A DNA stretch of 44,111 nucleotides from Phycicoccus flavus (GTDB lineage Bacteria; Actinomycetota; Actinomycetes; Actinomycetales; Dermatophilaceae). Location of the stretch: positions 1-44,111 of the forward strand of contig NZ_SAYU02000034.1 of assembly GCF_004025965.2 (NCBI RefSeq). The letters run 5' to 3'. Shown piece after piece: positions 1 through 44,111 of the stretch. How positions within the stretch are numbered: the stretch's first letter is position 1; the number at the start of each line of letters is the position of its first letter. The translations under genes and the position numbers were made by a program. The notes under the pieces were generated by a model. It had not been told where the DNA came from. It ran no database searches and saw nothing but the letters and a program-made list of their open reading frames with translations.

Positions 1-699
1 TGCCGGGCCTACTCGCAGGAGGACGCCGCCCAGCACTTCGCGCACTTCGCGGGCGGCCGGTGCGTCGTCGTCCTCGTCGCCGAGGGCCCGCGGCTGCTCG
101 CCGAGGCGACGGCCACCGCGATCGAGGAGGTCTTCGCCGCGCGGCCGTGCACCCGGGTCGAGGACCACCACGTCCGGACGTGGTTCGAGCGGCTCAACTG
201 GGGCCAGGAGCAGATCGACGCCGAGCGCGAGGCGATGCGCGAGAACGCCCACCTCGGGTACACCACCGAGGTGTCGGTGGGGTGGTCGAAGGTCGGCGAG
301 CTGTTCGACGCGGTGATGCACCGGGTCCGCACCGAGTTCCCGCGGGCCGGCGACCTGACGATGCTCGGGGCGCACTCCTCGCACAGCTACCAGACCGGGA
401 CGAACCTGTACTTCGTCTACGACTACGACATCCGCTGCGAGCCGCGCGAGGAGATCACCGAGTACCACGTGCCGCTCAACGCGATCGTCGTCGAGGAGGC
501 GCTGCGCGTCGGCGGGTCGATGGCCCACCACCACGGCATCGGCAAGTACCGCACGCCGTGGGTGCACGAGGAGCACGGCAGCGCGTGGTGGCTGCTCGAG
601 GGGCTGAAGCGCGCCTTCGACCCCGAGGGCGTGATGAACGCGGGGACGATCTGGCCACTGGAGGGGTTCGACCCGCTCACCGGCCGGTCCGACCCGTGA
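1..699 (+). CDS. FAD-linked oxidase, C-terminal part (VAO/AGPS-like)
   Basis: The reading frame is open from the first base of the window, so the N-terminal FAD-binding half lies upstream and only about 232 C-terminal residues are seen. The visible part contains a His-rich stretch, G-S-M-A-H-H-H-G-I-G-K-Y, followed by a tail with L-K-R-A-F-D-P-E-G-V-M-N-A-G. Both are typical of the cap/C-terminal domain of vanillyl-alcohol-oxidase family flavoproteins, in particular those like alkyldihydroxyacetone-phosphate synthase and glycolate/D-lactate oxidases. The substrate cannot be told from this fragment. Its TGA stop overlaps the GTG start of the FGGY kinase by four bases, so the two are translationally coupled and probably act on the same sugar or polyol. 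Confidence 0.85.
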   Translation, partial: CRAYSQEDAAQHFAHFAGGRCVVVLVAEGPRLLAEATATAIEEVFAARPCTRVEDHHVRTWFERLNWGQEQIDAEREAMRENAHLGYTTEVSVGWSKVGELFDAVMHRVRTEFPRAGDLTMLGAHSSHSYQTGTNLYFVYDYDIRCEPREEITEYHVPLNAIVVEEALRVGGSMAHHHGIGKYRTPWVHEEHGSAWWLLEGLKRAFDPEGVMNAGTIWPLEGFDPLTGRSDP

Positions 700-2129
700 G
701 CCGGGGCGTCGTCCTCGCCGTCGACAACGGGTCGCAGTCGACGAAGGTCTCGGTGGTCAACGCCGAGGGGCGGGTGCTGGCGCAGGCCTCGCGGCCGCTG
801 CACGCCTACGACGTGTCGGTGCCGGGGCGGGTGGTCCACCCCGGCGACGACCTCTGGGACTCGGTCGTCGCGGCGTGCGGGGCGGCGGTGGCGGCGTACG
901 GGCGGCCGGAGGAGATCGTCGCCGTGGGGCTGTGCACGATCCGCTACTGCCGGGCGCTGCTGGACGAGCGCGGCGGGCTGGTCGAGCCGGTGATGAGCTG
1001 GATGGACCCGCGCGTCGCCGGTCCTTTCGACGCTGCCGCCGACCCGCGGGTGCGGTGGGTGACGACGTCGTCGGGCTACGTCACGCACCGGTTCACCGGG
1101 CGGTTCGTCGACACCCGCGCCAACTACGCCGGCGCGTGGCCGGTCGACCAGGAGACCGCCGACTGGTCCGAGGACCCCGCCGACTACGTCCGGACCGGGC
1201 TGCCCCGGGAGATGCTGTTCGACCTCGTCTCGCCGGGGGAGCGGCTAGGGGTGGTGACCGAGGCCGCGTCGGCCGCCACCGGGGTCCCCGCCGGGGTACC
1301 GGTCGTCGCGACCGCGAACGACAAGGCGGTCGAGGCGCTGGGGTGCGGGCTGCGCTCCCCGGACACGGTGCTGCTGTCGCTCGGGACGTACATCGCGTCG
1401 ATGACCGTCGGCACCTCGCCGTTCCCGCGGGACGACAGCCACTGGGTGAACTTCGGGTCGGCGCCGGGGGAGTACCTGTACGAGAGCGGCGGCATCCGGC
1501 GCGGGATGTGGACGGTCAGCTGGTTCCGCGACCTCGTCGCCGGGGGCCTGCCGCCCGGGGTGCGGCCCGAGGCGGTGCTCGACGACGAGGCGGCGGCCGT
1601 CCCGGCCGGCTGCGGCGGGCTGGTCGCGCTGCTCGACTGGCTGGCGCCGCCGGACGCGCCGTGGCGGCGGGGGGCGCTCCTCGGCTTCGACGGCTCGCAG
1701 GGCCGGGGGGCGATCCACCGGGCGATCCTCGAGGGCATCGCGATGACGATGGCGCGCCACGTCGAGGCCATGGAGCGCGGCCTCGGCCGGTCGTTCTCGA
1801 CGGTGCTCGTCTCCGGCGGCGGGGCGCGCTCGGACGTGATGACGCAGGTCGTCGCCGACGTCCTGCGCCGTCCCGCCCGGCGCACCGCGTTCACCGACGC
1901 CGCCGGGCTCGGCGCGGCCGTGTGCGCCGCGGTCGGCGTCGGGCTGCACCCGGGCTTCGACGCCGCCGTCGACGCGATGGTCCGCGAGGGCTCGGAGGTC
2001 GCCCCGGGCCCGGACGCGGCCGTGTACCGCGACCTCCGGCCCCGCTACGACGCGCTCCTGGCCCACACCGACCCGCTGCTCCGCGCGCTCCAGGGCCTGG
2101 ACCCGTCGGCCGAGGCCCGCGTCCCGTGA
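696..2129 (+). CDS. FGGY-family carbohydrate kinase
   Basis: This is an ATP-dependent sugar/polyol kinase of 477 residues, near the usual FGGY length (480-520). The N-terminal ATPase motif is L-A-V-D-N-G-S-Q-S-T-K near residue 8. A W-M-D-P-R segment lies around residue 103. The second ATPase-fold half carries V-L-V-S-G-G-G-A-R-S-D. I place the start at the GTG at 696, which lies inside the stop of the upstream oxidase (GTGA overlap). The coding frame continues upstream only as a shadow of that gene. The oxidase-kinase pairing suggests a small catabolic operon for a sugar alcohol or similar compound. The exact substrate (glycerol, xylulose, erythritol and others) is not resolved. Confidence 0.88.
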   Translation: MSRGVVLAVDNGSQSTKVSVVNAEGRVLAQASRPLHAYDVSVPGRVVHPGDDLWDSVVAACGAAVAAYGRPEEIVAVGLCTIRYCRALLDERGGLVEPVMSWMDPRVAGPFDAAADPRVRWVTTSSGYVTHRFTGRFVDTRANYAGAWPVDQETADWSEDPADYVRTGLPREMLFDLVSPGERLGVVTEAASAATGVPAGVPVVATANDKAVEALGCGLRSPDTVLLSLGTYIASMTVGTSPFPRDDSHWVNFGSAPGEYLYESGGIRRGMWTVSWFRDLVAGGLPPGVRPEAVLDDEAAAVPAGCGGLVALLDWLAPPDAPWRRGALLGFDGSQGRGAIHRAILEGIAMTMARHVEAMERGLGRSFSTVLVSGGGARSDVMTQVVADVLRRPARRTAFTDAAGLGAAVCAAVGVGLHPGFDAAVDAMVREGSEVAPGPDAAVYRDLRPRYDALLAHTDPLLRALQGLDPSAEARVP

Positions 2130-2406
2130 CGGCGCTGACCCCGCGGGTGAGGCGTCGACTCGAGGAGGACTTCGGGGGCGACGCGGCGCTGCTCGCCGAG
2201 GAGCTGGAGCGGCTCCCCGACGAGGTGGGCAGCCGCCAGGACCCCGAGCGCCTCCAGGCTGCTGTCGTCCTCGCCGCACGCGGGTCGGTGGACACCTTCG
2301 TCGCCGTGCTCGACCTCGCGCGGCGGGACGGCGCGACCTGCTCGTCAGCGGAGGCGTCGCGCACGCCGACCACCCCCAGGTGCTCGACCGCGAGCTCGGC
2401 CCATAG
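2126..2406 (+). pseudogene. Small conserved-type protein interrupted by a 1-base frameshift
   Basis: A small ORF begins with GTG at 2126, overlapping the kinase stop by four bases, and reads well through ...V-A-V-L-D-L-A-R-R-D at 2329. After that the frame becomes low-quality sequence. If one base (T) is restored after 2329, the next frame continues as D-W-R-D-L-L-V-S-G-G-V-A-H-A-D-H-P and stops at TAG 2404-2406, giving about 93 residues. So the gene is either frameshifted or a base was lost in sequencing or assembly. The intact form is a short, charged, helical protein of unknown function. I do not recognise a named domain. Its tight coupling to the kinase suggests it belonged to the same operon. 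Confidence 0.6.
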
Positions 2407-2479
2407 CCCACGGAGCCCAAGACGAGCCCGGGGTTCGACGGGACGGGAGACCGGGCCGGTCACGGGGTAGGGGAAAGGC

Positions 2480-3160
2480 ATGGACGACGTGCGTACCCGG
2501 CTCATCCGGACCCACACGCCGCGCGACCCGGAGGCGGTCGCCGTCGCGCTGCACGGCGGCGGCAGCCGGGGCGACCGGGTCCCGGTCAGCCCGGCCCAGC
2601 TGTCGGTGCTGCGCATGGTGCCGGTGGCCGCGCGGCTGGCCCGCACCGGCGGACGACGGCTCGCGGTCCGCCGGCTGCTCAACTCCGCCCGTGGGTGGAG
2701 CGGTCGGCCGACGCCCGTCGACGACGCCCGCTGGGCCCTCGACCAGGTGACCGACGAGCTCGGTGACGTGCCCGTGGCGCTCGTCGGGCACAGCCTCGGC
2801 GGGCGCGCGGCCCTGCTGGCGGCGGACGACGAGCGGGTCCGCTCGGTCGTCGGTCTCGCCACCTGGCTCGCGCCCGACGACCCGGTCGGCGCGCTCCGCG
2901 GGCGTGACGTCCTCCTCGTCCACGGCGACGCCGACCGCGTGGCCCGGATCGGACCGGCGGAGGCCGTGGCTTCGCGGCTGTCGACGACGACCCGCGCCGG
3001 CCTCGTGCGGGTGCGCGGCGGCAGCCACTCGATGCTGCGCCATCACGACGACTTCGACGGCCTCGCCGCGCGCTGGGTGGCGTCCACCATGCTCGGCGAC
3101 CCGCCCGGGCCGACCCTCGGCCGGATCCTCGAGGCCGGCGAGCGGTCCGTCGAGGTCTGA
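2480..3160 (+). CDS. Alpha/beta hydrolase (dienelactone-hydrolase-like)
   Basis: A 226-residue serine hydrolase of the alpha/beta fold. The nucleophile elbow G-H-S-L-G-G puts the catalytic Ser at about 105. The acid is probably Asp150 or Asp152 in H-G-D-A-D-R, and the catalytic His is about 183 in G-G-S-H-S-M. An oxyanion H-G-G-G motif lies at 25-28. No signal peptide or membrane segment is visible, so it is probably cytoplasmic. It starts with ATG 20 bases after the GTG-rich tail of the preceding broken ORF, with a GGGGAAAGG ribosome-binding site. The substrate is unknown; the family includes esterases, lipases and dienelactone hydrolases. It is convergent with the minus-strand gene ending at 3191. 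Confidence 0.85.
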   Translation: MDDVRTRLIRTHTPRDPEAVAVALHGGGSRGDRVPVSPAQLSVLRMVPVAARLARTGGRRLAVRRLLNSARGWSGRPTPVDDARWALDQVTDELGDVPVALVGHSLGGRAALLAADDERVRSVVGLATWLAPDDPVGALRGRDVLLVHGDADRVARIGPAEAVASRLSTTTRAGLVRVRGGSHSMLRHHDDFDGLAARWVASTMLGDPPGPTLGRILEAGERSVEV

Positions 3161-3190
3161 CCCCGCACTCCGCCCTCATCCCGGGTGCGG

Positions 3191-3580
3191 CTACGTCAGC
3201 AGCGCGAGCGCGGGAACGCCCAGCGCCCCGAGCCACAGGGCCAGCGCCTTGAGCGGACCGAGCAGTGCGGCGCCCGAGGTGGCGACCGCGCCGGCTCCCT
3301 TGAGCAGCCGGGCGAGCCGCTCCAGCGCGCCGGCGACCCGGGCCTTGTCGGGTTCCGGGGCGGAGTGCAGCTCGGCGTCGATCTCGTCGACGTCCTGCCG
3401 GGCCCGGGCTGCCGTCTGTGGCTCGAGGGCGGCTTCGTCCAGCGCCGCTCGTAGCTCCGCGGCGGTCCGCACCGCGTCCGCCGTCGTCACGAGCGTGCCC
3501 TGCTGCCCGCCCGTGACGTGCTGGTCCCCGTCGACGTTGTTGACGACGCCGGCGTTCTGGCTGCCGATGGTGAAGGTCAT
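3191..3580 (-). CDS. Small protein with N-terminal NV-x-x-DQH motif and hydrophobic C-terminus
   Basis: This gene encodes 129 residues, starting at the ATG at 3580, which overlaps the stop of the upstream FHA gene by four bases (ATGA). Residues 3-23 hold a short motif, Q-N-A-G-V-V-N-N-V-D-G-D-Q-H-V-T, that is clearly related to a segment of the FHA protein encoded just upstream. The middle (about 30-90) is Ala/Glu/Arg-rich and predicted helical. The end (about 100-129) is Leu/Ala/Gly-rich and could insert in a membrane or pack as a hydrophobic hairpin. No enzymatic motif is seen. The coupling and shared motif suggest it partners with the FHA protein. The function is unknown. Confidence 0.7.
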   Translation of the reverse strand: MTFTIGSQNAGVVNNVDGDQHVTGGQQGTLVTTADAVRTAAELRAALDEAALEPQTAARARQDVDEIDAELHSAPEPDKARVAGALERLARLLKGAGAVATSGAALLGPLKALALWLGALGVPALALLT

Positions 3581-4512
3581 GGCGTTCCTCTCTGAAGCGA
3601 GTACGGATGGGGGAGGTCGCGGCCCAGGCGTCGACGGCGGGAGGACGCCACGACGTGCAGGACGATCCCGAACGTCAGGAGCACCGACCCGAGCGCGCAG
3701 ACGGCGAACCCAAGCAGCCCGGAGGGCACACCGAGGACCGGCGTGCCGTAGAAGTCGCCGAAGTCCGGCGGCCCCGCCGAAGGCGACCCCAGCCGGTCGC
3801 CGATCCGCGCCATCGTCCGCAGGATGGCGTAGGCGAACATCCCGAACCCGACGGCGCTGATGACGAGACCGGCCCACACCAGGGATCGCGCCCTGGTCCG
3901 GGTGGCGGCGATCTCGCGGAGGAGGCTCTCGCGCTCCTGCCGGACGTGGGCGACGTAGCTGATGTGCTGGTCCCGACCGACGTTGCTGATGACCCCGGCG
4001 CTCTGCTCCCGCAGGTCAAACCGGGCACCGCCACCGGGCGCGCGCCCCGGTGGACGGATTCTTGCTGCGGGCGCTGCAGCCGCTGCGGACGCGGCGACGG
4101 CCGGGAACGTCCGGGTATGCGCGGAGGACCCGACCTGGAACACCATCTGCACCTCTCCGAACTGCACGACGTCGCCGGCGGTGAGCGGAGTCGCGGCGTC
4201 TGCCGGGTCGCCGTTGACGGTCGTGCCCGTCGTCGAGCCGAGGTCCTCGACGACCACTCCGGACGTCATCCGCCGGATCCTCGCGTGCGTGCGGCTGACG
4301 TACGGGTCGTCGAGCCGCAGGTCGGCGGAGTCGCCCCGTCCCACGAGCAGCCCGGCACTTGACACGACGACCCGGCGCCCGCGCAGCCGCTCCGGCGTAC
4401 GGAAGACCAGGCACGGGTCGTCCAGATCCGTCCCTCGGACAGATGTCGGGTGGTCCACGACGATCACGTCCCTCGACGACGACCGGGAGGGCACCGAGTG
4501 TGCCCTGTTCAC
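3577..4512 (-). CDS. FHA-domain protein with two transmembrane helices
   Basis: A protein of 311 residues starting at a GTG (4512). A forkhead-associated domain spans about residues 52-127 and is well formed: G-R-G at 58-60, S-R-T-H at 73-76 and G-S-T-T-G-T-T-V-N-G at 92-101. These are the residues that bind phosphothreonine. An Ala/Pro-rich linker follows, then a motif F-D-L-R-E-Q-S-A-G-V-I-S-N-V at about 165-178 that continues into D-Q-H-I-S. Next come a charged helix and two membrane helices (about 210-231 and 258-289). FHA domains read Ser/Thr-kinase phosphorylation, so this is probably a membrane-linked signalling adaptor. It forms a two-gene operon with the downstream small protein. The kinase partner is not in the window. 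Confidence 0.85.
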   Translation of the reverse strand: MNRAHSVPSRSSSRDVIVVDHPTSVRGTDLDDPCLVFRTPERLRGRRVVVSSAGLLVGRGDSADLRLDDPYVSRTHARIRRMTSGVVVEDLGSTTGTTVNGDPADAATPLTAGDVVQFGEVQMVFQVGSSAHTRTFPAVAASAAAAAPAARIRPPGRAPGGGARFDLREQSAGVISNVGRDQHISYVAHVRQERESLLREIAATRTRARSLVWAGLVISAVGFGMFAYAILRTMARIGDRLGSPSAGPPDFGDFYGTPVLGVPSGLLGFAVCALGSVLLTFGIVLHVVASSRRRRLGRDLPHPYSLQRGTP

Positions 4513-4681
4513 CGCAGGAGGGTCGACATCGTCCCGCTGATACCGACGTCGCGTCCATGGCTCGATCGGGCCGTGGAGGGGACCGCCTCGTCAGGATCGT
4601 GACTTTCGAGATCTCTGCCGGTTGCCACGTTCTTCTCGACCGCGACGTCCTGTGCCGCGACGCTCCTGTGGACGTTGCGGA

Positions 4682-4706
4682 CGGAGAGCACAGGATTCGA
4701 ACTGTC
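4682..4706 (-). other. tRNA 3'-end-like remnant, candidate left attachment site
   Basis: Read on the minus strand, the segment looks like a T-arm (box B TTCGAAT) followed by a 7-base acceptor-like GCTCTCC and a discriminator G, with no matching remainder of a tRNA upstream. The T-stem is imperfect (one base missing on one side). CAGGATTCGAAC at 4691-4702 is identical to 14965-14976 inside tRNA-Arg. Integrases often recombine in tRNA 3' ends, leaving such a fragment. The acceptor sequence, however, differs from that tRNA-Arg, so the assignment is tentative. Confidence 0.4.
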
Positions 4707-4824
4707 TGCTGCGGCGTGTCGAGGGCGTGTCTGGCAGAGCCGGATTCGCGCGAGTATCCTTGCAGCACAGCGTGGTTGGTGGTGGACAGACGTGGACACA
4801 GATGGTCACGGATGCCCTCCGCTA

Positions 4825-4842
4825 TTGCACGTATGTTGCACG
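4825..4842 (+). repeat. 18-bp TTGCACG tandem motif, copy 1 (candidate integrase arm site)
   Basis: The sequence is TTGCACGTATGTTGCACG, itself two direct TTGCACG units 11 bases apart, ending 14 bases before the integrase ATG. Two further copies (14837-14854 inverted, 14890-14907 direct) differ only in the two central bases. Placement just inside both island ends suggests arm-type binding sites for the integrase or excisionase. This copy could also allow Int to repress its own gene. Confidence 0.65.
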
Positions 4843-4856
4843 GAAGGGAACGCAGC

Positions 4857-6014
4857 ATGGTCACGAGACGTCCTGGGCGGCGCGGTTTCGGCGCCATCCG
4901 GAAGCTGCCGTCCAAGCGGTTCCAGGCCAGCTACCTCGGCCCGGACCTCGACCGGCACGTCGCCCTGAAGACCTTCGAGACGCGGATCGACGCCGAGGGC
5001 TGGCTTGCCGGCGAGCGCCGGCTCGTCGACTCCGGCGAGTGGCTCAGCCCGCTCGCACGGGAGGCTCGGAAGCGGTCGGCGCCGACGCTCGAGGACTACG
5101 CCCCGGAGGCGCTCCTCAGCCGGCGGGTGCGGGGTGAGCCGCTCCGGCCGCTCACGCTGAAGCTCTACAACGGACTGCTCGAGCGGCTCATCTACCCGAC
5201 GTTCGGGGACGTGCAACTGCGGGCGGTCAAGCCGGTCGACGTCGTGCGCTGGCACTCCAACATCGACCCACAGCTGCGCACCAGCCGTGCGCAGGCCTAT
5301 GCCCTGCTCCGGTCGTTGTTCGCGCAGGCGATCCAGGAGGGTGTCCTCGTCGGGGACAACCCGTGCCGGATCCGCGGCGCCAGTGCCACGCGGCGCGAGC
5401 GGGCCATCGAACCGCTCTCCGTCGGCCAGCTCGAGCTCCTCGTCCTCCAGACCCCCGAACGGCTGCGTGCCGCCGTGCTCATCGCCGCGTGGTGCGGGCT
5501 GCGCTTCGGTGAGGTGTTCGAACTGCGCCGGGGTGACCTCGACCTCGACGCGGCCATCGTCCACGTCCGCCGCGCCGTCGTCCGCGTCGACGGCGCCGAG
5601 GTCGTCGGCCGTCCGAAGTCCGACGCCGGCATCCGCAAGGTCGCCATCCCACCCCACGTGCTCCCGGCGCTGCAGGAGCACTTGGACCAGCATGTCGGCC
5701 GCGCGAACCACGCCTTGCTCTTCGCGACCCGCTCCGGTCTGCACTGGACCCACGGCAACTTCTACAAGGCCGCCTGGGTGCCGGCGCGGGAGGCCATCGG
5801 GATGCCGAACCTCCGATTCCACGACCTCCGCCACACCTCAGCGGTCCTCGCGGCTCAGACGGGCGCGACCCTCGCCGAGCTCATGGCCCGTCTCGGCCAC
5901 AGCACTTCCGTCGCGGCGCTGCGCTACCAGCACGCAGCGCAGGGGAGGGACGCGGTCATCGCGGAGGCCCTGTCCGGCATGGCCGCTCGTCACGCCTCTC
6001 AGGGTTCGTCGTAG
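4857..6014 (+). CDS. Tyrosine recombinase / phage-type integrase
   Basis: A site-specific recombinase of 385 residues. The N-terminal part (1-70) is small and basic and fits an arm-DNA-binding domain. A SAM-like core-binding domain covers about 75-175. The catalytic domain follows, with R216 (C-G-L-R-F-G-E), K254, H322-x-x-R325 (H-D-L-R-H-T), H348 (L-G-H-S-T) and the nucleophile Y357. The full set of catalytic residues is intact, so the enzyme should be active. I chose the ATG at 4857 because GGAAGGGAA lies just upstream; the frame is open further upstream without good starts. It sits at the left end of the island and reads inwards, and the excisionase-type gene follows 80 bases later. Confidence 0.93.
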   Translation: MVTRRPGRRGFGAIRKLPSKRFQASYLGPDLDRHVALKTFETRIDAEGWLAGERRLVDSGEWLSPLAREARKRSAPTLEDYAPEALLSRRVRGEPLRPLTLKLYNGLLERLIYPTFGDVQLRAVKPVDVVRWHSNIDPQLRTSRAQAYALLRSLFAQAIQEGVLVGDNPCRIRGASATRRERAIEPLSVGQLELLVLQTPERLRAAVLIAAWCGLRFGEVFELRRGDLDLDAAIVHVRRAVVRVDGAEVVGRPKSDAGIRKVAIPPHVLPALQEHLDQHVGRANHALLFATRSGLHWTHGNFYKAAWVPAREAIGMPNLRFHDLRHTSAVLAAQTGATLAELMARLGHSTSVAALRYQHAAQGRDAVIAEALSGMAARHASQGSS

Positions 6015-6096
6015 GACTCCCCGTGTGCCTTCAGCGAGCCGAGTGCCGCCACGTGTCCACCCAGGGGGTCTCGCGCCCCTTTAGGAGCTGAAAAAG

Positions 6097-6312
6097 GTGC
6101 ACATCACGACGACAACCGCACCACGCAAGTACGAGTCGCTCGCTCACGCCGCCGACCGCACCGGCGTGAGCGTCAAAACGCTTCGCCGACGGATCGCCTG
6201 CGGTCAGCTCGCTGCCTACCGCACGGGCCGGCTCATCCGTCTGAACCCGGCGGACGTGGACCGACTCCTCAAGCGCATGCCCACCGCAGGGGTACCGATG
6301 TCGATGAAGTGA
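6097..6312 (+). CDS. Excisionase-type helix-turn-helix protein
   Basis: A 71-residue protein starting with GTG at 6097 behind an AGGAG site. Residues 10-60 match the small MerR-like HTH (HTH_17/AlpA/Xis type): A-A-D-R-T-G-V-S-V-K-T-L-R-R-R-I as the helix-turn-helix, then A-Y-R-T-G-R-L-I-R-L as the wing. Such proteins bend DNA next to attachment sites and steer the integrase toward excision. Its position right after the integrase fits that role exactly. It might also act as a transcriptional regulator of the island. Confidence 0.85.
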   Translation: MHITTTTAPRKYESLAHAADRTGVSVKTLRRRIACGQLAAYRTGRLIRLNPADVDRLLKRMPTAGVPMSMK

Positions 6313-6663
6313 CGCGCGGACTGGTCTCACTCTCGACCAGCCCCCGCGGTGCGGTCGGGCTGGCAGGAGCTCCCTGAGGTAACCATCGAGGTGGCGCTCG
6401 TCTAAGCTCTAGCCCGTCACCCACAACCTACGGAGTCATGCACCGCCAAAATCGGTTGCTGAGAGCCCCTCTGCTGACCTCCGACGACGCCTAGGAAGGC
6501 TAGTGGCCTCCAGCGATTGCTCCGTCGTCGATGTGACCCCGTGTGCCCGCCCTTCTCGGTGGCCGAGTAGCAGGATTGCGATCGCGGGGGCTGTAGGACC
6601 CCAAATGCGAGTGTCCTGAGGAAGTTCCGGGCCACTGTCGGGGTCGCACAGTAGTGTGACGGC
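6313..6663. other. Gene-free stretch between excisionase and GNAT gene
   Basis: These 351 bases show no believable ORF on either strand. A short hairpin CTGGTC/GACCAG (6321-6326 with 6335-6340), directly after the excisionase stop, could weakly terminate its transcript. From about 6400 on, base composition falls below that of the flanking core genome and stays low through the cargo genes. A promoter for the GNAT operon is expected near 6620-6655, but I cannot point to clear hexamers. Confidence 0.4.
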
Positions 6664-7146
6664 ATGTTCACTCAGAGGGTCGCTACGCCGCCGGAGGTGC
6701 GCGACATGGTTGGATCCGAGGCCACTGAAGTGATGCGCCTCCTAAGCGAAAGCATCGGGTCTCTCTACCCGGAGGGCGAGGCTTGGCTGCGTAAGAGGCT
6801 CCGAGATGTCTCTGACGGGAAGGCTCTCTGTAAGGTCGTCAGAACTCACGACGCGCTCTCCGGGGTTGCAATCGTGACACCCAAGAGAAGCAGCGCCGTC
6901 AAACTAAGCACACTCTTTGTGGCTGAAGACTCTCGAGGCCAGGGTCTCGGATCCGCCCTTCTAGATGACGTGCTTATTGACCTCGAAGTGGCTGGAGTGA
7001 ACGAGGTCTACGTTACGGTGGCGCATCACCTGAGCGACACGTTGGGCAGGGTTCTCTTGCCGCGCGGCTTCGTGCGAGTCGCAACGGAACTGAATCGGTA
7101 CGGGACAGGCCGGCATGAGGCCGTGTTTACGCGCCTGGCTCCATGA
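6664..7146 (+). CDS. GNAT-family N-acetyltransferase
   Basis: A 160-residue acetyltransferase of the GNAT fold. The acetyl-CoA pyrophosphate-binding motif A is visible as L-F-V-A-E-D-S-R-G-Q-G-L-G-S-A-L-L, with R-G-Q-G-L-G at residues 91-96. A preceding beta strand (about 80-87) and a C-terminal L-P-R-G-F-V-R-V strand complete the domain. The acyl acceptor is unknown. The stop overlaps the start of the ASCH-type gene by four bases (ATGA), so both are made together. Codon use is far less GC-biased than in flanking chromosomal genes, in line with horizontal acquisition. Confidence 0.85.
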   Translation: MFTQRVATPPEVRDMVGSEATEVMRLLSESIGSLYPEGEAWLRKRLRDVSDGKALCKVVRTHDALSGVAIVTPKRSSAVKLSTLFVAEDSRGQGLGSALLDDVLIDLEVAGVNEVYVTVAHHLSDTLGRVLLPRGFVRVATELNRYGTGRHEAVFTRLAP

Positions 7147-7520
7147 CTGCGCCCAACAAACTGTTATTCTCCATACGCACACGGCACGCTGAGCGGATTT
7201 ATAGCGCCGAGAAAGTGCATGAGTTTCGCCGCGTCGTCGTGAAGGTTGCCATTCCAAGTGTCTTGTATATCTACGAGACTGCACCTGTTTCCAAGGTGAC
7301 TGGTTTGGCAAAAGTCACCGACGTCCTCTTTGGCTCCCCCTCCGAGCTTCTTCGTTTCGAGCACGATCCTGAAGAGCGGCAATACCTCTCAAAATATTTG
7401 GCGGGGGCTTCTCGCGCGAGCGCCCTGCACCTCACAGATGCCGCAAGATTCGATGAGCCCCTTGCCTTAAGTCATTTGGGACTGGCCCGTCCTCCACAGT
7501 CGTACGTAAGGCTTTCGTAA
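7143..7520 (+). CDS. ASCH/PUA-like domain protein
   Basis: A protein of 125 residues. The N-terminal half reads L-L-F-S-I-R-T-R-H-A-E-R-I-Y-S-A-E-K-V-H-E-F-R-R, with two strands after it. This is the signature of ASCH-type beta-barrels (related to PUA), where the K..E-F-R-R segment lines the RNA- or nucleotide-binding cleft. ASCH proteins bind RNA or modified nucleosides, and some are nucleases or deamidases. The gene uses TTA and ATA codons, unusual in a high-GC actinobacterium. It overlaps the GNAT gene upstream and is four bases from the membrane-protein gene downstream, so all three form one operon. Confidence 0.7.
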   Translation: MTAPNKLLFSIRTRHAERIYSAEKVHEFRRVVVKVAIPSVLYIYETAPVSKVTGLAKVTDVLFGSPSELLRFEHDPEERQYLSKYLAGASRASALHLTDAARFDEPLALSHLGLARPPQSYVRLS

Positions 7521-7524
7521 TCCT

Positions 7525-8670
7525 GTGGGCTATTTTTCTATTCTCAGTGAGACGCCTGGGGCGGGTCCTCAAGTCCGCCGTGCGCATGTGAATTTGTGGT
7601 CCCTGCCAAGTCTGGTCCCGGGTCGTCGGCTCTTTTATTTCGACGTCGGAGTAGAGATTCTTGCGGGATCGGAGGCTGTCACAAGCCTCCAGATGATGCT
7701 TCCCTTTCGTGTTGAGGAAGGGCCTTGGCCGGATGGCAGCAAGGTCGCTCAGGACCTCTACGAGTCGTTAACGACCTCAGATACGGCGGAGCTCATCTTT
7801 GGGGGCCCCGTAGGACATCAGACTAGGGCTGGCCATCATTACCTCCAGATCGGGGACTATCCAAATGAATTGAGGCTCACTCGCGTCGACGTGTCAAGTG
7901 TCAAGCGAGTTGACGCGTACACATCGCGGGCCGACTCGTCTCTCTACAAGTTTAACCTCGTGTCCCCCATCAGTCCTGGAGAGCAAGGGTACTTTCGAAT
8001 GCGCTGGCGGGTCTTCGGCGCCTATCCGCTTTGGCGATGGAAGAGAATTAGTGGGGGAGCACGGATGGACCTCCGAATCTCTGACGTGCGCGAAAGTCGC
8101 TATGCCAGTGTTGATCGCTCACTTCGAGACAGAATCCTCGAGATCGAGGAGGTAAACGTCTTCTTGATGGCCTCTCCCAAACTGCAACTCGTCGCGCACA
8201 GTCCGGAGTTTCGGTACCTCCGTATCCTCGAACCTGGAGCATGGACAACGTATCTCAAGGGGGCTCACCGCTTCGGAGGTGGGCGTGGACTGTTGGTCTA
8301 TTACTGGAGGTATCCATCCAAGCAACCCACCAATGGTGGTGCGGTTAGGCGCGTCAATATGAACAATCCCTATCGAGTGTTCCTCGATTTCAATCGTGCT
8401 GCATCGGCCACTTGGTGGGTGCAGATTGTTCGCGTGATGGGTGGCGTGGCCCTTGCGCTCATTGCACTGAAGGGTCTAGACGCCTCGCGCCCGTGGGAGT
8501 GGGATTTCTCGAGCTTGTCATGGAAGAGTATCTTGGCCATCTTGGGGGTGCCCTCCGTGCTCGCGGGTGTGTCTCTGGTGGAGAAGATGAGGACCGCAGT
8601 GGCCGATAGGTTTCTGCGACCCCGTGGGTTGTTCAGGCGTCTTGAGCGCAAGATCTTGAAGAGTGGGTAG
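7525..8670 (+). CDS. Unknown protein with two C-terminal membrane helices
   Basis: A protein of 381 residues with a GTG start at 7525, four bases after the ASCH-gene stop. I do not recognise the family. Residues 1-290 look like a soluble, mostly beta-rich domain with many aromatic residues (several W, Y and F) and no catalytic signature I can name. Two hydrophobic helices follow at about 298-316 and 334-352, then a basic tail (R-F-L-R-P-R-G-L-F-R-R-L-E-R-K). A soluble sensor domain plus a short two-helix membrane module resembles the architecture of membrane-acting effectors in defence operons, but that is inference. TTA codons and low GC match its neighbours. Confidence 0.75.
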   Translation: MGYFSILSETPGAGPQVRRAHVNLWSLPSLVPGRRLFYFDVGVEILAGSEAVTSLQMMLPFRVEEGPWPDGSKVAQDLYESLTTSDTAELIFGGPVGHQTRAGHHYLQIGDYPNELRLTRVDVSSVKRVDAYTSRADSSLYKFNLVSPISPGEQGYFRMRWRVFGAYPLWRWKRISGGARMDLRISDVRESRYASVDRSLRDRILEIEEVNVFLMASPKLQLVAHSPEFRYLRILEPGAWTTYLKGAHRFGGGRGLLVYYWRYPSKQPTNGGAVRRVNMNNPYRVFLDFNRAASATWWVQIVRVMGGVALALIALKGLDASRPWEWDFSSLSWKSILAILGVPSVLAGVSLVEKMRTAVADRFLRPRGLFRRLERKILKSG

Positions 8671-8848
8671 GGCGTCGAGGATGGTGCGCCAGCGCAGCTC
8701 GCAGTCGCATATGGGAAGGACACGACCCCCGATTTAAGCGCGCGTCCGAGCGAGTCGCCCAGTGCCGACGTAACATGCAGCAACGGCCAGGCGGGAAGGG
8801 GCACCCAGGGCCGCACTCACATCCTTCGAGAGCGCCTCGGGAGTGGAC

Positions 8849-9805
8849 ATGGGCGCTGTGATCGAAGAAGTCACCTTGGATGACCTGCTCCGGTCCGTCG
8901 TCGAGTTCGTGCTCGATCAAGGTGAAAGGACCCTCCCGACGAAGGGTCCTGCCCTAGACACTTGGGCTGCGTCCCTCCGGCTCACGAACCCCCGCGCTCG
9001 ATTGAGTCGTACCGAAGGAAGGGGTAGGCTCTTTAGCGCGCTGGGTGAACTTTGCTGGTATCTCTCCGGATCCAACGACACGGATCACATCGCCCATTAC
9101 ATCCGCGCCTATCGAAAGTGCGACGAAGCAGGGAAGGTCCATGGCGGATACGGGCCGCGACTATTCGACGCGGATGGGTCCGGCCAAGTGGACTACGTCA
9201 TCAAGGCCCTCAGGGCGAACCCTTGGACGCGGAAGGCCGTGATCCAGCTCTTCGACCGTTCTGACGTTGCCGCTCCTCATGAGGATGTGCCATGCACCTG
9301 CACTCTCCAGTTTCTTATCCGGGAGGGGCGCCTGCATCTAATTACCTACATGCGCTCCAACGACGCGTGGCTCGGGCTGCCGCACGACATCTTCTGTTTC
9401 ACCATGCTTCAAGAGTTGGTGGCCGTCTCAACCGGCTACCCCTTGGGTGAGTATCAGCACTTCGTGGGGAGCCTTCACCTGTACGAAGCCAACTTCAGCG
9501 AAGCGGAGCACTTCATGGGTGAGGGATGGCAATCCACCTTCCATGAGATGGCCCCGATGCCGGAGCAAGATCCGTGGAGCTCCATCGAGACCCTCCTGGA
9601 CCTTGAAAGGGATATCCGCGAAGGGGCTACTCTCACGGCGGCGGACGTGGAGCAACTGGATGACTACTGGGCGGACCTCGCAAGGATCTTGGCAATCCAC
9701 GCCAGGGCGGCAGTGAAGGACCTAGCGTCCATAGAGGAACTGCGCTCGCAGCTGCGTACTCGGACTTTTGACCTTTTCGTCGACGACCGGCTTGAACGAC
9801 TTTAG
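8849..9805 (+). CDS. Thymidylate-synthase-superfamily enzyme (candidate pyrimidine hydroxymethylase)
   Basis: About 318 residues; I prefer the ATG at 8849 with CGGGAG upstream, and a GTG two codons earlier is possible. It has the thymidylate synthase fold signatures: catalytic Cys in D-V-P-C-T-C-T-L-Q-F (about 149), the phosphate-binding R-S-N-D (about 169-172) in M-R-S-N-D-A-W-L-G-L-P-H-D, and H-L-Y-E-A-N (about 210) matching the H-x-Y motif. In classical ThyA the G-L-P-F-N motif carries the Asn that selects dUMP. Here it is G-L-P-H-D, as in (d)CMP hydroxymethylases. It may therefore use cytidine nucleotides and install a hydroxymethyl group. It leads a three-gene operon with glycosylase-like proteins, so a role in modified-base metabolism is likely. 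Confidence 0.8.
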   Translation: MGAVIEEVTLDDLLRSVVEFVLDQGERTLPTKGPALDTWAASLRLTNPRARLSRTEGRGRLFSALGELCWYLSGSNDTDHIAHYIRAYRKCDEAGKVHGGYGPRLFDADGSGQVDYVIKALRANPWTRKAVIQLFDRSDVAAPHEDVPCTCTLQFLIREGRLHLITYMRSNDAWLGLPHDIFCFTMLQELVAVSTGYPLGEYQHFVGSLHLYEANFSEAEHFMGEGWQSTFHEMAPMPEQDPWSSIETLLDLERDIREGATLTAADVEQLDDYWADLARILAIHARAAVKDLASIEELRSQLRTRTFDLFVDDRLERL

Positions 9806-9816
9806 GAGCGAGACTT

Positions 9817-10608
9817 TTGTACTCGACCATGACAACTCTCATTGACCGACTTGAGAGCGGGGAGATATCGCAAGTGTTGGACTGGGGATGTCCAGTGCCC
9901 TTCTTCGGCGACTACTCGTCGGCCTCCGTCGCCACGGTTGGCATCAATCCGAGCAATCGTGAGTTCGTCAATGTGTCTGGTGCAGAGCTGTCTGACAGTC
10001 AACGGCGACTTCCAACTTTGAGCTCTCTTGGAAGAAGTTCCTGGGCGGAAGTCAGCGGCGAGCAGCTTGTAGAGATTGTCAATGCCTGCAGGCTCTACTT
10101 CAGGGCCAACCCGTACGATCGCTGGTTTCAGGTGCTCGAAAGACTATTGTCCGGAACGGCCACTTTCTATGGCACGAATCCAAGTGCCTGCCACCTCGAT
10201 TTAATTCCCTATGCGACCGAGGGAAAGTGGGGAAACTTGCCTGCGAAGGACCAGCGCGCTTTGCTCAACGGGTCTCGGGACGCATTGGGTTTAATTCTTC
10301 GAGACTCCGGAATCCGCATGCTAATCCTTAACGGGGCATCCGTGGTTCGCGAGTTCGATCGCCTCCTCGACCAACCGTTAACGGCGAAGGAAATGGAGGG
10401 TTGGGCGCTCCCGCGTAGCTCGGGTTCCGACATTCCGGGTTACGCATACACCGGAACTATCACTGAACTCGGTGGCGTGGAGCTAGCCGAGTCGGTGCGG
10501 GTATTCGGCTACAACCACAACCTTCAGAGCAGCTTCGGCGTAACCGCCGAGGTCGTCCGGAACATCTCTGTATGGCTCTGCGCAAAAATTGATCGGGCTC
10601 AATTATGA
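9817..10608 (+). CDS. Uracil-DNA-glycosylase-superfamily-like protein
   Basis: A protein of 263 residues. The TTG at 9817 is preferred because AGGAG ends eight bases upstream, overlapping the stop of the previous gene; an ATG lies at 9829. Motifs resemble the UDG fold: V-A-T-V-G-I-N-P-S-N-R-E-F (about 38-50, the water-activating/base-pocket loop), C-H-L-D-L-I-P-Y-A-T (about 125-133), L-I-L-N-G-A-S-V (about 169-176) and G-Y-N-H-N-L-Q-S-S-F (about 231-240, corresponding to the H-P-S-P loop). I do not know a characterised member. The motifs suggest base recognition or excision, perhaps of a modified pyrimidine made by the upstream enzyme. TTA codons are present. Its stop overlaps the next start. 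Confidence 0.6.
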   Translation: MYSTMTTLIDRLESGEISQVLDWGCPVPFFGDYSSASVATVGINPSNREFVNVSGAELSDSQRRLPTLSSLGRSSWAEVSGEQLVEIVNACRLYFRANPYDRWFQVLERLLSGTATFYGTNPSACHLDLIPYATEGKWGNLPAKDQRALLNGSRDALGLILRDSGIRMLILNGASVVREFDRLLDQPLTAKEMEGWALPRSSGSDIPGYAYTGTITELGGVELAESVRVFGYNHNLQSSFGVTAEVVRNISVWLCAKIDRAQL

Positions 10609-11540
10609 AGCCGGCCGACAGAGAGGAAGGCGAACGCCTCTCAGCGGCGCTTAGGGAGCTAAGGCGGGCACTTCCGATGCCAGGGATATCACATCCAAAG
10701 CGGCTTGAGGTTCTCGTCGAGCAAATCATCGAAAGTCTCCGTCGGAACGAATACATTCAACGCCTGAGGGGTCGCGACCTCCCATCCTCATCGGCGGACC
10801 CGAACTCACCTACCTTCGATCCGCTGATGGCAGCTATCCGCCACGCGAAGGCAGGAGCCGTTGATGATGCCTGCTGGATGGTCTTTCTCTACGTGCATTT
10901 TGGAAAACACCGCACGGGTGGTTGGCGCTACGCGAGCAACGTCTTTGGAAAACTCGGTCAAGGCGGAGCGTGGGATTGGGCGGCGATCTCGCGAGACGTG
11001 CCCGCCTTCAGGAACTGGCTAGATCGGAACCAGGTCGAGCTGCGACGACGCGACATTCCCGGTGGCTTCGGCAACCACAGGAAGTACGAGAGCCTTGCTG
11101 GCTGGTCACCAGCTGGTACCGGCGAAGTCGTGGCCTCGTATGTTGCACTGATCCTCGGCCGTGGGGGTCATGCAGCATTGCTGGCCAGTCTCAAGAGCGC
11201 CAGAACGCCAGAGGAGGCCTTCGAGGCGCTCTATCAAGAACTGCGCCGGGTGCATCGGTTCGGCAGGACGGCGGCCTTCGATTACTCCATGCTCATCTCG
11301 AAGTTGGCAATCGCTGAGGTTCGACCCGGACACTCATACCTTGAGGGAGCTACGGGGCCCCTGAGTGGCGCGAGGGCTCTCTTCGGCACCGATGCCCACG
11401 GTCATCAAAGGTCGGCGAAAGAACTTCGACCTCACGTAGCACGACTCCAGGAGGCCCTCGGCGTGAGCTTCGACGTGGTTGAGGATGCACTCTGCAACTG
11501 GCAGAAGAGCCCTGGCTCCTTCAAGCCATTTCGAGGCTAG
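10605..11540 (+). CDS. Helical protein resembling thymine-hypermodification pyrophosphorylases (aGPT-Pplase-like)
   Basis: A protein of 311 residues whose ATG overlaps the UDG-like stop by four bases. It is largely helical with two conserved-looking blocks: F-G-K-H-R-T-G-G-W-R-Y-A-S-N-V-F-G-K-L-G (about 99-118, with W-D-W following) and G-G-F-G-N-H-R-K-Y-E-S-L (about 153-164). This pattern recalls the alpha-glutamyl/putrescinyl-thymine pyrophosphorylase families, which phages use to build hypermodified thymines and which have a HhH-glycosylase-like fold. The assignment is from memory of the motif and is moderate. An alternative is a DNA glycosylase-like protein of unknown specificity. It ends 19 bases past the stop of the convergent ImmA gene, with overlapping 3' ends. 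Confidence 0.55.
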   Translation: MKPADREEGERLSAALRELRRALPMPGISHPKRLEVLVEQIIESLRRNEYIQRLRGRDLPSSSADPNSPTFDPLMAAIRHAKAGAVDDACWMVFLYVHFGKHRTGGWRYASNVFGKLGQGGAWDWAAISRDVPAFRNWLDRNQVELRRRDIPGGFGNHRKYESLAGWSPAGTGEVVASYVALILGRGGHAALLASLKSARTPEEAFEALYQELRRVHRFGRTAAFDYSMLISKLAIAEVRPGHSYLEGATGPLSGARALFGTDAHGHQRSAKELRPHVARLQEALGVSFDVVEDALCNWQKSPGSFKPFRG

Positions 11541-12618
11541 TCCCGTTCCACCGGAATCGTCGCTTAAGGTAGTTCATCTCGTGGAACCCTAGGCGCCCCG
11601 AGAACTGGAGCTGGCCGACGACAACGCCCGGCGAGACGCCAACTTCATGCGCTAGGCGGATAACATCTCTCGCTGCCAGCTTGCGCGTCGGGACCGCAGA
11701 ACGCAGGTGCGGGGGGAACAGGGTCTCTCCCGCAAATCGGTCCGCCTCGAGCTCTACTCCGTTTATCGCTTCGATATCCTGATGACTGAAGTCATCAACG
11801 TAGATTTCCCCAGCACCGTGCAGGAGGACGTGCCCCACCTCATGGAAGAACGTGAACCAGAAATGATCATCTGCGAGGTAGCGACCACTAAGAGCGATCA
11901 ACGGCGTTCCTCCGTCCAAGAAGCGTGCAACACCGCTGGCCGGACAACCTGACGGGGAACGCACCACCGCCACCAGCACGCCAGCGGCTCCACATAGTTC
12001 CGTCAACTTGGGGATGAACTCAGCTGGATCCTTGATTCTCGTCAACGCACGCAGCTGACTCAGCGATGATCGAAGGGCCCCCGGACTCCATCGCGCTGCA
12101 GAGAGAGTCCGAGACTGAATCTCTGCTTGCCTGAGCCAGGCAGCGACAGCAACTTCGCTTGTGCTGGCCTTGGTCGAGGTCCTGAACTTGGCTGAGGACA
12201 GCATCCGCCCATAGGAGCCGTTCCACGAAGCCACGTCTGGGACGTCGAAGTACTGCAAGCAGGCGTCAATCCGGGCGATCCAGTCGTCGGTCTTCGGAAG
12301 CCAACCAAAAGACCGCATGTCCTTCGTTGGCAGCGACCTCGCCCAGGCGTCAGCGGCCAACCGCGACTGATCCTCGTGGTACTGGGCCTCGCGCGTCATC
12401 CAGAACTGGGCGTTCCCCCCGAGCACGCCGGCCAGCACTCGTGCCGTCTCCAGATCAATGCCCTCGGCCCCGTCCAGCAGACGGGACACCCGTTCCTCAG
12501 CCCAGCCGAGGCCGTCCGCCAAGTCCTCCGACGTCAGTTCACGTTCGTCAAGAACGTCACGGATCGTGTCACCTGGAGGCGAGGCCCAGCGGGGTGCGAA
12601 GCTAGATGGCGCGAGCAT
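11521..12618 (-). CDS. XRE-family antitoxin fused to ImmA/IrrE-type metallopeptidase
   Basis: A protein of 365 residues. An N-terminal Cro/C1-type HTH (about 17-75) has the HigA-like sequence D-L-A-D-G-L-G-W-A-E-E-R-V-S-R-L-L. After a helical linker, the C-terminal domain carries the zinc-peptidase motif F-F-H-E-V-G-H (H259, E260, H263) and the third-ligand helix V-E-L-E-A-D-R-F-A (about 288-295). This architecture is found in antitoxins of HigB-type systems and in phage/ICE repressors cleaved on stress. The start (ATG at 12618) lies 17 bases inside the toxin gene, so both form one operon read leftwards. Its 3' end overlaps the convergent helical protein gene. Confidence 0.9.
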   Translation of the reverse strand: MLAPSSFAPRWASPPGDTIRDVLDERELTSEDLADGLGWAEERVSRLLDGAEGIDLETARVLAGVLGGNAQFWMTREAQYHEDQSRLAADAWARSLPTKDMRSFGWLPKTDDWIARIDACLQYFDVPDVASWNGSYGRMLSSAKFRTSTKASTSEVAVAAWLRQAEIQSRTLSAARWSPGALRSSLSQLRALTRIKDPAEFIPKLTELCGAAGVLVAVVRSPSGCPASGVARFLDGGTPLIALSGRYLADDHFWFTFFHEVGHVLLHGAGEIYVDDFSHQDIEAINGVELEADRFAGETLFPPHLRSAVPTRKLAARDVIRLAHEVGVSPGVVVGQLQFSGRLGFHEMNYLKRRFRWNGTSLEMA

Positions 12619-12943
12619 GAGCCCCGGTCCTCTCTATGCCAACGATCTTCAAGCGTCGAACGCGATCCCAATCTATCTCCCCGTCCTGACGCACTGGACA
12701 GGTCTGGTGATTGGCCACGCCGATGAGGATGTAGTCCGACGCGAGGCGGATCTCCACTTGCGGATCGCCGGAAGTGGCCAGAGACGGTGAACCCGCCACC
12801 AGCGAAAGTGGTGAATCCGCAGCTCGGATGTCAGCAACTCGGCGGATCAGGCTCGCAACCACCAAGGGCGGGTAGTGCTTCGCCGCCTCCATCGGCTCTT
12901 CGCAAGCGGTTCGAAGCCGTCGAGTCTGGAAGGCGAGTTCCAC
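12602..12943 (-). CDS. HigB/RelE-like toxin
   Basis: A protein of 113 residues starting at the GTG at 12943, behind GGGAGG; the frame extends to an ATG at 12994, but that version lacks a ribosome-binding site. The sequence starts V-E-L-A-F-Q-T-R-R-L-R-T-A-C-E, the typical opening of HigB/RelE-superfamily killer proteins. It continues with R-V-A-D-I-R-A-A-D-S-P-L-S-L, then a beta-rich C-terminus ending in I-V-G-I-E. Such toxins are ribosome-dependent mRNA endonucleases. The antitoxin with HTH and ImmA domain overlaps downstream. The toxin-first order is normal for HigBA. The pair probably stabilises the island. Confidence 0.8.
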   Translation of the reverse strand: MELAFQTRRLRTACEEPMEAAKHYPPLVVASLIRRVADIRAADSPLSLVAGSPSLATSGDPQVEIRLASDYILIGVANHQTCPVRQDGEIDWDRVRRLKIVGIERTGAHARAI

Positions 12944-13150
12944 GGCACTCCCTCCCGCTGCCGACACTGAGCCATCCGCGCCCACCTGGAACAACTACGA
13001 CTACAGCCCCGGACTCATCACCGGCCTCACCGTTCTGGAGAGGGTACCTCTTCGTGAGGACTTCCTTACTGGCTCAAGTGCAGCTCCGCCGGGAGAGGTC
13101 ACCACGGCCCTTAGCGGGCGCAGAGGCGCAGGCGCGGTGGGTCGTTCTAC

Positions 13151-13579
13151 TCAACGCAGCCGTCGAGCCATCGCGTCCAGGAGGCTGTTGACGGCGAGGG
13201 TCAGCGTGGGCAGATCTCGGTCGTAGACGCGCCCCGTGTCGAGCCGTTCGGCGAGCTCACTGAGTATCCCTGCGTAGTCTTCAACCGTCCGAGGCCGGGG
13301 GTCGACCGGAACGGCGACGCGGTGATGCTCGACGACCTTTACGGTACGGACGGACTCGATGATTCGGTCACGAACTTCGACGGCGGACAGGCCCGATTCA
13401 GCGGCCCGGCGCTGCTCCCATGCGCGGTGCCGGCAGGTGGGGGAGCACCACTTTGGGACCCTGCCGCGCGCCGGTACGGGTACGTCTGTACCGCACCATC
13501 CGCAGGTCACAACCTGCCCAGGTGCGCGCGGAGATCGACGTTTCCGGTTGGCCGCTGGCTCGGGTGGCTCTGCGCTCAT
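13151..13579 (-). CDS. Small zinc-ribbon protein
   Basis: About 142 residues if started at the ATG at 13579; an in-frame ATG 24 codons upstream (13651) is less likely because no ribosome-binding site precedes it. A four-Cys zinc knuckle is seen as C-G-W-C-G (26, 29) and W-C-S-P-T-C-R (45, 49), followed by H-R-A-W-E-Q-R-R. This is the pattern of small FCS-like zinc fingers in actinobacterial accessory proteins. The C-terminal half is helical and charged. Function unknown; nucleic-acid or protein binding is plausible. A possible promoter lies in the AT-richer sequence around 13620-13650. Confidence 0.65.
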   Translation of the reverse strand: MSAEPPEPAANRKRRSPRAPGQVVTCGWCGTDVPVPARGRVPKWCSPTCRHRAWEQRRAAESGLSAVEVRDRIIESVRTVKVVEHHRVAVPVDPRPRTVEDYAGILSELAERLDTGRVYDRDLPTLTLAVNSLLDAMARRLR

Positions 13580-13839
13580 GAGCACCGCCTCGTGCGCACG
13601 ATCGATGCGTGATTTGGTCGTCACAACGATATACCGAGGTCCGGAATGCATGAGGTGTGCGGCTGACGGGGTTCTGGGAAATCGGGGGTGTCGTCAGCGG
13701 CCGGTGGATCGCCCTGTGGGACGGGGCGACGGCGTCAGGAGACTTCGAGCCGAGGCAGGGAAGAGACCGCAGGGCGGATAGCCGAAGCGGGAAGCTCGAA
13801 AGCCCGTGTACCCAGCGCGTGCCGTGGCAGGTTGGGCGC

Positions 13840-14430
13840 ATGGGGAGCGTGGACATCGCCGTTGAGACTCTCGCCCTAGCGGGCGTGAAGTATGCCCCCG
13901 GGCTGAGCGCGGACGAGCTGAGGGCCGTCGAGCAACGCTTCGGCATCACCTTCGCTCGATCACAGCGCGAGTTCCTCTCGCGGGTGCTGCCGGTCGAGGG
14001 GCCGCAGGTGACCGAGCGAGCCGCGTGGCCGGACTGGCGGCACGGAACGACCGAGGAGCTCATGGGCCGTCTGACCTGGCCAACCGACGGCGTCGTCTTC
14101 GACGTCCTCCACGACGCCTTTTGGCCGGCGTCATGGGGCTCGCGTCCAGTGGGCAAGGGTGACGCGGAGGCTGTCGCGAGATCACGGCTTGGCGATGTCC
14201 CGGCCCTCGTTCCCCTCTTCGGTCACCGATACTTTCCGGCCAGGCCGACCAACGAAGACCCGCCGGTGTTTTCCGTGTGGCAGACAGATGTCATCTACTA
14301 CGGCGACGACATCGCGGATTGGTCGGCGCGCGAGTTCGGGGGAGATCCGCATCCACGGACGATCAGCCCCGACCGCCGGACCCCCTTCTGGTCGGACCTT
14401 GTCGACGGGGCCGAGTCAGAGGACCTATGA
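13840..14430 (+). CDS. SMI1/KNR4 (SUKH)-like protein
   Basis: A protein of 196 residues; the ATG at 13840 is chosen because the sequence upstream in frame is not protein-like. It opens with L-S-A-D-E-L-R-A-V-E-Q-R-F-G-I-T-F, the helix that begins SUKH-type domains, and ends with F-S-V-W-Q-T-D-V-I-Y-Y-G-D-D, typical of a widespread actinobacterial family annotated SMI1/KNR4. SUKH proteins often serve as immunity proteins to toxins, but many are free-standing with no known partner, as here. The last six bases overlap the convergent gene. Composition is richer in GC than the middle of the island. Confidence 0.7.
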   Translation: MGSVDIAVETLALAGVKYAPGLSADELRAVEQRFGITFARSQREFLSRVLPVEGPQVTERAAWPDWRHGTTEELMGRLTWPTDGVVFDVLHDAFWPASWGSRPVGKGDAEAVARSRLGDVPALVPLFGHRYFPARPTNEDPPVFSVWQTDVIYYGDDIADWSAREFGGDPHPRTISPDRRTPFWSDLVDGAESEDL

Positions 14431-14772
14431 CGCGCTGAACTCCGCGACGACCTCGATGAGGCCGACGATGTTGTCGTTCAGCGCTTGGAGGTCCTCGGCT
14501 GGGATCCAGTACTCGAGGATCGTCGAGCCGCCGACCTGCTGGACGTCATAGGCGGCGAGGAAGGACGTCAGCACCTCGAAGCGCGTGACGTAGCCGGCGC
14601 CGCTCGCCTTGACGTTCCAGTCGCGCGCGATCCTCGTCGCGTACTCCTCGCTGAGGACCGGGTAGAAGATCGGCTGGTCCGGTAGCCGCGGTGGCCACGC
14701 GCGCCAGCCCGACGCCTCGACCAGGGCCAACTCGGCGGGCCCGGTCGGTCGCCACAGCGTCACCGTCTCCAT
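14425..14772 (-). CDS. Conserved protein of the 'ADP-ribosylation/crystallin J1' type
   Basis: A protein of 115 residues matching a family common in Actinobacteria that databases call ADP-ribosylation/crystallin J1. The visible signatures are T-L-W-R-P-T-G-P-A-E-L-A-L-V-E, Q-P-I-F-Y-P-V-L-S-E-E-Y-A and a C-terminal E-Y-W-I-P-A-E-D-L. The name is historical; no ADP-ribosylglycohydrolase motif is present, and the function is unknown. The protein is compact, without signal or membrane segments. It is convergent with the SUKH gene and is the last cargo gene before the tRNA-Arg end of the island. Confidence 0.75.
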   Translation of the reverse strand: METVTLWRPTGPAELALVEASGWRAWPPRLPDQPIFYPVLSEEYATRIARDWNVKASGAGYVTRFEVLTSFLAAYDVQQVGGSTILEYWIPAEDLQALNDNIVGLIEVVAEFSAS

Positions 14773-14836
14773 CAGGCCAGCGTGACAGGAACCTGCAGAG
14801 CGGCGCCTGCGGATAACGGGACAGGGGCCGCTGAGA

Positions 14837-14854
14837 CGTGCAACAGGCGTGCAA
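14837..14854 (-). repeat. 18-bp TTGCACG tandem motif, copy 2 (inverted)
   Basis: On the minus strand this reads TTGCACGCCTGTTGCACG, matching copies 1 and 3 except for the two central bases. It lies about 110 bases inside the tRNA-Arg core and opposes copy 3, a layout common for integrase arm sites. Confidence 0.65.
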
Positions 14855-14889
14855 CAGCGGGCCTGGCGCCGAGAGGCTCAATTGACCTG

Positions 14890-14907
14890 TTGCACGGTTG
14901 TTGCACG
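14890..14907 (+). repeat. 18-bp TTGCACG tandem motif, copy 3
   Basis: This copy reads TTGCACGGTTGTTGCACG, in the same orientation as copy 1 in front of the integrase. It lies about 60 bases inside the shared 12-mer of tRNA-Arg. Together with copy 2 it probably forms the right-arm binding array of the integrative element. Confidence 0.65.
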
Positions 14908-14929
14908 CTCGACCCCTGGAAACACATCA

Positions 14930-14950
14930 CCGCAGGTCAGAGACCTGCGG
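14930..14950 (-). terminator. Hairpin terminator behind tRNA-Arg
   Basis: A perfect 9-bp stem, CCGCAGGTC/GACCTGCGG, with a 3-base loop lies two bases beyond the tRNA 3' end. On the minus strand it is followed by TGATGTGTTTCC. It fits an intrinsic terminator for the tRNA transcript, although the T-tract is weak. Confidence 0.6.
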
Positions 14951-14952
14951 TA

Positions 14953-15027
14953 TGGTGCCCCCGGCAGGATTCGAACCTGCGCTCCCGCCTCCGGAGGGCG
15001 GTGCTCTATCCCCTGAGCTACGGGGGC
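14953..15027 (-). tRNA. tRNA-Arg (anticodon CCG)
   Basis: A full cloverleaf on the minus strand: acceptor GCCCCCG (15027-15021) pairing with CGGGGGC, D-arm GCTC/GAGC, anticodon stem CCGCC/GGCGG with loop CTCCGGA (anticodon CCG, reading CGG), T-arm GCAGG-TTCGAAT-CCTGC and discriminator A. The 3' CCA is encoded (TGG at 14953-14955). The 3' end faces the genomic island, and its T-arm shares CAGGATTCGAAC with the region upstream of the integrase, which makes it the probable integration target. argS lies some 500 bases to the right. Confidence 0.95.
14965..14976. other. Candidate right attachment core in tRNA-Arg
   Basis: The 12-mer CAGGATTCGAAC is identical to 4691-4702 upstream of the integrase, in direct orientation. 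It lies in the T-arm, a usual target of tyrosine recombinases. Because box B is conserved among tRNAs, the identity alone is modest evidence. The arm-like motifs inside both copies strengthen it. Confidence 0.4.
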
Positions 15028-15093
15028 GGAACCAGTCGCGCCGTACGTTCGGACGACGGCGCGCACCGACGGTAGCAGCCTACGCTGGCGTCC

Positions 15094-15522
15094 ATGCAAT
15101 CCGGGCAGGAGGACCCCGGGGGCGCTCGCCTGGTCCTCGTCTGCGACGACACCGAGGCCATCCGACGGCTGCTCCGGATCAACCTCGAGCTCGAGGGGTT
15201 CGCCGTCGAGGAGGCCGCCGACGGCCGCGAGGCCATGTCCCGGCTCATCGACCCGCACCAGCCGCTGCCCGCCGTCGTCCTCCTCGACCAGCAGATGTCG
15301 CCCTACGACGGGTGGTGGGCCATCGCAGCGATCCGGTCCCACCCACGCCTGGACGGGGTGCCGGTGGTCCTGCTGACCGCCGCGACGAACGACACCCGGC
15401 CCGAGGACGCGACCGCCGCCGGGTTCGACGCCTTCCTCACCAAGCCGTTCGAGCCGGAGGACGTCGTCGGCACCGTCTCACGCCTCGCGGCGGCCGGTCG
15501 GCGGCGTCGGCGCCGCCGATAA
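15094..15522 (+). CDS. Single-domain response regulator
   Basis: A 142-residue receiver domain with no output domain. The acidic pocket D18-D19 (V-C-D-D-T), phosphoacceptor D65 (V-V-L-L-D-Q-Q-M), switch Thr95 (V-V-L-L-T-A-A-T) and Lys117 (F-L-T-K-P-F) are all in place. It is therefore expected to be phosphorylated and to signal through protein contacts. The C-terminus is a run of Arg residues (R-R-R-R-R-R). No kinase is encoded next to it. It sits between tRNA-Arg and argS with its own upstream region. Confidence 0.9.
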   Translation: MQSGQEDPGGARLVLVCDDTEAIRRLLRINLELEGFAVEEAADGREAMSRLIDPHQPLPAVVLLDQQMSPYDGWWAIAAIRSHPRLDGVPVVLLTAATNDTRPEDATAAGFDAFLTKPFEPEDVVGTVSRLAAAGRRRRRRR

Positions 15523-15532
15523 ACTCGCGCGG

Positions 15533-17176
15533 GTGACCCCCGCTGAGCTCTCTGCCGCCATCCGCGGCGCCCTGACGTCCGCCGTCGACTCCGGTGACCT
15601 CGCCGTCACCGTGCCCGACGAGGTCCGGGTGGAGCGTCCGCGCAATCGCGACCACGGCGACTGGTCCACCAACGTCGCGCTCCAGCTGGCCAAGGGGGCC
15701 GGCATGCCTTCGCGCGACCTCGCCACCACGCTCGCCCAGCGCCTCGGCAGCATCGACGGCGTCAAGACCGTCGACGTCGCCGGCCCCGGCTTCCTCAACA
15801 TCACCCTCGACGCCGCGTCCGCCGGAGAGCTCGCCCGCACCGTCGTCGAGGCGGGGGAGGCCTACGGCCGCAACGACTCCGAGGCCGGTCACGTCGTCAA
15901 CGTCGAGTTCGTCTCCGGCAACCCCACCGGTGACCTGCACATCGGCCACACCCGCTGGGCCGCGCTCGGCGACGCCATGGCCCGGCTGCTGCGGGCCTCC
16001 GGCGCGCAGGTCGCCACCGAGTACTACGTCAACGACGCCGGCGCCCAGATGGACAAGTTCGCCGCGTCGATCCTCGCCCGGCTCAAGGGCGAGGAGGTCC
16101 CCGAGGGCGGCTACCCCGGCGACTACGTCGTCGCCCTGGGCCAGGAGGTGCAGCAGCAGCGGCCCGACGTCCTCGACCTGCCCGAAGCCGAGGCCCTCGC
16201 CGTCTGCCGCGACATCGGCTACGCCACGCAGATGGCGAACATCCGCCGGACGCTCGACGCCTTCGGCGTGCACTTCGACGTGTGGTTCTCCGAGACGGAG
16301 CTGCACGACGGCGGCGCCGTGGGCCAGGCCGTCGACCGGCTGCGCGAGCAGGGCCACGTCGACGACCGGGACGGCGCGGTCTGGCTGCGCACCACCGACT
16401 TCGGCGACGACAAGGACCGCGTCCTCGTCCGGGCCGACGGCACCCCGACGTACTTCGCCGCCGACGCCGCGTACTACCTGAGCAAGAAGGACCGCGGCTT
16501 CGAGCAGAAGATCTACCTCCTCGGCGCGGACCACCACGGCTACGTCGCGCGCCTCCAGGCCATCGCCGCGTGCGCCGGCGACGACCCGAAGCACAACATC
16601 GAGGTCCTCATCGGCCAGCTCATCACCATCGCCGGCGAGCGGATGGGCAAGCGCCGCGGCAACGCCATCTACATGGACGAGCTCATCGAGTGGCTCGGCT
16701 CGGACGCCCTGCGCTACTCCCTGGCCCGCTACCCGGCCGACACCCCGCTGAGCCTGGACGGCGAGGAGCTGCGCAAGCAGAGCAACGACAACCCCGTCTT
16801 CTACGTGCAGTACGCGCACGCCCGCACCGCCAACGTCGCCCGCCTGGCCAAGGAGGACGGCGTCGACCGCGCCGACGGCTTCGACGCCGGACTGCTCGCC
16901 GACCCCACCGAGGCGACGCTGCTGGCCACCCTCGGCGACTTCCCGCGCGTCGTCGCCCAGGCGGCGCACCTGCGCGAGCCGCACCGGGTCGCCCGCTACC
17001 TCGAGGAGCTCGCCACCCACTTCCACAAGTGGTACGACACCTGCCGCGTCCGGCCGCACGCCGACGAGGAGGTCACCGAGCTGCACCGCACCCGCCTGTG
17101 GCTCAACGACGCCACCCGCCAGGTGCTCGCCAACGGCCTCGGCCTGCTCGGCGTCAGCGCCCCCGACCGGATGTGA
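15533..17176 (+). CDS. argS: Arginyl-tRNA synthetase
   Basis: A class I aminoacyl-tRNA synthetase charging tRNA-Arg, 547 residues (family norm about 550-580). The N-terminal Arg-S additional domain is followed by the signature H-I-G-H at 136-139 in N-P-T-G-D-L-H-I-G-H. The second signature is the ArgRS variant M-G-K-R-R-G-N at about 371. The C-terminal DALR anticodon-binding domain ends in G-L-L-G-V-S-A-P-D-R-M, the standard end of ArgRS. The start is a GTG ten bases after the response-regulator stop. It leads the argS-lysA-hom-thrC-thrB run. Confidence 0.97.
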   Translation: MTPAELSAAIRGALTSAVDSGDLAVTVPDEVRVERPRNRDHGDWSTNVALQLAKGAGMPSRDLATTLAQRLGSIDGVKTVDVAGPGFLNITLDAASAGELARTVVEAGEAYGRNDSEAGHVVNVEFVSGNPTGDLHIGHTRWAALGDAMARLLRASGAQVATEYYVNDAGAQMDKFAASILARLKGEEVPEGGYPGDYVVALGQEVQQQRPDVLDLPEAEALAVCRDIGYATQMANIRRTLDAFGVHFDVWFSETELHDGGAVGQAVDRLREQGHVDDRDGAVWLRTTDFGDDKDRVLVRADGTPTYFAADAAYYLSKKDRGFEQKIYLLGADHHGYVARLQAIAACAGDDPKHNIEVLIGQLITIAGERMGKRRGNAIYMDELIEWLGSDALRYSLARYPADTPLSLDGEELRKQSNDNPVFYVQYAHARTANVARLAKEDGVDRADGFDAGLLADPTEATLLATLGDFPRVVAQAAHLREPHRVARYLEELATHFHKWYDTCRVRPHADEEVTELHRTRLWLNDATRQVLANGLGLLGVSAPDRM

Positions 17177-17187
17177 GGGGCTGAGCG

Positions 17188-18627
17188 ATGCGCGTCCACG
17201 AGGCCGGGGCCCTCCACGCCGAGGGCTACGGCGGCCCCCCGCTCTACCTGCCGTACCCGAGAGACGTCATGCAGCTGCTGCCGATGCTGTGGTCCTCGTC
17301 GGTGTCCCGCGACGACGAGGGCCGCCTCACCGTCGGCGGCGTCGACGTCGTCACCCTCGCGCAGCGCCACGGCACCGCCGCCTACGTCCTCGACGAGGAC
17401 GACTTCCGCGCCCGCGCCCGCGCCTTCCGCGACGGCTTCGGCTCCGCCTTCGAGCGGCTCGGCGGCGCCGACGTCTACTACGCCGGCAAGGCGTTCCTCT
17501 GCACCGCCGTCGCGCGCTGGGTCATGGAGGAGGGCCTCGCGCTCGACGTGTGCACCGGCGGCGAGCTCGCCGTCGCCCGCCGCGTCGGCTTCCCGCCCGA
17601 GCGCCTCGCCTTCCACGGCAACAACAAGAGCGAGGACGAGCTGCGCACGGCGCTGGAGCACGGCGTCGGCAAGATCGTCCTGGACTCCTTCCACGAGATC
17701 GACCGCGTCGTCGCGCTCGCCACCGAGCTCGGCGTCCGCGCCGCCGTGATGATCCGGGTGACCGTCGGCGTCGAGGCGCACACCCACGAGTTCATCGCCA
17801 CCGGCCACGAGGACCAGAAGTTCGGGTTCAGCCTCGCCGGCGGCGCCGCGTTCGAGGCCGCGAGGCGCCTGCTGGAGCATCCCGACGCCGTCGAGCTGCG
17901 TGGCCTGCACAGCCACATCGGCAGCCAGATCTTCGACACCGGCGGCTTCGAGGCGTCCGTGCGCCGGCTCGTCGGCCTCCAGGCCCGGATCCAGGACGAG
18001 CTCGGGGTGGCGCTGCCCGAGCTCGGGCTCGGCGGGGGCTACGGCATCGCCTACACCTCGCAGCACACCCCGTTGCCCGCCGACGTCCTCGCCGACGCCA
18101 TGGCCGACATCGTCGAGCGCGAGGTCAAGGTCCTCCACGACGGTGACACCGCGCGGGCGCCGCGGGTATCGGTCGAGCCCGGCCGCGCCATCGCCGGCCC
18201 CAGCACCTTCACCCTGTACGAGGTCGGCACCGTCAAGCGCGTCGAGCTCGGCGACGGCCACGCCCGCACCTACGTCTCGGTGGACGGCGGGATGAGCGAC
18301 AACGCCCGCCCGGCCCTCTACGAGGCCGACTACTCCTGCACCCTGGCCGGCCGGCACTCCACCGCCGAGCCGGTGCTCGCGCGGGTCGTCGGGCGGCACT
18401 GCGAGAGCGGCGACGTCGTCGTCCTCGACGAGTACCTGCCGGCCGACCTCGCACCCGGCGACCTCATCGCCGTCCCCGGCACCGGCGCCTACTGCCGCAG
18501 CCTGTCGAGCCAGTACAACCACACCCCGCGGCCGCCCGTCGTCGCCGTCCGTGGAGGCGAGTCCCGGGTCATCGTCCGTCGTGAGACCATCGATGACCTG
18601 CTCGCCCTCGACGTGGCGGACGCCTGA
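17188..18627 (+). CDS. lysA: Diaminopimelate decarboxylase
   Basis: This PLP enzyme of fold type III decarboxylates meso-diaminopimelate to L-lysine, the last step of lysine synthesis. It has 479 residues. The PLP lysine is K101 in Y-Y-A-G-K-A-F; H-S-H-I-G-S-Q and G-G-G-Y-G bind PLP phosphate; C-E-S-G-D supplies the active-site Cys from the partner subunit. A 40-residue N-terminal extension is normal in actinobacterial LysA. ATG at 17188 lies 11 bases after argS with a GAGGGGCTGAG site. Its linkage with hom/thrC/thrB reflects the shared aspartate pathway. Confidence 0.97.
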   Translation: MRVHEAGALHAEGYGGPPLYLPYPRDVMQLLPMLWSSSVSRDDEGRLTVGGVDVVTLAQRHGTAAYVLDEDDFRARARAFRDGFGSAFERLGGADVYYAGKAFLCTAVARWVMEEGLALDVCTGGELAVARRVGFPPERLAFHGNNKSEDELRTALEHGVGKIVLDSFHEIDRVVALATELGVRAAVMIRVTVGVEAHTHEFIATGHEDQKFGFSLAGGAAFEAARRLLEHPDAVELRGLHSHIGSQIFDTGGFEASVRRLVGLQARIQDELGVALPELGLGGGYGIAYTSQHTPLPADVLADAMADIVEREVKVLHDGDTARAPRVSVEPGRAIAGPSTFTLYEVGTVKRVELGDGHARTYVSVDGGMSDNARPALYEADYSCTLAGRHSTAEPVLARVVGRHCESGDVVVLDEYLPADLAPGDLIAVPGTGAYCRSLSSQYNHTPRPPVVAVRGGESRVIVRRETIDDLLALDVADA

Positions 18628-18656
18628 GCCCTAAGACTCGAGGAGACCCTCCCACC

Positions 18657-19970
18657 ATGGCGCACGATCCCGGTGCTCCGTTGCGCGTCGCGCTGCTCGG
18701 CTGCGGCGTCGTCGGCTCGTCCGTCGCCCGCATGCTGGTCGAGCAGGCCGACGACCTCGCCGCCCGCTGCGGCGTCCCGCTCGAGCTCGTCGGCATCGCC
18801 GTCCGCCGCCCCGGCCGCCCCCGCCCGGACGTGCCGGTGGACCCCTCGCTCTTCACCGCCGACGCCGAGGAGCTCGTGACCCGCGCCGACGTCGTCATCG
18901 AGGTCATCGGCGGCATCGACCCCGCCCGCGGTCTCATCCTGCGCGCGATGGAGCACGGCGCGTCCGTCGTCTCGGCGAACAAGGCGCTCGTCGCCGAGGA
19001 CGGCCCGACCCTGTTCGAGGCGGCGGCGAAGCACGGCGTCGACGTGTACTACGAGGCCGCCGTCGCCGGGGCCATCCCCATCCTGCGGCCGGTGCAGGAG
19101 TCGCTGGCCGGCGACCGCGTCCACCGGGTCATGGGCATCGTCAACGGCACGACGAACTTTGTCCTGGACAAGATGGACGGCACCGGCGCCGGGTTCGCCG
19201 AGACCGTCGCCGAGGCCCAGGCGCTCGGGTACGCCGAGGCCGACCCCACCGCCGACGTCGAGGGCTTCGACGCCGCCGCCAAGGCCGCCATCCTCGCGAG
19301 CATGGCCTTCCACACCCGCGTCTCCGCCGCCGACGTGTACCGCGAGGGCATCACCGAGGTCACCGCCGCCGACATCCGCGCCGCCCAGGACAACGACTGC
19401 GTCGTCAAGCTCCTCGCCATCTGCGAGCGCGTGACGAGCGACGGCTCGGACGCCGTCAGCGTGCGGGTCCACCCGGCGATGGTGCCGCTCGGGCACCCGC
19501 TGGCCAGTGTCCGCGAGGCCTTCAACGCCGTCTTCGTCGAGTCCGCCGCCGCCGGCGAGCTGATGTTCTACGGCCGCGGCGCCGGCGGCGACCCCACCGC
19601 CTCGGCCGTGCTCGGCGACGTCGTCGCCGTGGCCCGGCACCGGGTGGCCGGTGGGCGCGGGCCGGGGGAGTCGGCGTACGCGGACCTGCCGATCGTCGAC
19701 CTCGGGCAGGCCGTGACGAGGTACCACATCAGCCTCGACGTCGCCGACCGGCCGGGCGTGCTGGCCCAGGTCGCCACCGCCTTCGCCGAGCACGGGGTGT
19801 CCATCGAGACCGTCCGCCAGCAGGCCGGGCCCGACGGCGACGGCCGGGCCAAGCTCATCGTCGTCACCCACCGGGCCACCGACTCCGCGCTGGCCGCGAC
19901 GGTCGAGGCGCTCGCGGCGCTGGACGCCGTCGAGGGCGTCGCGTCGGTCATGCGCGTGGAAGGGGCCTGA
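18657..19970 (+). CDS. hom: Homoserine dehydrogenase
   Basis: It reduces aspartate semialdehyde to homoserine with NAD(P)H, the branch to threonine and methionine. It has 437 residues. The Rossmann motif is L-L-G-C-G-V-V-G-S-S near 13-21; S-A-N-K-A-L and G-I-V-N-G-T-T-N-F are the classical catalytic-domain signatures. A C-terminal ACT domain (from about 357, Y-H-I-S-L-D-V-A-D-R-P-G-V-L) is the usual site of threonine feedback control. The start is preceded by GAGGAGACC. The thrC gene begins four bases after the stop. Confidence 0.97.
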   Translation: MAHDPGAPLRVALLGCGVVGSSVARMLVEQADDLAARCGVPLELVGIAVRRPGRPRPDVPVDPSLFTADAEELVTRADVVIEVIGGIDPARGLILRAMEHGASVVSANKALVAEDGPTLFEAAAKHGVDVYYEAAVAGAIPILRPVQESLAGDRVHRVMGIVNGTTNFVLDKMDGTGAGFAETVAEAQALGYAEADPTADVEGFDAAAKAAILASMAFHTRVSAADVYREGITEVTAADIRAAQDNDCVVKLLAICERVTSDGSDAVSVRVHPAMVPLGHPLASVREAFNAVFVESAAAGELMFYGRGAGGDPTASAVLGDVVAVARHRVAGGRGPGESAYADLPIVDLGQAVTRYHISLDVADRPGVLAQVATAFAEHGVSIETVRQQAGPDGDGRAKLIVVTHRATDSALAATVEALAALDAVEGVASVMRVEGA

Positions 19971-19973
19971 GCG

Positions 19974-21077
19974 ATGGCCCACCAGTGGCGCGGCGTGCTG
20001 CGCGAGTACGCCCACCGGCTGCCGGCGCTCGCCGGCGCCCCCGTCGTCACCCTGCTCGAGGGCGGCACCCCGCTCATCCCGTGCGAGGGGCTGTCCGAGC
20101 GGGTCGGCGCCGAGGTGTACGTCAAGTACGAGGGCCTCAACCCGACGGCGTCGTTCAAGGACCGCGGTATGACGGCGGCCATCTCCGTGGCCAAGGGTCA
20201 GGGGGCCAAGGCGGTCATCTGCGCCTCGACCGGCAACACCTCGGCCAGCGCCGCCGCGTACGCCGTCAAGGCCGGGATGACCTGCGCCGTGCTCGTGCCC
20301 GACGGCAAGATCGCGCTCGGCAAGCTGAGCCAGGCCATCGCCCACGGCGCGACGCTCATCCAGGTCGAGGGCAACTTCGACGACTGCCTCACCGTCGCCC
20401 GCAAGCTCGCGGAGTCCTACCCGGTCGAGCTCGTGAACTCGGTCAACCCGGCGCGCATCGAGGGCCAGAAGACGGCCGCGTTCGAGGTCGTCGACGCGCT
20501 CGGCGACGCCCCGGACATCCACGTCCTGCCCGTCGGCAACGCCGGCAACATCACCGCGTACTGGAAGGGCTACCGCGAGTACGCCTCCGCGGCAACGGCT
20601 CCCGACGGCAGCGAGGTCGACGCCGTCGCCACCCGCACCCCGGCGATGTGGGGCTTCCAGGCCGCCGGCGCCGCGCCCATCGTCCTCGGCCACCCGGTCG
20701 ACGAGCCCGAGACGATCGCCACCGCCATCCGCATCGGCAACCCCGCCTCGTGGCGGCAGGCCGTCGAGGCGCGCGAGGAGTCCGGCGGCGTCATCGACGC
20801 CGTCACCGACGAGGAGATCCTCGAGGCCCAGCGGCTGCTGTCCTCGACCGAGGGCGTGTTCGTCGAGCCCGGGTCGGCCGCGAGCATCGCCGGGCTGATG
20901 AAGCAGCACCGCGCCGGGCTCGTGCCGGCCGGTGCGACGGTCGTCTGCACCGTCACCGGCCACGGCCTCAAGGACCCGCAGTGGGCGCTGCGCACCGCCG
21001 ACGGCGCCGACATCGAGCCGGTCCGGGTGCCCGTCGACGCCTACTCGGTGGCGAGCGCCCTCGGGCTCGAGGGATGA
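19974..21077 (+). CDS. thrC: Threonine synthase
   Basis: A PLP-dependent fold type II enzyme converting O-phosphohomoserine to threonine, 367 residues. PLP lysine is K62 in [11 protein letters not shown]; the phosphate-binding loop is P-V-G-N-A-G-N-I. The length and sequence match the short actinobacterial ThrC class. Its last codons overlap the ATG of thrB (ATGA), so synthase and kinase are co-translated. Confidence 0.97.
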
Positions 21078-21994
21078 CCGCAGGCCCGCGCGCCGGGGGC
21101 TCCGTCGTCGTGCGGGTGCCCGCGAGCAGCGCCAACCTCGGCCCCGGCTTCGACTCCGTCGGCTGCGCCCTCGGCGTCTGGGACGAGTGCACGGCCACGG
21201 TCACGTCCGGGGGCGGCCTCGAGGTCGTCGTCGAGGGGGAGGGGGCCGACGTCGTCCCGCGCGACGAGTCCCACCTCGTGCACCGGGCGATGCGTGCGGC
21301 CTGGACCGACCTGGGCGTCCACGCGCCGGCCGGGCTGCGCCTGGAGTGCCGCAACGCCGTCCCGCACGGGCGGGGGATGGGGTCGTCCGCGACGGCCATC
21401 GTCACCGGGATCGTCGCGGCCTTCGCCCTGGTCGGGGACGGCGAGGTCGACCTGGACCGGGCGAACTCGCTGGCCGCGCGGCTGGAGGGGCACCCGGACA
21501 ACGCGTCCGCCAGCGTGTACGGGGGGATGACGCTGTCCTGGGCCGACGGGGAGGCGACGACGACGGTGCGCCTGCCGGTGCACCCCGACGTCGTGCCGGT
21601 CGTCTTCGCCCCGGACGCCCAGCTGTCGACCGCGCGCGCCCGCTCCGTGCTGCCCCAGCAGGTGCGCCTGGCCGACGCCGCGGCCAACTCGGCCCGGGCC
21701 GCCCTGCTGGCGCACGCCGTCGGGTCGGCGCCGCGGCACCTGCTGGCGGCGACCCGGGACTGGCTGCACCAGGAGGCCCGGCGCGCGTCCTACCCGGAGT
21801 CGATGGCGCTCGTCGACGCGCTGCGGGCGGACGGGCACGCCGCCGTCATCTCCGGCGCGGGGCCGTCGGTGCTCGTCCTCGCCGTCGCGGACCGGGTGCC
21901 GGACGTCGTCGCGCACGGGCCGCGCGGGTGGCGGGTGCTGACCCCGGGCATCCCCGACCGCGGCGCCGAGGTCCGCGTCCTCGACGCCCCCTGA
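21074..21994 (+). CDS. thrB: Homoserine kinase
   Basis: A GHMP-family kinase phosphorylating homoserine, supplying the substrate of ThrC. It has 306 residues from the ATG at 21074. The N-terminal motif is [13 protein letters not shown], and the GHMP ATP loop is [12 protein letters not shown]. It is last in the argS-lysA-hom-thrC-thrB run; about 230 bases follow before rho, which has its own promoter region. Confidence 0.97.
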
Positions 21995-22038
21995 CCGCCG
22001 GGATCCGCGTCCTGCTGGGCCCGCGGACCGGCCGGTGG

Positions 22039-22067
22039 TACTCTTTGCATGCGACCGCAGCGCATGC
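22039..22067 (+). promoter_or_regulatory. Putative rho promoter -10 and 5' hairpin
   Basis: TACTCT (22039-22044) resembles a primary sigma -10 hexamer. The sequence that would start the transcript forms a 7-bp stem, GCATGCG/CGCATGC (22047-22067, loop of seven). The remaining leader to the rho start is about 160 bases. No clear -35 is seen. Start-site position is inferred. Confidence 0.45.
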
Positions 22068-22129
22068 CGGGTCGACCTCTCGATTCGTGCGCACCTGCAG
22101 CGGAACGCTCCCACGTCACACCGGGCTGA
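22049..22129 (+). CDS. Putative upstream ORF in the rho leader
   Basis: An ATG at 22049 lies five bases after the TACTCT hexamer, exactly where transcription would start, so it could be translated as a leaderless message. It encodes 26 residues, M-R-P-Q-R-M-P-G at the start and S-H-V-T-P-G at the end, with one Cys, and stops at 22127-22129, 100 bases before rho. Leaderless translation is common in actinobacteria, and rho genes are usually autoregulated, so a regulatory uORF is plausible. There is no direct proof of translation. Confidence 0.3.
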   Translation: MRPQRMPGRPLDSCAPAAERSHVTPG

Positions 22130-22229
22130 AGAGACGCGGCCGTCCCTGGCTGCGCGCCCATGACGTGTTTCTTCCAGCAGGCCGGCCGTCCTCGCGGCGG
22201 CGGTCCACGAGCGAGGGGAAGGATCCTTC

Positions 22230-24173
22230 GTGACAGACACCACCATCGAGACGTCGGCACCGGCCGGCCAGCGCCGCTCCGGGGCACTCTCCGCCATGCG
22301 GCTGGCCGAGCTCCAGGGGCTCGCGTCGAGCATGGGCATCAGCGGCACCGCGAAGATGCGCAAGGGGGACCTCGTCGCCGCCATCCGCGCCCGCCAGAAC
22401 GGCGAGAGCGGACCCGCCGCCGGGGGATCGGGCCGGAGCTCCTCCGCCCCGCAGACCGCACCGAGCAACGGATCCGACACCCGGGACGCGCGCCGCGACG
22501 AGGTCGCGGCCGCCGTCGACCGGGCCGAGGCCCGCGCCGCCCGGGCGGAGCGCGCCGAGCGCTCCGAGAACGGCGACCGTCCGGAGCAGGACCGCTCCGA
22601 GCAGGCCCGCGAGGGCGGCAGCCGCCGCGAGCGTGGCGACCGGGGCCCCCGTGAGGACCGCGGCGAGCGGACCGAGCGCGGCGACCGGTCCGAGCGGAAC
22701 GACCGGGGCGAGCGCGGGGACCGTGGGGACCAGCAGGGCCAGGGGGCCCAGAACCGCGACCGTGGCGACTCCCGGGACCAGGGCGGCCAGAACCGCGCCG
22801 ACCAGGGCAACCAGAACCGCGGCGGCACCAACGCCAACAACAACAACAACAACGACGACGAGGACGGCGGGGGCCGCGGCCGGCGCCGTCGCAACCGGGG
22901 TCGCAACCGCGACAAGCGTCGTGGCGGCCAGCAGGACGGCGGGGGCGGCGGCACCAGCAGCCAGCCCGACGACGAGCCGCGCATCAGCGACGACGACGTG
23001 CTCGTCCCCGTCGCCGGCATCCTCGACATCCTCGACAACTACGCCTTCGTGCGGACGACCGGCTACCTGCCCGGCAGCAGCGACATCTACGTGCCGATGC
23101 AGATGGTCAAGCGACACGGCCTGCGCAAGGGCGACGCGGTCACCGGCTCGATCAAGGCCACCCGCGACGGCGAGGAGCCGCAGCAGCAGACCGTCGGCTC
23201 GCGCAACAACCGGCAGAAGTACACGCCGCTGGCGCGCCTGGAGACCGTCAACGCGATGACCCCGGACGACGCGCGCCGTCGTCCCGAGTTCGGCAAGCTC
23301 ACCCCGCTCTACCCGCAGGACCGCCTGCGGCTGGAGACCGAGCAGAGCATCATCACGACCCGGATCATCGACCTCGTCGCCCCGATCGGGAAGGGCCAGC
23401 GCGGCCTCATCGTCGCCCCGGCCAAGGCCGGCAAGACGATGGTCATGCAGTCCGTCGCGAACGCCATCACGACGAACAACCCGGAGTGCCACCTCATGGT
23501 CGTCCTCGTCGACGAGCGTCCGGAGGAGGTCACCGACATGCAGCGGGCCGTCAAGGGCGAGGTCATCTCCTCGACCTTCGACCGCCCGGCCGACGACCAC
23601 ACGACGGTCGCGGAGCTCGCCATCGAGCGGGCCAAGCGCCTCGTCGAGATGGGCCACGACGTCGTCGTCCTCCTCGACTCCATCACCAAGCTCGGTCGCG
23701 CCTACAACCTCGCCGCCCCGGCGAGCGGGCGCATCCTCTCCGGTGGTGTCGACTCGGCCGCGCTGTACCCGCCGAAGAAGTTCTTCGGCGCCGCGCGCAA
23801 CATCGAGAACGGCGGCTCGCTGACCATCCTCGCCACCGCGCTCGTCGAGACCGGCTCGCGGATGGACGAGGTGATCTTCGAGGAGTTCAAGGGCACCGGC
23901 AACATGGAGCTCAAGCTCGATCGGGGCCTGGCCAACCGCCGCATCTTCCCCGCGGTCGACGTCAACAACTCCGGCACGCGCCGCGAGGAGATCCTCCTCG
24001 CCCCGGACGAGCTGAAGATCATGTGGAAGCTGCGCCGGGTGCTCGCCGCCCTCGACAGCCAGCAGGGCATCGAGCTGCTGCTCGACCGCATCAAGAAGAC
24101 GAAGAACAACTACGAGTTCCTCATGCAGGTGCAGCAGACGAGCTCCATCAAGCTCGACGACGACGCCGACTGA
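22230..24173 (+). CDS. rho: Transcription termination factor Rho
   Basis: A hexameric RNA-dependent ATPase that ends transcription, 647 residues (E. coli 419), starting with GTG at 22230 behind AGGGGAAGGA. The N-terminal Rho_N helices (about 17-55) are followed by a long Arg/Asp/Gln/Asn-rich insertion (about 60-245) including six consecutive Asn, typical of GC-rich Gram-positive Rho and thought to aid RNA binding. Then come the cold-shock RNA-binding domain (D-N-Y-A-F-V-R-T-T-G-Y), Walker A P-A-K-A-G-K-T with K402, Walker B V-V-L-L-D-S-I-T, and the R-loop/arginine-finger region. It is monocistronic, with its own leader and a strong terminator. Confidence 0.97.
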   Translation: MTDTTIETSAPAGQRRSGALSAMRLAELQGLASSMGISGTAKMRKGDLVAAIRARQNGESGPAAGGSGRSSSAPQTAPSNGSDTRDARRDEVAAAVDRAEARAARAERAERSENGDRPEQDRSEQAREGGSRRERGDRGPREDRGERTERGDRSERNDRGERGDRGDQQGQGAQNRDRGDSRDQGGQNRADQGNQNRGGTNANNNNNNDDEDGGGRGRRRRNRGRNRDKRRGGQQDGGGGGTSSQPDDEPRISDDDVLVPVAGILDILDNYAFVRTTGYLPGSSDIYVPMQMVKRHGLRKGDAVTGSIKATRDGEEPQQQTVGSRNNRQKYTPLARLETVNAMTPDDARRRPEFGKLTPLYPQDRLRLETEQSIITTRIIDLVAPIGKGQRGLIVAPAKAGKTMVMQSVANAITTNNPECHLMVVLVDERPEEVTDMQRAVKGEVISSTFDRPADDHTTVAELAIERAKRLVEMGHDVVVLLDSITKLGRAYNLAAPASGRILSGGVDSAALYPPKKFFGAARNIENGGSLTILATALVETGSRMDEVIFEEFKGTGNMELKLDRGLANRRIFPAVDVNNSGTRREEILLAPDELKIMWKLRRVLAALDSQQGIELLLDRIKKTKNNYEFLMQVQQTSSIKLDDDAD

Positions 24174-24200
24174 CCGCGCGTCCGCCTGCGACACCGCGCA

Positions 24201-24230
24201 CGCCGCCCCCGCACCACCGCGGGGGCGGCG
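24201..24230 (+). terminator. Strong hairpin after rho
   Basis: A perfect 12-bp GC-only stem, CGCCGCCCCCGC/GCGGGGGCGGCG, with the 6-base loop ACCACC lies 27 bases after the rho stop. No U-tract follows, as is usual for actinobacterial terminators. Confidence 0.8.
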
Positions 24231-24464
24231 TCCGCGTCCGCGGCGTTCTCGGGGCCGACGGTCGCGCCTGACGCGCTCCGGCCTCGGGCGAAGGACGGGA
24301 CGGGCCTCCACCGACCGCCGGGCGGCGGCGGCGTCCGGGTGACCCGGCGTCGGCCGAACGGGTCGGACCCGGGCCGTTGCGGGGACGACGGCGCCCGCGG
24401 CGTCCATACGGTGCAGACAGAACGCCGCCGACCCCGGTGCCGTCGTCCCGAGAGGACCTGTCCG

Positions 24465-24920
24465 ATGATCGCCGAGACCGCCCCCAGCACCGTCGTCTCC
24501 GACCTGTCCCACGTCGTCCTGCGCGTCGCCGAGTCGGCGCGCTCCGTGGCGCGGACCCGGCGGGTGCTGCTCTCGGTCGAGGTGGAGTCGGGGGCGCTGC
24601 TCGTCCCCGGCATCGAGCGGGTCGTCGAGGACGCGGTGCTCGACGTCGTCGGGCAGGCGGTCTCGACGTGCGACGCCGGGGCGCTCGTCGTCCTCGACCT
24701 GCACCGCACGGACGGCGGCGTCGCGCTCGACGTCGTCGACACCGGCAACGGCGTGCCCTGCGGGCGCTTCGACAGCCCGACCGCGCGCGCCGTCGTCGAG
24801 GCCGAGGGCGGCCACGTCGGTCACTCGTCGGTCGAGGGAGTCGGCACGTCGGTGCGGCTGTGGTGGCCGCTGGCGGCGGCGGGCGCCGCGTCGAGCGGGC
24901 CGCACCTCGCCGCTGTCTGA
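24465..24920 (+). CDS. Stand-alone GHKL/HATPase-like protein
   Basis: A protein of 151 residues; ATG at 24465. The C-terminal half resembles the ATP-binding domain of histidine kinases and anti-sigma kinases: G1-like box D-V-V-D-T-G-N-G (about 89-96) and a [12 protein letters not shown] end (about 125-136). There is no phosphoacceptor His domain, sensor or membrane segment. The N-box helix ([12 protein letters not shown]) lacks the expected Asn that chelates Mg-ATP, so catalysis is doubtful. It may be a regulatory relic or a partner of another regulator. The 291 bases between rho and this gene hold only the rho terminator and the promoter region. Confidence 0.65.
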
Positions 24921-25153
24921 GCCCGCGGTCGGGCGCTCGTCAGGGGTCCTGCACCAGGGGTGTCGGGGGAATGCCGGGCGGGGTCGTCCCGTTAGGTCAC
25001 ATGTGTGCTGCTCTGGCACACTTGACCGCTGGACCGGTTCACGGCAGTGACGCGTTTCCTGAGCGACCTCCCCACGAGGGTCGCAGGCGGGGCGCCAAGG
25101 GCTTGCAGCACGGTGCTGGGCCCGCCGACCCGGAGACATCCGAAGGAGAGATC

Positions 25154-25369
25154 GTGAAGAAGGACGTCCACCCCGACTACGTCGAGACCCAGGTGACGTG
25201 CACGTGTGGCAACACGTTCACCACCCGCAGCACGGCCACGAGCGGCAGCATCAACGCCGACGTGTGCTCGAACTGCCACCCGTTCTACACGGGCAAGCAG
25301 AAGATCCTCGACACCGGTGGCCGCGTGGCCCGCTTCGAGGCCCGCTACGGCAAGAAGGCCGCCAAGTAG
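25154..25369 (+). CDS. rpmE: 50S ribosomal protein L31 (zinc form)
   Basis: A 71-residue ribosomal protein with GTG start at 25154 behind AAGGAGAG. It carries the four zinc-binding cysteines C16, C18, C38 and C41 (T-C-T-C-G and C-S-N-C-H), so this is the C+ paralogue used when zinc is sufficient. H-P-F-Y-T-G-K is the family signature. The 233 bases upstream contain the promoter region and a short GTGTGC/GCACAC inverted repeat (25003-25021) of unknown meaning. A strong terminator follows. Confidence 0.97.
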
Positions 25370-25376
25370 CACTCCC

Positions 25377-25415
25377 GACGCGCCGGTCCGACCCTCGTGG
25401 TCGGGCCGGCGCGTC
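25377..25415 (+). terminator. Terminator hairpin after rpmE
   Basis: A 17-bp stem with one G-U pair (25377-25393 with 25399-25415) and loop CTCGT lies eight bases after the rpmE stop. The stem is GACGCGCCGGTCCGACC on its left side. It should end the rpmE transcript. Confidence 0.85.
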
Positions 25416-25488
25416 CGTGTCCGGTCCGGCCGCTGGCCGGACGACACCCCGGTTCGTCACCGAGACCCCGCTTACGTTCCCCGGTGTC

Positions 25489-25521
25489 GCGGACATTTCG
25501 GGGTGACCCCGAAATGTCCGC
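25489..25521. repeat. Perfect 15-bp inverted repeat upstream of prfA
   Basis: GCGGACATTTCGGGG (25489-25503), spacer TGA, then CCCCGAAATGTCCGC (25507-25521). The arms match without error and include an AT-rich core unusual for this genome. It lies 40 bases before prfA and after the rpmE terminator. It could be a dispersed palindromic repeat (REP-like), a protein-binding operator or a second terminator. Confidence 0.8.
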
Positions 25522-25560
25522 CGGCCGGGAGCCGCCAGGGACGGAGAGAGGGAGGTCCGC

Positions 25561-26637
25561 GTGCTGGAGTCCGCCCAGGCGCTCGTCGACGAGCACGCCG
25601 CGCTCGAGCGCGAGATGGCCGACCCCGCCGTCGCCTCCGACCCCGACCGGCTGCGCGAGGTCAACAAGCGCTACGCCGCGCTCGGCCCCGTCGTCGCCGC
25701 CCACCGGGCCTGGACCGCCGCCACCGACGACCTCGGCGCGGCCCGCGAGCTCGCCGCCGACGACGCCGCGTTCGCCGAGGAGGTCCCTGCGCTCGAGGCC
25801 GCCGCCGACGCCGCGGGCGACCGGCTGCGCCGCCTGCTCGTGCCCCGCGACCCCGACGACGACCGCGACGTCATCCTCGAGGTCAAGGCCGGCGAGGGCG
25901 GCGAGGAGTCGGCCCTCTTCGCCGGCGACCTGCTGCGGATGTACCTGCGGCACGCCGAGCGCCGCGGCTGGCGCACCGAGGTGCTCGACGCCACCGAGTC
26001 CGACCTCGGCGGCTACAAGGACGTCCGCGTCGCCGTGAAGGCCCGCGGCACCGCCCAGCCCGGCGAGGCGCCGTGGGCCCGGCTGAAGTTCGAGGGCGGG
26101 GTGCACCGGGTCCAGCGCGTCCCGGTCACCGAGAGCCAGGGCCGCATCCACACCTCCGCCGCCGGCGTCTGGGTCATGCCCGAGGCCGAGGAGGTCGAGG
26201 TCTCCATCGACCCGCACGACCTGCGCATCGACGTCTACCGCTCCAGCGGACCCGGCGGGCAGAGCGTCAACACGACCGACTCCGCTGTCCGCATCACCCA
26301 CCTGCCCACCGGCGTCGTCGTCTCCTGCCAGAACGAGAAGAGCCAGCTGCAGAACCGCGAAGCCGCGATGCGGGTGCTGCGGGCCCGGCTGCACCAGCTG
26401 GCCATGGACGAGCGCCGGGCCGCTGACGCCGACGCCCGCGCCGGCCAGGTCCGCACCGTCGACCGCTCCGAGCGCATCCGCACCTACAACTTCCCCGAGA
26501 ACCGGGTCAGCGACCACCGCACCGGCTACAAGGCGTACAACCTCGACGCGGTGCTCGACGGCGACCTCGACCCGGTGGTCCAGTCGGCCGTCGACGCCGA
26601 CGAGGCCGCGCGCCTCGCCGCCCTGGCCGACCGGTGA
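25561..26637 (+). CDS. prfA: Peptide chain release factor 1
   Basis: RF1 reads UAA/UAG stop codons and triggers peptide release. It has 358 residues, GTG start at 25561 with GGGAGG upstream. The codon-reading P-V-T motif sits in [13 protein letters not shown], which marks RF1 rather than RF2 (S-P-F). The catalytic G-G-Q is at 232-234 in S-G-P-G-G-Q-S-V-N. The next gene, prmC, overlaps the stop by four bases and methylates the Gln of this motif. Confidence 0.97.
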
Positions 26638-27524
26638 CCGGCGAGGCCCGCCCGACGATCGCCGCCGCGGTCGCGTCCGCCCACCGCGCGCTCGAGGCGG
26701 AGGGCATCGCCTCCGCCGAGGTCGACGCGGTCGAGCTCGCGGCCTTCGTTCTCGGCAGCGACGGCGCCGACGTCCGGCGGCGGATGGTGCTGCGCGACCC
26801 GGCCGACGCGGGCTTCCTCGACACCTACGCCGGCCTCGTCGAGGAGCGGGCGGGCCGGGTCCCGCTGCAGCACCTCACCGGCCGGGCGTACTTCCGGCAC
26901 CTCACGCTGGAGGTCGGTCCCGGGGTCTTCGTCCCCCGCCCGGAGACCGAGGTGACGGCGGGCCTGGGCATCGACGCCGCCCGGGCCGCCGGCGACACGC
27001 CCGTCGTCGTCGACCTGTGCACGGGCTCGGGGGCGATCGCGCTCGCCGTCGCCGACGAGGTGCCGGGCGCCCGCGTCCACGCCGTCGAGCTGAGCCCGGA
27101 CGCCCACGCCTGGGCGGCCCAGAACGTCGATCGCCACGCCGGCGCCCACGAGACCCCGGTCGACCTGAGGCTGGGCGACGCGACGACGGCGTTCAAGGAC
27201 CTCGAGGGGGCGGTCGACGTCGTCGTCAGCAACCCGCCGTACATCCCCGACGGGGCCGTACCCCTCGACCCGGAGGTCCGCGACCACGACCCCGAGATGG
27301 CGCTCTACGGGCGGTCGGCGGACGGTCTCGCGATCCCGCTGGCGGTCGCGCGGCGGGCGGCGGTGCTGCTGCGTCCGGGCGGGGTGCTCGTCATGGAGCA
27401 CGCCGACGTCCAGGGCGAGGCGCTCACGCGGGCGCTGGGGGCGGCGGGGGAGTGGCGGGACGTCGCCGACCACCGCGACCTCGCGGGCCGCCCGCGGGTG
27501 ACGACGGCCGTCCGCGCCGGCTGA
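26634..27524 (+). CDS. prmC: Release factor glutamine methyltransferase
   Basis: An SAM-dependent N5-glutamine methyltransferase acting on the GGQ of RF1/RF2, 296 residues. An N-terminal helical substrate-binding domain (1-80) contains Q-H-L-T-G-R-A-Y-F; the SAM motif is [14 protein letters not shown]; the catalytic N-P-P-Y is at 200-203. GTG start at 26634 overlaps the prfA stop (GTGA), giving translational coupling with its substrate. Confidence 0.97.
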
Positions 27525-27626
27525 GGGCGGACGCACCCGTCGACCGGGAGGTCCGGCCGGACGGCCGGACGGGGGGCCGCAACGGGACCCGGCCTCTTCT
27601 CGACCGGACCCGTCGGGCGGGGTCGC

Positions 27627-27710
27627 TCAGACGCGACCGAGGATGAAGATCAGCAGCGCGATGATGAGCAGCACGCCGACGATCGTCCAGATGAGACCGG
27701 AACCACGCAT
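27627..27710 (-). CDS. 27-residue single-helix membrane protein
   Basis: A tiny ORF on the minus strand from the ATG at 27710 to TGA at 27627, preceded by a near-perfect Shine-Dalgarno GGAGGTGA five bases from the ATG. The product is almost wholly one membrane helix: I-W-T-I-V-G-V-L-L-I-I-A-L-L-I-F-I-L, with positive residues at both ends (R2, R26). The strong ribosome-binding site and hydrophobic sequence support a real small protein. Similar ones are found in actinobacteria. Function unknown. It is convergent with prmC and divergent from sua5. Confidence 0.78.
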   Translation of the reverse strand: MRGSGLIWTIVGVLLIIALLIFILGRV

Positions 27711-27913
27711 GGGGGATTCACCTCCAGCTCCGTCCGTGGCGGGTGCGGTCACCCGCCGGCTGAGACCAGACCCTAGGGGTCCCGGTGCGGCGCACGGCAG
27801 TCTGGGCCCTCCCTTCTTCGCCGACGAGGTCGGGAGGGCGACGGCGGGGTCGCTGCGGTGGCGCGGGTGGGCCGTCCCCGACCGCGGGCCGCGCGCCTTC
27901 TACGCTGGGGCCC

Positions 27914-28738
27914 ATGAGCCCGGTCTTCGACTGCACGACGCCCGAGGGCCGTGCCGACGCCATCCCCAAGGCCGCCGACGGGGTGCGCCGCGGCCGCCTC
28001 GTCGTTCTCCCCACCGACACCGTCTACGGCATCGGCGCCGACGCGTTCTCGCCCGACGCCGTCCGCGACCTGCTGGCCGCCAAGGGCCGTGGCTCGGACA
28101 TGCCCCCGCCGGTGCTCGTGCCGACCGCCCGCACGGTCGAGGGGCTCGCGACGAGCGTCCCCAAGTACGCCCGGGCGCTCATGCAGGAGTTCTGGCCCGG
28201 GCCGCTGACCATCGTCCTGCAGGCCCAGCCCTCGCTCATGTGGGACCTCGGCGACACCGGCGGCACCGTCGCGCTGCGGATGCCGGACGACGAGGTCGCG
28301 CTCGCGCTGCTCCACGAGGTCGGGCCGATGGCGGTGAGCAGCGCCAACCGGCACGGCTACCCGAGCAGCCGGACCGCGGTGGACGCCGCGAGCCAGCTGG
28401 GTGCCAGCGTCGAGGTCTACCTCGACGGCGGCCCGAGCGTCGGCGGGCTCGCCTCGACCATCGTCGACTGCACCCGCGAGGAGCCGGTGGTCCTGCGGCT
28501 CGGCGCGCTGTCCGAGGAGCAGGTCATGGCCGTCGTGGAGCGCGTGCGCGGCGAGGCCGTGGAGCCCCCGGCCGAGGACGCCCTAGAGTTGGCGGGCACC
28601 GAGCCCGGAGCAGACGGGGACGAGGCCGTGGCGGGCGAGGAGCCGCCGGCGTCCGCGGAGCCCGACGCCGACGGGCCGGTGGAGCAGTCCGAGCAGTCCG
28701 ACGAGCACGAGGCGCGGGAGAAGACCAGCGATGAGTGA
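27914..28738 (+). CDS. L-threonylcarbamoyladenylate synthase (Sua5/YciO/YrdC)
   Basis: It makes threonylcarbamoyl-AMP from Thr, bicarbonate and ATP for the t6A modification of ANN-reading tRNAs. It has 274 residues from ATG at 27914. The YrdC domain occupies 1-210 with the signatures L-P-T-D-T-V-Y-G-I-G, K-G-R-G-S-D-M-P and V-S-S-A-N-R. Its C-terminal end is not the Sua5 domain but a 60-residue acidic, low-complexity tail (E/D/A/P-rich). The prfA-prmC-sua5 order is conserved in actinobacteria. The end overlaps the glyA start by eight bases. Confidence 0.93.
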   Translation: MSPVFDCTTPEGRADAIPKAADGVRRGRLVVLPTDTVYGIGADAFSPDAVRDLLAAKGRGSDMPPPVLVPTARTVEGLATSVPKYARALMQEFWPGPLTIVLQAQPSLMWDLGDTGGTVALRMPDDEVALALLHEVGPMAVSSANRHGYPSSRTAVDAASQLGASVEVYLDGGPSVGGLASTIVDCTREEPVVLRLGALSEEQVMAVVERVRGEAVEPPAEDALELAGTEPGADGDEAVAGEEPPASAEPDADGPVEQSEQSDEHEAREKTSDE

Positions 28739-30017
28739 GACGTTCTACGGGTCCGACTTCGAGGCCCTCGCGGCCTTCGACCCCGACATCGCCGGGGTCC
28801 TCACCGGCGAGCTCGGCCGGCTGCGGGGCGGGCTGCAGCTCATCGCCAGCGAGAACTTCTCCAGCCCCGAGGTCCTCACCGCGCTCGGCTCGACGTTGTC
28901 GAACAAGTACGCCGAGGGCTACCCGGGCCGGCGCTACTACGGCGGCTGCGCCGAGGTCGACGTCGCGGAGGAGCTCGCGATCGAGCGGTGCAAGGCGCTC
29001 TTCGGCGCCGACCACGCCAACGTCCAGCCGCACTCCGGCGCCAGCGCCAACCAGGCCGTCTACGGCGCGTTCCTCAAGCCCGGCGAGACGATCCTCGCGA
29101 TGAGCCTGCCGCACGGCGGGCACCTCACCCACGGGACGAAGGTCAGCTTCTCGGGCAAGTGGTTCGACGCCGTGCACTACGGCGTCGACAAGGAGACCGA
29201 GGACGTCGACTACGACGAGGTCGAGCGGCTGGCCCGCGAGCACCGGCCCAAGGTCATCCTCGCCGGCGGCTCCGCCATCCCGCGGACCATCGACTTCGCC
29301 CGCTTCCGGGCCATCGCCGACGAGGTCGGGGCGATCTTCTGGGTCGACGCCGCGCACTTCATCGGCCTCGTCGCCGGGAAGGCCATCCCGAGCCCGGTGC
29401 CGTACGCCGACGTCGTGTCGTTCACGACGCACAAGGTGCTGCGCGGCCCCCGCTCCGGCGCCATCGTCTGCACCGAGGAGCACCGCGCCGCCATCGACAA
29501 GGCCGTCTTCCCGATGATGCAGGGCGGCCCGCAGATGCACACGATCGCCGCCAAGGCCGTGAACTTCAAGGAGTGCGCCACCCCGGAGTACGCCGAGTAC
29601 GCGCGCCAGGTCGTCGCCAACGCCGCGGTCCTCGCCGAGACCCTCGGCGAGCACGGCATCCGCCCGACGACCGGCGGCACCGACACCCACCTCTCGCTGC
29701 ACGACCTCCAGGGCGTGCTCGTCACCGGCGCCGACGCCGAGGCCCGCTGCGACGCCGCCGGGATCACGCTCAACAAGAACGCCATCCCCTTCGACCCGCA
29801 GAAGCCGAACATCGCCTCGGGCATCCGCGTGGGCACCCCGTGCGTGACGACCCAGGGCATGGGCGAGGACGAGATGCGGCGGGTCGCCGCCCTCATCGCC
29901 CGTGCGGTCGTCGACGGCGACGCCGACCCCGAGCACGCCGTCTCCCGCGAGGTGCGCGGCGCGGTCACCGAGCTCGTCGACGCCTTCCCGGCCTACCCCC
30001 GCCCGGCCCGAGGCTGA
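28731..30017 (+). CDS. glyA: Serine hydroxymethyltransferase
   Basis: A PLP enzyme interconverting serine and glycine and feeding 5,10-methylene-THF, 428 residues. L-I-A-S-E-N-F near 40, Y-P-G-R-R-Y-Y-G-G-C and PLP lysine K235 in S-F-T-T-H-K-V-L-R-G-P-R mark the family. ATG at 28731 lies within the end of sua5, so the two are coupled. Placement between sua5 and the sugar-transferase gene is typical for some Micrococcales only. Confidence 0.96.
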   Translation: MSETFYGSDFEALAAFDPDIAGVLTGELGRLRGGLQLIASENFSSPEVLTALGSTLSNKYAEGYPGRRYYGGCAEVDVAEELAIERCKALFGADHANVQPHSGASANQAVYGAFLKPGETILAMSLPHGGHLTHGTKVSFSGKWFDAVHYGVDKETEDVDYDEVERLAREHRPKVILAGGSAIPRTIDFARFRAIADEVGAIFWVDAAHFIGLVAGKAIPSPVPYADVVSFTTHKVLRGPRSGAIVCTEEHRAAIDKAVFPMMQGGPQMHTIAAKAVNFKECATPEYAEYARQVVANAAVLAETLGEHGIRPTTGGTDTHLSLHDLQGVLVTGADAEARCDAAGITLNKNAIPFDPQKPNIASGIRVGTPCVTTQGMGEDEMRRVAALIARAVVDGDADPEHAVSREVRGAVTELVDAFPAYPRPARG

Positions 30018-30036
30018 CGCGCGAGCCGTCCCCGCC

Positions 30037-31428
30037 GTGACCGACGAGGCCCCCGAGAGCGAGCCGGAGCCGCGACTCCTCACCCGGCTGAACCGCCGGG
30101 GCTTCCGCCTCGTCATGCTGCTCGACGCGGTGGGCGTGCTCGCGCTCATGCTCGTCGTCATGGTCTCGCGCTTCGGCGCGCTGCCGTGGCCGACGTACAC
30201 CGTGGGCCAGTACGCGTTCTCGTTCGCGGTCTCGACGCTCGTCTTCCTCGTGACGTTCTACTTCGGCGGGCTGTACGAGCGCGAGCCGCGGCTCGGGGGG
30301 AGCGGGGTCTTCGCCAAGGCCGCCCGGCTGGCGCTCGCGGCGGGCAGCTTCGTCGCCCTGCTCAACCTCGTCATCAGCGGCGTCGCCCGCCAGCGCTGGG
30401 AGATCACCGGCCGGGCGCTGCCGTTCCCCATCGGCAGCCTCGTGCTCGTCATCCTCCTCGCCGGTCTCGTCGTCGTGCTGAACCGCGGGATCGTCCACGT
30501 GCTGCGCACCCGCCGCGAGGGCCTGCCGCGGGTCGTGCTCGCCGGCGACGCCGCCGACCTGCAGCTGGCCCGCGACCACGTCGCCGTCAACGGCTCGGAG
30601 CTGCGGGTCGTCGCCGAGGTCGACGACCCGCACGAGATCGTCGACGTCGTCGACCGCACCGGCGCCACGGACGTGCTGCTGCTCTCCGGCGGCTGGCTCG
30701 ACCTCTGGTACCCGCGCACCATCGGGCGCCTGGACCGCCGCGACGTCACCGTCCTCCTGCGCGTCGGCGGCCGCGAGACGCTCTTCGGCCTCGCGCGGCT
30801 GCGCGAGGTCGCGGGGCTGCCGTTCGTCCTCCTCATGCCGCAGACCATGGCCTCCTCCCAGCGGCACTTCAAGCGGCTGCTCGACCTCTTCCTCGTCCTC
30901 GTCACCGCGCCGGTCTGGATCGTCGTGCTCGCCGGCGTCGCGCTGCACCAGCTCGTCGTCGCGGGCCGGCCGCTGCTCTACACCCAGACCCGGGTCGGCG
31001 TCGGCGGCAAGACCTTCGAGATGCGCAAGTTCCGCACGATGCGCACCGACGCCGAGGCCCGCGGGGGAGCCCAGCTCGCCACCCGCGGCGACCCGCGGGT
31101 CATCCCCGCCTGCCGCTGGCTGCGCTCCACGCGCGCCGACGAGCTGCCGCAGATCCTCCACATCCTCGCCGGGCAGATGTCGGTCGTCGGACCCCGCCCC
31201 GAGCGCCCGGAGCTCACCGCCGGCTTCGAGCAGGAGATCGCCGGCTACACCCGCCGGCACGAGGTGCCGCCCGGCCTCACCGGCCTGGCCCAGATCCACG
31301 GGCGGTACCACACCGACGCCGAGTACAAGCTCGGCTACGACCTGCAGTACCTCGTCAACTGGTCGCCCGTGCTCGACCTCGAGATCATCGTGCGCACCGT
31401 CTGGGTGGTCCTCGCCCGCCGCGTCTGA
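30037..31428 (+). CDS. Polyprenyl-phosphate sugar-1-phosphate transferase (PF02397 type)
   Basis: A membrane enzyme that starts a cell-envelope glycan by moving a sugar-1-phosphate onto undecaprenyl or decaprenyl phosphate. It has 463 residues, GTG at 30037. Five N-terminal hydrophobic helices and a central Rossmann-like CoA-binding-type domain precede the catalytic part (about 270-463) with H-F-K-R-L-L-D-L, F-E-M-R-K-F-R-T-M, R-A-D-E-L-P-Q and V-G-P-R-P-E-R-P-E. It sits where other actinobacteria carry the unrelated wecA/rfe-type GlcNAc transferase, directly before the atp operon. The sugar specificity is unknown. Confidence 0.9.
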   Translation: MTDEAPESEPEPRLLTRLNRRGFRLVMLLDAVGVLALMLVVMVSRFGALPWPTYTVGQYAFSFAVSTLVFLVTFYFGGLYEREPRLGGSGVFAKAARLALAAGSFVALLNLVISGVARQRWEITGRALPFPIGSLVLVILLAGLVVVLNRGIVHVLRTRREGLPRVVLAGDAADLQLARDHVAVNGSELRVVAEVDDPHEIVDVVDRTGATDVLLLSGGWLDLWYPRTIGRLDRRDVTVLLRVGGRETLFGLARLREVAGLPFVLLMPQTMASSQRHFKRLLDLFLVLVTAPVWIVVLAGVALHQLVVAGRPLLYTQTRVGVGGKTFEMRKFRTMRTDAEARGGAQLATRGDPRVIPACRWLRSTRADELPQILHILAGQMSVVGPRPERPELTAGFEQEIAGYTRRHEVPPGLTGLAQIHGRYHTDAEYKLGYDLQYLVNWSPVLDLEIIVRTVWVVLARRV

Positions 31429-31462
31429 TCCCGCCGTCCCGCGGTTTTGCCGCGCGGCGAGC

Positions 31463-31484
31463 GCTTGTGATAACTTTCACAAGC
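31463..31484. promoter_or_regulatory. CRP/GlxR-type operator before the atp operon
   Basis: A perfect inverted repeat, GCTTGTGA-N6-TCACAAGC, contains TGTGA-TAACTT-TCACA at 31466-31481, the exact consensus TGTGA-N6-TCACA of cAMP-receptor-type regulators (CRP, GlxR). It lies 45 bases before the atpI start. A cAMP-linked control of ATP synthase fits, but the regulator is not in the window. Confidence 0.75.
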
Positions 31485-31528
31485 CGTCCGGGACCCCCCG
31501 CCACGACCACCGAAGAGGCCGATCGTCG

Positions 31529-31990
31529 ATGACCGACCGCAGCACCGCCACCGCAGGGCCGGGTGCCCCGTTCGCGGTCATGCTGCGTGGGGCGCTGGTC
31601 CCGGCGAGCATCGCCGGAGCGGTCACCGTGCTCGTCCTCGCGCTGGTCCGCGGTCCGGGGTCGGTCGTCGGCAGCCTGCTCGGCCTCGCCGTCTCGGTGG
31701 CCTTCTACGCCTCGGGCATGTTCCTGCTCAGCCGGCTCGTCCGTAGCGCCAGCCCGCACGCCTTCCTCGCCGTCGCCATGGCGGTGTACCTCGGCCAGGT
31801 GCTCGCGCTGCTCGTGTTCTTCGTCGTCTTCCGGCGGGCCTCGTGGGTCGACGGGACGGCGCTCGCGGTCGACGCCCTCGTCGTCACCCTCGCCTGGCAG
31901 GCCTTCGCCTACCGTGCGCTGCGCACCGCGCGGCTGCCGATCTACGACGAGCCGGCCGAGGCCGCGGGCCGCCGGGAGCAGGACCGATGA
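31529..31990 (+). CDS. atpI: AtpI-like membrane protein of the ATP synthase operon
   Basis: A protein of 153 residues with four predicted membrane helices (roughly 16-40, 44-67, 77-101 and 108-128) and a charged C-terminal tail. Position as first gene before atpB, size and topology match AtpI, which helps c-ring assembly or ion uptake in other bacteria. Sequence conservation of this family is low, so the identification rests mainly on context. ATG at 31529 follows CGAAGAGG. Confidence 0.8.
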   Translation: MTDRSTATAGPGAPFAVMLRGALVPASIAGAVTVLVLALVRGPGSVVGSLLGLAVSVAFYASGMFLLSRLVRSASPHAFLAVAMAVYLGQVLALLVFFVVFRRASWVDGTALAVDALVVTLAWQAFAYRALRTARLPIYDEPAEAAGRREQDR

Positions 31991-32105
31991 GGTCCGCACC
32001 GGGCGGGTCCGCCACCGTCGCGGCCATGTGCAAGGGTCGGGTAGCGTACGACCAGTCCGCAGGGGTGCCCGTCGCCGGCGCCCGTGACATCCCCGAGGAG
32101 AAGGT

Positions 32106-32945
32106 GTGAGCCCGAGCGTGGTCTCCGCTAGCTGGCTGTCCGGAGCCGTCGTCGCCGCCGAAGGAGGCGGGGAGGGCTTCGTCACCCCCGGTGTCCGCAA
32201 CTTCTGGTGGCCGGTCATCCCCTTCGACGGCACCGGCCCCTGGGCCGTCACCCGTCCGGCCCTCGTCCTGCTCGTCTCGGTCGGCCTGCTGGCCTGGTTC
32301 TACGTCGGCGCGACGCGCAAGCTGTCGGTCGTCCCCAGCAAGAACCAGTTCCTTGTCGAGGGGTCCTACAACTTCGTCCGGAACACCATCGGCCGGGACA
32401 TCATCGGCAGCAAGGACTTCCTCCAGTTCGTCCCGCTGCTGCTCACCCTCTTCACGCTGATCCTCGTGAACAACGTGTTCGGCATCGTGCCGTTCATCCA
32501 GTTCCCGACGATGAGCCGCGTCGGCATCCCGATCGTCCTCACCCTCATCGTGTACGTCACGTACCACACGGTGGCGATCCGCCGGAAGCACGGCGTCGTG
32601 GGCTACCTCAAGTCGCTCATCCCGCCGGGGCTGCCCGGCTGGCTCCGGCCGATCCTCTTCGTGCTCGAGTTCCTCACCTACTTCGTCATCCGGCCGCTGA
32701 CGCTCGCGCTGCGACTCTTCGGCAACATGCTCGCCGGGCACCTCATGCTGCTCGTCTTCATCGTCGGCGGCGAGTACCTGCTGCTGCACGGGGACAACCT
32801 CTTCCTCCAGTTCTCCGGCGTCCTCTCGTTCGTCTTCTCGATCGCGATGACCTTCTTCGAGCTCCTCATCGAGTTCCTCCAGGCCTTCATCTTCACCCTC
32901 CTCGCGGCGCTGTACATCGGCGACGCGGTGAGCGAGCACCACTGA
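32106..32945 (+). CDS. atpB: ATP synthase Fo subunit a
   Basis: A membrane subunit forming the proton half-channels against the c-ring, 279 residues with five or more hydrophobic helices. The essential Arg lies in L-T-L-A-L-R-L-F-G-N-M-L-A-G-H, the family signature. GTG start at 32106 behind GAGGAGAAGG. The 115 bases between atpI and this gene hold no other ORF I trust. Confidence 0.96.
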   Translation: MSPSVVSASWLSGAVVAAEGGGEGFVTPGVRNFWWPVIPFDGTGPWAVTRPALVLLVSVGLLAWFYVGATRKLSVVPSKNQFLVEGSYNFVRNTIGRDIIGSKDFLQFVPLLLTLFTLILVNNVFGIVPFIQFPTMSRVGIPIVLTLIVYVTYHTVAIRRKHGVVGYLKSLIPPGLPGWLRPILFVLEFLTYFVIRPLTLALRLFGNMLAGHLMLLVFIVGGEYLLLHGDNLFLQFSGVLSFVFSIAMTFFELLIEFLQAFIFTLLAALYIGDAVSEHH

Positions 32946-32965
32946 CCCCCGGACCTCTCCGGTAG

Positions 32966-33235
<270 letters not shown>

Positions 33236-33261
33236 CGAGCACCCGCTCCGACCGCCCGTAG

Positions 33262-33866
<605 letters not shown>

Positions 33867-33867
<1 letters not shown>

Positions 33868-34682
33868 TGCGCGGCTCCTCCCGCGGTGCCGCCCGCGCGT
33901 CCCAGGAGGCGTTCGACGCCGCCCTGGGGTCCAGTGCGGACGGGACGACGCTCGCCGAGGAGCTGTTCGCGGTGACGGGCGTCGTCGAGAACAACGCCTC
34001 GCTGCGGCGGGCGCTCGGCGACCCCTCGCGTGAGGGCGAGCAGAAGGCGGCGCTGGCCCGCTCGCTGTTCGGCGGCAAGGTCTCGGACGCCACGTCCGGC
34101 CTCGTCGCGTCGGTCGCCTCGCAGCGGTGGGCGGCCGAGCGGGACATGGGCGACACGCTCGAGGCCCTGGCCGTCCAGGCGCTGCTCGCGAACGCCGAGG
34201 GCACCGGCCGGATCGACCGGGTCGAGGACGAGCTCTTCCGCTTCGAGCGCATCGTCGCCGCGGACCCCGCGCTGCGCGACACGCTCTCGAGCCGGAACAC
34301 CGACGCCGACGGCAAGGCCGGCCTCGTGCGCACCCTGCTCGAGGACAAGGCGGCCCCGGAGACGGTGCGCCTGGCCGAGCAGGCCGTGCGGGTGCCGCGC
34401 GGCCGGCGGCTCGACCGGGTCATGGAGACCTACCTCGAGCTCGCCTCGCGCCGGCGCGACGAGCTGTCCGCGCTCGTCACCGTCGCGGCGCCGCTCACCG
34501 AGCAGCAGTCGGCGCGGCTGCGCAGCGCCCTCGAGCAGCACTACGGCAAGGCCGTCACGCTCCAGGTCGTCCAGGACCCCACGGTCATGGGCGGCATCCG
34601 GGTCCAGGTCGGCGACGAGGTCGTCGACGGCACGGTGCTCCGGCGCCTCGAGGAGGCTCGCCGGCACGTCGCCGGGAGCTGA
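33867..34682 (+). CDS. atpH: ATP synthase F1 subunit delta
   Basis: Links subunit b to the F1 head; 271 residues from ATG at 33867. N-terminal six-helix domain (about 1-180) then the C-terminal segment T-L-Q-V-V-Q-D-P-T-V-M-G-G-I-R-V, the OSCP/delta signature. Longer than the E. coli form (177) but of actinobacterial length. An 85-base gap precedes atpA. Confidence 0.94.
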
Positions 34683-34767
34683 CACCCGCCCGACCACAAC
34701 TGCAGACCGCACGACCCACCAGAACTTCGGCCCATGAGGGGCCGGCGATGCGAGGAGAAGATCAGAC

Positions 34768-36408
34768 ATGACGGAGCTCTCGATCCGTCCGGAGGAGATC
34801 CGGGACGCGCTGGACAGCTACGTGCGCTCCTACGAGCCGGGCGCCGCCGCGCGCGAGGAGGTCGGCCGCGTCACGGACGCCGGTGACGGCATCGCGCACG
34901 TCGAGGGCCTGCCCTCGGCGATGACCAACGAGCTGCTGCAGTTCGAGGACGGCACGCTGGGCCTCGCGCTCAACCTCGACGTCCACGAGATCGGCGTCGT
35001 CGTCCTCGGTGAGTACAGCGGCATCGAGGAGGGCCAGGAGGTCAAGCGCACCGGCGAGGTCCTCTCGGTCCCCGTCGGCGACGCCTTCCTCGGCCGCGTC
35101 GTCGACCCGCTCGGCAACCCCATCGACGGCATGGGCGAGATCGACACCAGCGAGCGCCGCGCCCTCGAGCTGCAGGCCCCGACGGTCGTCCAGCGCAAGT
35201 CGGTCCACGAGCCGCTGCAGACCGGCCTCAAGGCCGTCGACGCGATGACCCCCATCGGCCGCGGCCAGCGCCAGCTGATCATCGGCGACCGGCAGACCGG
35301 CAAGACGACGGTCGCGGTCGACACGATCATCAACCAGAAGGAGTTCTGGGAGACCGGCGACCCGACCAAGCAGGTCCGCTGCATCTACGTCGCCATCGGC
35401 CAGAAGGGCTCGACCATCGCGTCGGTCCGCGGCACCCTCGAGGAGGCCGGCGCGATGGAGTACACGACCATCGTCGCGGCCCCGGCGTCCGACTCCGCGG
35501 GCTTCAAGTACCTCGCGCCCTACACCGGCTCGGCCATCGGCCAGCACTGGATGTACGACGGCAAGCACGTCCTCATCGTCTTCGACGACCTGTCCAAGCA
35601 GGCCGAGGCCTACCGCGCCGTGTCGCTGCTCCTGCGCCGCCCGCCGGGCCGCGAGGCCTACCCGGGCGACGTCTTCTACCTGCACAGCCGGCTGCTCGAG
35701 CGCTGCGCCAAGCTCTCCGACGACCTCGGCGCGGGCTCGATGACCGGCCTGCCCATCATCGAGACCAAGGCCGGTGACGTCTCGGCGTTCATCCCGACCA
35801 ACGTCATCTCCATCACCGACGGGCAGATCTACCTCCAGGCGGACCTGTTCAACGCCAACGTCCGTCCGGCCATCGACGTCGGCATCTCGGTCTCCCGCGT
35901 CGGCGGCGCCGCGCAGATCAAGGGCATGAAGGACGTCGCCGGACGCCTCAAGCTCGACCTCGCGCAGTTCCGTGCCCTCGAGGCCTTCGCGATGTTCGCC
36001 TCCGACCTCGACCCGGCCTCGCGGGCCCAGCTCGCGAAGGGCGCCCGCCTCGTCGAGCTGCTCAAGCAGCCGCAGGCCGCGCCGTTCCCGGTCGAGGAGC
36101 AGGTCGTGTCCATCTGGCTCGGCACCACCGGCCAGCTCGACGACGTCGAGGTCGAGGACGTCCGCAAGTTCGAGGCCGAGTTCCTCGACCACCTGCGGCG
36201 GACCAAGTCCGACCTGCTCTCGGGCATCCGGGAGACCGGCAAGTTCCCCGACGAGACCCGCGAGGCGCTGGAGTCCGAGGTGAAGACCTTCAAGGACAAG
36301 CACTTCGACGGCTCGGGCTCCTCCTCGGTGCCGGTCGGCTCCGACGAGGAGGACGGCGGCGACGCGATGGACTCCGACCAGGAGCAGATCGTCAAGCAGA
36401 AGCGCTGA
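34768..36408 (+). CDS. atpA: ATP synthase F1 subunit alpha
   Basis: The non-catalytic nucleotide-binding subunit, 546 residues. Walker A is G-D-R-Q-T-G-K-T with K179; the alpha signature P-A-S-D-S-A-G and the arginine-finger region [10 protein letters not shown] are present. A C-terminal acidic tail (about 515-546) is longer than in E. coli, as in other actinobacteria, where it limits ATP hydrolysis in mycobacteria. Confidence 0.97.
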
Positions 36409-36449
36409 GCGCGCGGTCCACCGAGCACACACCACGAAAGGCGGAATGA

Positions 36450-38821
<2,372 letters not shown>

Positions 38822-38822
<1 letters not shown>

Positions 38823-39085
38823 TGGCCCTCCAGGTCGAGCTCGTCGCCGCGGACCGCAAGGTCTGGGAGGGTGAGGCGAGCCAGGTCAGCGCCCGCTCCA
38901 CCGAGGGCGACCTCGGGGTGCTCCCCGGGCACCAGCCGACCCTCGTGGTCCTCGCCGAGGGCGAGGTGCGGATCAACTCCGGCGGCTGGAAGACCGCGTC
39001 GGTCGACGGCGGCTTCATGTCGGTCGACCACGACCGCGTGACGATCGTGGCCGAGTCGGTCGACGCCGCGGGCATGGGTTCCTGA
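38822..39085 (+). CDS. atpC: ATP synthase F1 subunit epsilon (short form)
   Basis: 87 residues from ATG at 38822, overlapping the atpD stop. It contains the N-terminal beta-sandwich (L-G-V-L-P-G-H-Q-P-T and G-G-F-M-S-V) but ends where the two-helix C-terminal domain would begin, so it lacks the part that inhibits ATP hydrolysis in E. coli and mycobacteria (121-139 residues). The stop is clean, with no sign of truncation by mutation. Confidence 0.94.
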
Positions 39086-39108
39086 CGGCGGGCGGGGACG
39101 GGCACCGG

Positions 39109-39540
39109 ATGGACGCACTGGTCGTCTCCGAGCTCGTCCTCGCCCTCGTCGTCGTGCTCGTCGTCGGCGCGCTCACCTTCGTGTGGGCGCGCCGTCGCTA
39201 CATCGCGGGGGACGGCCGGCCCGTCATGCTGTGCGCGCGGCGCGACGACGCGCAGGCGCGCTGGCGGCTCGGGCTGGCCCGGCTCGGGGCCGAGCGCTTC
39301 GAGTGGTTCAGCATCGTCGGGCCGTCGCTGCGGCCCGAGGTGTCGTGGCTGCGCGGCGAGGTCCGGCTCGGGTCGCCGAAGCCGACCCCCGACGTCATCC
39401 CCGGCCTCGCCGAGCCGGTCGCCGTGTCCGGCAGCGCGGCGGGACGCACCTGCGAGTTCGCGTTCGTCCCGGCCGCCTACACCGCCGTCCGGGCCTGGCT
39501 GGAGTCCAGCCCGCCCGGCTACAACGTCAACGTCGCCTGA
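39109..39540 (+). CDS. DUF2550 membrane protein
   Basis: A 143-residue protein with one N-terminal membrane helix (about 7-27, V-L-A-L-V-V-V-L-V-V-G-A-L) and a soluble domain with F-E-W-F-S-I and R-T-C-E-F-A-F-V-P-A-A-Y-T-A. Its position right after atpC and its size identify the actinobacterial DUF2550 family, of unknown function. It ends three bases from the convergent adenosyltransferase gene. Confidence 0.88.
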   Translation: MDALVVSELVLALVVVLVVGALTFVWARRRYIAGDGRPVMLCARRDDAQARWRLGLARLGAERFEWFSIVGPSLRPEVSWLRGEVRLGSPKPTPDVIPGLAEPVAVSGSAAGRTCEFAFVPAAYTAVRAWLESSPPGYNVNVA

Positions 39541-39543
39541 CCG

Positions 39544-40164
39544 TCAGCGGTCCGGCGCCTCCTCGCGGCCGCCGCCGGGCTGCCACAGCACGTCGCCGCC
39601 GGCGTCGAGGTTCGCCGTGCGGGCGAGCACGAACAGCAGGTCCGAGAGCCGGTTGAGGTAGCGGGCGGTGCTTGGGTTGACCCCGCCCTCGCCACGCTGC
39701 GTACCCGGCTCCGTGCCGTACTCGGTGATGGCGGCCCAGGTGCTCCGCTCGGCCCGCCGGACGACGGTGAGCGCCTGATGGAGGAAGGCCGAGCCGGCGG
39801 TGCCGCCGGGCAGGATGAACGAGCGCAGTGTCGGCAGGGGCTCGAGGTAGCGGTCGCAGTCGGCCTCGAGCTCGGCCACCCACTCCTCCCGCACCCGCAG
39901 CGGCGGGTGCTCGTAGGACTCCTGGAGCGGGGTGCACAGGTCGGCGCCGACGTCGAAGAGGTCGTTCTGCACCCGCAGGAGGACCGCGCGCACGTCCTCC
40001 GGCAGCCCGCCGCAGGCGATGGCGACCCCGAGCGCGGCGTTCGCCTCGTTGGCGTCGGCGTACGCGGCGAGCCGGGGGTCGGTCTTCGCCGTGCGGCTGA
40101 AGTCGCCGAGGGCCGTCGTCCCCTCGTCGCCGGTGCGGGTGTAGATGCGGGTGAGGTTGACCAT
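39544..40164 (-). CDS. Cob(I)alamin adenosyltransferase, PduO type
   Basis: Transfers adenosyl from ATP to cob(I)alamin, making coenzyme B12. It has 206 residues from ATG at 40164. The N-terminal ATP motif is R-I-Y-T-R-T-G-D-E-G-T-T, then D-A-N-E-A-N-A-A-L-G, F-I-L-P-G-G-T, R-Y-L-N-R-L-S-D-L-L-F; all are PduO/MMAB signatures. An AdoCbl-dependent mutase lies 0.6 kb away on the other strand and is the likely client. Confidence 0.95.
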   Translation of the reverse strand: MVNLTRIYTRTGDEGTTALGDFSRTAKTDPRLAAYADANEANAALGVAIACGGLPEDVRAVLLRVQNDLFDVGADLCTPLQESYEHPPLRVREEWVAELEADCDRYLEPLPTLRSFILPGGTAGSAFLHQALTVVRRAERSTWAAITEYGTEPGTQRGEGGVNPSTARYLNRLSDLLFVLARTANLDAGGDVLWQPGGGREEAPDR

Positions 40165-40320
40165 GGGCCCAGTGTCGCCGATCCGGGGCCACGAGCCCTC
40201 CGGAGGCCCCTCCCGGGGGGCGCGCACCGATTCGTGACCGAACCGTGACCGGGATCGGCGTACCCGACCGGCGCCCCCGGCCGTCTTCCTGTACGAAGGA
40301 CTCGAACGAGGGGAGCCGAC

Positions 40321-40677
40321 ATGGGGGTCGAGACACAGCCGGTCGTCACGGTGCAGCAGCGGTCGGCGGACGAGGTGCTCGTCCGCGTCGCGGGACGCCT
40401 GGATCGCGGGACGGTGGGGGACCTGCGCACGACGCTCCGACCGCTCGTCGACCCGCCCGGCACCACCGTCCTCGTCGACCTCGAGGACGCGCAGGTCGGG
40501 GACGCCGCCGCCCTCGCGCTCCTCGTCGAGCTTCGCCGGCGCGCGGAGCGCCGGGGCAGCGCACTCCAGGTCGTCGCGGCCGACGCCCGCACCCTGAGGC
40601 TGCTGCGCCGGGCCCGCCTCGGCGCGGTCGTCGCCCCGGCACTGCTCGTCCCGACGGCCGCGCTCGCCACCGTCTGA
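40321..40677 (+). CDS. STAS-domain protein
   Basis: A protein of 118 residues forming one STAS fold, as in anti-sigma-factor antagonists (V-L-V-R-V-A-G-R-L-D at 19-28, V-L-V-D-L-E-D-A-Q-V-G-D at 50-61). The segment where antagonists carry the phosphorylated Ser (usually D-S-S-G) reads G-D-A-A-A, so it cannot be switched by Ser phosphorylation. It may be a constitutive antagonist or serve in another complex. ATG at 40321 follows GAGGGGAG. Confidence 0.8.
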   Translation: MGVETQPVVTVQQRSADEVLVRVAGRLDRGTVGDLRTTLRPLVDPPGTTVLVDLEDAQVGDAAALALLVELRRRAERRGSALQVVAADARTLRLLRRARLGAVVAPALLVPTAALATV

Positions 40678-40800
40678 CCGCCGGCCGACGGTCCCGGCCC
40701 CGCGGGGGTGAGCAGGATCACCGCCCCCGACCGGGGCTGTGGGCACCGTCACCGCGCGAGCGCCTACCCGGCTCGCAGGCCCCCGGCTAGCGTTCCCGGC

Positions 40801-42873
40801 ATGTCCGAGCACCCCGACGCCGTGCCGCCCGAGCGCGACCGCCCCTGGGTGATGCGCACGTACGCGGGGCACAGCAGTGCCGCGGCGAGCAACGCGCTCT
40901 ACCGGCGCAACCTCGAGAAGGGGCAGACGGGCCTGTCGGTGGCGTTCGACCTGCCGACCCAGACCGGCTACGACCCCGACCACCCGCTGGCCCGCGGCGA
41001 GGTCGGCAAGGTCGGCGTCCCGGTCAGCCACGTCGGCGACCTGCGCGCGCTGTTCGAGGGCATCCCCCTCACCGCGACGAACACCTCGATGACGATCAAC
41101 GCGACGGCGATGTGGCTGCTCGCGCTCTACGAGGTCGTGGCCGAGGAGCAGGCCGGTGCGGCGGGGGAGGACCCGGCCTCGGTCAAGGCCGCCCTCGCCG
41201 GCACGACGCAGAACGACATCATCAAGGAGTACCTCTCGCGCGGGACCTACGCCTTCCCGCCCGGGCCCTCACTGCGGCTGGTCACCGACCTCGTCGCGTA
41301 CACCGTGTCCGAGATCCCGCGCTGGAACCCCATCAACATCTGCAGCTACCACCTGCAGGAGGCCGGGGCGACGCCGGTGCAGGAGGTGGCCTACGCGCTG
41401 TCGACGGCGGTCGCGGTGCTCGACGCCGTCCGCGACTCGGGCCAGGTGCCGCCCGAGCGGTTCGGGGACGTCGTCGCGCGGATCTCGTTCTTCGTCAACG
41501 CCGGCGTGCGCTTCGTCGAGGAGATGTGCAAGATGCGCGCCTTCGTCCGGCTGTGGGACGAGATCACCCGCGAGCGGTACGGCGTCGAGGACGCGCGGCA
41601 GCGGCGGTTCCGCTACGGCGTGCAGGTGAACTCGCTCGGCCTCACCGAGGCGCAGCCGGAGAACAACGTCCAGCGCATCGTCCTGGAGATGCTCGCCGTG
41701 ACGCTGAGCAAGGACGCCCGCGCGCGGGCCGTCCAGCTGCCGGCCTGGAACGAGGCGCTCGGCCTGCCCCGCCCGTGGGACCAGCAGTGGTCGCTGCGCA
41801 TCCAGCAGGTGCTGGCGCACGAGTCGGACCTGCTGGAGCACGAGGACCTGTTCGAGGGCTCGGTCGTCGTCGCCGCCAAGGTCGACGAGCTCGTGGCCGG
41901 CGCCCGCGAGGAGATGGCCCGGGTCGAGGAGCTCGGCGGGGCCGTCGCCGCCGTCGAGGGCGGGTACATGAAGTCCGAGCTCGTCGCCTCGCTGGCCCGC
42001 CGGCGGGCGCGGATCGAGTCCGGCGAGGAGGTCGTCGTCGGGGTCAACCGCTGGACGACGAGCGAGCCCAACCCGCTGACCGCCGACCTCGGCACCGCCG
42101 TGCAGACCGTCGACGCGGGCGTCGAGCAGGCCGCCGTCGAGGCCGTCCGGCGCTGGCGGGAGGAGCGCGACGCCGACCCGGAGCGACGCGCCCGCGCCGG
42201 CGCGGCGCTGGAGCGCCTGCGCACCGACGCCGGCACCGACGCCAACCTCGTCCCGGCCAGCCTCGAGTGCGCCCGGGCCGGGGTCACGACGGGGGAGTGG
42301 GCCGGCGCCCTCCGCGAGGTGTTCGGGGAGTTCCGGGCGCCCACCGGCGTCGGCGCCGCGGCGGGCGCCGGGTCCGGGACGAAGGCCCTGCACCGGGTCC
42401 GTGAGCGCGTCCGGTCCACCGGCCACGAGCTGGGCGAGACCCTACGGGTCCTCGTCGGCAAGCCCGGCCTGGACGGGCACTCCAACGGCGCCGAGCAGGT
42501 GGCGGTCCGTGCGCGCGACGCCGGCTTCGAGGTCGTCTACCAGGGGATCCGGCTGACCCCCGAGCAGATCGTCGGGGCGGCCGTCGCCGAGGACGTCCAC
42601 CTCGTCGGGCTCTCGATCCTCTCCGGCTCGCACATGGAGCTGGTCCCGGACGTCCTGGCCCGGCTGCGCGAGGCGGGGGCCGGGGACGTCCCGGTCGTCG
42701 TCGGCGGGATCATCCCGCCCGCGGACGCCGCCCGGCTCGAGGAGATGGGGGTGGCGGCGGTCTTCACACCCAAGGACGTCGCGCTCACGGAGATCGTGGA
42801 CCGCTTCGTCGACGTCATCCGGGTCTCGCGGGGGCTGCCGGCCCCGGACGCCGCCGTGCCGGCCGACGCCTGA
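40801..42873 (+). CDS. AdoCbl-dependent acyl-CoA mutase, MeaA type (ethylmalonyl-CoA mutase-like)
   Basis: A B12-dependent carbon-skeleton mutase of 690 residues from ATG at 40801, with the barrel and B12 domains fused. The N-terminal W-V-M-R-T-Y-A-G-H-S-S-A and G-L-S-V-A-F-D-L-P-T-Q-T-G segments are acyl-CoA mutase signatures. The B12 domain carries L-D-G-H-S-N-G with axial His560, then L-S-I-L-S-G-S-H and V-V-V-G-G-I-I-P. This single-chain form resembles MeaA/ethylmalonyl-CoA mutase rather than the longer methylmalonyl-CoA mutase large subunit. Whether it acts on ethylmalonyl- or another acyl-CoA is not settled; the rest of that pathway is not in the window. Confidence 0.88.
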   Translation: MSEHPDAVPPERDRPWVMRTYAGHSSAAASNALYRRNLEKGQTGLSVAFDLPTQTGYDPDHPLARGEVGKVGVPVSHVGDLRALFEGIPLTATNTSMTINATAMWLLALYEVVAEEQAGAAGEDPASVKAALAGTTQNDIIKEYLSRGTYAFPPGPSLRLVTDLVAYTVSEIPRWNPINICSYHLQEAGATPVQEVAYALSTAVAVLDAVRDSGQVPPERFGDVVARISFFVNAGVRFVEEMCKMRAFVRLWDEITRERYGVEDARQRRFRYGVQVNSLGLTEAQPENNVQRIVLEMLAVTLSKDARARAVQLPAWNEALGLPRPWDQQWSLRIQQVLAHESDLLEHEDLFEGSVVVAAKVDELVAGAREEMARVEELGGAVAAVEGGYMKSELVASLARRRARIESGEEVVVGVNRWTTSEPNPLTADLGTAVQTVDAGVEQAAVEAVRRWREERDADPERRARAGAALERLRTDAGTDANLVPASLECARAGVTTGEWAGALREVFGEFRAPTGVGAAAGAGSGTKALHRVRERVRSTGHELGETLRVLVGKPGLDGHSNGAEQVAVRARDAGFEVVYQGIRLTPEQIVGAAVAEDVHLVGLSILSGSHMELVPDVLARLREAGAGDVPVVVGGIIPPADAARLEEMGVAAVFTPKDVALTEIVDRFVDVIRVSRGLPAPDAAVPADA

Positions 42874-42924
42874 ACGGCGCCGACCGGCACGAGGGTGGTG
42901 CGGCGGCCTCGGCCGCCGGGGGCG

Positions 42925-43470
42925 TCAGCCGCCGAGGGCGTCGGTGAGCGCCTTGCTGAACGCCGGCAGGTCGTCGGGGTTGCGGCTCGTGATGAGGTTG
43001 TCGTCGACGACGAGCTCCTGGTCCTCCCACGTCGCGCCCGCGTTGCGCAGGTCAGTCTGCAGGCTCGGCCACGAGGTGAGGGTGCGCCCGCGCAGGACGT
43101 CGGCCTCCGCGAGGGTCCACGGGGCGTGGCAGATCGCGGCCACGGGCTTGCCGGACTCGACGAAGGTCCGCACGAAGGACACGGCGTCGGAGTCGGTCCG
43201 CAGGGCGTCCGGGTTGGCGACGCCGCCGGGCAGCACGAGGGCGTCGTAGTCGCCGACCTCGGCCTGCGCGACGGTGACGTCGACGTCGAAGGTGTCGCCC
43301 TTGTCGAGGTGGTTGAAGGCCTGGACGGAGCCGGACTCCGTCGAGAGCAGGACCGGGGTGTGGCCGGCCTGCTCGACCGCCTGCCACGGCTCGGTGAGCT
43401 CGACCTGCTCGATGCCCTCCGTGGCGACGAGGAAGGCGACCTTCCGGTTCGTGGTGGGGGTGGTGCTCAT
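42925..43470 (-). CDS. DJ-1/PfpI family protein
   Basis: A protein of 181 residues from ATG at 43470. The nucleophile elbow A-A-I-C-H-A-P-W (C114, H115) and the Glu in V-E-L-T-E-P (about 24-27) are typical of PfpI/YhbO-type proteins. These are reported as proteases, glyoxalases or deglycases, with the true activity debated. It probably protects against carbonyl or general stress. GAGAGGAC precedes the start. Confidence 0.9.
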   Translation of the reverse strand: MSTTPTTNRKVAFLVATEGIEQVELTEPWQAVEQAGHTPVLLSTESGSVQAFNHLDKGDTFDVDVTVAQAEVGDYDALVLPGGVANPDALRTDSDAVSFVRTFVESGKPVAAICHAPWTLAEADVLRGRTLTSWPSLQTDLRNAGATWEDQELVVDDNLITSRNPDDLPAFSKALTDALGG

Positions 43471-43565
43471 GGGGTGTCCTCTCCGGTCGGGGTACACCAG
43501 AGGACTACCCGAGAGCGGCGCAGGACAAACCAACCCGGGCGGGCGGGACGGGCCGCGCCGGCGGC

Positions 43566-43817
43566 TCAGGCCCGGGTGCCGATCCCCAGCGGGCTCCGGT
43601 GACGGGAGGCCACGGCGGGGCGGCGGCGGTGCTCGACGACGGCGATGCCGGCGAAGGTCAGGAGGGTCAGCGGCCAGACCAGGCAGAACAGGGCGGTCCA
43701 GACGGCGGCCGAGCGCACCCGCATCGAGCGGCGCGAGTCGAAGGCCAGGGCGGCGCCCACGAGGGCGACCGACCCGGCGACGGCCAGGTAGGCGGTGGCG
43801 ACGTGCATCAGCGTCAT
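43566..43817 (-). CDS. Small two-helix membrane protein
   Basis: 83 residues from the ATG at 43817. Two membrane helices (about 6-26 and 37-58; V-W-T-A-L-F-C-L-V-W-P-L-T-L-L-T-F in the second) with a basic loop R-R-S-M-R-V-R and a basic tail. No known domain. The second Met (four codons later) could also be the start. Confidence 0.6.
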   Translation of the reverse strand: MTLMHVATAYLAVAGSVALVGAALAFDSRRSMRVRSAAVWTALFCLVWPLTLLTFAGIAVVEHRRRPAVASRHRSPLGIGTRA

Positions 43818-44023
43818 CGGGGTCCCCCGTCGATCAGGCCGGCCGGACGTGCGTCGTGCCGGAGTGGCTCGCCCGTCATCCTCGGTCCGTCCTCGTCGAC
43901 ATCTGTTCGGTTCGCTGGCGTCCACCCTACGGAAGAACGTCTGGGAATCCCATGGACGTCGGGTGAACGGCGCGCCGTTCTGGCCGAACGGCCCATGCCC
44001 GCGGGGGTACGGGTGGCGCTCGC

Positions 44024-44111
44024 TCAGAAGAGCCGGTGGTCGCGGTCGTCCAGCCCGCGCAACGCGTCGTAGTCGAGGACGACGCAGCGGATGCCGCGGT
44101 CCTCGGCGAGC
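44024..44111 (-). CDS. C-terminal end of an endonuclease NucS-like protein (partial)
   Basis: Only the last 29 or so residues are in the window: L-A-E-D-R-G-I-R-C-V-V-L-D-Y-D-A-L-R-G at the start and D-H-R-L-F at the end, then TGA. The sequence resembles the C-terminus of NucS/EndoMS, the actinobacterial mismatch endonuclease, which is found near the atp operon and DUF2550 in related genomes. Confirmation needs the sequence beyond the window. Confidence 0.7.
   Translation of the reverse strand, partial: LAEDRGIRCVVLDYDALRGLDDRDHRLF

Follow-up and report, generated by a model that had tools for sequence, protein, structure and literature searches.

What use could an actinobacterial island make of an operon that joins a thymidylate synthase (TS)-fold enzyme, a UDG-like protein and a member of a family known mainly from base hypermodification in phages? 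The window, by which we mean the whole stretch of 44,111 nucleotides analysed from Phycicoccus flavus (contig NZ_SAYU02000034.1), contains such an operon, which the first-pass annotation described as a three-gene cassette for pyrimidine modification. Its three plus-strand ORFs are present, with all of the quoted motifs (GINPS, NHNLQSS, FGKHRTGGW and GGFGNHRKYES), gene 1 having then been taken to start at the ATG at 8849. The 4-base overlap reported between genes 2 and 3 is real, while the first gap measures 11 bases rather than 12. The interval of three genes also stops exactly where a convergent toxin pair starts, so that real genes were described but this pair was overlooked. The features discussed here are as follows.

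4359..6014, plus strand: tyrosine integrase (PF00589, 7.7e-15)
6097..6312, plus strand: excisionase-like protein (TIGR01764, 4.1e-10)
6664-7146, plus strand: GNAT acetyltransferase (PADLOC PDC-M11A, 3e-11)
7143-7520, plus strand: small protein, ASCH-like by reading (PADLOC PDC-M11B, 6.5e-19)
8843..9805, plus strand: gene 1, TS-fold enzyme, predicted dCMP 5-hydroxymethylase, 320 aa; GTG start at 8843, alternative start ATG 8849 (PF00303, 4.9e-25)
9817..10608, plus strand: gene 2, UDG-superfamily protein with a Brig3-like 5hmC pocket, optional member, 263 aa; TTG start, later ATG at 9829
10605..11540, plus strand: gene 3, aGPT-Pplase clade 3/amino acid:DNA transferase family protein (ADDT), 311 aa (PF18746, 3.7e-90; PF18724, 2.4e-62)
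11521..12618, minus strand: HigA-like HTH fused to an ImmA/IrrE (M78) metallopeptidase domain with HExxH (PF06114, 6.2e-11; PADLOC PD-Lambda-2_B, 7.6e-30)
12602..12994, minus strand: protein with a predicted HigB/RelE toxin fold (fold comparison)
14953..15027, minus strand: tRNA-Arg(ccg), possible island border (similarity to congener DNA starts at the tRNA 3' end)

The island setting claimed for the operon is borne out by the integrase and excisionase genes upstream and by a GC content of 58-62% (2-kb windows, 6001 to 13000) against 69-77% over most of the remaining contig. In seven of eleven congeners DNA similarity starts at the 3' end of the tRNA-Arg (query base 55-56), and among the other four it starts twice at base 1 and once each at bases 31 and 72, which suggests this 3' end as a possible island border. 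No clear att repeats were found, and a promoter and terminator scan gave results below shuffled expectation. Upstream of the operon, the GNAT and ASCH-like genes overlap by 4 bases, PDC-M11A and PDC-M11B being a candidate defence pair in PADLOC. The 381-aa protein encoded at 7525-8670 (plus strand) has C-terminal hydrophobic stretches that look membrane-spanning by eye and could not be credibly assigned to a family with Pfam, NCBIfam, PHROGs or PADLOC. All three genes were rejected as members of the unit described below, their profiles having matched the window alone among 115 records.

Predicted substrate and target of the operon

Gene 1 has the TS fold that was first ascribed to it, and its closest solved relative is the CMP hydroxymethylase MilA (4.7e-40; best TS 7.4e-19). 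In TS-fold enzymes, Asp at the base-reading position is associated with a cytosine base and Asn with a uracil base; for the sugar, Ala/Lys are associated with ribose and Ser/Arg with deoxyribose (PMC5175136). The predicted roles in the window protein are nucleophile for C151, catalysis for E69, cytosine recognition for D182 and deoxyribose recognition for S172 and R130. Across 106 aligned members, the window and a few near-copies among them, Asp, Ser, Cys and Glu are found in all 106 and Arg in 96, with Lys in the other 10. With this set of cytosine, deoxyribose and catalytic residues complete, gene 1 is predicted to encode a dCMP hydroxymethylase. The same Asp occurs in T4 gp42 and in a Bacteroides phage enzyme annotated as deoxycytidylate hydroxymethyltransferase, whereas ThyA, Det7, GG32, BSP38 (annotated as TS) and S218 (annotated as dUMP hydroxymethylase) have Asn, at the position of E. 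coli N177. Because Asp replaces Asn in 106 of 106 members, the phage thymine scheme on which the cassette had been modelled does not carry over, and we rejected thymine chemistry for gene 1.

Both T4 gp42 and MilA share with gene 1 the TS fold, the Asp for cytosine and the catalytic Cys and Glu. Gene 1 differs from MilA in its deoxy-type residues and from gp42 at Ser94, which matters for T4 activity and is Gly in 94 of the 106 members; unlike either, it is bacterial and paired with an ADDT and a toxin pair. At the column of T4 Asp145, called a unique polar residue of the T4 enzyme in the part of that paper covered (PMC6400193), 95 of the 106 have Asp or Glu. The host genome holds two further TS-family genes, near each other on contig C106 (3459-4379 and 5238-6794, both on the minus strand, the latter an unusually long frame), with Asn at the matching motif by eye.

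For gene 2, none of the profile searches, whether of Pfam, NCBIfam, PHROGs, PADLOC or PDB, turned up a credible match, and only fold comparison was informative. It places the protein in the UDG superfamily, in agreement with the original reading, with the S. tokodaii UDG as best match, which is also the best fold match of Brig1 (PMC11078745, in part). Brig3, of the same superfamily, has nine of ten pocket residues in common with gene 2 (PMC13160076, in part): N44, P45, S46 and E49, Y100, W103 and F104, and H126 and D128 are the counterparts of Brig3 N50, P51, S52 and E55, Y97, W100 and F101, and H125 and D127. These equivalents are invariant across 32 family sequences, and the pocket pattern occurs in 36 of 37 gene 2 family ORFs against none of 9245 other ORFs. 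R200 is a possible counterpart of Brig3 R197, and the places of Brig3 F31 and the intercalating N225 might be taken by F30 and the loop NHNLQSSFGVT, with indecisive spacing; inter-block distances are unequal in the two proteins (47 residues in Brig3 and 56 in gene 2, then 25 and 23). Gene 2, once thought a possible installer of the modified base, is with this Brig3-like pocket more plausibly a DNA glycosylase of the 5hmC type.

That glycosylases of the UDG superfamily can act in defence against hmC phages is reported for Brig1 (PMC11078745) and for Brig3, which by itself defends E. coli against 5hmC phages and whose core is likened to human AAG in the Brig3-BapA preprint (PMC13160076). Brig3 is there described beside a glucosyl hydrolase, whereas the operon partners of gene 2 are an ADDT and an enzyme predicted to make 5hm-dCMP. 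A stand-alone relative of gene 2 is encoded in another actinobacterium (locus L146, genome G113, 6656-7423, plus strand), with TS, ADDT, ImmA and HigB absent from the surrounding 14 kb.

Gene 3 was assigned to the aGPT/ADDT family by the first-pass annotation too, and its profile scores, far above the curated cut-offs, point the same way (PF18746, 302.6 bits with a cut-off of 25; PF18724, 211.1 with a cut-off of 26.2). No credible match was found in PDB, and none at 1e-5 in 50,697 phage records. Relatives sought by tblastn or pattern were found in plasmids (8) and IMG/VR contigs (21), and two 8-residue patterns matched 140 times in 84,980 species genomes. The best 80 of these 140 were analysed and come from eight phyla, 52 from Pseudomonadota; with the 60 weaker matches left out, the loci compared below are the closest ADDT relatives and are biased toward likeness to the window. 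Among 396 genomes of the host phylum, seven have any PF18746 match and two a strong one, the host included; when the host is compared with its near relatives (58 genomes in all), two genomes have an ADDT, one being the host itself. Here the ADDT may add an amino acid or amine to the 5-position of deoxycytidine.

In phage thymidine hypermodification (Iyer 2013, Lee 2018/2022) a TS-like hydroxymethylase reportedly works with an aGPT/ADDT enzyme. Those pathways use dUMP, whereas the unit in the window is predicted to use dCMP, has a toxin pair added and has no DNA kinase that we could find. The missing kinase had been remarked on from the start: PF18723 (5-hmdU kinase) has no match in the host genome, its control profile having matched nowhere either, and no nucleotide or 5-hmdU DNA kinase was recognised by eye among neighbour families common to at least three loci.

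The conserved unit and its toxin pair

The end of the HTH-ImmA gene overlaps that of the ADDT gene by 20 bases in convergent orientation. Its product also matches the HigA profile TIGR02607, below cut-off (2.6e-07), and HExxH is present in 103 of 103 full-length family proteins, three short ones being set aside. The smaller protein is placed with HigB/RelE toxins by comparison of its predicted fold; its profile found a Killer (HigB) protein as best PDB match at an E of 0.58, not significant alone, and it has no PADLOC profile match. As its conserved part starts near residue 18, the true start is probably near 12943. Among the nine window proteins compared with PADLOC, PD-Lambda-2_B was the sole PD-Lambda-2 match, in a library that may lack A and C profiles. 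In the part of its description covered, PD-lambda-2 of E. coli, an abortive-infection system, likewise has a HigB-like gene, a HigA-peptidase fusion and an accessory part (PMC9519451). That part is a P4-antitoxin-like C gene in PD-lambda-2, whereas in the window it is the TS-ADDT(-glycosylase) operon on the opposite strand.

Profiles made from the window proteins were run on ORFs from the window and 114 fetched loci (115 records). We counted 109 loci with a strong ADDT, representing 103 distinct ADDT C-termini; the window and a few near-copies are counted, whereas L001, which duplicates the window, and the five distant ADDT hits L003-L007 are not. TS is present in 107 of the 109, HTH-ImmA in 106 and the HigB-like gene in 104, which puts the conservation of the toxin pair with gene 3 at much the same level as that of gene 1. 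The operon is not a chance grouping, since gene 3 scores 302.6 bits, TS accompanies it so regularly and the order TS, glycosylase, ADDT recurs in 32 other loci (among them L009 and L012, near-copies of L008 and L062).

All four genes are found in 102 of the 109 loci. The arrangement is TS-ADDT facing ImmA-HigB in 70 of these, and in 30, the window included, the glycosylase lies between TS and ADDT; it follows ADDT in L063, and in L057 the toxin pair is on the same strand. Five of the seven incomplete loci lie at a contig edge (L012, L014, L025, L068 and L112), leaving as real exceptions L070, without TS, and L084, without TS and ImmA. In 101 convergent loci the ADDT and ImmA genes overlap in 40, are 0-20 bp apart in 53 and 21-60 bp apart in three, and lie further apart in five. 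TS, glycosylase, ImmA and HigB are absent from the 7.9-14 kb examined around the five distant ADDT relatives, although in L141 and L143, where the contigs end 0.4 and 1.3 kb past ADDT, a toxin pair could well have been missed. The unit has a core of four genes, to which a fifth may be added, and is laid out as a toxin-antitoxin module in which enzymes replace the usual third part.

Genes 1 to 3, proposed earlier as a co-conserved triplet, do occur together elsewhere, but we rejected the triplet as obligatory because the glycosylase is found in only 35 of 102 non-redundant loci. Neither of the refuting outcomes that the first-pass annotation had named, foreign folds for genes 2 and 3 or a lack of joint occurrence, came about, gene 3 being placed by its profiles. 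The same set has MazG1-type genes in 14 loci, MazG2-type in three, NUDIX in six, DUF4031 in 19 (11 of them also with glycosylase) and a nucleoside deoxyribosyltransferase-like gene in one; 36 loci have none of these accessory genes and 44 neither glycosylase nor a pyrophosphohydrolase-type gene. The best match of the L047 NUDIX protein is PRK10546 (1.6e-33, below cut-off), and the L069 protein resembles PRK08999 more than PRK10546. The label MazG is tentative for MazG1, which matches the 4qgp pyrophosphatase at an E of 0.026 and whose match to a MazG PHROG (0.13) ranks below two strong ones to families without a known function, and MazG2 is tentatively MazG-like by reading of its sequence.

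No locus has both glycosylase (35 loci) and a pyrophosphohydrolase-type gene (23 loci), with raw Fisher p-values for exclusion of 0.0016 for MazG1 and 0.07 for NUDIX. On a quickly built ADDT tree the glycosylase needs nine changes, and independent pairs number nine on the whole tree and two on supported branches. We rejected the exclusion as proof of a shared role, as it has no power after tree correction; with two supported pairs only, interchangeable clean-up is an idea rather than a result.

Possible modes of action

The explanation that we prefer, tentatively and at a little under an even chance, is a toxin-antitoxin core like that of E. coli PD-λ-2, linked with enzymes for making and removing a modified deoxycytidine. 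Gene content, layout, the folds of gene 2 and the HigB-like protein and the substrate residues of gene 1 are supported by computation; the ADDT reaction, the coupling of the two halves, its trigger and an anti-phage role are inferred. In the operon half, the TS-fold enzyme would make 5-hydroxymethyl-dCMP and the ADDT would put an amino acid or amine on the 5-position, at the nucleotide or DNA level. In the facing half, laid out like A and B of PD-lambda-2, the HigB-like toxin would be held by the HigA-ImmA/IrrE protein. The optional member would keep 5hmC out of DNA, as the Brig3-like glycosylase might in the window, while a NudG-like NUDIX or possibly MazG-like protein may act at the nucleotide pool in other lineages. 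The modified deoxycytidine would be what the toxin half reads, such that phage attack, by disturbing dCMP/dCTP or the modification, would switch the ImmA-type protein and HigB would stop growth. Counting against this explanation, we saw no phage-type kinase that would give the ADDT an activated substrate. The 44 loci with neither glycosylase nor pyrophosphohydrolase-type gene, the Gly at the column of T4 Ser94 and the uncertain counterparts of Brig3 F31 and N225 tell against it too. We think it unlikely that the unit is an immune system in the fuller sense, with amino-acid-decorated deoxycytidine as licence or alarm signal for HigA-ImmA and HigB and interchangeable clean-up enzymes protecting the host from the signal that it makes.

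The cassette looks mobile and, as the first-pass annotation had suggested, perhaps serves in defence against viruses. A pure addiction module stabilising islands and plasmids, its nucleotide genes regulating toxicity instead of sensing phages, would suit the patchy spread (2 of 58 genomes, host included) and the plasmids, of which eight records have an ADDT relative and all six opened carry the unit. We nevertheless hold it improbable, as the nearest A-B pair, PD-lambda-2, acts by abortive infection (PMC9519451, in part) and aGPT-Pplase is among the predicted, as yet unvalidated, defence domains in the sections covered of the DefensePredictor paper (PMC13092281). Domains newly validated in defence, according to those sections, include TS and 5-hydroxymethyluracil kinase domains. 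In the legend of Fig. 6F, which concerns its predicted aGPT-Pplase system, the abbreviations explained include HTH and UDG; the sections covered give no mechanism (PMC13092281).

The adjacent signatures of a dCMP hydroxymethylase and a 5hmC glycosylase also suit a scheme in which phage dNMP kinases pass 5hm-dCMP from the operon into phage DNA, which the Brig3-like glycosylase then cuts, with HigBA as second line; Brig3 alone, moreover, shields E. coli from 5hmC phages (PMC13160076, in part). The scheme is slightly less probable still, since 67 of 102 loci are without the glycosylase, the ADDT is left without a role and the pool-cleaning genes of other lineages would oppose it. Equally improbable is a marking of host or island DNA with amino-acid-substituted cytosine, the toxin pair serving for addiction or as detector of unmarked DNA. 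The Pfam names of the ADDT family do refer to DNA substrates, and plasmids, integrase and the possible tRNA border speak for mobility; yet a 5hmC glycosylase would hit the host's own intermediate rather than unmarked phage cytosine, and the kinase searches above (PF18723 with its silent control, neighbour families by eye) found none. A thymine hypermodification pathway taken over from phages is very improbable: the aGPT-Pplase family and TS fold occur together here, as in phage sets such as those of Pelagiphages (PMC9599517, in part), but the invariant Asp, the kinase domain not found in the host genome (control silent) and the lack of any match to the window ADDT at 1e-5 in 50,697 phage records all tell against it.

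Should the preferred toxin-antitoxin reading be true, it would join base hypermodification enzymes and toxin-antitoxin immunity, usually separate subjects, and would supply the aGPT-Pplase defence prediction with a defined set of genes, with dCMP rather than dUMP as the predicted substrate and with 5hmC as the predicted target in DNA. If a dCMP hydroxymethylase does stand next to a 5hmC glycosylase in bacteria, this would also be relevant to the way in which they distinguish self from hmC phages. In the open-licence literature searched we recognised no description of the gene set; Iyer 2013, Burroughs 2015, Lee 2018 or Lee 2022 may contain one.

Further genes at related loci

In L057 (Sorangium cellulosum So ce26) a nucleoside 2-deoxyribosyltransferase-like ORF (8630-9094, plus strand; PF05014, 0.0021, below cut-off) lies between ADDT and the same-strand HigB-ImmA pair, a layout seen in one of the 102 complete loci. 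A DUF4031 protein adjoins the unit in L014, L063, L072 (PF13223, 1.3e-25), L081, L094, L107 and others, some of which have a small HTH gene on the opposite strand. In L073, from Hymenobacter, an Abi_C protein (4112-4915, minus strand; PF14355, 1.1e-07) is encoded between ADDT and ImmA.
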